Shown in pieces: positions 1 through 40,048 of a stretch of DNA of 40,048 bases. The position numbers and the translations under genes are program-made. The stretch is from Gammaproteobacteria bacterium (GTDB lineage Bacteria; Pseudomonadota; Gammaproteobacteria; SZUA-229). Position 1 is the first letter of the stretch. The number at the start of each line of letters is the position of its first letter. Location of the stretch: positions 1 to 40,048 of the forward strand of contig JAPHSS010000060.1 in the NCBI GenBank assembly GCA_026195255.1. Reading direction: 5' to 3'. Under the pieces are notes generated by a model. It worked only from the letters and a program-made list of their open reading frames with translations. It was not told the DNA's origin and did not search any database.

Positions 1-1071
1 GACTGCGGGCAGATCATCTGCCAGCTCCAGTTCAATGCGGGTGGATTGCCTTTTTAACATGCAGGTTAAGAATGAATCGACCATGTCCCTGATCAGGGTA
101 TTAATATCACAGGCTTCATCGGAACAATTATCCCTACGTGCGTAACTCAGCAAATCATTAATAATACGTGAGCAGCGTTTTGCTTCATCCGCAATAATAT
201 TCGAGTACTTGAGTTTTTTTTCATCGTCCATATCATTGCTGGCAAACAACTGCGAATAACCAAGTATATTGCCCAGTGGCGTATTCAGCTCATGGGCGAT
301 GCCCGCCGCCAGTTGCCCCATGGCCACCAGTTTTTCCCGGTTATACACCGAATCTAGCAGGCTTTGATAATCGGTAATATCCTGCAGGGTGATCACCGCA
401 TCAACTTCCACCGCATCCTTTGAGTAAAAGGCGATATTGATGGAAATAAAACGTTCAAGTCCGGCAATCTCAGTATGAATCACATAGTTTTCCACCGCAC
501 GTTTATATAAAAAGGCATCACGTAATGCATCCTTGTCGTTTGGTTCAAGGTCAAACACATCAAACAGCATTTTACCCAGCAGTGAGTCCGCTTCACATTT
601 AAACAGTTCTGCCGCCTGTGGATTTGTATTAACCACAATCAGATCATCGTCGACAGCAAGCAGGGCACCGGGCATACTACCCAGCAGTACATCCATTTTA
701 TTGCGCTCGGTGACGACGCGTTGCTGGCATTTCTCCACCATACTGAACATGGCTCTTAAATTCTGCATCATGGTGTTGTAATCGTGTACCAGCTTGCGCG
801 ACAGCGAACCACCGCAACTTGCTTCAACCAGATTGGTTAAAGTGCCTTCATGAGCATCCAGCACCGCTTCATGTAAACGTCTCATGGTTTTGCGATGCAT
901 CAGCAGAAAGGCCATAGACAATAGTAAAAGCAGCTGCATCACAATCAGCGCAGCGTGAACAAATGACCAGGAAAAGTTTTCTTGCCGTAAAAAAAAGATG
1001 GCTGTGGCCAAAGGGGCTAGCACAGCCATTAATATGAGAGTCTTTAGTAATAAATCGAAAAAACGAGGCAT
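1..1071 (-). CDS. Membrane sensor histidine kinase (PAS-HisKA), 3' end outside the window
   Basis: This is the N-terminal 357 codons of a sensor kinase that runs off the left edge of the window, read directly from the minus strand. Two membrane segments (about residues 7-28 and 35-57) form a hairpin with almost no periplasmic loop, so sensing is probably intramembrane or cytoplasmic. A PAS-like domain follows (about 125-235), then a HisKA dimerisation domain with the H-box GIAHELNTPLG, phospho-acceptor His260, and an LLSYAR motif. The ATP-binding domain must lie beyond position 1. It is the last gene of the porin/cytochrome block, 129 bases after the porin stop, and may control that block; this link is inferred from position only. 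The ATG start has no strong Shine-Dalgarno sequence. The family assignment is firm, the signal unknown. Confidence 0.88.
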   Translation of the reverse strand, partial: MPRFFDLLLKTLILMAVLAPLATAIFFLRQENFSWSFVHAALIVMQLLLLLSMAFLLMHRKTMRRLHEAVLDAHEGTLTNLVEASCGGSLSRKLVHDYNTMMQNLRAMFSMVEKCQQRVVTERNKMDVLLGSMPGALLAVDDDLIVVNTNPQAAELFKCEADSLLGKMLFDVFDLEPNDKDALRDAFLYKRAVENYVIHTEIAGLERFISINIAFYSKDAVEVDAVITLQDITDYQSLLDSVYNREKLVAMGQLAAGIAHELNTPLGNILGYSQLFASNDMDDEKKLKYSNIIADEAKRCSRIINDLLSYARRDNCSDEACDINTLIRDMVDSFLTCMLKRQSTRIELELADDLPAV

Positions 1072-1156
1072 TATGTATTGATAACCAGTCAACAGACAGA
1101 GATGGATAAATTATACTACAAATAACCCTTCCCTGAGCGCCAGTGGTAAAGCGAAC

Positions 1157-1178
1157 TATGCCTACGAAGGCAGGCATA
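1157..1178 (-). terminator. Hairpin after the porin gene (possible terminator or 3' stabiliser)
   Basis: A perfect 7-bp inverted repeat, TATGCCT and AGGCATA, with an 8-base spacer containing TTCG on the minus strand, lies about 23 bases after the porin stop. No T-tract follows, so it may protect the 3' end or pause polymerase and not be a full intrinsic terminator. Confidence 0.4.
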
Positions 1179-1200
1179 ATTCAAGCGGACACTATGCTTG

Positions 1201-2373
1201 TTAAAAGATCATCTGCAACCCAAGTGTGACCTGATCAAAGTCCTGCAATGCTGCATTAGTAGCGCTTTGTTCTGCAAACTCGTTTGAGGTGATATCAAGC
1301 GTTACTTTCAATTGCTGACCATTGATGTAGTAGTTAGCACCAATATTGTTGATGTCATGATCCGACAGGCCTGTGCCTGCACCGTATTCAATTTCAGTCA
1401 TCTTCGCATAGATTTGTAATCTACCCATACCAATCGCCTCCGGGAACATGTAACCCAGTTTTGCATAACTGCCTTCACGCTCTACCCAGGGTGTCATAGC
1501 TGGATCTGGATCAGTGGGGTAACCATCCACGCTGTAGTCAAACACCGCGGCCGAAGCAGTTAGCGTACCGAACGAATATGGGTATTCAAAAAACACATCC
1601 ACCGTGGTTGCTTCATAGTCTTTAGCGTCTGCACGGTTGCCGTAATCGCCATAAGCGATGTCTGCCTGTGAGTCAAATGCCGCACCAATGGTGAACACTT
1701 TCTGTGTTCCAAGGTAAGTTCCGCGGTAACCATAGGAGTATTCAGGGTCCAGCAAACTCACATGCACTCGACCGGTGATACGCGGTGAGGATTCAACTAC
1801 GTTATCACCTTCACGGCCATCGGTAACAGCCACACGGTATTGAAATTTTGCATCCGCAAGATTACCCCACACGGCCACACCCGTATCACGGGTGCCGCCA
1901 TAAGGAGAATAGGCAAGTACACCACGATCCAGGGTTAAAGGTTCAAGACAGGCTTCGAGATTTTCACGGCTGAAGGTGTTTTTAAAGCGACCCAGAATAA
2001 AACGGTAACTGTCACTTGGGTCAATGGTCAGATAGGCATCGCGATAAAAAACTGAATTGTCATCTGAGCCGCCTTTGCTGTCATTACCTGCCTCAAGTTG
2101 CGCATAAAACCCAATAAGGTCATTGTACTGACCAAGCAGGGTTATCCGGTTACGACGTAGAAATGTGTCATTAACGTCTCCGTTATCCGTTGCCGATGTG
2201 TAATCACGACTCTGATTCCACATCTGTACGGCATAATTAAGTTCCATATAACCTTCGTCACCCACCTGAAAACTCGGGCCGGCAATGGCTGCCTGCTGCA
2301 CACCAACGCCACTCAGCGCAAGTGCAAGGGCCGCGAATAACGGGCGTTTTTTAATATAACGATTATCTTTCAT
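1201..2373 (-). CDS. OprO/OprP-like outer-membrane beta-barrel porin
   Basis: The product is a 390-residue outer-membrane protein. An N-terminal signal peptide (basic start, hydrophobic stretch about 12-31, cleavage probably after AIA) is followed by alternating beta-strand sequence of the phosphate-selective porin O/P type, for example LRRNRITLLGQYNDLIGFYAQ and FRDAYLTIDP-like segments. It ends in LQMIF, a terminal aromatic residue typical of BAM substrates. A strong Shine-Dalgarno (AGGGGAG) precedes the ATG. It lies 21 bases after the three-heme cytochrome gene, clearly in the same transcript. The pairing of a porin with periplasmic cytochromes and a rhodanese lipoprotein suggests a barrel that passes electrons or a sulfur/oxyanion substrate across the outer membrane, as proposed for ExtI of Geobacter; whether it is a true ExtI orthologue cannot be judged here. 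Confidence 0.85.
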   Translation of the reverse strand: MKDNRYIKKRPLFAALALALSGVGVQQAAIAGPSFQVGDEGYMELNYAVQMWNQSRDYTSATDNGDVNDTFLRRNRITLLGQYNDLIGFYAQLEAGNDSKGGSDDNSVFYRDAYLTIDPSDSYRFILGRFKNTFSRENLEACLEPLTLDRGVLAYSPYGGTRDTGVAVWGNLADAKFQYRVAVTDGREGDNVVESSPRITGRVHVSLLDPEYSYGYRGTYLGTQKVFTIGAAFDSQADIAYGDYGNRADAKDYEATTVDVFFEYPYSFGTLTASAAVFDYSVDGYPTDPDPAMTPWVEREGSYAKLGYMFPEAIGMGRLQIYAKMTEIEYGAGTGLSDHDINNIGANYYINGQQLKVTLDITSNEFAEQSATNAALQDFDQVTLGLQMIF

Positions 2374-2394
2374 TTATGATCTCCCCTATTGGCT

Positions 2395-2877
2395 TTATTT
2401 GTATTTATCAAGCAGCGTCTGAGCATCGCCATCGGTATGGCAGGTCGCACAGGTTTCTTCTGACTTCACACGTGGATCAGCAATAAGATCCTTGTGAGCC
2501 ATGCTCTTCAACATCAAACGCTCATTACCCTTATGGCAACCAACGCAGGAATGGTTAACTGATGTATGTTGCTGGTGCCAACTGGCATCAGACGGTTTAT
2601 CGGCACGCTTGCCGCTATGACATTTGAAACAGGAAGAGGCACCAAGGCCGCAGGCATTGGCAACCGGAATCGGCGAGTAGTTCACGACTTTTTCATGCAC
2701 ACCCTCAAGCACTTCACTGCTCCAGCTGCCATCATCCGCCAGCGGTGTACCATTTACGGTGAGATAACCCGCATAACTTGCCCATACCACCGCCATAACC
2801 GGCACCAGCAGTAATGGCAAACCAACTTTAAGCATGGATTTTTTCCATTTGCCGAGTTTATTACTTATCTGTTTCAT
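2395..2877 (-). CDS. Membrane-anchored three-heme c-type cytochrome
   Basis: The 160-residue product has an uncleaved-looking N-terminal membrane segment (about 18-38) and three covalent haem-binding motifs: CFKCH (83-87), CVGCH (111-115) and CATCH (143-147). Extra histidines between them could be distal ligands. It should be anchored in the inner membrane with the haem domain in the periplasm, passing electrons between the membrane pool and other periplasmic or outer-membrane carriers. Its ATG overlaps the stop of the preceding small gene by four bases (ATGA), and a GGAGG lies five bases upstream, so the two are translationally coupled. No close named family is recognised; a NapC/NrfH relationship is not evident because only three motifs are present and their spacing differs. 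Confidence 0.88.
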   Translation of the reverse strand: MKQISNKLGKWKKSMLKVGLPLLLVPVMAVVWASYAGYLTVNGTPLADDGSWSSEVLEGVHEKVVNYSPIPVANACGLGASSCFKCHSGKRADKPSDASWHQQHTSVNHSCVGCHKGNERLMLKSMAHKDLIADPRVKSEETCATCHTDGDAQTLLDKYK

Positions 2878-3125
2878 TTTTCCTCCGAATCTCTCTTTTG
2901 AGAAGCCTCTAATTGTTGTGAACGTTGAGCGGAACTATTTTTATTTGATACCTGTCGTGTCTGTGGCCTCTCACTCTGCATGATGTCCTTCTCACTTAAC
3001 CCTCTGGCACACATGCAAACAGGTCCATTTTTGAACTTTAATTTTGGTGAGCGGTCTTTATCACTGTCAGCAGCCTGCAATGATGTATTTGCCAGCAACA
3101 ATCCCACAATGATTAAAATACGCAT
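2874..3125 (-). CDS. Small secreted protein with a CMC motif, unknown function
   Basis: An 83-residue protein with a clear signal peptide (MRILIIVGLLLANTSLQAA, cleavage after residue 19). The mature part is about 64 residues, hydrophilic, and has one conserved-looking segment, GPVCMCARGLSEKDI, with two cysteines separated by one residue. The C-terminal half is low in complexity and rich in Q, S, K and E. GAGG stands eight bases before the ATG, and its stop overlaps the cytochrome start downstream, so it is a real member of the operon. The CxC pair could bind a metal, carry a persulfide or be a redox disulfide; none of this is shown. I do not recognise a family. Confidence 0.72.
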   Translation of the reverse strand: MRILIIVGLLLANTSLQAADSDKDRSPKLKFKNGPVCMCARGLSEKDIMQSERPQTRQVSNKNSSAQRSQQLEASQKRDSEEK

Positions 3126-3260
3126 GACTCATCCTCAGGTAGTACATGGTTTATACAAAGCACTTCTTGTGCCAACCTGATATATTTAATAATTTCAATA
3201 AGTTAGGGAAACATAGTGATTTCACGCCATTGCATCACCTGATGCACATTGCATATCACT

Positions 3261-4520
3261 TCAATTTGCAACGCGACCAATCGCAAGCTCGGCAGCTACA
3301 AACTCATATTCAACCGCTTTTGACTCACGAATCGACTGCAACAGCAATGACAGGGTCTCTGGCTGCAGTTTATCGCGGTTATGCGGCAGGTAATCCTCAA
3401 AGGTGCGCACGTAGTGTTGACGTGGTGCCACATGAATACGCAATCGAAGCTGAGTGTAGTTCGCGATATTTTGCAATTTGCCATGCAGAGATACCGACTC
3501 ACCTGCGGCCAGGCGCTGATCGAAAATTTCCTCCGTCAGTGCCAGATTCACACGCCAGGCAATAGTATGGCGTGCCAGCTCACGCACCCCGCCTTCTGCA
3601 TCTATCACTTCAAGATGTAAGACAATTTCCGGCACCATATAGGTGGGGAAATGATGCCCGGCACCACTATTGGTAAGCGTAGCCTGTAACTGATAACTTC
3701 CGTCTGCATCGGGCTGTGCCGCCAGTTCGACGCTCAATGCGGATCGCGTCATTTCTTTATCGTGGATACCGCGCCAGACATGCTGGCGTTGTGGCATATG
3801 GCAGGACTGGCAGTGTTGACCCTGTTGAGCAAAATCCGTGGCCAGCCATTCTTCATAGGTGTTCTCCCTGAGTTTGCCATTAATACGCGGCCCATCTGCT
3901 TTAAACTGATGACAGTTAGCGCAGAAACGGCTATCGGAATACGCTTCATGCTCTGCAAAACCACCATGCACATTACGATCTGCATCCGGCTTGCTTGCCA
4001 GCGGGCCGTGCCTCACATGGGCACGCACATGACAGGCAGCACATACCAGGCCCTGCTGGTGAAGGTTTTCAGGAATATAATCCGGAGGTGCACTGCGGCT
4101 GTTCGACCAGCCCCGCTGCTGTGAAAACAGTGCCAGCTGTTCTGTCATCGGTGCATGACATCGCAAACAGGATTGTGCCGTTTTCATATCAACTAATTGC
4201 AATTGCCAGCCAATGCCGGGGCCCATGGTGTGACTGTGCAAACTGCTGCGCCACTGCGCAAACTGATCTGCATGGCACTCGCCACAGGACGCTGGATCAA
4301 GTGATGCTTCGAGAGCAGAAAAAGAAGCCGGGGGTTTACCCTGCGCAGGAATGGGGTAAGTCCAGTGATTCTCGAGAAATTCGTCCACCGAGGCTTTGTT
4401 GCTAAAGAGTTGATCCAGTTTAAAGCCATTACCGATAACTAATACCAGCGCAATAACTACAGCAATACCGATAGCTATCAATATCAGTCGAGCTGGCAGA
4501 CTGCTTAATTTTAATTTCAC
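3261..4520 (-). CDS. Membrane-anchored five-heme c-type cytochrome (c554-like)
   Basis: I place the start at a GTG preceded by GGAG with eight bases of spacing; a TTG eight codons earlier is open but has no ribosome binding site. The 419-residue product has a membrane anchor (about 8-30), then five CxxCH motifs: CGECH (79), CLRCH (118), CAACH (160), CANCH (200) and CQSCH (237). Motif spacing and phrases such as ADQFAQWRSSLHSHTM resemble the multihaem cytochrome c554 superfamily. The C-terminal third has no haem motif and contains TNSGAGHHFPTYMVPEI, a segment common after the haems in these proteins, probably a beta-rich domain. It is predicted to be a periplasmic electron carrier or reductase/oxidase in the porin operon. 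The exact substrate is unknown. Confidence 0.88.
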   Translation of the reverse strand: MKLKLSSLPARLILIAIGIAVVIALVLVIGNGFKLDQLFSNKASVDEFLENHWTYPIPAQGKPPASFSALEASLDPASCGECHADQFAQWRSSLHSHTMGPGIGWQLQLVDMKTAQSCLRCHAPMTEQLALFSQQRGWSNSRSAPPDYIPENLHQQGLVCAACHVRAHVRHGPLASKPDADRNVHGGFAEHEAYSDSRFCANCHQFKADGPRINGKLRENTYEEWLATDFAQQGQHCQSCHMPQRQHVWRGIHDKEMTRSALSVELAAQPDADGSYQLQATLTNSGAGHHFPTYMVPEIVLHLEVIDAEGGVRELARHTIAWRVNLALTEEIFDQRLAAGESVSLHGKLQNIANYTQLRLRIHVAPRQHYVRTFEDYLPHNRDKLQPETLSLLLQSIRESKAVEYEFVAAELAIGRVAN

Positions 4521-4668
4521 TACGAACACTCCAGACTGGAACAACTAACGAAACAGCACGCAAAAAACAATATGCTGGTCAAATAAAACTAACAGATAAC
4601 CAACCGACGATAAATAAAAATACTTTCCGAGTCAGGCTGGACTGTACGACGTGTTGTTAAAAAAGAAA

Positions 4669-4705
4669 ACGCGAATGAACGCGAACAACGCAAATAGACG
4701 CAAAT
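4669..4705. repeat. Short degenerate tandem array of ACGC(G/A)AA units
   Basis: Four near-identical units, reading roughly ACGCGAATGA, ACGCGAACA, ACGCAAATAG and ACGCAAATAA, follow one another just upstream of the five-heme cytochrome gene and are flanked by A- and T-rich sequence. It is a simple-sequence array that could expand or contract by slippage. No function is evident. Confidence 0.6.
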
Positions 4706-4773
4706 AATTTTTTATATATGCATACTAATTGACTAAAGACAAACGACTAATAACTAACGACTGTTTTCTCGCA

Positions 4774-4900
4774 TCTCGCGGAATACCGCACGTCCTGTGC
4801 ATAACCGCTACCGGCTCCTGCCTCTCGCGGAATACCGCACGTCCTGTGCATAACCGCTACCGGCTCCTGCCTCTCGCGGAATACCGCACGTCCTGTGCAT
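4774..4900. repeat. 49-bp tandem repeat, about 2.6 copies
   Basis: Three copies begin at 4774, 4823 and 4872 with an exact 49-base period and no visible mismatch; the last is cut short at about 4900. Each unit is GC-rich, unlike its surroundings, and holds two small dyads: CGG-AATA-CCG and GCAC-GTCCT-GTGC. The array lies between the terminator of the rhodanese lipoprotein gene and the five-heme cytochrome gene. An open frame can be read through it on the minus strand, but it is periodic and has no coding support. The unit is probably a mobile or dispersed intergenic repeat. Confidence 0.92.
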
Positions 4901-4930
4901 AAAAAAGGCAGCTCGTTTTTGAGCTGCCTT
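4901..4930 (-). terminator. Rho-independent terminator of the rhodanese lipoprotein gene
   Basis: A perfect 10-bp stem, AAGGCAGCTC pairing with GAGCTGCCTT across a six-base loop, is followed on the minus strand by a run of six T. It lies about 60 bases after the lipoprotein stop, so it should end, or partly attenuate, transcription before the cytochrome and porin genes. Confidence 0.9.
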
Positions 4931-4990
4931 GCAGGAGTCAATCTATTTACCACTAATTATTAAAAAATAATCAGCGACATGACCACAGGT

Positions 4991-6496
4991 TTAACCACCA
5001 CAGGGGTTAGCCGGAATAGTGGCACCACCGCCTGAACCAGTAGAACTGCTGGTTGAAGTAGAACCAGCCTTATAGGCGCGGTCAGTTGTCACAACCTCGT
5101 CTGAACTAGAGGCATATGCATCAGTAATCACTGGCACATCAATATAAGCTTCGACATTATATGTCAGGTTATCGGTCAGTGCCGCTGTTTGCCAGGGTGA
5201 GGTGGCGGGCAGATTTAATCCACCTTCATGGTTTGTGACACTGGCCATTTGTAGCCACTCGATCATCGCACCGTCATAGAAACGTGTTGGATACCCCAGA
5301 ATCAAACCACTGGCTGTGCCGGTTATCATCGCGCGGTAGGTCGTACGACAGTAGGTATAAACTGTTTTACCCGCTGTATAACCAAGATCAGATACCATGG
5401 TTGACAGTGTCGCCTTGTCCAGATAACGGTAAGAGGCATCAGCAGAAGTTACACTAGCAGAATCATTAAGATCTTCAGTCGCATCATCTGACACCAGCAA
5501 AGTGCTGTAATTGAGATTTTTCGCACCTTTGACAGTACCATTCATGGCTGTTTTACAGCCTACAGTCTCTGTAGTGTCTCCATCGGTATCAATATCATCA
5601 ACGTCAACGCAAGTTGCATTAGTGCCACCTGTTGAGAGAAGATCTCCAGCCCATTCACCGGGTGAACGTGCATCCCAGACAAAGGAATCGCTAACTTCAC
5701 CACGCGCCACTGCCATCATCTCTCCCAATGTCGCCTGCAACACGGTGTTATCGGCATATAGATCCTTAACTGACACTGTGCCGCCGGTGGGTGCAGGGCC
5801 ACTGTTACTTTCACCCAGATAGGTTCCACGATCACCAGCAATTACGCTAGCGTGAGTTGCACCACCATTTAACATCGCCAGATGCGTAGCATCAGCACCC
5901 CAGTAACGAAACAGGTAATGCGCACGGCCCATTAACATATTATTGAAGCCACCACCCGTACCCATGGCAAACACAATCATGTCGCTGGTTGGGTCAATAT
6001 CATAGGCTGCCAGTAGAGCGTCCATTTTCTCGCCACTCAGCACAACGGAAACCGTTTCAGTGACACCGTTATCACGGGTTTCAACCCAGGTTGAGCTGCC
6101 TAATGAATAACTGCGTACACCAGCGGCTGGTTTGAAGTATTTACATACACCCGTGCCACTCGCATCTTCATCAACACAGGATGCATCTACAGTATCAGTC
6201 AGTCCACCATCGGATACCTGCAAAATAATCAGCTCACCGCTAATAGCCGCAGGTTTGTTGGTTGCCCAGTCATCAATCCAGCTGGTCAGGGTTGCGCCAG
6301 TAATCAGGCCGGACTCATTATCGTTATAATCACTTGCCGAAGTGGTTGCCAGTGAAGCCGCAGTGGCTTGCTTGTAGATGGTCGATGAAGACAGAGTATC
6401 TTCAGAACTCGAACAACCAGATATCAAGAGCGCTGTTCCACCAATAAGAGCCAATAGAGCCTCTCTAGTGTATTTTACTTTATTAATTTTACTCAT
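4991..6496 (-). CDS. Tandem-rhodanese lipoprotein (sulfurtransferase-like)
   Basis: The 501-residue precursor has a type II signal peptide with lipobox LISGC (lipidated Cys28), so it is anchored to a membrane, most likely the outer membrane. Two rhodanese-like halves follow. The first (about 60-235) contains IVFAMGTGGGFNNMLMGRAHYLFRYWGA, where the catalytic cysteine loop has lost its Cys. The second (about 270-425) has the hallmark DARSPGEW, then GAKNLNYS and a catalytic loop with Cys383 in YCRTTYRA. This dead-plus-active order is that of tandem thiosulfate sulfurtransferases. A Ser/Thr/Gly-rich tail ends in NPCGG. AGGAGG precedes the ATG. Its place before multihaem cytochromes and a porin recalls ExtH of Geobacter. 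A role in extracellular or periplasmic sulfur (or selenium/tellurium) transfer is inferred. Confidence 0.85.
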   Translation of the reverse strand: MSKINKVKYTREALLALIGGTALLISGCSSSEDTLSSSTIYKQATAASLATTSASDYNDNESGLITGATLTSWIDDWATNKPAAISGELIILQVSDGGLTDTVDASCVDEDASGTGVCKYFKPAAGVRSYSLGSSTWVETRDNGVTETVSVVLSGEKMDALLAAYDIDPTSDMIVFAMGTGGGFNNMLMGRAHYLFRYWGADATHLAMLNGGATHASVIAGDRGTYLGESNSGPAPTGGTVSVKDLYADNTVLQATLGEMMAVARGEVSDSFVWDARSPGEWAGDLLSTGGTNATCVDVDDIDTDGDTTETVGCKTAMNGTVKGAKNLNYSTLLVSDDATEDLNDSASVTSADASYRYLDKATLSTMVSDLGYTAGKTVYTYCRTTYRAMITGTASGLILGYPTRFYDGAMIEWLQMASVTNHEGGLNLPATSPWQTAALTDNLTYNVEAYIDVPVITDAYASSSDEVVTTDRAYKAGSTSTSSSTGSGGGATIPANPCGG

Positions 6497-6635
6497 AATT
6501 CTCCTCCTAGGATCTTCAGCTTAGAGTTCGGCACAGCTGCTACCAGTCACCCATCAGCCCATTTTCGTTATCATTTCATTGTTACTGTTAATAATTCAGC
6601 ACTGAGATGATTCCCCCCTCATGCTGTCCTCTGCT

Positions 6636-6824
6636 TCAAACAGGTTTTATTACAATGGGCACCTGCTCATTGCTTAAAGCATCCAGCATGACAGCCGGGG
6701 CTGCATCAATGGATGTTTTATCAAAACCCTGACCAATTTCTCCCAGGCCTTTTTCAAGAAGCTTCTCCAGCTCCGGGTCACCCTCTCCGGTGATAAAAAA
6801 ATGAACTTTGTTTTTATTACTCAT
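6636..6824 (-). CDS. 62-residue hypothetical protein of the sulfur-relay operon
   Basis: A short acidic protein with no cysteine, signal peptide or membrane segment. It starts MSNKNKVHFFITGEGDPELEKLLEKGLGEIG, with a predicted strand and then an amphipathic helix, and ends in PIVIKPV. Its start overlaps the stop of the preceding DsrE-like gene by four bases (ATGA), which argues strongly that it is translated as part of the operon. I do not recognise a family. Co-translation with DsrE-like proteins suggests it may be a partner subunit. It is the last gene before a 139-base gap leading to the lipoprotein gene. Confidence 0.65.
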   Translation of the reverse strand: MSNKNKVHFFITGEGDPELEKLLEKGLGEIGQGFDKTSIDAAPAVMLDALSNEQVPIVIKPV

Positions 6825-7075
6825 ACGACAAACACCACATCAGAATTAACCACCATTTGTGCAAACTCCGCCGCATTGCTGTCATCAACATCAATCACCG
6901 GCACATCGGCAAAGTCCAGTGACTCCAGTTGCAGGCTGACTTCATCTGCATCCCGATCCATTTCACCCACAACCGCCACTTTAATAACATCATCCAGCAG
7001 GGTTAGGCCGGCTGCCATGCGCAGTGCCTCTATCTTTTTATTGCGGGCAATCATTAATACATTTTTAATACTCAT
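6821..7075 (-). CDS. DsrE-like small sulfur-relay protein
   Basis: An 84-residue soluble protein with an alternating strand-helix pattern: IKNVLMIARNKKIEALRMAAGL, then VIKVAVVGEMD and a final SDVVFVV strand. This matches the shape of DsrE/DsrF-type proteins, which shuttle persulfide sulfur in the cytoplasm, but it has no cysteine at all, so it cannot carry persulfide by itself. It may be a structural or regulatory subunit for the adjacent DsrE-like protein. It lies 11 bases after that gene and overlaps the next by four. The family call is moderate and the role inferred. Confidence 0.65.
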   Translation of the reverse strand: MSIKNVLMIARNKKIEALRMAAGLTLLDDVIKVAVVGEMDRDADEVSLQLESLDFADVPVIDVDDSNAAEFAQMVVNSDVVFVV

Positions 7076-7086
7076 TGTGCCCTCCG

Positions 7087-7398
7087 TTAAAAGACCAGTA
7101 CGCGTTCAGAATTATGCACCAGCTCGGCGTTCTGATACTGACCGCCAACCACCACGAACGCTTCAATCTTCGTAAGATCAACATCCTTACAGTAGCGCTC
7201 TACAGAGTGCTCGCAGATAAAGGCGCTATGTGCTGCTTCATTTTCTGCCATGTCCAGAAACTCATGATCTTTAATCATGTTTACGCCGTCGTCTGTTAAA
7301 AAGACCTTTACGCTCCACTTGCGATTCAGCGCTTCACGCATCACCTGGTATGCGGTTTTTGCATGCCTGTAATCGGTTACTACAACACCCAGAATCAT
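7087..7398 (-). CDS. DsrE-like sulfur-relay protein with candidate active cysteine
   Basis: A 103-residue protein of the DsrE-like fold: MILGVVVTDYRHAKTAYQVM (strand and helix), WSVKVFLTDDGVNMI, and the C-terminal strand KIEAFVVVGGQ. In this fold the active-site Cys follows the third strand region; here AFICEHSVERYC offers Cys82 and a second Cys90. It should bind sulfane sulfur in the cytoplasm and exchange it with a TusA partner, whose gene ends two bases upstream. The close packing with a TusA gene and the YeeE transporter gene supports a role in handling imported sulfur. Whether it forms a multimer with its Cys-less neighbour is not known. Confidence 0.72.
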   Translation of the reverse strand: MILGVVVTDYRHAKTAYQVMREALNRKWSVKVFLTDDGVNMIKDHEFLDMAENEAAHSAFICEHSVERYCKDVDLTKIEAFVVVGGQYQNAELVHNSERVLVF

Positions 7399-7400
7399 AT

Positions 7401-7652
7401 TTACCCCTTACGGATTTTCCATGTGGTTGCACCATTGCCTTCTTCGCGTTCAAAGATTTCATCACCTTCGGTTTCGCACATAGCAATAATAGATTCGCCG
7501 GATGAGGGGTTATCAAAGATCAGTGACAGCTCGTCGCCACTTTGCAGTTTTTGCAGCGCTTTTTTGGTGTACATTTGTGGATGTGGACAGACGTAGCCAC
7601 TTACATCCAGCTGGTACTGGCCATCGCTGATCTTGTCGAATTTAATTGCCAT
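7401..7652 (-). CDS. TusA-family sulfur carrier
   Basis: An 83-residue TusA/SirA/YedF-type protein. The signature CPHP (Cys22) lies in LDVSGYVCPHPQMYTKKALQKL, at the start of the first helix as in TusA, and is followed by the usual GDEL strand and a segment of the SIIAMCETEGDEI type. The cysteine carries a persulfide that is passed to or from partner proteins. A good ribosome binding site (AGGAGATATTAG) precedes the ATG. It lies 92 bases after the YeeE transporter gene and two bases before a DsrE-like gene. YeeE-TusA pairs are known for thiosulfate uptake, so this protein is the probable cytoplasmic acceptor. Confidence 0.88.
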   Translation of the reverse strand: MAIKFDKISDGQYQLDVSGYVCPHPQMYTKKALQKLQSGDELSLIFDNPSSGESIIAMCETEGDEIFEREEGNGATTWKIRKG

Positions 7653-7744
7653 CTAATATCTCCTGTATTCTTAACTTTTTTATTCAGTTTCAAGCGGCCA
7701 ATGTTCATACAACGGGTGCTGTAACATCGACTGCTGTTAATTAT

Positions 7745-9190
7745 TTAAATATCAAACTCATCACCAGCCGACTTTCTGTTCAGCCAGACATTGAACGCCT
7801 TAACACCCAGCAGGCCACCGATTAACATACCCGCAAGGAAAATCCAGCCGGTCAGGTCGCCATTGGTGACCGCAGCAAAGAAGGCCCCCACGTTACAACC
7901 CATGCCAAGACGTGCACCTATGCCCATTAAGGCACCACCGACGATTGCAAACACGGCGGTTTCTACACTCGGTATTTTCCATTTAAATTCACGGCGTGAC
8001 AGCGAGAGGATGGCCGCGCCCACGATAATGCCTACCGACATCAACAGTGGCGCATTAATCAGCGGATTGGGAATACCATTTTGCAGGCCGAAGAAAATAT
8101 TGTCGGTTACGTCTCTGCCAAACAGGCTCATTACCCAGCCACCCAACTGTGCTTCCTGCGTGGTGATATACCAGTAACCCGGGTCGAATACCGTTTCCTG
8201 AATAGACAGGCCTTCGCTGTAACCCATTTTCATGAGCAGCTCGCCAAAGTTGAAAATTTCATAATGCTCGCGCAACGCGCCGGTTGCCCACATCTGCAGG
8301 CCGGCGAATATACCCAGACCTAAACCGGCAATCGCGGTGTTTTTAGAGGAGGTAATCATGCCCCAGATACCGCGCATCTCATCACCATAACTTAGAGACT
8401 CCAGCTTGCTGCGACGGATATATCCTTTACGGTACGTGCTCATATACAGAATCACCAGAATAACCAGGCTCGGCAGAATAGCGTTCAATAACACGTTACC
8501 CACAAACACATCGATCCATACATTACCTGTGCCCAGCATATCGCCCACGGTACCACCCGACAGGTTCCATACGTAACCCGCTGTGAACAGGTCAAACCAG
8601 CCATCGGTAACAGTTAATACTTCCGGCATGCCTTTATCCAGCGCCGACTCCGCCCAGCTCGCTGGCGCAAGGTTGTTCGACCAGCTGCCCAGATCGGTAA
8701 AAAGAGCCATAGAGAATGAAATACTCAGCAATACCAGCATCGACCCCATATTGCCTTCGCCGGTTTTATACAATGACCCGGATGCACAGCCGCCGGTAAA
8801 AATCATGCCGAAGCCGAATATCAGGCCACCTGCAATAATGTGCCAGCCCAACGGATGCGGATGAAAGGTGCTGTAACCACTGACGGTAACCAGGCCCGCA
8901 GTAATCGAGAACAGTGCGGTGGCTATCATCACACCCACTGCCATACGTGGCACTTTGATTGCAAATAGATCGCGGATCGCCGATGCCATGCAGAAGCGGC
9001 CGTACTGCAACAATACGCCATAAGCCACACCAAACCACACATACACCAGCAGATAAATCCACCGCGTATCATTAGCCAGTAACCCCAGCGATAAAATTGC
9101 GGTCAAGGCGACTAATGCCATCGCTTTGTATCCGCCCTTATGTGCCAGTAGGCCGGGGTTGCTCATTACCTGTGTTGAATCAGTAGCCAT
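7745..9190 (-). CDS. YeeE/YedE (TsuA-like) sulfur-compound transporter
   Basis: A 481-residue polytopic inner-membrane protein with many hydrophobic segments and a twofold repeat of the YeeE/YedE (sulf_transp) type. The hallmark conserved cysteines are present: Cys67 in YGRFCMAS, Cys135 in TGGCASGSLYK and Cys432 in GMGCNVGAF. In TsuA/YeeE these line a path through which thiosulfate is moved by transient S-S contacts. A central loop region of about 120 residues is longer than in the shortest members. It is flanked by two TusA-type genes. A purine-rich GAGAGAG precedes the ATG. Thiosulfate is the best guess for substrate; selenium compounds are possible, since YedE/YedF relatives occur in selenium metabolism. 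Confidence 0.9.
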   Translation of the reverse strand: MATDSTQVMSNPGLLAHKGGYKAMALVALTAILSLGLLANDTRWIYLLVYVWFGVAYGVLLQYGRFCMASAIRDLFAIKVPRMAVGVMIATALFSITAGLVTVSGYSTFHPHPLGWHIIAGGLIFGFGMIFTGGCASGSLYKTGEGNMGSMLVLLSISFSMALFTDLGSWSNNLAPASWAESALDKGMPEVLTVTDGWFDLFTAGYVWNLSGGTVGDMLGTGNVWIDVFVGNVLLNAILPSLVILVILYMSTYRKGYIRRSKLESLSYGDEMRGIWGMITSSKNTAIAGLGLGIFAGLQMWATGALREHYEIFNFGELLMKMGYSEGLSIQETVFDPGYWYITTQEAQLGGWVMSLFGRDVTDNIFFGLQNGIPNPLINAPLLMSVGIIVGAAILSLSRREFKWKIPSVETAVFAIVGGALMGIGARLGMGCNVGAFFAAVTNGDLTGWIFLAGMLIGGLLGVKAFNVWLNRKSAGDEFDI

Positions 9191-9389
9191 AATTATCGTT
9201 TACTCTCTCGCTCAGAGGTTCAAATTTTTAACATATTAAGGAAACACTGAATTAATCAGGTTTCTACAGCATAAGGATGTGCCATCATTTTCAATGATTG
9301 TTAAGTCATTAAAAATGCAAAACAAATCAGTAACGTATCTTGATTTGCTTTAGCTCTGATAACCCAAAGATGAATTAAACAGAGCCTCC

Positions 9390-9758
9390 CTAAATTTCGC
9401 GGCGTACATAAATACACCAGTTATCCTTTCCCTGAACCGTGGCCAGATGCACGCCCTCATAAATGTCCATCATCGACGGCATAGTCTCAACCACCGAAAG
9501 GTTATCGGTCACCACTTCAACCACCACACCTCTGTCAACGTCATTAAGCGCCTTCAGGGTCAGTAGCTGGGGCCTTGGGCATCCCTCGCTCTCGCACTCC
9601 ACCCGGCAACCAATCTGCACCAGACCGTAACCTGGCAATTCAACCGATTCATTAATACGGGTTACACTGCGATGACGCTGCACTGATGTATCCACGTCTT
9701 TCCAGTGAAATAGATTGCCTAAAAACACAGTCATCCTTTTAATTGTTTTTCCTAACAT
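9390..9758 (-). CDS. TusA-like protein with N-terminal extension
   Basis: The 122-residue protein has a TusA-like core at about 40-122. Its signature is CPRP (Cys60), in SEGCPRPQLLTLKALNDV, followed by GVVVEVVTDNLSVVETMPSMM. Two further cysteines just before it (Cys51 and Cys55, in GCRVECESEGC) are unusual and make a CxxxCxxxxC cluster. About 40 residues at the N terminus have no counterpart in ordinary TusA and contain a short hydrophobic patch (MTVFLGNLFHW) that might touch the membrane. GGAGGG precedes the ATG. It is the first gene of the block, 199 bases before the transporter gene. It is probably a sulfur carrier specific to this system. Confidence 0.78.
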   Translation of the reverse strand: MLGKTIKRMTVFLGNLFHWKDVDTSVQRHRSVTRINESVELPGYGLVQIGCRVECESEGCPRPQLLTLKALNDVDRGVVVEVVTDNLSVVETMPSMMDIYEGVHLATVQGKDNWCIYVRREI

Positions 9759-10320
9759 AAAGCACCCTCCATGCCATATCTTTTAATGTTATAATTTTCA
9801 AAGACATAGCTTATATTTAGTTAATTATCGCTAAGGTAAAATGCAAAACACGCTGGATCAGGTGAGTCAGAATAGAAAAATGCAACGCGCCAGCAAAACA
9901 CAATCTATCACTGCTGGGATAATTTGGAAATGAAACGAAAAACCACTATACCCTGCAGTTAATTACCGCAGCTTATCTGGCCTGGATGGAATAGACGAGT
10001 AACGCCGGGTCTGTGCCCGGGCTCGAACAGGCGGCCCGATTGACCAATAAACAGTTAAAACGAAGGAATTTATTTAAACAGTGAATGGGGCAGCTCAGCA
10101 GATAAATGAATAAACATTATTGACTCAGTATGCCAATCAGTAAAATCATACTAACAAACCAGCGCACCGCTTTACTTTGCAGAATGCAAATACTTACCCG
10201 GTGACATACAGGCATCTACTTATAGTGTTAAAAAGTCAAAAGCAGAACAAACCGTAAATGTTCATCAATTTCGTTGGTTTTTTAGTGAGGGCGCCCAGCT
10301 AAACAACCTTACCCCGCTAA

Positions 10321-10336
10321 GGCACATCTCCATCGG
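10321..10336 (+). repeat. 16-base dispersed box, copy 1
   Basis: GGCACATCTCCATCGG is identical to the minus strand of 22256-22271. In both places a REP-like palindrome follows downstream in the same orientation (gap about 128 bases here, about 48 in the other copy), so the box seems to be part of a composite dispersed element. Confidence 0.7.
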
Positions 10337-10464
10337 GGAAAGAACGCCGATTTTTGGCGCTCTGTGCCCTTAACCCATAGCACCAGGAATGTTCGGCGTA
10401 GTAACCCAGTCCTATTTACTCCAGCTAGTATTAGCTCATTGAAACCACCAGACACAGTGGTTAA

Positions 10465-10494
10465 CTCGTTCCCACGCGGGAGGATGGGAACGAG
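10465..10494 (+). repeat. REP-like palindrome, copy A
   Basis: A perfect 10-bp inverted repeat, CTCGTTCCCA and TGGGAACGAG, encloses CGCGGGAGGA. Three related palindromes occur at 22181, 25842 and 26009. The consensus TTCCCACGCnGGAGCnTGGGAA is typical of the REP-like palindromes scattered in intergenic regions of many proteobacteria. Confidence 0.85.
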
Positions 10495-10552
10495 ATTAAT
10501 TTAGTTAGTTTTTTAGTATGAGCGTGCAGTTAAACAGTACCGTTAAACAGCC

Positions 10553-11302
10553 TTATCTATTCCAGCGTGATGAATCACTGATCTCCAATAATTCCTGTCT
10601 AATCCATTTTTCAACTTTGTCTTTTACTTCAGAGACTTCCATCTGATATGCGTTAAACGGCTTGCCAATAGAAACGGTAATGGTTCCGGGGTATTTAATA
10701 AAACTATGCCTTGGCCAAAACTCACCCGCATTATGAGCAATTGGCAATACCGGGTGCGTAATTCTAGAGGCAAAAACAAAAGCGCCCATCTTGTATTTGC
10801 TTTCAACACCTGGTGATATACGAGTCCCTTCAGGAAACACGACTACCCAGCGCCCCTGATTTAATTTTTTCTCGCCTTGCTCAACGATTTGTTCTATGGC
10901 TTTTTTTCCTGCGTTTCTGTCAATGGCAATTGGACTCATTAGAGCCAGCCCCCAGCCAAAGATAGGCACACGAAATAACTCTTTTTTCATAACCCAAAGC
11001 TGATTGGGTAAAAAATGCTGAAAAGACATGGTTTCCCATGTTGACTGATGATTCGATATTACAAGGCTCGCCTCGTCTGGAATATTCTCTTTGCCTTTTA
11101 TTACATAATCTAAATTACAGAACCAGCGCAGAAAATGCATATTCATTTTTGCCCAGCTAGAACCAATGGCGTAACGCTGGTTAACAGGTAACCAGAAGAA
11201 AATCAGTACTAAAATCACCACAAACACCATACTTACAAAATGGAATATCCAGAATATTGATGATCGAATATAAAGTTCGAATTTAGATAATTCTTTACTC
11301 AC
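10553..11302 (-). CDS. Lysophospholipid acyltransferase (PlsC family)
   Basis: The 249-residue protein has a membrane segment at about 14-39 and the glycerolipid acyltransferase motifs. Motif I is NHQSTWE (His85, with Glu90 in place of the usual Asp of HX4D, a variant seen in many members), motif II lies around FGWGLALMSPIAIDR, and motif III is FPEGTR (156-161). It should transfer an acyl chain to lysophosphatidic acid or another lysophospholipid at the inner membrane. The start is GTG with AAGGAAG just upstream. It follows glyS on the same strand with about 107 bases between, possibly the distal gene of that transcript. Substrate specificity cannot be read from sequence, so plsC itself is not assigned. 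Confidence 0.9.
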   Translation of the reverse strand: MSKELSKFELYIRSSIFWIFHFVSMVFVVILVLIFFWLPVNQRYAIGSSWAKMNMHFLRWFCNLDYVIKGKENIPDEASLVISNHQSTWETMSFQHFLPNQLWVMKKELFRVPIFGWGLALMSPIAIDRNAGKKAIEQIVEQGEKKLNQGRWVVVFPEGTRISPGVESKYKMGAFVFASRITHPVLPIAHNAGEFWPRHSFIKYPGTITVSIGKPFNAYQMEVSEVKDKVEKWIRQELLEISDSSRWNR

Positions 11303-11408
11303 TAAACTTCCTTAAATAATACTTTTTATAACTCTCGAATACTTTTTCTGAAACATGAAAATTTAAAACCCAGCAGTTAACTCACAAAAAGCATCGAGGT
11401 TAAATACG

Positions 11409-13493
11409 TTATGACTGTAACCTGGATAAATCAGCTGCTTTTATAAATAAACTATGTAGCTGATTTAATAATGCAATTCTATTATTTTTAAGCGGCTCAT
11501 CATCTACCATAACCATTACCTGGTCGAAAAACGCATCTATCGTGTCACGCATTCCAGCCAGCTCCTGTAAAGCTTCAGAATAATTGCCCGCATCCAGCTT
11601 AGGTTTGACTGTTTTAGACATTTTTTGCAGCAAGTCATTTAAATTTATTTCAGCCGTTTCCTGTAGTAGATTTATATCAACTAATTTCGGCAGCTCACCT
11701 TTTACTTTCTTTAGAATATTACCAATGCGTTTGTTTGCGGCGGCCAGACTTTCTGCTTCATCCAGTTTTCTAAAATCATTAACTGCATGCATTCTTTTAT
11801 CAAAGTCTAATGGGCGTGTTGGTCTTAATGCGCTAACCGCATCATACACATCAACACTAACGCCCTGACTTGTGTAATATACTTTTAAACGTTCAAGCAT
11901 AAAATTAATGACTTCTTCAATTGCTTTCTGAGCATCTACCTGACCGGCATAAGCCTTAGCGGCATAGGAAAGCATTATCTTCAGATCTAAATCAAGATCA
12001 CATTCGATCAGTATGCGTAGCGAACCTAATGCAGCTCGACGCAGTGCAAACGGATCTTTCTCACCCGTTGGTTTCTGGCCTATTGCAAATATACCTAGCA
12101 AAGTATCTAACTTATCGGCTAATGAAACAATTTGCCCTGTTTTACCTTTAGGTAAATTATCTCCAGCAAAACGTGGCATATATTGCTCATCTAAAGCATC
12201 GGCTACTTCTGCGGGCTCACCATCATTAATTGCATAATAACGCCCCATAATGCCCTGCAAGTCTGAAAATTCACAGACCATTTCGGTCATCAAATCACAC
12301 TTACTTAATAAACCTGCACGTTTTGCATACTCTGCATTTTCATTTAAATCTTTAGCTATCGATTCTGCGATACTCGCGACACGGCGTGATTTATCACCAA
12401 CTGAACCTAACTTGTTCTGAAAAACAACTTTATTCAAAGATTCAATATGTTCTTCCAGTTTCTTTTTATTATCCTGTTCCCAGAAAAATTTTGCATCACC
12501 TAATCGCGGTCTTATAACTCGCTCATTACCATCTTTTACTTTTGCCGGGTCTTTGCTTTCAATATTACTGATGGTAATAAAATGTGGCAGCAATTTACCT
12601 TTTTTATCTACCACTGGAAAATATTTTTGATGATCCTGCATTGATGAAATTAAACTTTCTGCTGGCACTTCTAAAAACTCTTTATCAAAATCACCTGACA
12701 CGGCTACCGGCCATTCAACCAGATTAGCAACTTCCTGCAACAGGTCTTCATCAATTAATGCTTTACCACCAAGTTTTTTAGCAGCCATTTCAGCCTGTTT
12801 TTTCACACAGCTTAAACGTTCATCACGATCCACCATAACAAAACCGGGGGACTCTAATCGACTTATATAATCTTCAGGTGATTGTAAATTTATTATCTCG
12901 GGATGATGAAAACGATGGCCACGTGATTCACGGCCAGATTTAATACCCATTATTTCAGCATCGATGACATCATTACCAAATAACAGAACAATCCAGTGCA
13001 CAGGACGCACAAATTCTGCACTGCTATCTCCCCAACGCATACGTTTAGGAATAGGCAGTTTAGCTAAAGACTGTTCTACAATCGGGGCAATTAAATCGGC
13101 CGTTGGTTTGCCTTTTTCCTGAATACGAAAAACTAATCGTTCTCCTTTTTCTGTTTCTGTTGTTGCTAATTCAGAAACCTCTACACCACAACCACGGGCA
13201 AAACCCTGCGCGGCTTTTGTAGCGTTACCGTCTTTATCGTAGGCGGCTTTTACATTAGGACCTAACTTTTCTATATCACGATCAGCCTGTGCCACAGCAA
13301 CGGCTTTAATTATGACCGCCAGACGACGAGGGGTCGCATAGGCTGTTATTTTTTCGAAATTTATACCGGCCTCTTTCAAGCCCGTTTCTATTCCAGATAA
13401 AAAGGCATCAGATAATTTATTTAAGGCTTTTGGTGGCAGCTCTTCTGTGCCTATTTCAACTAATAAATCTCGCCCTTCAATAACTTTGCTCAT
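11409..13493 (-). CDS. glyS: Glycyl-tRNA synthetase beta subunit
   Basis: The 694-residue protein matches the bacterial GlyS beta subunit in length and in opening (LLVEIGTEELPPKALNKL). It also has PIPKRMRWG, FVRPVHWIVLL, SMQDHQKYFPV and the HD-like segment KCDLMTEMVCEFSDLQGIMGRYYA, with the anticodon-binding helical domain at the C terminus ending in LRPTRP and VMVMVDDE segments. It binds tRNA-Gly and, with GlyQ, forms the heterotetrameric class II synthetase in the cytoplasm. Its ATG shares one base with the glyQ stop (TAATG), giving tight translational coupling. The protein looks intact. Confidence 0.98.
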   Translation of the reverse strand: MSKVIEGRDLLVEIGTEELPPKALNKLSDAFLSGIETGLKEAGINFEKITAYATPRRLAVIIKAVAVAQADRDIEKLGPNVKAAYDKDGNATKAAQGFARGCGVEVSELATTETEKGERLVFRIQEKGKPTADLIAPIVEQSLAKLPIPKRMRWGDSSAEFVRPVHWIVLLFGNDVIDAEIMGIKSGRESRGHRFHHPEIINLQSPEDYISRLESPGFVMVDRDERLSCVKKQAEMAAKKLGGKALIDEDLLQEVANLVEWPVAVSGDFDKEFLEVPAESLISSMQDHQKYFPVVDKKGKLLPHFITISNIESKDPAKVKDGNERVIRPRLGDAKFFWEQDNKKKLEEHIESLNKVVFQNKLGSVGDKSRRVASIAESIAKDLNENAEYAKRAGLLSKCDLMTEMVCEFSDLQGIMGRYYAINDGEPAEVADALDEQYMPRFAGDNLPKGKTGQIVSLADKLDTLLGIFAIGQKPTGEKDPFALRRAALGSLRILIECDLDLDLKIMLSYAAKAYAGQVDAQKAIEEVINFMLERLKVYYTSQGVSVDVYDAVSALRPTRPLDFDKRMHAVNDFRKLDEAESLAAANKRIGNILKKVKGELPKLVDINLLQETAEINLNDLLQKMSKTVKPKLDAGNYSEALQELAGMRDTIDAFFDQVMVMVDDEPLKNNRIALLNQLHSLFIKAADLSRLQS

Positions 13494-14407
13494 TATTCAT
13501 CTCCCCCTGTAGTCGACTTGCCTATAGGGAAACCTAAAGCTTCACGGGCTTCGTAATATGTTTTGGCAACCGCACGGGATAATGTGCGAACGCGTAATAT
13601 AAATCGTTGGCGCTCTGTAACCGAAATAGCATGGCGTGCATCAAGCAAATTGAATGTATGTGAAGCTTTTAATACTTGCTCATAAGCAGGTAATGGCAAA
13701 CCGGCTTCTATTAAACGCGCACTCTCTTTTTCACAGGTATCAAACCATGCAAATAATGAATCAGTATCTGCATGTTCAAAATTATAATGTGATTGCTCAA
13801 CTTCATTTTGATGAAAAACATCACCGTAAGTAACAACACCCTGTGGGCCTTTAGTCCACACTAAATCAAATATACTTTTTGCATTTTGAATATACATAGC
13901 AAGGCGTTCCAGGCCATAGGTGATTTCGCCGGTTACCGGGCGACATTCCAGGCCTCCGACCTGCTGGAAATAGGTAAACTGTGTTACTTCCATACCATTT
14001 AACCAGACTTCCCAGCCTAATCCCCAGGCACCCAGAGTTGGTGATTCCCAGTTATCTTCAACAAAACGAATATCATGTTCCAGAGGGTCAAAACCCAGCA
14101 TTTTTAATGAGTCCAGGTATAACTCCTGAATATCATCAGGATTTGGTTTTAGCGCTACCTGAAACTGGTAATAATGCTGCAAACGATTTGGGTTTTCACC
14201 AAAACGCCCGTCAGTTGGTCGACGACAAGGCTGAACATAGGCTGCACGCCATGGCTCAGGCCCAATTGAACGTAAGAATGTGGCAGGATGAAACGTACCC
14301 GCACCCACTTCCATATCAAGTGGCTGAATAATTGCGCAGCCCTGCTCCGCCCAGTAATCCTGAAGTGCCCTTATAAGACCCTGAAATGTTGCTACATCGT
14401 GTGCCAT
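13493..14407 (-). CDS. glyQ: Glycyl-tRNA synthetase alpha subunit
   Basis: The 304-residue protein is a full-length GlyQ, the catalytic alpha subunit that activates glycine with ATP and charges tRNA-Gly. Clear landmarks are [18 protein letters not shown], the class II motif 2 region with [28 protein letters not shown], and [21 protein letters not shown] with [19 protein letters not shown] as motif 3. Residues continue to [13 protein letters not shown] as in other GlyQ. It is the first gene of glyQ-glyS and is divergent from the TPR gene, with 188 bases between them that must hold both promoters. Confidence 0.98.
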
Positions 14408-14595
14408 TTATATTTTTCTATTTTATTTACAAGCCCGCAAGTATACCGAATTAGAGTTAAAATGACCTGTAACTTTTTATTAAAAGCATTTTATAAACCC
14501 CGTTAATATCGTTCTACATAATTTCTGCTAAACCGAGCTACTAATTCTTTAGTCAATCACCGATAATACGCGACCATTTTAAAAACTGAATTTTC

Positions 14596-15975
14596 ATGCC
14601 TGATACTAAGATTACACTGCCCATTCTTGCCGACTGGTTAAATAAAGATGAACGCCCGGCCAACACACTGAAACTGGATCAGCTGTTTGGATTTTTATTT
14701 GCCATTTGCTGCACGCCTGGCAAGCTCAAACACAGTGACTGGTTACCTGCTGTGTTTTCTGACCAGCTTCAACTGGTTAAAGAAACTGACTACATCGACG
14801 CCATTATTGAAGTTCAGCAGTATATAAGCCGTGATATCGATGATTTTATGGTTGCCTTACCCAAAACCTGTAAATTAACCGAGCCGTTTGAGTCTAATTT
14901 CACAGAAAATGCGCTTCATCAATGGTGCAAAGGTTTTGAATTAGGCCTGACTTTAACCGAGCATTTCTGGGATGAAAGCAAAGAGCAGGCACGGCCACAG
15001 TCATTCTGGATGATGTTGAGTTTCTTCTCTAATCTACATAACGCACAACAAATCACCGCCAGGTTTCAGAATGGTGCCCTGCCTATAGAGGCAGTTACCC
15101 GGCACATTTACAGTGAATTTAGTAAACTTATGCAGGATTACGCTGACCTGGCTAAAAAATATAGACAGGAATCTCAGACAGCAAGAATCAATATCACCTC
15201 AACAGCCGCAAAAAATTCTGCTGGCATACCCATTATGAACAATTCAAATCCGGGGCAGGATGCTAGCCAGCTTATACAACAGGCCTGGGCCACGGACGAC
15301 CCAGTTGAAAAGGTACAATTAGCACACCAGGCCCTTGAACAGGACACAGACAATATAAACGCCCTAATGTTACTGGCTCAATGGGAAGCGGCTAACTCCG
15401 GCGAACGCAGAGACTTACTAAAACGCGCTGTGGAAGGTTGTGAGCGCGTTCTGGGTGATGAGTTTTTTACAAAAAATAAAGGCCGTTTCTGGCTAATTCG
15501 TGAAACCCGCACGTTTATGGAGGCACTCACCAACCTGGCCAGCAGTTACGCCCTTTTGAATGATTTTGATAACGCTATAAGCTGTTACGAACGCGCTATC
15601 AGCCTGAATCCGGCTGATAACCAGTTTAATCGTTACCCATTAAGTAATTGTTATATACAAAGCAAGCAATACGATAAAGCCAGGCAGCTTGCTCAACAGT
15701 TTCAGCATGATAATGGCGCGTTTTTTCTGTTTGATCAGGCTTTAATATCATTCATCGAGTCTGCTGATGATAAAAGCAGTAAACACCTCAAAAAACAGGC
15801 ATTGGCTCATAACAAATATGTACCTAAGTTACTGTCAGGTAAAATAAAAATGCCTAAACGCATGCCCGAGCGATTAAGCTCTGGCGACAAAGACGAGGCG
15901 GTTTTATATGCTGCACAAAATACTCAATTATGGCGCTCAGTGCCCGGTTCTATTCCATGGTTGATGAAGAAATAA
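14596..15975 (+). CDS. YgfB/UPF0149-like plus ST7-like TPR protein
   Basis: The 459-residue soluble protein has two parts. The N-terminal part (about 25-125) resembles the YgfB/YecA (UPF0149) helical domain: LDQLFGFLFAICCTPGKLKHSDWLPAVF and later HQWCKGFELGL are its typical phrases. A variable linker (about 165-215) follows. The C-terminal part (about 225-459) contains tetratricopeptide-type helices, best at ALTNLASSYALLNDFDNAISCYERAISLNP, and ends with a region resembling the ST7 family (KYVPKLLSGKIKMPKRMP and WRSVPGSIPWL). It is probably a scaffold for protein contacts; no enzyme motif is seen. It stands 53 bases before the thiouridylase-like gene and may be cotranscribed with it. The function is unknown. 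Confidence 0.75.
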   Translation: MPDTKITLPILADWLNKDERPANTLKLDQLFGFLFAICCTPGKLKHSDWLPAVFSDQLQLVKETDYIDAIIEVQQYISRDIDDFMVALPKTCKLTEPFESNFTENALHQWCKGFELGLTLTEHFWDESKEQARPQSFWMMLSFFSNLHNAQQITARFQNGALPIEAVTRHIYSEFSKLMQDYADLAKKYRQESQTARINITSTAAKNSAGIPIMNNSNPGQDASQLIQQAWATDDPVEKVQLAHQALEQDTDNINALMLLAQWEAANSGERRDLLKRAVEGCERVLGDEFFTKNKGRFWLIRETRTFMEALTNLASSYALLNDFDNAISCYERAISLNPADNQFNRYPLSNCYIQSKQYDKARQLAQQFQHDNGAFFLFDQALISFIESADDKSSKHLKKQALAHNKYVPKLLSGKIKMPKRMPERLSSGDKDEAVLYAAQNTQLWRSVPGSIPWLMKK

Positions 15976-16028
15976 GCATTTACTGATAAAATAAAACATT
16001 CTGTTTCATATTTAACCAGGTTCCCCCC

Positions 16029-17072
16029 ATGTCTCAACAACGCAAAGCTGTCGCCCTTATTTCTGGCGGCCTCGATTCATTACTCGCCGCACGTGTCATG
16101 CTTGAACAGGGCATACATGTAGAAGGTATAAATTTCTTTACCGGTTTTTGCGTTGAAGGCCATACCCATGCTATTCGCAAACAGGACAAGTCTAAACCTA
16201 AACGGAACAATGCATTATGGTCGGCTGAACAACTTGGCATCAAATTACACATAATTGATATCGTAGAAGAGTATAAAGACGTACTCATCAACCCTAAACA
16301 CGGTTATGGCAAAAACATGAACCCCTGCCTCGACTGTAAAATCTTTATGGTCAACAAGGCTAAACAATGGGCTGAAGAAAACGATTTCGATTTTATAATT
16401 ACCGGCGAAGTTATCGGTCAGCGACCGATGTCTCAACGTAAAGACACTATGCCTGTTGTGTCACGTGAGTCTGGTGCAGATGATAGATTATTACGCCCCC
16501 TGTGCGCACAAAATTTACCAGAGACACTGCCTGAAAAAGAGGGCTGGGTTAAACGTGACGAATTATTCGGTTTTTCCGGACGTAACCGTAAACCCCAAAT
16601 GGCGCTTGCCAAAAAATACGGCTTTGAAGATTATGCAAAACCCGCTGGTGGTTGCTGCTTTTTAACGGATGAAAGTTACTCTGCAAAACTGGTCGATTTA
16701 TGGGATGCCCGTGGCACTCGCGAATATGAAATGGACGATATTATGTTACTAAAAGTAGGCCGGCATATTCGACCAGCGCCTCACTATAAATTAATTATCG
16801 GTCGTGAAGACGGCGAGAATAAATTTCTGCAGGGTTATAAAAATAATTTCATTACTTTTAAAACCATGGATTGCCCGGGCCCTTTAACATTACTTGATGG
16901 TGTCGCTACAGATAAAGATCTAGAACTTGCAGCACAAATTTCAGCGCGTTTCTCTCAGGGCAGAGATAAAGACAGTGTCACAATTGAAGCGCGTCGCACT
17001 AATGGTGACACAACAACATTGGTTGTAAAACCGATGCCCGCATCTGAAATTAATCCAGAGTGGTATGTTTAA
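16029..17072 (+). CDS. PP-loop tRNA thiouridylase-like enzyme
   Basis: The 347-residue protein begins with a PP-loop ATP pyrophosphatase motif (SGGLDSLLAA, residues 12-21) as in MnmA, ThiI and related tRNA thiolases. A CxxC pair in NPCLDCKIF (Cys100, Cys103) and a GGCC pair (Cys209, Cys210) are in the places of the catalytic cysteines of MnmA. The C-terminal part (about 240-347), including KVGRHIRPAPHYKLIIGREDGENKFL, resembles an NFACT-R-type RNA-binding segment rather than the MnmA barrel. It is therefore a distinct family from true MnmA and ThiI. It should adenylate a tRNA uridine and replace its oxygen with sulfur. Its stop overlaps a TusA gene, the likely sulfur donor. Confidence 0.82.
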   Translation: MSQQRKAVALISGGLDSLLAARVMLEQGIHVEGINFFTGFCVEGHTHAIRKQDKSKPKRNNALWSAEQLGIKLHIIDIVEEYKDVLINPKHGYGKNMNPCLDCKIFMVNKAKQWAEENDFDFIITGEVIGQRPMSQRKDTMPVVSRESGADDRLLRPLCAQNLPETLPEKEGWVKRDELFGFSGRNRKPQMALAKKYGFEDYAKPAGGCCFLTDESYSAKLVDLWDARGTREYEMDDIMLLKVGRHIRPAPHYKLIIGREDGENKFLQGYKNNFITFKTMDCPGPLTLLDGVATDKDLELAAQISARFSQGRDKDSVTIEARRTNGDTTTLVVKPMPASEINPEWYV

Positions 17073-17302
17073 TGTCGCACTTTGAACTGGATGCCCGTAG
17101 AATGTTTTGCCCTATGCCGGTGATTCGCACCCAGGATAAAATTAAAGAATTAAATACAGGCGACACGCTTGAAGTTGTCTCGACAGACCCGGGCGCATTA
17201 AATGATATTCCGGCCTGGTGTCGAATTAATGGTCACAAGGTAATAGAAACCCGTGATGCAGATGATGAAGTGTTTATTTTAATTGAAGTTTGCGACGTCT
17301 AA
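17072..17302 (+). CDS. TusA-family sulfur carrier coupled to the PP-loop enzyme
   Basis: A 76-residue TusA-type protein. The signature CPMP (Cys13) is in LDARRMFCPMPVIRTQDKIKEL, followed by GDTLEVVSTDPGALNDIPAWCRINGHKV, which is close to the E. coli TusA pattern. I take the ATG that shares one base with the upstream stop (TAATG); an ATG four codons earlier is in frame but less likely. It is expected to bring persulfide sulfur to the PP-loop enzyme encoded just before it. It is a third TusA homologue in this window, distinct from the two in the transporter operon, and closer to the housekeeping type. Confidence 0.9.
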   Translation: MSHFELDARRMFCPMPVIRTQDKIKELNTGDTLEVVSTDPGALNDIPAWCRINGHKVIETRDADDEVFILIEVCDV

Positions 17303-17512
17303 TCAGACGACTACTGTAACAAAAGACTTTGCATAGTCTGAGTTTTTATATAACACACAAACATTATGTTTTAACTCACTGGCGTTGCAAGCATACCACT
17401 GCGAGCACGCATCTAAGGCTTCATTAACTGAACCAAAGTATGACAACACAAAACCTGCTTCAGTCATTAACACTGCTGTGTTTTCACTCCATTCACGAAT
17501 ACAAAACTTCAT
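17303..17512 (-). CDS. 69-residue hypothetical protein
   Basis: A small protein opening MKFCIREWSENTAVLMTEAG and ending YAKSFVTVVV, with five cysteines in 69 residues and a pattern of strands around a central helix (SVNEALDACSQWYACNAS). No signal peptide or membrane segment is seen. AAGGTGAAG stands just before the ATG, supporting translation. Its stop abuts that of the convergent TusA gene, and the short dyad CGTCT-aatc-AGACG covers both stops. I do not recognise the family. Confidence 0.6.
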   Translation of the reverse strand: MKFCIREWSENTAVLMTEAGFVLSYFGSVNEALDACSQWYACNASELKHNVCVLYKNSDYAKSFVTVVV

Positions 17513-17608
17513 TTCTTCACCTTATAAATATCAATTTAATAATAATATTTTCCATCAGGTTCGTGACAAAAATATTACAAAAAAATGACAAGGCAGTTAA
17601 GTTTATAA

Positions 17609-18802
17609 TTAAATGTAAACTTGTCTTTTTTCGCGGTACTGATAAACCATTAAATAAACAATACTTAACATGGCTATTAACAATAAAGGCAAAACCCCCA
17701 TATTGACACTGCGCCAGCCAAAATTATATTGCAGGTAACCCGCCGACAATGACGCAAAAGCAACCACACTAAATATTATAAAATCATTTAATGCCTGCAC
17801 TTTAAAACGCTCTGCACGATGATATGCCTGTGTTAAAAGACTGGTCGCACCAACAAACATAAAATTCCAGCTCACCCCCAGCAGAACAAGCGCAAGCCAA
17901 AAATGGACTATTGTTGTGCCCGCCAGATTAAATACTACACAGGCAAAACCGAACAACACACCTGCCAGCATAACTTTTAATTCGCCTGTTCTTCTTATAA
18001 TAAACCCCGTAATAAACGAGGGTGCAAACATCGCCAGAACATGCCATTGAATCACAAATGAAGTATCAGAAAAATTATGATTATGGTGATTCATAGCCAG
18101 TGGTGTAGCCGTCATAACAAAACTCATTACACCGTAACCTAACATTCCACAAATAATGGCAACGATACAAACTGGCTGTTTTAAAATTTCAATTAGATCT
18201 CTTTGAGCAGCTTCTTTCTTCTCACTACGCTCTTCAACCGGTAATTTTAAAAACGCTATCGCAATTACTGACAAAAAATACAGCACCACAAGCGAAGCAT
18301 AACTGCCCGCAAAAGCCATACCCTGAAAGCCATCACGAGTATAGTTGGCCAGATTAGGGCCAATGATGGCGGCAATAACACCCCCCGCCATTACAAAGGA
18401 TATGGCACGACTTTTATGGTCTATATCTACTGCATCAGCCGCTGTAAAACGATAATAGTTTGCAAAGCTATTATGCACGCCAATTAATGAAACGCCCCCC
18501 ACAAACCACCAGAACTCATGTTGCATAATAGCTAAAGTAGAAATAACGGCACCACTCACCGCAAATAAAAATGCAAACAGGAAACTGGCTTTACGACCAA
18601 TTTTATTCATCAACATTGCAGCGGGGATACTGGTTAACATGACAGCGATAAACTGTACGGCTAATGGTAACGTTGATAATGATTTATCTTCTGCCAGCTC
18701 AAAACCAACAAGCGCTGCGGTGGCCACCATTAACGATGCCCCACTCATGGCCATGGCCTGACAAAAGGCCAGTAATGGGACGTTTCGGGAAAATGAACTC
18801 AT
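17609..18802 (-). CDS. Major facilitator superfamily transporter
   Basis: The 397-residue protein has about 12 hydrophobic segments and the MFS loop 2-3 signature in MNKIGRKASF (about 65-74), with a charged central loop around LPVEERSEKKEAAQRD that splits the two six-helix halves. It is an inner-membrane secondary transporter. The substrate cannot be told: neither half shows a recognised drug, sugar or siderophore motif. It lies 37 bases after the HMA-domain gene on the same strand, so the two may be cotranscribed, which hints at, but does not prove, a metal-related role. Confidence 0.9.
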   Translation of the reverse strand: MSSFSRNVPLLAFCQAMAMSGASLMVATAALVGFELAEDKSLSTLPLAVQFIAVMLTSIPAAMLMNKIGRKASFLFAFLFAVSGAVISTLAIMQHEFWWFVGGVSLIGVHNSFANYYRFTAADAVDIDHKSRAISFVMAGGVIAAIIGPNLANYTRDGFQGMAFAGSYASLVVLYFLSVIAIAFLKLPVEERSEKKEAAQRDLIEILKQPVCIVAIICGMLGYGVMSFVMTATPLAMNHHNHNFSDTSFVIQWHVLAMFAPSFITGFIIRRTGELKVMLAGVLFGFACVVFNLAGTTIVHFWLALVLLGVSWNFMFVGATSLLTQAYHRAERFKVQALNDFIIFSVVAFASLSAGYLQYNFGWRSVNMGVLPLLLIAMLSIVYLMVYQYREKRQVYI

Positions 18803-18839
18803 ATATTATCTAACAGCATTTAACACTTAAATATTCACT

Positions 18840-19127
18840 TTATTTTTTCACCATATTATCAACTTTACCCACCGCACAGCTCACAAACGACTTGGCCCTG
18901 GCTTTAGCTGCAGCTATTCCTTCCGCGGTACCTGTTTCCGGGTAACCCATTTTAAGTAAAGCAGCACTATAATCATCGCGAGCATCTTCTTTAGTCTCTA
19001 TAACAACAAGACCCTGCTCAATATCAACTTCAACAGCCTCAACTCGACTGTCACTTAGAATATTTTTCTTAATGGTGCCCGCACAGCCACCACATTTTAT
19101 ATTTTCTACCTGAATTTCAATCTTCAT
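18840..19127 (-). CDS. Heavy-metal-associated (HMA) domain protein
   Basis: The protein is 95 residues from the preferred ATG; a GTG four codons upstream would give 99 but its spacing to a ribosome binding site is worse. An HMA domain fills residues 1-65, with the metal-binding loop IKCGGCAGTI (Cys12, Cys15) and the betaalphabeta pattern ending in LLKMGYPE. A C-terminal alanine-rich tail carries one more cysteine (SFVSCAVGKV). It should bind Cu(I) or a similar soft metal and act as a small chaperone. The neighbouring MFS gene downstream and the divergent CDF transporter gene suggest a metal-handling cluster. Confidence 0.85.
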   Translation of the reverse strand: MKIEIQVENIKCGGCAGTIKKNILSDSRVEAVEVDIEQGLVVIETKEDARDDYSAALLKMGYPETGTAEGIAAAKARAKSFVSCAVGKVDNMVKK

Positions 19128-19249
19128 AAATATTCTCACTTCAGCTTAATTTAATTGATTATACCTGCATTTATTTATACTGGTGGCTTGCATGCTATCT
19201 CACAAGACAGGACAATAGCGCATTATTAATTTTTAGACATTGTCAGACT

Positions 19250-20395
19250 GTGGAACTAGAGACAAATCAACGAAAAAAAGAAATGGACAAAGCCACCTGG
19301 TGGGGGCTTATTGTCAATTTATTACTCTCTATTGGTAAGCTGTTTTTTGGCTATATAGGCCACTCACAAGCGTTAATTGCTGATGGCCTGCACTCATTAT
19401 CTGACCTGGTCTCTGATGGCATGGTGTTGCTGGCCACTCATCATTCAAATGTTGAAGCTGACGAGGACCACCCATACGGCCATGCTCGATACGAAACCTT
19501 TGCAACAATTACATTAGCTGTATTACTCACAGCGGTTGGTATAGGCATAGGGATAGATGCCATAAACAGACTCATCGACTATCAGAATATCGCCATTCCT
19601 ACGCAGATCACTCTGGTTATTGCTGGCCTGTCTATTTTGAGTAAAGAAGTGTTGTATCAATACACCATGGTAGTTGCTCGTCGAGTAAAATCCAAACTAC
19701 TTGAAGCCAATGCATGGCATCATCGCAGTGATGCCATTTCATCTATTGTTGTATTTGCAGGTATTGCTGGCGCAATCTGGGGCTACCCCCTACTTGATTC
19801 GGTGGCCGCAATTATAGTTGCTTTTATGGTTTGTAAAATTGGCTGGGACCTGGGTCACCAGAGTTTTCAGGAATTAGTTGATACCGGTTTAGAACCCGAA
19901 AGACTGCAGGAAATGGAAACCTCAATACTCTCGGTAGACGGCGTTAAACAGATGCATATGTTACGTACACGCAAAATGGGACACAGTGCACTGGCAGATG
20001 TGCATATTCTTGTTTCACCTAAAATAAGTGTTTCTGAGGGGCATCAAATATCTGAAGCCGTTGAATTAGCCCTCATAGGGCAATTTGATGAAGTTAATGA
20101 TGTTACTGTACATATTGACCCTGAAGACGACGAACACACTGAAAATAGCTGCAAGCACTTACCTCTCAGGGCCGATATTTTAAGCAGTTTAGCTGAACAC
20201 TGGCAGGCTATACCTGAAACACAGCAATTACTGGAAACGACCCTGCACTATCTCGACGGCACAGTTAATATAGAATTAGTATTACCTTTAAATATAATAC
20301 AGACAGGAGGCAATCCTGAGCAATTAAAAGAGAAAATCGAAAAAGCGACTAAAAGACTAAAATACATCGGTTCAGTAGCCATTTTATACAGATAA
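19250..20395 (+). CDS. Cation diffusion facilitator (zinc/iron efflux)
   Basis: The 381-residue membrane protein is of the CDF/FieF family. Its transport site is visible: ADGLHSLSD in helix 2 (His48, Asp52) and WHHRSDAISS in helix 5, the HxxxD/HxxxD arrangement of zinc-type CDFs. The cytoplasmic domain follows (about 215-300, with DVHILVSPKISVSEGHQI and VTVHIDPEDD). A further C-terminal extension of about 75 residues is not found in FieF. It should export divalent metal in exchange for protons. The start is GTG; an ATG 11 codons later is an alternative, as neither has a strong ribosome binding site. An NtrC-type box of the next gene overlaps its stop. Confidence 0.9.
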   Translation: MELETNQRKKEMDKATWWGLIVNLLLSIGKLFFGYIGHSQALIADGLHSLSDLVSDGMVLLATHHSNVEADEDHPYGHARYETFATITLAVLLTAVGIGIGIDAINRLIDYQNIAIPTQITLVIAGLSILSKEVLYQYTMVVARRVKSKLLEANAWHHRSDAISSIVVFAGIAGAIWGYPLLDSVAAIIVAFMVCKIGWDLGHQSFQELVDTGLEPERLQEMETSILSVDGVKQMHMLRTRKMGHSALADVHILVSPKISVSEGHQISEAVELALIGQFDEVNDVTVHIDPEDDEHTENSCKHLPLRADILSSLAEHWQAIPETQQLLETTLHYLDGTVNIELVLPLNIIQTGGNPEQLKEKIEKATKRLKYIGSVAILYR

Positions 20396-20411
20396 GCACC
20401 ATTAAAGTGCA
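20395..20411 (+). promoter_or_regulatory. NtrC-type enhancer box 1 of glnA
   Basis: AGCACC-ATTAA-AGTGCA matches TGCACC-N5-GGTGCA with one change in each half. It overlaps the last base of the CDF stop codon. Its centre is exactly 30 bases, about three helical turns, from box 2, which suits cooperative NtrC binding. Confidence 0.75.
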
Positions 20412-20424
20412 TGATTAACCCGAC

Positions 20425-20441
20425 TGCACCAAAATGATGCA
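20425..20441 (+). promoter_or_regulatory. NtrC-type enhancer box 2 of glnA
   Basis: TGCACC-AAAAT-GATGCA differs from the dyad TGCACC-N5-GGTGCA at one base. It lies about 60 bases before the -24 element of the sigma-54 promoter, a usual distance for an activator site. Confidence 0.8.
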
Positions 20442-20491
20442 CCACAAGCTGTTAATTTGTTTGAAATCCCCCTACGAATAGGTTTTACAAG

Positions 20492-20507
20492 TGGCACATT
20501 TTGTGCA
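20492..20507 (+). promoter_or_regulatory. Sigma-54 promoter of glnA
   Basis: TGGCACATTTTGTGCA has the -24 GG and -12 GC exactly 12 bases apart and a perfect TGGCAC half. Transcription should start near 20518, giving a leader of about 167 bases. That leader contains two TGATCA palindromes 12 bases apart (20622 and 20634). With the two upstream NtrC boxes this is a typical nitrogen-regulated glnA promoter. Confidence 0.88.
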
Positions 20508-20684
20508 GAATAGTCCGCTGAGCTTTGTGACATAAGAGACCTGTCGCATTTAGGTACTGCTAATCCTCATTTAGCGTTACAGCACTTAAATCCGACGAGT
20601 TTCAGATTCACATTTTTATTCTGATCAAATTTATGATCAAACAGTTTAGATAAACATTTTAGATTAATATTTGGAGACAACCAC

Positions 20685-22103
20685 ATGTCAGATATGACAG
20701 CTAGTGACGTACTAAAAATGGTGGAAGACAATGATGTAAAATTCATTGATTTTCGTTTCACAGATCCACGCGGCAAAGAACAGCACGTTTCTGTTCCTTC
20801 TCACACCTTAAACGAAGGCACTTTTGAAGAAGGCAAAATGTTCGACGGTTCTTCAATTGAAGGCTGGAAAGGCATTAATGAATCAGACATGATTATGATG
20901 CCTGTTCCTTCTACCGCAGTGATGGACCCATTTTGCGAAGAAGCAACAATGAACATCACCTGTGACATTATCGAACCTGCAACAATGCAAGGTTATGAGC
21001 GTGACCCACGCTCTATCGCTAAACGTGCTGAAGAGTACTTAAAATCTACTGGTATCGCTGATACTGCATACTTCGGACCTGAAAATGAATTCTTCGTATT
21101 CGATTCTGTAACCTGGGAAAACTCAATGGGTTCAGTTAGCTACAAAATCGGTTCTGAAGAAGCCGAATGGAGCAAACACGTACAGACTGAAACGGGTAAC
21201 CTGGGTCACCGCCCTGGTGTTAAAGGCGGTTACTTCCCGGTACCTCCAGTTGATTCACTACAGGACTTACGCTCTGCAATGTGTTTAGTAATGGAAGACA
21301 TGGGTGTGGAAACTGAAGTTCACCACCACGAAGTTGCAACAGCTGGTCAATGTGAAATCGGCACTGTATTTAACACCCTTGTTAAAAAAGCAGACGAAGT
21401 TCAGAAAACCAAATACGCTATTCATAATGTTGCACACGCTTACGGTAAAACAGCGACATTTATGCCTAAACCACTAGTTGGCGATAATGGTAACGGCATG
21501 CACGTTCATATATCTCTTGCTAAAGATGGTAACAACCTTTTCTCGGGTGATCTTTACGGCGGTCTTTCTGAAACAGCATTGTTCTTCATTGGCGGCATTA
21601 TCAAACACGCTCAAGCATTAAATGCATTTGCAAATGCTTCAACTAACTCTTATAAACGTTTAGTTCCTGGTTTTGAAGCACCTGTTATGCTTGCATACTC
21701 TGCACGCAACCGTTCCGCTTCTATCCGTATTCCTTTTGTTTCTAACCCTAAAGGTCGTCGTGTTGAGATTCGTTTCGGCGATAACACAGCTAACCCATAC
21801 TTTTGCTTTGCATCAATGTTAATGGCGGGCCTTGACGGAATCGAAAACAAGATCCACCCTGGCGATGCTATGGATAAGAACTTGTATGATCTACCTCCAG
21901 AAGAAGAAGCAGCCATTCCACAGGTTGCTCACTCTTTTGACCAGGCGCTTAATGCATTAGATGCTGACCGTGCATTCTTAACAAAAGGCGGTGTATTCAC
22001 TGACGACCAGATTGATGGTTACCTTGAACTTAAGAATGAAGAAGTACAGCGTTTACGTCAGGCGACTCATCCTGTTGAGTTCGACATGTACTACTCTCTA
22101 TAA
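20685..22103 (+). CDS. glnA: Glutamine synthetase type I
   Basis: The 472-residue protein is a full-length GSI-beta glutamine synthetase, which makes glutamine from glutamate, ammonia and ATP. Landmarks are FDGSSIEGW, the metal-binding [12 protein letters not shown], the [14 protein letters not shown] segment, [11 protein letters not shown], the glutamate-flap and arginine region NRSASIRIP, and the adenylylation loop NLYDLPPEE with Tyr401 as the probable AMP acceptor. It should therefore be controlled by GlnE as well as by transcription. GGAG precedes the ATG. A sigma-54 promoter with two NtrC boxes lies upstream and an intrinsic terminator downstream; ntrBC lies about 1.1 kb further on. Confidence 0.99.
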
Positions 22104-22130
22104 TAAGTTTTTTAACTTAATTTAAGAATA

Positions 22131-22160
22131 AAAAAAGCCCCGATAATCGGGGCTTTTTTT
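22131..22160 (+). terminator. Rho-independent terminator of glnA
   Basis: GCCCCGAT and ATCGGGGC pair in a strong GC stem, preceded by A6 and followed by T7. It begins 28 bases after the glnA stop and should make glnA monocistronic. The flanking A and T runs would let it work on both strands. Confidence 0.95.
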
Positions 22161-22180
22161 ATAACTCTATATTAATCCTT

Positions 22181-22207
22181 TTCCATGCTCCCGCGCGAGA
22201 ACGGGTT
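22181..22207 (-). repeat. REP-like palindrome, copy B (diverged)
   Basis: Read on the minus strand, AACCCGTTCTCGCGCGGGAGCATGGAA matches copy A (AACTCGTTCCCACGCGGGAGGATGGGAA) with a few changes, which have weakened the stem. It sits just after the glnA terminator. Confidence 0.65.
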
Positions 22208-22255
22208 AAACCAGAACGCCTCTTACGCCTGCTTGCTACACCCGGTGAAAGGTCG

Positions 22256-22271
22256 CCGATGGAGATGTGCC
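22256..22271 (-). repeat. 16-base dispersed box, copy 2
   Basis: On the minus strand it is identical to the box at 10321-10336, and is followed in that orientation by REP-like copy B. Confidence 0.7.
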
Positions 22272-22414
22272 CTGGCTGAGTAAGGCTGTATAACTGAACA
22301 TATCTGGATAAACCCTCTCTCTGAAGTCCAAATATAGCCATATTTACTTACCTAATACTCCGCTGAAACTCAAATGCTTTGCACCGCCAGCAAAATAACA
22401 CTAATATTCACAGT

Positions 22415-22969
22415 ATGAAGATAATTAAAATCATTGTTGCCCTGTTACTCTATTCAATATTCACGACTTCTGCTGTTGCTGAAATGTACAAATGGGTAGA
22501 TAAGGAAGGTAATATAAGTTATTCAGACCAGCCACCTTTCAAGGGCGCTGAGGAACTTGATGCTCCCTCAATATCAAGCGTACCAGCAGCAGATATTCCT
22601 GAAAAAAAGCCAGCCACTTCTGCAGAAGAAAAAAAAGATAAATCAACTAGTTATACCTATCTGAAAATCGTTTCACCTGAAAATGACGCGACAATTAGAA
22701 ATAACGAAGGTAATTTTTCAGTATCTATAGTTTTAAAACCGGCATTAGACACCAAACACGGACATTACCTTAGTCTGCTTATGGATGGAAAAACCATACA
22801 GGATAAGATATTTACTACCTCTGTTAGCCTGAATAATATTGATCGTGGCACTCATAAAATAAGTGTCGCTGTTAAAAATAAAAAAGGCGAAGTACTGCAC
22901 AAATCAAAGGGCATTACTGTCCATCTACATCGCCAGTCCATTCTGAATAAACAGCCCCGTAATAACTGA
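22415..22969 (+). CDS. Secreted DUF4124-domain protein
   Basis: I take the ATG at the start of a clear signal peptide (MKIIKIIVALLLYSIFTTSAVA, cleavage at about residue 22); an in-frame TTG 12 codons upstream would spoil it. The 184-residue product has the DUF4124 motif YKWVDKEGNISYSDQPP right after the signal, a Lys/Glu/Ala-rich linker, and a C-terminal beta-sandwich-like region (YTYLKIVSPENDATIRNNEG to TVHLH). It is periplasmic; its biochemical role is not known. The order glnA-DUF4124-ntrB-ntrC is common in gammaproteobacteria. No good ribosome binding site is seen. Confidence 0.85.
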   Translation: MKIIKIIVALLLYSIFTTSAVAEMYKWVDKEGNISYSDQPPFKGAEELDAPSISSVPAADIPEKKPATSAEEKKDKSTSYTYLKIVSPENDATIRNNEGNFSVSIVLKPALDTKHGHYLSLLMDGKTIQDKIFTTSVSLNNIDRGTHKISVAVKNKKGEVLHKSKGITVHLHRQSILNKQPRNN

Positions 22970-23014
22970 TAAAGCAACCCGCTAGCAACGAGAACCTCCC
23001 CACATTAATAATAT

Positions 23015-23031
23015 TGCACCAAATTAGTGCG
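23015..23031 (+). promoter_or_regulatory. NtrC-type box upstream of ntrB
   Basis: TGCACC-AAATT-AGTGCG resembles the NtrC dyad, with a perfect left half and two changes in the right half. It lies about 160 bases before the sigma-54-like element and could serve as activator or repressor site for ntrBC autoregulation. Confidence 0.6.
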
Positions 23032-23181
23032 TAATGTTATTTTTTATATTATTCTTAACCACACAAACACCTTAAATCTTTTCGATCGCTAATTTCTCAT
23101 TAACAAAAAGTCTTGTTAAAGCATTGATTATTATAAAATTTATTGTAAAAAACTAGCCCTTAAACAACCGCAAATTATATT

Positions 23182-23197
23182 TGGTTCGCTTCTTGCA
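23182..23197 (+). promoter_or_regulatory. Sigma-54-like element overlapping the ntrB start region
   Basis: TGGTTCGCTTCTTGCA has the TGG and TTGCA halves at correct spacing. If used, transcription would begin at about 23208, one base before the ntrB ATG, and the Shine-Dalgarno AAAGG at 23197-23201 would not be in the transcript. It may be a promoter giving a leaderless message, a regulatory binding site, or chance. Confidence 0.45.
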
Positions 23198-23208
23198 AAG
23201 GTCGTATT

Positions 23209-24348
23209 ATGATCCGTAAAAATAACGCCAAACCAAACTATCCACGCAATATTCTGGATAATATGAGCACGGCAGTTATTTTACTAAATTCCGAACTCAA
23301 TATTGAATATATCAACCCGGCCAGTGAAAACCTGTTTCAAATTTCTAATCGACAGGCATACGGTTCTTATTTAAATAAAATTATGCATGTAAAAGAGGAC
23401 TTCGTTGAGCGTTTACATGATGCAATTAATAACTTTCACCCCATAACAGAGCATGAGGCATGTATTAGACTTCCCGGTGGCAGAAAAATAATTATTGATT
23501 ATCATCTCAACCCAATACTGCTGGCTAATCAAAAGATGCAGTTAATACTTGAAATTTCTCATATGGATAGACATATACGCATCGCTCGTGAAGAAAAACT
23601 AATTACTGAGCAGCACGCGACACGAAATTTAGTACGAGGAATGGCGCATGAAATAAAAAACCCACTTGGCGGTTTACGCGGCGCGGCTCAACTACTGGAA
23701 CGCGAGTTACCTGATGCGAAACTTAAAGAATACACTCAAATAATTATCGGTGAGGCTGATCGTTTACAAACACTTGTTGATCGTATCTTAGGCCCTAATA
23801 ATGTACCTAAAAAGCATAACGTTAATATACATCAGATACTTGAGCACGTAAGACAACTCGTTCAGGTTGAGATGCCTGACGAGGCTCATATTGATTTTAA
23901 ACTGGATTACGACCCTAGCCTGCCAGAAATTATGGCTGACTCAGATATGATGATTCAGATTGTGTTAAATATAACAAGAAATGCGCTGCAGGCTTTAGAC
24001 GGTAACGGAGAAATAACGTTTAAAACCCGGCCCCTTCGAAATTTCACTATTGGGCATACCCACCACCGCCTGGTTCTAAAGGTAGACATTATGGACAATG
24101 GCCCGGGCATAGCTGAAGATTTACAGGAACACATATTTTATCCCATGATTACGGGTAGAGCAGAAGGAAGCGGATTAGGTTTATCAATTGCACAGTCTCT
24201 TATTAATCAGCACGGCGGTTTAATCAAAGTCAAAAGTCGCCCGGCAGAAACCATATTTACGCTTTATTTACCTCTTTCAAATTCGCCTTTCGCAAATAAC
24301 AACGCGACAACAGATAATACGAAAACAAAAATGGAAGAACACTTATGA
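23209..24348 (+). CDS. glnL: Nitrogen regulation sensor kinase NtrB (GlnL)
   Basis: The 379-residue soluble kinase matches NtrB. A PAS domain (about 12-120, ILDNMSTAVILLNSELNIEYINPASE) is followed by the H-box RGMAHEIKNPLGGLRGAAQLLE (His147) and an ATP-binding domain with ITRNALQAL (N box), DNGPGIAEDLQ (G1) and GSGLGLSIAQSL (G2). It phosphorylates NtrC when nitrogen is short and, with PII, acts as phosphatase when nitrogen is plentiful. AAAGG lies seven bases before the ATG. Its stop overlaps the ntrC start (ATGA). It shows no membrane segment, as expected. Confidence 0.96.
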   Translation: MIRKNNAKPNYPRNILDNMSTAVILLNSELNIEYINPASENLFQISNRQAYGSYLNKIMHVKEDFVERLHDAINNFHPITEHEACIRLPGGRKIIIDYHLNPILLANQKMQLILEISHMDRHIRIAREEKLITEQHATRNLVRGMAHEIKNPLGGLRGAAQLLERELPDAKLKEYTQIIIGEADRLQTLVDRILGPNNVPKKHNVNIHQILEHVRQLVQVEMPDEAHIDFKLDYDPSLPEIMADSDMMIQIVLNITRNALQALDGNGEITFKTRPLRNFTIGHTHHRLVLKVDIMDNGPGIAEDLQEHIFYPMITGRAEGSGLGLSIAQSLINQHGGLIKVKSRPAETIFTLYLPLSNSPFANNNATTDNTKTKMEEHL

Positions 24349-25745
24349 GCGAACATAATGTTTGGGTTATAGATGATGACCCCTCCATTCGATGGGTGCT
24401 GGAAAAAGCACTAGAGTCAGACGGTTTTATTGTTAGCAGTTTTGAAACAGCTGATGCCGCACTGGAATTTCTAACGAGCTCCCAACCAGACGTAATCATT
24501 ACTGATATACGCATGCCAGGTTTAGATGGATTTGAATTTCTAAATATACTCAATGAAAAGTATCCTGAAATTCCAGCAATAATTATGACGGCACACTCAG
24601 ATCTCGATAGTGCAGTTTCTGCTTATCAGGGTGGTGCATTTGAGTATTTACCTAAACCTTTTGATATTGATGATGCGGTAGCACTAACTCAACGTGCCTG
24701 CAAAAAAAGTGATGAGTACGCCAGGAAAAAAGAATTAATTGATATTAATACGCCTGATATTATTGGTGAAGCCCCCTCAATGCAGGAAGTTTTTCGCGCG
24801 ATTGGCCGTTTATCTAAATCTAATATTACAGTGCTTATTAATGGCGAATCAGGCACGGGTAAAGAGCTGGTTGCTAGCGCGTTACACAAACACAGCCCTC
24901 GGGCCAGCAGGCCATTTATTGCTATTAATACTGCGGCTATACCCAAAGATCTATTAGAGTCAGAGTTATTTGGTCATGAACGTGGTGCATTTACTGGCGC
25001 CACATCACAACGCCAGGGGCGTTTTGAACAGGCTGACGGCGGCACTCTTTTTCTTGATGAAATAGGTGATATGCCAGCAGACTTACAAACTCGTCTTTTA
25101 AGAGTATTATCCGACGGCCAATTTTATCGTGTCGGTGGGCATACACCTGTTAAATCGAATGTAAGGATAATCACTGCTACCCATCAGGACTTACAACAAC
25201 GTGTAAAAGAAGGTTTATTCCGTGAAGATCTTTTTCATCGTTTGAATGTTATTCGAATACAGATTCCTCCCTTACGTGAGCGTAAAGAAGATATACCCGC
25301 TTTACTTAATTTATTTTTAAAACAGGCCGCTAAAGAAATTCAGGTGGAGGCCAAAACTCTGCTCGAAGATGTGCAAGTCTATTTATCAAGTTTAGACTGG
25401 CCCGGCAATGTAAGGCAGTTAGAAAATAGCTGTCGATGGATGACCGTCATGGCATCAGGCCGTGAAATTCATATGTCTGATTTACCACCCGAGCTTTCTC
25501 CCGGGAGTGTTAGCCCTGTTGATTCTAGCGGGCAAAGCTGGGAAGACGGTTTACAGGTCTGGGCTGACAAGCAATTACAACAGGGCAAGGCGGATATTCT
25601 CGCAGAAATTCAGCCTAAACTTGAGCAGATACTTATTAATGCAGCACTTAAGAAAACTAACGGTAAACGCCAGGAAGCCGCAAAACTATTAGGCTGGGGT
25701 AGAAATACACTCAGCAGAAAAATTAAAGAACTGGGTATGGAGTAA
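24345..25745 (+). CDS. glnG: Nitrogen regulation response regulator NtrC (GlnG)
   Basis: The 466-residue protein is a complete NtrC. The receiver domain has Asp54 in [12 protein letters not shown]. The sigma-54 activator ATPase domain has Walker A GESGTGKE, the sigma-54 contact loop GAFTGA (in [14 protein letters not shown]), Walker [12 protein letters not shown] and the arginine-finger region [23 protein letters not shown]. The Fis-type helix-turn-helix is at the C terminus ([22 protein letters not shown]). Phosphorylated NtrC should activate glnA, whose boxes are seen at 20395 and 20425, and possibly its own operon. Translation is coupled to ntrB. Confidence 0.98.
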
Positions 25746-25841
25746 GCAGAGTAAACAGAGTAAACAGCACTAAATGTAGGGAACATTTTGAACGCACATT
25801 AGTGCATCCATGCACGTCAACACAAATATTAAATTTACTCC

Positions 25842-25863
25842 TTCCCATGCTCACGCGTGGGAA
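25842..25863 (-). repeat. REP-like palindrome, copy C
   Basis: TTCCCA and TGGGAA enclose TGCTCACGCG. Read on the minus strand it is TTCCCACGCGTGAGCATGGGAA, related to copies A, B and D. It lies inverted relative to copy D, 146 bases away, as in paired REP elements. Confidence 0.8.
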
Positions 25864-26008
25864 TACATACGGATAGCCGTTATCTAGCTATCTTAAATTC
25901 GCACACACCAATAGAAGCCAGTAGTTTTTTTTATAAAAGCTTTCTCTATGACTGCATGATATTTATTACCTGCTTTGAATAAACGAAAAACTGTCAGCTG
26001 TATATGCA

Positions 26009-26030
26009 TTCCCACGCAGGAGCGTGGGAA
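26009..26030 (+). repeat. REP-like palindrome, copy D
   Basis: TTCCCACGC-AGGA-GCGTGGGAA is a perfect 9-bp stem with a four-base loop, the best-preserved of the four copies; CGAG follows, as in copy A. Confidence 0.88.
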
Positions 26031-26137
26031 CGAGATATTTTTAGTGCCGGTGTTCAGTTATGTAGCCTAAAAAGTCAAAGGCAAGAGAAAGTGTAAATAT
26101 TAAATTAATAAGGTCCACTTTATAAACGAGTGAACGC

Positions 26138-26172
26138 AAAAAAAGCCCCAACCTATACAGGAGTGGGGCTTT
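26138..26172 (-). terminator. Rho-independent terminator of the pilin-like gene
   Basis: AAAGCCCCA and TGGGGCTTT pair across a 13-base loop, followed on the minus strand by seven T. It lies about 80 bases after the pilin stop. Confidence 0.88.
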
Positions 26173-26254
26173 CATCTTCTAAAGGCATAACATCAGCAGC
26201 TTAAGTTAACACCTGCTGCAAATGCAGGCCTTTAATATACACATTAAGGACTTT

Positions 26255-26806
26255 TTATAACTTTTTACAAACTTCCAGATTTGTAACATTCATATCATAG
26301 GTTGGGCTATTAACAGTTTGTCTAAACTCACCTGTATTACCAACACCATCATCAATCTGTCTATCCAGAATTTCTGCTGACTTGCCAGGTACATTACGCA
26401 TGCAAATTACTGTTCCAAGTAAACCGGCACCGTTATTCTGTACGCGGATTCTTCCACCAAATGCGTTAGTTGGATCTGTTGTGCCTGAGCCTGAAATGAG
26501 ACCAGAAGCTCGTAAATGCTCCCATACGTCAGGCTGTTCAGCACCATTAATAATACCATTACCGCTACCACTCACTAAAGGCGCACCCCAACGAGCAGCC
26601 GCATTTGAATCATCACCAGGTAAAAAAGAATAACGATCCAGGTAAGAGAAAGCAGCTGCTGAAATACCATTGAAGTCGTTTGCAATACGCTTGATTTTAG
26701 CATTGGTCATCATTTCCTGACCTTTCAATACGCCGCCTAATAACAAGCCAATAATTACCATTACAATGGCAATTTCAATTAAAGTGAAACCAGATTGTTT
26801 TTTCAT
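26255..26806 (-). CDS. Prepilin-like protein (type IV pilin / pseudopilin)
   Basis: The 183-residue precursor has a short basic leader MKKQSG, then the prepilin peptidase site G/FTLIE with the conserved Glu5 and the hydrophobic helix FTLIEIAIVMVIIGLLLGGVL (mature residues 1-21), continuing as GQEMMTNAKIKRI. The globular head contains FNGISAAAFSYLDRYSFLPGDDSNAAARWG, a pattern frequent in minor or solitary pilins, and two cysteines (CMRNV and EVCKKL) that may form the C-terminal disulfide loop. AGGAGATTAACTT precedes the ATG. It stands alone with its own sigma-54 promoter and terminator; no pilus assembly genes are in the window. It may be a major pilin, a minor pilin or a secretion pseudopilin. 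Confidence 0.9.
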   Translation of the reverse strand: MKKQSGFTLIEIAIVMVIIGLLLGGVLKGQEMMTNAKIKRIANDFNGISAAAFSYLDRYSFLPGDDSNAAARWGAPLVSGSGNGIINGAEQPDVWEHLRASGLISGSGTTDPTNAFGGRIRVQNNGAGLLGTVICMRNVPGKSAEILDRQIDDGVGNTGEFRQTVNSPTYDMNVTNLEVCKKL

Positions 26807-26860
26807 AAGTTAATCTCCTAAGGGAATTTTTCGAATAAATAAAAACTTTGATGGATATAC

Positions 26861-26876
26861 TGCACAGCCCATGCCA
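26861..26876 (-). promoter_or_regulatory. Sigma-54 promoter of the pilin-like gene
   Basis: On the minus strand TGGCATGGGCTGTGCA has the GG and GC pairs exactly 12 bases apart. Predicted transcription start is near 26850, giving a leader of about 44 bases that contains the strong ribosome binding site. Pilin genes driven by sigma-54 with a PilR-type activator are well known. Confidence 0.82.
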
Positions 26877-26940
26877 TAACTATATAGCATATATATTTCA
26901 ACAACTTAGCTAACAGAGGTAATTATTTGCATTAATTTAT

Positions 26941-26954
26941 GTTGATATTTCAAC
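26941..26954. promoter_or_regulatory. Dyad operator 1, GTTGA-N4-TCAAC
   Basis: GTTGATATTTCAAC is itself a near-perfect dyad, and its full 14 bases recur in inverted orientation at 26973-26986. It lies about 70 bases upstream of the -24 element of the pilin promoter, in the position of a sigma-54 activator site. A weaker relative, ATATTTCAAC, lies at 26893-26902. Confidence 0.7.
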
Positions 26955-26972
26955 ACAATAAAGATAGGTTCT

Positions 26973-26986
26973 GTTGAAATATCAAC
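26973..26986. promoter_or_regulatory. Dyad operator 2, GTTGA-N4-TCAAC
   Basis: GTTGAAATATCAAC is the exact reverse complement of operator 1; centres are 32 bases apart, about three helical turns. It also sits just before the divergent histidine kinase gene, so one regulator could act on both genes. Confidence 0.7.
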
Positions 26987-27032
26987 AAATGGCAATGTCT
27001 CAACAGCTATGTTTAATATCCGGAACTTATCT

Positions 27033-28694
27033 ATGAGTGCTGCTAGTACACGGCTTGAATTCATTAATCTTGGCTTTATGCTTTTATTACTGCACCTCGC
27101 ATTACACCAATCAACAGACAATAGTTATCTAGTTTCGGCCCTTTTGCTCTCCCATATCGGCTTTTTTCTGCTCTGGCAGCCTGCCTTGAATGCAAATAAA
27201 AACATTAACCTGAAAACACTGTTACCTATTGTCATTATAAATATACTTTTGTATTTACTATTAGGTGACTGGTTTATCGCTTTATGGATTATTCTACTAA
27301 TAGGGCTCACTAGTGGAAGCGCCTTAGTAAATGGGCCGCAACGTGCTTTATATGGCTTAGCTGCTGTCATATTATTTTTACAACTGAGCTTGATACTAAC
27401 GCCGCGTTTATTTCATATGGATGTACTGGATCAGGATATCGATAAGATTATTTCTTATATTTTAATGTTTTTATGTGGCTTTATAATTTTATGGCCTGTT
27501 AAAAAAAGCAGAATGATCAAGATAGATTACTTACATAGTATTTTAATTAGCTTTGGCCTGTTCAGTTTTTATATCACCAGCATACTAATTAGTTTCACAT
27601 CTAACATCCATTATCTTCAGTCTCTGTTATTAACTGCATTTTCCATTAGTGTTTTTTTTATACTATTAAGTTTAATCTGCTTACCTCGCCACGGTATTGC
27701 AGGTATAGGCCAAATATGGGAACAACATATTTTAAATATAGGTAATCCATTCGAAAACTGGGTAAAACAAACTTCATTACTTGGTCAAAACAAAAAAATA
27801 ACGCCGGACCTGTTTTTAGAAAACAGTATAGAACAACTTTTGACTCTATCATGGGTATGCGGAATACAATGGACCGATAAAGAAAACAATACGCTTTATG
27901 GTGAGAGCAGCAAGCAACAAACTTATTTTGAAGACAATGGCATTAAAATGACTCTTTATAGTCATATACCTATGGGCTCAGCATTAAAAATACACGCTCA
28001 ACTATTGATGCATTTAATGAGTTACTTCTACACTTCAAAATTACGCGAAATCACCCTTAAAAACCAGACTCATTTAAAAGCGGTATATGAAACAGGCTCA
28101 AAACTTACACATGATATTAAAAATATTCTACAGTCTCTACAAGCACTTACTGGCGTTGTACATGCTGCAGATGATCCCGCCGAAAGTCACGAACTAATTG
28201 GTAAGCAGTTACCAATATTGACGCAACGATTACAGAACACACTTAACAAATTGCAAACTAAAACAGATACTGGTAAAAGTTTTCAAAAAATGGATATATG
28301 GTGGAGAGAACTACAAAGTCGCTATCATGGCAGAGATATTCAATTTACGGGTGAAACTCGGAACGACCTTTCAATTGATACCGATGTTTTTGATACAGTA
28401 CTTGAAAATCTCCTGGAAAATGCCAGAAGCAAACGACGCATACGCCCTGAAACCGAAATAATAACGACAATAAAATTAGTAGATGACAATATTATTGTTT
28501 CTGTTTGTGATGATGGTGATCCTGTTCCCACATCAAAATCGAATCTATTATTTAAACAAATTCTGCCATCACAAGATGGTTATGGAATCGGTCTATACCA
28601 ATCTGCACAGCTTGCAGAACGAAATGGTTATAAGCTTGAGTTACTGAGCAATGAACCAGAAAAAGTTTGCTTTCAACTTTCAGCCACAGGATAA
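27033..28694 (+). CDS. Polytopic orphan sensor histidine kinase with HDIKN box
   Basis: The start is placed at an ATG with GGA eight bases upstream; another ATG eight codons earlier is possible. The 553-residue product has about seven or eight hydrophobic segments in its first 220 residues. A soluble region follows that may be a degenerate GAF-like domain (about 255-335). The H-box is KLTHDIKNILQSLQAL (His360), and the ATPase domain has LENLLENARSKRR (N box), CDDGDPVP and GYGIGLYQSAQLAERNG. The HDIKN type of H-box and many-helix sensor recall PrsK-like kinases, whose partners are sigma-54 activators. No response regulator is adjacent. It is divergent from the pilin gene across the dyad operators. 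Confidence 0.85.
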   Translation: MSAASTRLEFINLGFMLLLLHLALHQSTDNSYLVSALLLSHIGFFLLWQPALNANKNINLKTLLPIVIINILLYLLLGDWFIALWIILLIGLTSGSALVNGPQRALYGLAAVILFLQLSLILTPRLFHMDVLDQDIDKIISYILMFLCGFIILWPVKKSRMIKIDYLHSILISFGLFSFYITSILISFTSNIHYLQSLLLTAFSISVFFILLSLICLPRHGIAGIGQIWEQHILNIGNPFENWVKQTSLLGQNKKITPDLFLENSIEQLLTLSWVCGIQWTDKENNTLYGESSKQQTYFEDNGIKMTLYSHIPMGSALKIHAQLLMHLMSYFYTSKLREITLKNQTHLKAVYETGSKLTHDIKNILQSLQALTGVVHAADDPAESHELIGKQLPILTQRLQNTLNKLQTKTDTGKSFQKMDIWWRELQSRYHGRDIQFTGETRNDLSIDTDVFDTVLENLLENARSKRRIRPETEIITTIKLVDDNIIVSVCDDGDPVPTSKSNLLFKQILPSQDGYGIGLYQSAQLAERNGYKLELLSNEPEKVCFQLSATG

Positions 28695-28714
28695 TTTTTA
28701 ATAAAAATATTTAC

Positions 28715-28921
28715 TCAGGCAAGTATATCAGGGATCAACTGATTTTCGATTTTAACAATCAGTTCTTTTAGTCTTAATTTACGTTTTTTTAGTCTTTGTA
28801 ATTGCATTTGTTCCATAGCACCTGTCATATGAAAGCGATGTATGACATCATCAAGGTCTCTGTGCTCAAGACGAAGCTCATCTAATTTATTGCGTAATAA
28901 TTCTTCATCCAGATCAGACAT
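28715..28921 (-). CDS. YdcH/DUF465-family small protein
   Basis: A 68-residue, strongly charged, all-helical protein. The pattern LDELRLEHRDLDDVIHRFH, then a short turn, then LQRLKKRKLRLKELIVKIENQL is that of the YdcH (DUF465) family, which forms a helical hairpin or coiled coil. Members are widespread; their function is not established. It is convergent with the histidine kinase, with 20 bases between the stops and no hairpin. A GAG lies before the ATG. Confidence 0.88.
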   Translation of the reverse strand: MSDLDEELLRNKLDELRLEHRDLDDVIHRFHMTGAMEQMQLQRLKKRKLRLKELIVKIENQLIPDILA

Positions 28922-29088
28922 AGCAAACTCACGTGTTAGTCATACATAAATAGAATTTCCAACTACTTTACATTATAGTCCTGATTATCACTGGCGAGCA
29001 ATCTAATCCGACTTAAAAACTGATGTAAATTCACTTCATACCACGCTTACTATATATACCCGGTTTATAACCCACCTTCAAACAAACT

Positions 29089-29241
29089 ATGTATATTGTA
29101 TTGTACGGTCAGCACAATAATGTGACAGGTCCCTGCTCTTTATTACAGGTGTGTAAGGATAAGCTTCTACTTGATTGCGATTTAATACCGCTAGCCCACA
29201 AGAAGATTAAAAAAATTGTGGTGATTTTGTATTCAAATTAG
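29089..29241 (+). pseudogene. N-terminal relic of a metallo-beta-lactamase/beta-CASP gene
   Basis: A 50-codon open frame encodes MYIVLYGQHNNVTGPCSLL followed by QVCKDKLLLDCDLI. This closely follows the N terminus of beta-CASP RNA-processing exonucleases (YG....VTGSC.LL.......LLDCGL), but it then loses similarity (PLAHKKIKKIVV) and stops; the HxHxDH metal site and the remaining 400 or so residues are missing. It is best read as a decayed gene fragment. It stands in an otherwise empty stretch (28922-29384) where I see nothing else. The likeness is from memory of the family, not from a search. Confidence 0.5.
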
Positions 29242-29384
29242 CATCGATAGTTGCTGTAGTCTTGAGTTAGACAGTGGTCGCCAGTAACGGTAAATGCCAC
29301 TGATAAATGGATAAAACTATTTAAAATAAAAACAATACTCAGATAACGACCATTAAATTTTTGAGAGGTACTACTGCTTGGATT

Positions 29385-29777
29385 TTACTCTTTTTTAAAA
29401 TCCAGACACACCGAGTTGATACAATAACGTAAGCCCGTTGGCTCAGGACCATCTTCAAATACATGACCTAAATGCGCATCACATTCTGCACATCGGACTT
29501 CTACTCTTGCCATACCTAAAGAGACATCACGTATTTCAGTTATGCACTTATCATTGACGGGTTGCCAGAAGCTTGGCCAGCCACTTCCAGAATCATACTT
29601 TTCATGTGATGTAAATAATGGCGAATGACAACAAACGCAGTCATAAGTACCCGCCTCTTTATTCTCATAATATGCCCCACTGAAAGGCGCTTCTGTACCT
29701 TGCTGACGGGTTACTCGATAAGTTTCATCATCAAGTTGCTGCTTCCATTCTTGCTGGGTTTTTTTTATATTACTCAT
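29385..29777 (-). CDS. msrB: Peptide methionine-R-sulfoxide reductase
   Basis: The 130-residue protein is a complete MsrB, which reduces methionine-R-sulfoxide in proteins. The zinc site is formed by two CxxC pairs (Cys47/Cys50 in CVCC and Cys96/Cys99 in CAEC). The catalytic Cys119 is in GLRYCINS, and the signatures SGSGWPSFW and [10 protein letters not shown] are intact. The position of the usual resolving cysteine before GWPSF is Ser here; Cys124 in SVCLDF is another candidate partner. There is no signal peptide, so it is cytoplasmic. It is a single gene, about 90 bases before a rhodanese gene in the opposite order of transcription. Confidence 0.96.
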
Positions 29778-29869
29778 TTATTTATTTTTCACTCTTTTTA
29801 ACATGCTAGTGTTTCATTTAAGATTATTCTTGCGATTTCTAATGTCAACTCATCTATTCAGGAAAGATT

Positions 29870-30313
29870 TTAACACTGCTCCCAGGGTAAACCGCGATAT
29901 CGCCAGCCACCCACTGTACTCCTGTGATAATTAGAATCACGGTCACCCTCAAAGCCTTCTGTGACATGACATACATTGTGAAAACCTGCTTCTAATAATT
30001 TGTTGCCTGCATCTATAGAGCGCTTACCACTTCTACATATTAGAATAATTGGCGGAGAACTTTCGCCCTGATCGCAAATACCACCTAACATCAGTTGGCG
30101 TATTTCTTTTTCAAAATCAGGATTTACGCACCAGTCAGGCTCATCTATCCACGGAACATGCAATGCACCTTTAGGGTGTCCAACGAATAAAAATTCCATA
30201 TTAGAACGAATGTCTATCAATAGCGCACTTGAAACCTGCTGCAATATATCTGAGGTTTCCTGCGGGGTCAGATGGTTAAGACTTTCTAGTTCAAGCTGCT
30301 TTAATGAATTCAT
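29870..30313 (-). CDS. Single-domain rhodanese
   Basis: A 147-residue soluble protein with one rhodanese domain: LTPQETSDILQQ, LLIDIRSNMEFLFVGHPKGALHVPW (CH2A-type motif) and the active-site loop ICRSGKRS with Cys93, followed by AGNKLLEAGFHNVCHVTEGFEGD. The cysteine loop of six residues is that of sulfurtransferases and not of the longer phosphatase-like members. It ends in WRYRGLPWEQC, a tail seen in rhodaneses associated with sulfur oxidisers and others. It should carry or transfer persulfide sulfur; the partner is unknown. Confidence 0.92.
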   Translation of the reverse strand: MNSLKQLELESLNHLTPQETSDILQQVSSALLIDIRSNMEFLFVGHPKGALHVPWIDEPDWCVNPDFEKEIRQLMLGGICDQGESSPPIILICRSGKRSIDAGNKLLEAGFHNVCHVTEGFEGDRDSNYHRSTVGGWRYRGLPWEQC

Positions 30314-30386
30314 ACTTATCAGTCATTTTATTTGTAGAACACGAAACATCCCGGGAAATAATTTTTCAAGCATATGCTTACAGTGC

Positions 30387-31544
30387 TCAGTTATTAATTT
30401 TTCTTACTTCCTGAAAAACTTCCTTAAAGATATTAACCCATTTCTCACTAAACTGAATACCTTCCTTCTGCCCTAACTCTATCGCTGCTCTTAATAAAGG
30501 CCTTTTAAGTAAAGTAGCATGTGCTCGCTCATGAGTTCTGGCATCAACTGCATCGACAATAGACAATATCTTTGCACCATCGCAAATGTCTTTATCAGTT
30601 AAGCCATAGGGGTAGCCACCACCATTAACCTGTTCATGATGTTGTAATACAATAAAAGAGGCTTCTCGCCAGCTTTTCATGTAACGCATCAATTCATAAC
30701 CGACAACGGGGTGCTGTTGAATTTCTTCTCGCTGCTCTTCGGTCAGTTTATCTTTACAGTTAATAATTTCAAGCGGTAATAATGCCATACCGGCATCATG
30801 CATATAAACAGCGGCTGCCAGTTGATTTGGATTCACTGGTCGACCCGCCTGATCATTCATTTTAAGTGCCAGGCGTAACATCCTGTGCACTCGTCCACTC
30901 CAGTATTTCGCTCGTGACTCTAATGGTTCTGCCAGAGCACGAAAGAATATAAAGTCATCACTTTCCTCTACACCATAGGCAGATAACTCTTCCTCATCGG
31001 GCATATTTTTCGAGAATAAATTAACCAATGAGTCACTAACCGTAATACTGGTTTCAATTATCTCAATACCAGGATCCAGGAGTAATAAAGCATCTTTTAT
31101 AACAGCACCTCGACTTATATTATCTGCTGTTCCTATCGCATCAATACTTTCGCAAATTCGCGGCATTCGCGTTAAAAGTACGCAGCGATCTTCACCATCG
31201 ATTATCTTTTCCATCACAATTTTAATATCATCAATTGCAAGTAAAATTAAATCGCTCAAGACCGTTTCAAATTTTAGATTTTTTAATCTTATCTGTTGTA
31301 TCAAGCCCGTTAAGCTGATTATCATCGGCTCGATTGCTTCCAGCCCTACATCTTTAAGTGATTTTTGTATTAATTCGATGCCCTGCTGTAGCTCGACAAT
31401 CAAACCTTCTTCATTCGGTGACATCTCCAGCATTAACAAGGATTGCTCTATTTGCTGCTGAGATGAGTTGAAATTGATAAAAAAGCCTGCCAGCGCACTT
31501 GCACCAATGCTTTCTAATTGTTGATGAATACTATTTTTTGACAT
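30387..31544 (-). CDS. HD-GYP-type phosphodiesterase-like protein
   Basis: The 385-residue cytoplasmic protein ends in an HD-GYP domain (about 215-375). The HD pair is in YMHDAGMALLP, HP in QQHPVVGYELM, HH in VLQHHEQVNGGGYPYGL and the terminal Asp in SIVDAVDA, so the metal ligands are present; the GYP motif reads NGGGYP where DGSGYP is usual, and HDAGM replaces HDIGK. The N-terminal 200 residues are helical with no recognised sensor domain. Cyclic di-GMP hydrolysis is likely but not assured given these changes. GGAG precedes the ATG. It follows the ABC-F gene on the same strand, 166 bases away. Confidence 0.85.
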   Translation of the reverse strand: MSKNSIHQQLESIGASALAGFFINFNSSQQQIEQSLLMLEMSPNEEGLIVELQQGIELIQKSLKDVGLEAIEPMIISLTGLIQQIRLKNLKFETVLSDLILLAIDDIKIVMEKIIDGEDRCVLLTRMPRICESIDAIGTADNISRGAVIKDALLLLDPGIEIIETSITVSDSLVNLFSKNMPDEEELSAYGVEESDDFIFFRALAEPLESRAKYWSGRVHRMLRLALKMNDQAGRPVNPNQLAAAVYMHDAGMALLPLEIINCKDKLTEEQREEIQQHPVVGYELMRYMKSWREASFIVLQHHEQVNGGGYPYGLTDKDICDGAKILSIVDAVDARTHERAHATLLKRPLLRAAIELGQKEGIQFSEKWVNIFKEVFQEVRKINN

Positions 31545-31710
31545 TTAGCTCTCCCTCACTTAATTCACGCGTAATCCAGACTGGGAATATATATACATTA
31601 TAGGGAATTAGATTTTGAGCTCTTGACTATTCTGACTAACGGGCCATTTCCTGTGCTAAAACCACATCCGTTTAAAATATAGTGTATTTTCCGTGATTAT
31701 TAAGCTAATT

Positions 31711-33603
31711 TCAGGATGAAAGTGACTCTAACTCTTCGCTTTTTATTAACCAGCTTTCTTCTATTTCTCCTAAACTTGTGCTTTTTTGCGCCCGATCACG
31801 TGATAATTGTTCCATCAGCTCGCGTTTATCTGCTTCATACATCTCCGGTTTAGCAAGCTCAGACTCTATAGCGCTTATTTCATGCTCAAGTTTTTGCATG
31901 TTCTGCTCTAAGGATGCAACCTCTTTTCTCAATGGATTCAGTAATTTACGCTGCTCTGCCAGCTGCTGTCTCTGGGCTTTTTTATTAAGAGCCTTAGTAT
32001 CTTCTTCTTTAATATTTTTTTTAAGCGTACTGGTCTTTTCTTGCATTAACCAGTCCCGATATGCATCAAGATCTTCGTTAAATGGCTCTACTTTACCTCC
32101 ATCTACCAGTAAAAATTGATCTGTAACCGCACGTAACAAGTGACGGTCATGAGATACCAGCACCATAGCGCCTTCAAATTCCTGTAATGCCATTGATAAT
32201 GCATGACGCATTTCAAGATCCAGATGATTGGTCGGCTCATCCAGTAGTAGCAAATTTGGCTTTTGATATATTAAGAGCGCCAGAACCAAACGCGCCTTCT
32301 CTCCTCCGGAAAACGGTGCTACTGGCTCTAACACTTTATCACCCTGAAAATCGAAACCACCAAGATAACTTCTAACTTGCTGCTCTGTTAATTGAGAATC
32401 CAGCCGCTGTAGATGCAACAATGCGCTCGCTTCCAGATCTAGCTGCTCAAGTTGATGCTGGGCAAAATAACCAATATTCAATTCTGATGACTGTTCAAAT
32501 TGCCCCTGTTGTTGTTTAAGCTCACCAGCTAATAATTTTATTAAGGTTGATTTGCCGGCACCATTATGGCCAAGCAAAGCAATCCTGTCTCCTGGCAATA
32601 TACTTAAACTCGCATTCTTCAAGATTTCAAGATCACCATAACCAACATTAATTTTATCAAGACTCATTAATGGGTGTGGTAACTTTTCTGGTTTAAAAAA
32701 CGAAAAATTAAATGGAGAATCAATATGTGCAGCTGAAATCATTTCCATTCTTTCTAGCGCTTTTACTCGTCCCTGGGCTTGTTTTGCTTTACTTGCTTTA
32801 GCTTTGAAACGGCGAATAAAACTTTCTATATGAGCCACTTCTCGCTGTTGTTTTTCATACTGTGATTGTTGCAATGCTAGTTTTTCTGCGCGTAATTTTT
32901 CGAACTCACTATAATTTCCGGTATACAAGTGCGCCCTTTGTTGCTCTATATGCACAATATGATTTGTAACTTTATCCAGAAAATCACGGTCATGTGAGAT
33001 TAACAAGATGGTTCCTGCATAATTAAGCAACCATTGCTCAAGCCAGATTACCGCATCCAGATCAAGGTGATTGGTCGGCTCATCAAGTAACAATAAGTCT
33101 GAACGACACATTAATGCCTGTGCAAGGTTTAAGCGCATCCGCCAACCACCTGAAAAGCTGTTTACAGAATCATCTAGTTGTTCAGTTTTAAAACTTAATC
33201 CCAGCAATAATTTACTTGCTCTGGATTCAGCCGTATAGGCATCAATTTCTTCAAGACGACTATGGCACCTGGCTTGTTCGTTACCATTGTCTTCTGTTTC
33301 AGCAATCAGTAAGTTTTGTTGAATTTTTCTAAGTTCAACATCGCCATCTAAAACATATTCAATTGCACTCTTATCTGTTGCGGGTGTTTCCTGCGCCACA
33401 TGCGCAATAATAGTTTTTTCTGGTATAAACAAGTCACCTGCATCACTCTGCAACTGATTTAAGATGAGCGCAAATAAGCTCGATTTACCACAACCATTTG
33501 AGCCAGTTACCCCTACACGGTTACCGCGATGAACTTTAAAACTTGCTTTTTCAAACAGGACTTTAGTTCCACGTCTTATTGCGAGATCCGATAGAGTTAA
33601 CAT
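31711..33603 (-). CDS. ABC-F family ATPase, YheS type
   Basis: The 630-residue soluble protein has two ABC domains: Walker A GSNGCGKSS (about 34-42) with signature FSGGWRMRLNLAQAL, and Walker A GHNGAGKST (about 343) with signature FSGGEKARLVLAL. Both are followed by LLLLDEPTNHLDL, and a charged linker (YEKQQREVAHIESFIRRFKAKASKAKQAQ) between them is the P-site tRNA interaction motif of ABC-F proteins. The opening (MLTLSDLAIRRGTKVL) and the AHVAQETPA segment match YheS. A coiled-coil C-terminal arm covers the last 90 residues. It is expected to act on the ribosome, not in transport. Confidence 0.95.
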   Translation of the reverse strand: MLTLSDLAIRRGTKVLFEKASFKVHRGNRVGVTGSNGCGKSSLFALILNQLQSDAGDLFIPEKTIIAHVAQETPATDKSAIEYVLDGDVELRKIQQNLLIAETEDNGNEQARCHSRLEEIDAYTAESRASKLLLGLSFKTEQLDDSVNSFSGGWRMRLNLAQALMCRSDLLLLDEPTNHLDLDAVIWLEQWLLNYAGTILLISHDRDFLDKVTNHIVHIEQQRAHLYTGNYSEFEKLRAEKLALQQSQYEKQQREVAHIESFIRRFKAKASKAKQAQGRVKALERMEMISAAHIDSPFNFSFFKPEKLPHPLMSLDKINVGYGDLEILKNASLSILPGDRIALLGHNGAGKSTLIKLLAGELKQQQGQFEQSSELNIGYFAQHQLEQLDLEASALLHLQRLDSQLTEQQVRSYLGGFDFQGDKVLEPVAPFSGGEKARLVLALLIYQKPNLLLLDEPTNHLDLEMRHALSMALQEFEGAMVLVSHDRHLLRAVTDQFLLVDGGKVEPFNEDLDAYRDWLMQEKTSTLKKNIKEEDTKALNKKAQRQQLAEQRKLLNPLRKEVASLEQNMQKLEHEISAIESELAKPEMYEADKRELMEQLSRDRAQKSTSLGEIEESWLIKSEELESLSS

Positions 33604-33739
33604 TAGGTTTTTCTTTTCAGTTTCTGGTTATTCAAAAGAAGTTAAACAAATCAATATTCAAAAGTTAAGCAGCCAATAGATGACTGTTTTTTATTTTTAT
33701 TTTCATCTTGACTAATAACTTATAACTTCTGACTTAAAG

Positions 33740-36046
33740 CTATCGCTTAAAAGCCTGCGAGAGGGCATCAGCCATTGCTGAATTACCCACATTGCCAGCT
33801 GATTGCTTCTGCTGTTTTTGTTGTTTCTGTTTCTGTGGTTGTTTTTTATCACGTTTCATATCTTTAACCTGATCTCGACTTTCATCCTCTAACCGCATAG
33901 TCAATGCAATACGTTTACGCTGCACATCCACTTCCATGACTTTTACTTTTACTACATCGCCTGCTTTTACAACTTCTCGCGGATCTTTTATAAAGGTGTT
34001 AGATAATGCCGAAATATGCACAAGTCCATCCTGATGAACACCAATGTCTATAAATGCACCAAAGTTTGTTACATTAGTAACCACACCTTCCAAAACCATA
34101 TCAACGGACAAATCTTTAATTTCTTCAACACCTTCTTTAAATTCTGCCGTTTTAAATTCAGGCCTTGGATCACGACCTGGCTTTTCCATTTCACTTAAAA
34201 CATCTTTAACTGTAGGCAAACCAAATTTTTCATCTACATAATCATTAGCACTTAATTTTTTCAAAAAACTGGTATCACCTATAATTGCATTTATAGATTT
34301 TCCAGATTGCGCTACTATTTTTTCTACTAAGGGATATGTTTCTGGATGAACTGCAGAAGCATCTAATGGATTTTCACCTTTTGATATGCGCAAAAATCCC
34401 GCTGACTGCTCAAATGCTTTTGGCCCAAGACGGGGCACATTTAACAATTGCTTTCTATTTTTAAATGCACCATTTTCATCTCTAAATTGCACAATATTTT
34501 CTGCCATAGCCTGACTTAAGCCTGACACCTGAGTCAACAAAGGAACCGATGCCATATTGATGTCAACACCGACAGCATTTACACAATCCTCTATCACGGT
34601 ATCTAATTGGCGCGCTAGTTTTACCTGACTAACATCATGTTGATACTGACCTACGCCAATCGCTTTTGGCTCTATTTTCACCAGCTCCGCCAATGGGTCT
34701 TGTAGGCGACGCGCTATTGATACGGCCCCTCTGATTGAAACATCAAGATCTGGAAACTCTTTTGACGCTAGTTCTGATGCCGAATAAACAGATGCTCCGG
34801 CTTCAGACACTACTAAAGAAGTCATTTTTAATTCAGGATATTTACTAATTAATTCTTTTGCTAACTTATCGGTTTCACGTGATGCTGTTCCGTTTCCGAT
34901 ACTAATTAACGCTACATTATGTTTTTTACAAAGCGCTGCTAAAATAGCAATAGCCTGATCCCATTGTTTCTTTGGTGCATGGGGATAAATTGTTGCGTAA
35001 TCAACCATTTTTCCAGTTTCATTTACAACAGCCACTTTAACTCCTGTACGTAAACCTGGATCTAATCCTAATGTCGCTTTTGGCCCGGCAGGTGCAGCAA
35101 GTAACAAATCATTTAAGTTAGAAGCAAAAACTTTAATCGCTTCTTCTTCTGCGGCCTCTTTTAATTTCATTTTTAATTCGACATCTAAATGACTAAATAT
35201 TTTAATTTTCCAGGCCCATCGAACAGTATCCTGCAACCATTTATCAGCGGCTCGACCTTTATTTTCCAGGTTGAAGTAGTGAGCAATCATCGACTCACAT
35301 GGATGTGTGTCTAACTCATCTTCATCAGGCGCTTTTAAATTCATTTGTAATATTGATTCATTTCTGCCGCGAAATAAAGCCAGCGCTCGATGTGATGGAA
35401 TTTTCTGAACCGCTTCTTCGTATTCAAAATAATCTGAAAACTTTGCACCTTCTGCTTCTTTGCCCGTTATAACTCTTGACTCAATAACACCCTGACCCCA
35501 TAAATATTCACGTAGCGTTTGTAACAAATCAGCTTCTTCGGCAAACTGCTCCATTAATATCTGCCGTGCTCCATCTAGAGCCGTTTTAATATCGGTTACC
35601 GATTTATCAGCATCGAGGAACTTTTCTGCTTCGACTTCTGGTTGTAAATCTGGATTTTCAAATAAAGAATTAGCCAGAGGCTGAAGACCTGCTTCTCTTG
35701 CTATTTGAGCTTTTGTACGTCGTTTTTGTTTGTAAGGCAGGTACAAATCTTCAAGTCGATTCTTGGTATCGGCCTGCATAATTGAAGCCTTCAACTCGGG
35801 TGTCAGTTTTTCCTGCTCGTCTATAGTTTTTAAAATAGAAATACGTCTTTCGTCTAGTTCACGTAAATAACGTAATCGCTCTTCCAGTAACCTTAACTGA
35901 GCATCATCTAAGCCACCGGTTACTTCTTTTCTATAACGTGAAATGAACGGAACGGTTGATCCTTCATCAAGAAGTCCTACAGCAGCAATAACCTGCTTTT
36001 CGGCTACAGATAATTCTTCGGCAATACGTTGGGAAATAGACAGCAT
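33740..36046 (-). CDS. tex: RNA-binding transcription accessory protein Tex
   Basis: The 768-residue protein is a full-length Tex. Order of domains: the helical N-terminal region (about 1-200, with [15 protein letters not shown]), a YqgF/RNase H-like domain (from about 324, [16 protein letters not shown]), helix-hairpin-helix repeats ([20 protein letters not shown] and the [21 protein letters not shown] segment), and an S1 RNA-binding domain (about 645-715, with [18 protein letters not shown]). A Lys/Gln-rich, low-complexity stretch near the C terminus may add nucleic-acid affinity. Tex binds nucleic acids and affects transcription and RNA turnover. The ribosome binding site is weak. Confidence 0.97.
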
Positions 36047-36154
36047 GGAACAACATAACTCTGGTGATTATAGATCGACTATTGTACCTAATTGGCGATT
36101 TAATGGCTTTAATATTTGAATATATTTTACTAAAAGGTTGGCATTAGATGCGTA

Positions 36155-36177
36155 CGTAAACGCCAGTATCGTTTACG
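36155..36177. repeat. Inverted repeat between the response regulator and tex genes
   Basis: CGTAAACG and CGTTTACG are perfect 8-base arms around CCAGTAT, lying 49 bases after the response regulator stop and about 110 before tex. No T-run follows, so it could be an operator, a weak terminator or an RNA-stabilising hairpin. Confidence 0.5.
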
Positions 36178-36225
36178 CGCTAATTATCAGATTAAATTCC
36201 TGCAAGCACATTAAATAATTAAACA

Positions 36226-37386
36226 TCAATGGTACAAACGTTTCTTCAAATGCAATACTACTTTACTTAGCCCCAGCTTAAGTTTGCTATCCGCGTGAGT
36301 TATAAGTGGTAATATTTTACGCATCGCAGAAGCCAGTTGCTCATTAGAAACTGTACTCTCTTCATGGGATAGTTTTGTTATAAGCTCATCCAGACTTAAA
36401 TCAATATTCTCTTTAATGTCAGCTTTTGCAGGCGCAACCTTAGCTGATACTTCTAAACTTTGATACTTGACTATCTTACCACCACCGCCATTAACTGCTT
36501 TTTTCAATGCTTTCTCAGCCTGATTTAACAATTCTGAAAATGCAATATCCGTATCATCTAATGCGGGAGACGTAATGCCTGTACTGAACTGAATATTAAA
36601 TACATCCTGGCCCATTTTTAGCTTTAATCTAGCTACTCTTTGACAAATTCGCCTGACTAATATCTCTGCACCCTGGGGATCTGAGCTTGGAAGTAATAAA
36701 GCAAAACGAGAAACACCAAGTCGCGCAGCGATATCTTCTGTTCGTTTACCTTCATTTATTAATGAAGCGACCTTAGCCAAAATTTGCTCGGCAATTTCTT
36801 TACCGTGTTTTACAAAGACTTCAGCAAAGTGGTCAATATCAAATCTAACAAGCGTAACTTCTGTGCAGTGTCGTTTAGCATATGCCAGCGTCTTCTCACC
36901 CTGTTGACTAAAGGATGACTCAGTAGATAAACCTGTTAATTTGTCCAGTGATGCCGATTTTTCAAGCGATTTAACTTCATTTCTATAATTTATATGTGCA
37001 GACGCACGGGTTTTTAAAGAAATTGAATCAAATGGTTTGCTTATAAAGTCTGTAGCTCCCTGCTGTAAAACCTCTTCTTTAGTGCCGTCGGTTTCTTCAG
37101 CGCCTGTAATAATAATCACCGGAACTTTGGCAAGCACTGGGTCCTGAGCGTTACGAATTTTTTCCAATAACTCAAAGCCATCCATATTTGGCATACCCAG
37201 GTCACTGAACACTACTGAAATTTTCGGGTTTTTTTGCAATTCATCCCATGCTACTTCACCATCTTCTGCTTCTATAACATCAAAATCTTTCTGTAAGATT
37301 TTCACTGCAGCTCGGCGAATTACACGTGAGTCATCTACAACTAATACCTGGTTCTCACTTATATTTTCTGCCACTGATGCCTTCAC
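36226..37386 (-). CDS. Response regulator with degenerate GGDEF domain
   Basis: The 386-residue protein has a receiver domain (about 12-135: VLVVDDSR acidic pair, phospho-acceptor Asp62 in VFSDLGMPNMDG, Lys in FISKPFD) and then a diguanylate-cyclase-like domain (about 150-310, LDKLTGL, FDIDHFAEVF). The catalytic GGDEF is replaced by GVSRF (in RLGVSRFALLLP), so it should not make cyclic di-GMP. A C-terminal tail (about 320-386) is rich in Lys and Leu. It may be a phosphorylation-controlled binding protein. The annotated GTG start has no ribosome binding site; a GTG four codons in (37374) follows GAAGG by five bases and may be the true one. Confidence 0.88.
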   Translation of the reverse strand: MKASVAENISENQVLVVDDSRVIRRAAVKILQKDFDVIEAEDGEVAWDELQKNPKISVVFSDLGMPNMDGFELLEKIRNAQDPVLAKVPVIIITGAEETDGTKEEVLQQGATDFISKPFDSISLKTRASAHINYRNEVKSLEKSASLDKLTGLSTESSFSQQGEKTLAYAKRHCTEVTLVRFDIDHFAEVFVKHGKEIAEQILAKVASLINEGKRTEDIAARLGVSRFALLLPSSDPQGAEILVRRICQRVARLKLKMGQDVFNIQFSTGITSPALDDTDIAFSELLNQAEKALKKAVNGGGGKIVKYQSLEVSAKVAPAKADIKENIDLSLDELITKLSHEESTVSNEQLASAMRKILPLITHADSKLKLGLSKVVLHLKKRLYH

Positions 37387-37501
37387 CTGTATTTAATTAA
37401 ACCCGCTCTATAGTGGGGGTTATATAATAATTTAAACTACATACCAGTTTAGACTATTAAAAACAAAACGTTAGCGCTTATCATTGAGCTAACTTACAAA
37501 C

Positions 37502-37532
37502 AAAAACGCCACCTCTGTAATTCGAGGTGGCG
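37502..37532 (-). terminator. Rho-independent terminator of typA
   Basis: CGCCACCTC and GAGGTGGCG form a 9-bp GC-rich stem with an eight-base loop, followed on the minus strand by T5. It is about 30 bases after the typA stop. Confidence 0.9.
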
Positions 37533-37560
37533 CCAATTTGTAACAGTGCTGAATAATTAA

Positions 37561-39381
37561 CTAGCTTTTGGGACCACGTGACAAACGCTTACGCTCATTT
37601 TCAGTTAAGTATTTTTTACGGCAACGAATAAAGTTAGGCGTTACTTCTACTAACTCATCATCATCGATGAACTCTAGCGCCTGTTCGAGCGTCAATTCAA
37701 TCGGCTTAACTAAGGTTAATGCTTCATCAGTACCTGATGCCCGCACGTTGGTTAACTGTTTACCTTTAATGCAGTTAACCACTAAATCGTTCTCACGCGC
37801 ATGTATACCAACAATCATACCTTCGTATACTTCATCGCCGTGTGAGACGAACATTTTTCCACGTTCCTGCAAATTGAAGATCGAGAAGCTCACAGCCTTA
37901 CCCGGACCGTTTGAGATCAACACGCCTTTACTGCGCTGACCAATTACCACATCAAGCTTAGGACCATAACTATCAAAGTTACTGTACATTAAGCCATTAC
38001 CCGCTGTGGCTGTTAAAAACTCTGTACGGAAGCCAATTAGGCCACGTGTAGGAATAATGTAATCCAGGCGAACGCGACCGCGTCCGTCTGGCACCATGTC
38101 TTTCAGCTCACCTTTACGAATACCCAGTTTTTCCATCACAGAACCCTGAGCATCTTCTGGCACGTCTACGGTTAAACGCTCGTACGGCTCACACATTTTG
38201 CCGTCGATTTCTTTAATAACAACTTCTGGGCGGCCTACGCAAAGCTCAAAACCTTCACGACGCATAGACTCGATCAATACCGACAAGTGCAGCTCGCCAC
38301 GACCTGAAACGCGGAATTTATCACCGGTTTCACCTGGCTCAACGCGCAATGCAACATTATGGATAAGTTCTTGATCTAAACGATCTGAGATATTACGCGA
38401 AGTAACATACTTACCGTCCTGACCAGATAACGGGCCATTATTTACCTGGAACGTCATGCTCAGAGTTGGTTCATCAACTGATAAAGGCGGCATTGCCACT
38501 ACGTTTTCAGGGTCACACAAAGTATCTGAAATATTTAGCTTATCAATACCACTGAAACAAATAATATCGCCTGCCTGCGCAGTTTCCACTTCTATACGCT
38601 CTAAACCATGGAAGCCAAGAATTTGTTGCATCCTTACGTTATTACGAATTTTACCTTCTACATCAATCAAGGATATTTGCTGGCCGCGTTTGATTTTACC
38701 CTGCTTAATGCGGCCTATACCGATAACACCCACATATGAGTTGTAATCTAATGAGCTCACCTGCATCTGGAAGGGTGCGTTAACATCAACATCAGGTGCT
38801 GGCACATGCTCAATAATAGCTTCCAGCATAGGTATCATGTCGCCCTCGGTAACAGAGTCATCCAGACTCGCAAAGCCGCCTAAGCCTGATGCGTAAAGCA
38901 CTGGAAAATCCAGCTGGTCATCGGTTGCACCAAGCTGATCAAATAACTCAAATGTCTGGTCAAGCGCCCAATCAACACGAGCTGCTGGCTTATCTACCTT
39001 GTTTATAACAACAATTGGCTTGAAACCCATATTAAATGCTTTCTGTGTTACAAAGCGCGTCTGAGGCATAGGGCCTTCCTGCGCATCAACCAGTAGTATT
39101 ACTGAATCAACCATAGAAAGTACACGCTCAACCTCACCACCAAAGTCTGCGTGACCCGGCGTATCTACAATATTGATACGGTAGTCATTCCAGGTAATTG
39201 CTGTGTTTTTGGCCAGAATGGTAATACCACGTTCTTTTTCCTGGTCATTAGAATCCATAACACATGTATCCATGTCTCCACGGGTGTTATCTATTGTGCC
39301 AGACTGTTTTAACAGTTCATCAACCAGTGTAGTTTTACCGTGGTCAACGTGGGCAATAATTGCGACGTTACGTAATTTCAT
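37561..39381 (-). CDS. typA: Translational GTPase TypA/BipA
   Basis: The 606-residue protein is a full-length BipA. The GTPase domain shows G1 AHVDHGKTT, G2 in KERGITI, G3 DTPGHADFGGEV and G4 NKVDKP. EF-G-like domains II, III and V follow (LSMTFQVNNGPLSGQDGKYVTSR, GRGELHLSVLIESMRREGFEL) and the BipA-specific C-terminal domain with RGLIGFRTEFLTATAG and the terminal TENERKRLSRGPKS. It binds the ribosome and supports assembly and translation under stress. AGGAGC lies 11 bases before the ATG. It is divergent from the truncated haemoglobin gene. Confidence 0.98.
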   Translation of the reverse strand: MKLRNVAIIAHVDHGKTTLVDELLKQSGTIDNTRGDMDTCVMDSNDQEKERGITILAKNTAITWNDYRINIVDTPGHADFGGEVERVLSMVDSVILLVDAQEGPMPQTRFVTQKAFNMGFKPIVVINKVDKPAARVDWALDQTFELFDQLGATDDQLDFPVLYASGLGGFASLDDSVTEGDMIPMLEAIIEHVPAPDVDVNAPFQMQVSSLDYNSYVGVIGIGRIKQGKIKRGQQISLIDVEGKIRNNVRMQQILGFHGLERIEVETAQAGDIICFSGIDKLNISDTLCDPENVVAMPPLSVDEPTLSMTFQVNNGPLSGQDGKYVTSRNISDRLDQELIHNVALRVEPGETGDKFRVSGRGELHLSVLIESMRREGFELCVGRPEVVIKEIDGKMCEPYERLTVDVPEDAQGSVMEKLGIRKGELKDMVPDGRGRVRLDYIIPTRGLIGFRTEFLTATAGNGLMYSNFDSYGPKLDVVIGQRSKGVLISNGPGKAVSFSIFNLQERGKMFVSHGDEVYEGMIVGIHARENDLVVNCIKGKQLTNVRASGTDEALTLVKPIELTLEQALEFIDDDELVEVTPNFIRCRKKYLTENERKRLSRGPKS

Positions 39382-39536
39382 GTTTGTTTCGAGCTCCTGG
39401 CCAAATTAAGGCACCAAAAATAGTGTCTAATAGGCCAGTTAACCGGCCAATCAAAAAGGGTGGCAAATTGTACAGCATATTAGGAGATGATGATTAGTGT
39501 AGAATGCATATATTCGAATTTATTTGACCAAATAAC

Positions 39537-39914
39537 ATGAAAAACACACATTATGACCGTCTTGGTGGTGAAAAATCCGTACGTGAACTGGTAGATCGCT
39601 TCTACGACCTTATGGATTCAGATAAAGATGTAACCGAATTAAGGGATATACATGCTCCTGATTTAACAGATGCCCGCAATAAACTGTTTATGTTTTTATC
39701 TGGCTGGCTGGGAGGACCATCACTTTATATTGAAGAATTTGGTCATCCGCGCTTACGTCAGAGACATATTTCTTTCCGTATCGGAGAAACTGAAAGGGAC
39801 CAGTGGATGTTTTGTATAAATCAGGCCATGTCAGACATGAACATTGAAAAAGAACTAAAACAAACACTTTATGATGCCTTTTACAAAACCGCTGATTTTA
39901 TGCGAAATCAGTAA
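39537..39914 (+). CDS. Group II truncated haemoglobin (trHbO type)
   Basis: The 125-residue protein matches group II truncated haemoglobins: YDRLGGEKSVRELVDRFYDLM at the start, FMFLSGWLGGPSLYIEEFGHPRLRQRHISFRIG with the proximal haem-binding His (probably His77), and RDQWMFCINQAMSDM, including the conserved Trp of the G helix (TrpG8). It binds haem and O2 or NO, and may scavenge NO or reactive oxygen. No strong ribosome binding site is seen. It is a single gene, divergent from typA across about 155 bases. The remaining 134 bases of the window after it show nothing I can name. Confidence 0.93.
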   Translation: MKNTHYDRLGGEKSVRELVDRFYDLMDSDKDVTELRDIHAPDLTDARNKLFMFLSGWLGGPSLYIEEFGHPRLRQRHISFRIGETERDQWMFCINQAMSDMNIEKELKQTLYDAFYKTADFMRNQ

Positions 39915-40048
39915 AACCCAAAGGCCTAAGTAAGGATTTTCTGATATAACGGTCAGCCTTCTGTGATAACGGCTATACGGCATAGTGCTTTTACTTTCAA
40001 TGTGATATAAATTATGCAAATTATATGAATCTGCTCTATAACTATTTA

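Follow-up and report, generated by a model that had tools for sequence, protein, structure and literature searches.

The route by which insoluble or extracellular sulfur crosses two membranes to reach the cytoplasmic Dsr or sHdr pathway of neutrophilic sulfur oxidisers is, to our knowledge, a largely unanswered question. Does the locus described here, in which one conserved block offers a candidate for each layer from the cell surface inward, serve such a route? The thirteen-gene block, shared by many sulfur-oxidising bacteria, is probably a means of collecting sulfur from outside, and we put at about even odds (a probability of roughly 0.5) the reading that the locus encodes a single machine which spans the envelope and acquires sulfur for oxidisers without SoxCD.

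Organisation of the locus

Eleven genes and a truncated histidine kinase gene, all on the minus strand, span positions 9758 to 1 of the window (the whole stretch of 40,048 nucleotides analysed, which is one entire contig); the contig end cuts the kinase gene, and the features below lie on the minus strand unless stated otherwise. Every gene named in the first-pass annotation was found on this strand, and its counts of five and three CXXCH motifs in the two cytochromes were correct; the gene of a small CxC protein, which it had placed after the cytochromes, actually lies between the five-haem and three-haem genes. TusA, DsrE, the rhodanese, the CxC protein, the three-haem cytochrome and the porin each carry an invariant cysteine, and one is found at every envelope layer of the system. 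Residue-conservation counts exclude seven duplicate loci, two remote loci and length outliers.

The cytoplasmic and inner-membrane half

At the head of the block stands a long TusA-like protein of 122 amino acids (9390..9758; Pfam TusA, E 5e-7), with a CPxP motif whose C60 is conserved in 37/37 aligned sequences. It is followed by a YeeE/YedE membrane transporter resembling TsuA and SoxT (7745..9190; Pfam Sulf_transp, E 2e-47), in which C67, C135 and C432 are invariant (41/41) and align with positions 22, 91 and 293 of the PDB 6leo chain, counted along the alignment; we take these to be the functional cysteines of TsuA. The transporter shares its family and the three aligned cysteines with TsuA/YeeE and SoxT1A; it differs from TsuA in its length (481 amino acids against 339 in 6leo_A) and in its score, which lies below the TsuA equivalog cut-off (110.8 against 400 bits). 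Sulfur import has been demonstrated for YeeE-like SoxT1A, and YeeE-like TsuA likewise acts as an importer, according to the cited parts of PMC11582611.

Downstream lie TusA (7401..7652; Pfam TusA, E 2e-18; C22 in CPHP, 42/42) and a DsrE-like protein (7087..7398; Pfam DsrE, E 6e-5; C62, 40/40). The next gene (6821..7075), which the first-pass annotation had called a second DsrE-like protein, is indeed present, but its product contains no cysteine in the window and was recognised by none of the Pfam or NCBIfam models within the limits applied; its position fits the DsrF-like Chp2 protein. The same limits gave no match for the 62-residue DsrH-like/Chp1-like protein (6636..6824), the window copy of which is also free of cysteine and shares 4 bases with the stop end of the preceding gene. 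Related loci contain the former gene in 45 and the latter in 41 of 47 cases.

By gene content, order and cysteines, the yeeE-tusA-dsrE-chp2-chp1 part is assigned to the 'YTD' (yeeE-tusA-dsrEFH type II) cluster, as defined in the cited portions of PMC9751629, PMC12998232, PMC13047784 and PMC13293266. A yedE/yeeE gene, tusA, a dsrE-like gene and two to three conserved hypothetical genes lie in one block in the published order, and the sulfur-carrying cysteine is present in TusA and DsrE and absent from the DsrH-like partner. In contrast to the published clusters, the hosts here are mostly Gamma- and Betaproteobacteria bearing Sox and Dsr genes, an extra long TusA stands in front, and an outer-membrane unit is attached. 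In vitro work on cable bacteria, in the parts of PMC13293266 that describe it, has TusA loading Cys67 of DsrE, a reversible TusA-DsrEFH step and one-way sulfur transfer from DsrEFH type II to DsrC; none of the three proteins tried took up sulfur from thiosulfate, which is therefore disfavoured as the carried species.

The outer-membrane half

The tandem-rhodanese lipoprotein (4991..6496) has a lipobox cysteine, C28, an active-loop cysteine, C383, in YCRTTYRAM, and a C-terminal PANPCGG with C499. Both C28 and C383 are conserved in 42/42 aligned sequences, although a crude lipobox pattern detected only 29 of 46 rhodaneses. A cysteine is among the last five residues of all 46 complete C-termini, 38 of which end in CGG (L063 and L067, whose contigs end within the gene, are left out of this count), and the stretch before it consists to 72% of G, S, T, A, D and P. 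A C-terminal Cys-Gly-Gly on a Gly/Ser-rich tail is shared with the SoxY carrier arm (GGCGG), the difference being that the tail is here carried by a rhodanese lipoprotein; the SoxY models of NCBIfam matched none of the 40 rhodaneses scanned. The rhodanese alignment used in subsequent analyses comprised 39 of the 48 listed frames plus the window copy.

The five-haem cytochrome (3261..4544; TTG start, five CXXCH) has a hydrophobic N-terminus, and its family profile matches MccSep (PDB 9wt8, E 4e-11), the best solved relative, in two aligned segments spanning the haem motifs and the AGHxxP loop. The position aligned with the selenocysteine of MccSep (residue 325) is Met in 33, Leu in 8 and Val in 1 of 42 sequences, and never Cys. 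The small CxC protein (2874..3125) has a signal-like N-terminus; C37 and C39 are conserved in 37/37 aligned sequences and the motif occurs in 43/43 members. Its window copy matched no family at the Pfam and NCBIfam limits used. Its place is ExtJ-like, and none of 20 members scanned matched ExtJ in a library that may lack an ExtJ model. In the three-haem cytochrome (2395..2877; three CXXCH, hydrophobic N-terminus) a free cysteine, C76, is invariant together with H101, H104 and H128 (38/38). The porin (1201..2373) has a single invariant cysteine, C142 (42/42). With the window copy added, the corresponding alignments comprised 31 of 46 frames for the five-haem family, 19 of 41 for the CxC protein, 20 of 44 for the three-haem family and 40 of 44 for the porin.

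The likeness to ExtH, ExtI and ExtKL claimed in the first-pass annotation is real. The window porin exceeds the curated NCBIfam cut-off of ExtI (353.4 against 150 bits), and the model matches 41/41 porins scanned; the ExtH and ExtKL models recognise the rhodanese and the five-haem cytochrome with scores short of their cut-offs (94.4 against 200 and 52.4 against 250 bits), and these models match 40/40 rhodaneses (E<=1e-3) and 32/32 five-haem members scanned. Common to this locus and Geobacter extHIJKL(MNOPQS) are the rhodanese lipoprotein, the ExtI porin, a pentahaem cytochrome and a small exported protein, whereas gene order differs, the rhodanese and the cytochrome fall short of equivalog level, selenocysteine is missing, a three-haem cytochrome is added, and extM-S, the quinone-linked Ext genes of Geobacter according to the cited part of PMC5877670, are absent from the block. 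Most ext relatives are described with a LysR regulator in the cited part of PMC6148476, in contrast to the histidine kinase/NtrC pair found here.

Regulator genes and transcript architecture

A PAS sensor histidine kinase (1..1092; HisKA and PAS), with C323, C328 and C344 conserved in 40/40 aligned sequences, does follow the block as first annotated, but the description needs correcting in that a response regulator lies beyond it in relatives, past the end of this contig. This NtrC-type regulator is present in 41 of 47 loci.

The gap between the rhodanese and five-haem genes is 446 bp in the window against a median of 61 bp in 45 loci. It contains a 49-bp tandem repeat in 2.6 perfect copies (4774..4902, no strand assigned) and, 3' of the rhodanese gene, a terminator-like hairpin (4930-4905) with a 10-pair stem and a T run, which is the longest-stemmed of the 10 terminator-like sites of the region, a number not above that of shuffled sequences (mean 8.9). 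The long gap with its repeat and hairpin suggests that in the window the block may be transcribed in two pieces. These features and the inversion of the YTD half relative to the Ext half in L057 and L064 indicate that the halves can be transcribed separately.

Conservation of the linkage

The first-pass annotation had staked its reading on conserved linkage in related genomes, and such linkage was found. Of 47 related loci, 33 preserve the collinear order of all 11 larger genes, nine run into a contig end but show that order over the part present, and five differ. With the small genes placed by best match, all 13 genes are collinear in 26 loci. The conserved order led us to dismiss chance neighbourhood. 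The genome scan yielded gamma- and betaproteobacterial loci and two remote loci; L071 and L076 apparently represent one contig, and L076 is outside the 47.

Among 274 class genomes, the rhodanese profile (E<=1e-10) and above-cut-off ExtI selected the identical six. A further 16 had a DsrF-like match and neither a rhodanese profile match nor ExtI above cut-off; the DsrF-like scores were 34.6-45.7 bits in these non-carriers and 44.7-132.8 bits in carriers. Of six non-carrier loci fetched, the five read frame by frame had DsrE/DsrF-like pairs; a weakly matching rhodanese (16-26 bits) lies near three of the six, and no other Ext gene was found within 1.5 kb. When three proteins from each half were compared over the 33 entries having all six, the distance matrices of the YTD side correlated with those of the Ext side, with r of 0.41-0.84 across the nine pairs, a level that none of 500 permutations per pair reached; such correlated divergence is also expected from the vertical descent of two neighbours.

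Genomic setting of the carriers

The sulfur setting was borne out, as most carriers possess Sox and Dsr genes. In 42 carrier genomes (L070, which is the same MAG as L067, was omitted), matches above cut-off were obtained for SoxB in 37, SoxY in 36, DsrA in 35 and SoxC in one, the last rising to five at the looser limit of E<=1e-20; in the class sample (n=274), the numbers above cut-off were 112 for SoxB, 87 for DsrA and 40 for SoxC. The presence of SoxB together with the absence of SoxC is a make-up known for the production of zero-valent sulfur.

Seven carriers (five of the 42, plus G079 and G288) had no DsrA match. HdrB-like matches, all under the curated cut-off, were obtained in three of them (G079, G288 and G346) and none in the other four. 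Read by eye, the neighbouring genes in G079 follow an HdrC-HdrB-LbpA-DsrE3-like order and those in G288 an HdrC-HdrB-LbpA-like order.

Discussion

A trans-envelope machine would work as follows. The ExtI-type porin, with its in-chain cysteine, and the rhodanese lipoprotein would together capture zero-valent or sulfane sulfur at the outer membrane, the captured species being S8 or polysulfide rather than thiosulfate and its source either the outside or the periplasmic side of that membrane. The sulfur would be held on C383 of the rhodanese and moved by the CGG tail in the manner of the SoxY carrier arm, while the two cytochromes and the CxC protein, perhaps as part of a complex, would exchange electrons for the making or breaking of S-S bonds at hand-over. 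YeeE would pass sulfane sulfur to TusA and from there to a DsrEFH-type complex, in which DsrE carries the cysteine and its two partners in the window have none; this complex would supply reverse Dsr, or an sHdr-like pathway in some of the carriers. The PAS kinase, with its three invariant cysteines, and the NtrC-type regulator would activate expression of the block. As a general account of outer-membrane sulfur uptake in neutrophilic sulfur oxidisers, in which a persulfide relay runs from protein to protein, from extracellular S0 or polysulfide over the porin and a swinging-CGG rhodanese via YeeE to TusA-DsrEFH, and cytochromes provide or withdraw the electrons, we propose this tentatively, with slightly less than even confidence. 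Against one machine, it should be noted that the halves can be transcribed separately, that the porin could pass only solutes, that 16 class genomes have a DsrF-like match and neither the rhodanese profile match nor ExtI above cut-off, and that seven carriers had no DsrA match, four of them with no HdrB-like match either.

It is unlikely that the locus consists of two separate modules which cooperate and share a regulator, YTD importing the sulfane sulfur that a truncated Sox system sets free in the periplasm and the Ext half serving as an electron outlet from the periplasm to the exterior or as a means of coping with sulfur stress. Such an arrangement would agree with the inverted halves in two loci, with the terminator-like site between the rhodanese and cytochrome genes of the window, with YTD clusters reported from other bacteria with no mention of Ext in the cited parts of PMC12998232 and PMC13293266, and with a Geobacter ext cluster that is given without YTD genes in the cited part of PMC5877670; however, the collinearity and the short rhodanese-cytochrome gap of most relatives argue against it, as does the rhodanese of the Ext half, whose sulfur would be of the kind that YTD processes. 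A Geobacter-like Ext half, which would send electrons outward to extracellular S0, selenite, tellurite or a metal while YTD handles the returning sulfur, appears improbable, despite the ExtI score, the impaired selenite and tellurite reduction of Geobacter extI mutants (PMC5877670, cited part) and the partial Fe(III) and Mn(IV) reduction retained by a strain with extHIJKL as its sole conduit cluster (PMC6148476, cited part). The replacement of selenocysteine in all 42 five-haem sequences and the sulfur-oxidation genes of most carriers argue against it, as do the recurring flank families, of which there are seven in at least four loci each, with no multihaem cytochrome, Rieske protein or cytochrome b among them (labels by eye).

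The loss of the selenocysteine position likewise lowers selenium or tellurium reduction as a main role, so that the likeness to ExtHIJKL noted at first pass stands while the link to selenite and tellurite drawn with it is weakened, also by the absence of extM-S from the conserved block. Least probable, and very doubtful, is an export function, by which excess sulfane sulfur would be moved out as extracellular sulfur while the cytochromes take up electrons during polysulfide oxidation: carriers are mostly SoxB-positive and SoxC-negative and sulfur can move both ways between TusA and DsrEFH in vitro, but TsuA and SoxT1A are importers and DsrEFH type II delivers sulfur one way, towards DsrC.

The single-machine reading also has a precedent. 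For Desulfurivibrio dismutans, a porin, exported sulfurtransferases and YeeE/YedE have independently been proposed for sulfur import over the outer membrane; by its description, porin RS05170 is encoded alongside YeeE/YedE and sulfurtransferases that are periplasmic or lipoproteins, as in our locus, and the difference is that the cited part of PMC12142623 mentions neither cytochromes nor a DsrE set nor a kinase in company with these genes. Thus, of the first-pass statement that no described system combines all parts, it holds within the literature searched that the full combination was not found in print, but the YTD half is published and import by porin, sulfurtransferase and YeeE had already been proposed. 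MtrCAB and other porin-cytochrome conduits share with the locus an outer-membrane barrel and multihaem cytochromes; unlike MtrCAB, the block has a barrel of the ExtI/OprP type and, as its two cytochromes carry no more than five and three haems, lacks a large multihaem lipoprotein cytochrome of the outer surface.

A machine of this kind can be probed at single residues, namely C383 and C499 of the rhodanese, C142 of the porin and C67, C135 and C432 of YeeE, and the locus suggests a sulfur-side function for the Ext relatives of Geobacter.

A wider conserved neighbourhood was dismissed, since none of the seven recurring flank families has a clear sulfur function; the most frequent, again labelled by eye, are secretin-like (10 loci) and GspE-like (8 loci), both downstream. 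A plasmid-borne unit was dismissed as well. Searched by tblastn against 72,556 plasmid records, the rhodanese gave one 23% partial match (E limit 1e-3) and the porin two 30% partial matches (E limit 1e-10), both of the latter from Methylosinus trichosporium OB3b.

Gene content and conservation of the locus

The locus is a new combination built from known modules, and it is widespread and testable. Twelve genes run on the minus strand from position 9758 down to base 1 of the window, itself one complete contig of 40,048 bases, and encode, in this order, a long TusA-like protein, YeeE, TusA, DsrE, two small proteins without cysteine, a rhodanese lipoprotein, a five-haem cytochrome, a CxC protein, a three-haem cytochrome, a porin and a histidine kinase truncated at the contig end. 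The genes noticed in the first-pass annotation are all present, and its gene list was correct throughout apart from the position of the CxC gene. Matches in Pfam and NCBIfam back the main labels; neither library gave a match for the CxC protein or for either of the small proteins. The porin is the clearest assignment, scoring 353 bits with the ExtI equivalog model (cut-off 150); the rhodanese reached 94 bits with the ExtH model and the five-haem cytochrome 52 bits with the ExtKL model, under the respective cut-offs of 200 and 250. A perfect 49-bp tandem repeat of 2.6 copies (4774-4902) occupies part of the interval from the rhodanese gene to the five-haem gene, an interval with a median of 61 bp in relatives. 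The window also encodes a putative ThiI-like ATP-binding protein (16029-17072) and a putative single-domain rhodanese (29870-30313), both labelled by eye.

A search with the rhodanese against 96 related genomes matched 14 at E<=1e-3, ten of them strongly (the window counted), and the gene order around the nine other strong matches agrees with that of the window up to the contig limits, with one exception. In this locus (L025, genome G079), the contig runs on past the five-haem gene into transposase-like frames and then stops; a separate contig (L077) opens with the genes for the CxC protein, the three-haem cytochrome and the porin, and those for the kinase and regulator are found at a distance of 8 kb. 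Scanning genome contigs with the rhodanese alignment yielded 45 loci, including two remote ones (L072 and L073), in Thiobacillus, Thioalkalivibrio, Thiogranum, Thiohalomonas, Gallionella, Burkholderiales, other MAGs and Thiohalobacter thiocyanaticus Hrh1, a cultured strain whose locus (L036) has all 13 genes of the unit described below. The 43 near loci, together with L025, L027, L074 and L075, gave 47 loci for comparison with the window, by means of gene profiles that drew on the first ten genomes. By profile search, the 11 larger genes are all collinear in 33 of these loci, and nine more are truncated at contig ends and collinear over their readable part. Five deviate: in L057 and L064 the half with yeeE, tusA and dsrE is inverted; L071 shows two yeeE-like frames, both weak, and lacks a tusA match; L074 lacks a tusAL match; and the fifth is L025. 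An NtrC-type regulator follows the kinase and is present in 41/47 loci, so that the unit comprises thirteen genes; when all 13 are placed by best match, they are collinear in 26/47. In L069, the rhodanese and porin genes are split into several frames in an otherwise complete locus, reflecting decay or sequencing error.

Among 274 genomes of the class, six have an ExtI match over the cut-off, and these are also the six that the rhodanese profile (E<=1e-10) matched. Two of the five genomes searched in the window's genus contain the locus, and its distribution is therefore patchy. Pairs of DsrE/DsrF-like genes were seen in class genomes without Ext genes (L085, L087, L088, L089, L090 and L091), some of them beside other rhodaneses.

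Sulfur metabolism of the carriers

The genomes with the locus, 42 in number and mostly MAGs of unstated completeness, were searched with curated cut-offs, which were exceeded by DsrA in 35/42, SoxB in 37/42, SoxY in 36/42 and SoxC in 1/42. The frequencies in the class sample were 87/274 for DsrA, 112/274 for SoxB and 40/274 for SoxC, in a raw comparison that ignores lineage; the six carriers within this sample have SoxB in 6/6, DsrA in 4/6 and SoxC in 0/6. Thus, the carriers appear to be mostly sulfur oxidisers that need sulfane sulfur to be brought into the cytoplasm, a need that we infer from known pathways. Two carriers with no DsrA match, G079 and G288, contain genes that scored under the cut-offs and that we take to be HdrC-HdrB-LbpA-like; a profile search found no HdrB-like match in four of the five remaining DsrA-negative carriers.

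Known modules and prior proposals

Both halves of the locus have described counterparts. The cited excerpts name yeeE-tusA-dsrE-chp2-chp1 as the YTD cluster and tie it to sulfur disproportionation (PMC9751629, citing Umezawa et al. 2020; PMC12998232), and among the strains of the latter study complete YTD is confined to Desulfobacterota and Nitrospirota. Its three small proteins have been modelled as a DsrEFH-like double heterotrimer with a DsrH-like part lacking cysteine (PMC13047784). This complex also goes by the name DsrEFH type II, and an excerpt on that of cable bacteria reports that TusA loads Cys67 of DsrE reversibly, that sulfur passes one way to DsrC, and that thiosulfate loaded no protein in the assays; it records the type in 985 genomes of 20 phyla, with Pseudomonadota as subtype 1, and suggests that the uptake system sets the substrate (PMC13293266).

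The other half resembles Geobacter extHIJKL, described in the excerpts as a rhodanese lipoprotein (ExtH), a porin (ExtI), the small ExtJ and a pentahaem selenoprotein (ExtKL), with extMNOPQS beyond (PMC5877670, PMC6148476); a different rhodanese-like protein occurs in 10/18 extHIJKL regions, and ExtH-like proteins have been tied to sulfur metabolism (PMC6148476). For Desulfurivibrio dismutans, a sulfur disproportionator of the Desulfobacterota, import of extracellular polysulfide via the outer membrane has been proposed, aided by lipoprotein sulfurtransferases and a porin that is co-localised with exported sulfurtransferases and YeeE/YedE; the excerpts of that paper differ in not naming cytochromes, a DsrE set or a kinase with it (PMC12142623). 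Part of the mechanism considered here is therefore already in print. The first-pass interpretation, a membrane-spanning system that takes up external sulfur or another chalcogen and passes sulfane sulfur inward to TusA and DsrE, with no described system known to combine all parts, holds in part: half of the locus already had a name, the import idea had in part been published, and no description of the full combination was found in the PMC literature searched, as judged by titles and abstract starts.

Invariant cysteines and the cytochromes

YeeE C67, C135 and C432 are invariant (41/41) and pair with residues 22, 91 and 293 of PDB chain 6leo_A, as numbered along the printed alignment; TusA C22 (42/42), DsrE C62 (40/40) and C60 of the long TusA (37/37) are likewise kept. 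The rhodanese retains its lipobox cysteine and the active C383 of its second domain (42/42), and all 46 complete C-termini have a cysteine among the final five residues, 38 ending in CGG. The stretch before it consists to 72% of G/S/T/A/D/P, and this tail is reminiscent of the SoxY carrier arm; the NCBIfam model for SoxY bears the name SoxY_true_GGCGG. Also kept are the single cysteine of the porin, C142 (42/42), C37 and C39 of the CxC protein (37/37), a free C76 and three spare histidines of the three-haem cytochrome (38/38) and C323, C328 and C344 of the kinase (40/40). These counts place an invariant cysteine in proteins of each envelope layer, a pattern that, as read from sequence, falls short of proof of a sulfur relay. 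The three kinase cysteines lie after the phospho-acceptor histidine; their conservation suggests that the kinase may sense thiols or persulfides.

The best solved relative of the five-haem family profile is the multihaem cytochrome selenoprotein MccSep (PDB 9wt8; E 4e-11, in two weak stretches). Its Sec325, mutated to Ala by the depositors, aligns with M303 of the window, and this position is M in 33, L in 8 and V in 1 of 42 members, so the family has neither Sec nor Cys there. A crude pattern found a lipobox-like N-terminus in 22/44 relatives; that of the window copy is hydrophobic.

Possible mode of action

In the likeliest reading, the porin and rhodanese would take up sulfur at the outer membrane, where it could be held as persulfide; the CxC protein and cytochromes may assist its inward movement, YeeE would import it, and TusA and then DsrEFH would pass it to a Dsr or sHdr-like system. 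The outer-membrane step that is missing from sulfur oxidation has a good candidate in this locus. An import machine is best supported by the fixed gene order, by the presence of cysteines at each layer and by a genome setting that is SoxC-negative and mostly Dsr-positive; the case is weakest on the substrate, the direction of electrons and the unity of the two halves. The halves are mutually inverted in two loci, and in the window a terminator-like hairpin and a tandem repeat part them. Protein distances (three proteins per half, n=33) correlate across the halves, with r of 0.41-0.84 for the nine cross-half pairs and 0.41-0.86 for all 15 pairs, and 0/500 permutations were as high; such a correlation would also be expected from plain vertical descent.

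The two remote loci, L072:5396-10633 from a MAG labelled 'bacterium' and L073:5366-11273 from a Krumholzibacteriota MAG, present a row of TusA, a YedE-type transporter, a GGCGG-ending rhodanese-like lipoprotein, a second rhodanese-like lipoprotein, an OprP-type porin and an SseA-like rhodanese, with labels partly by eye. In both, the GGCGG-ending lipoprotein is a separate rhodanese-like protein beside the transporter and porin, and in L073 an Hdr-like set (label partly by eye) comes next. This make-up resembles the D. dismutans porin set as excerpted from PMC12142623.
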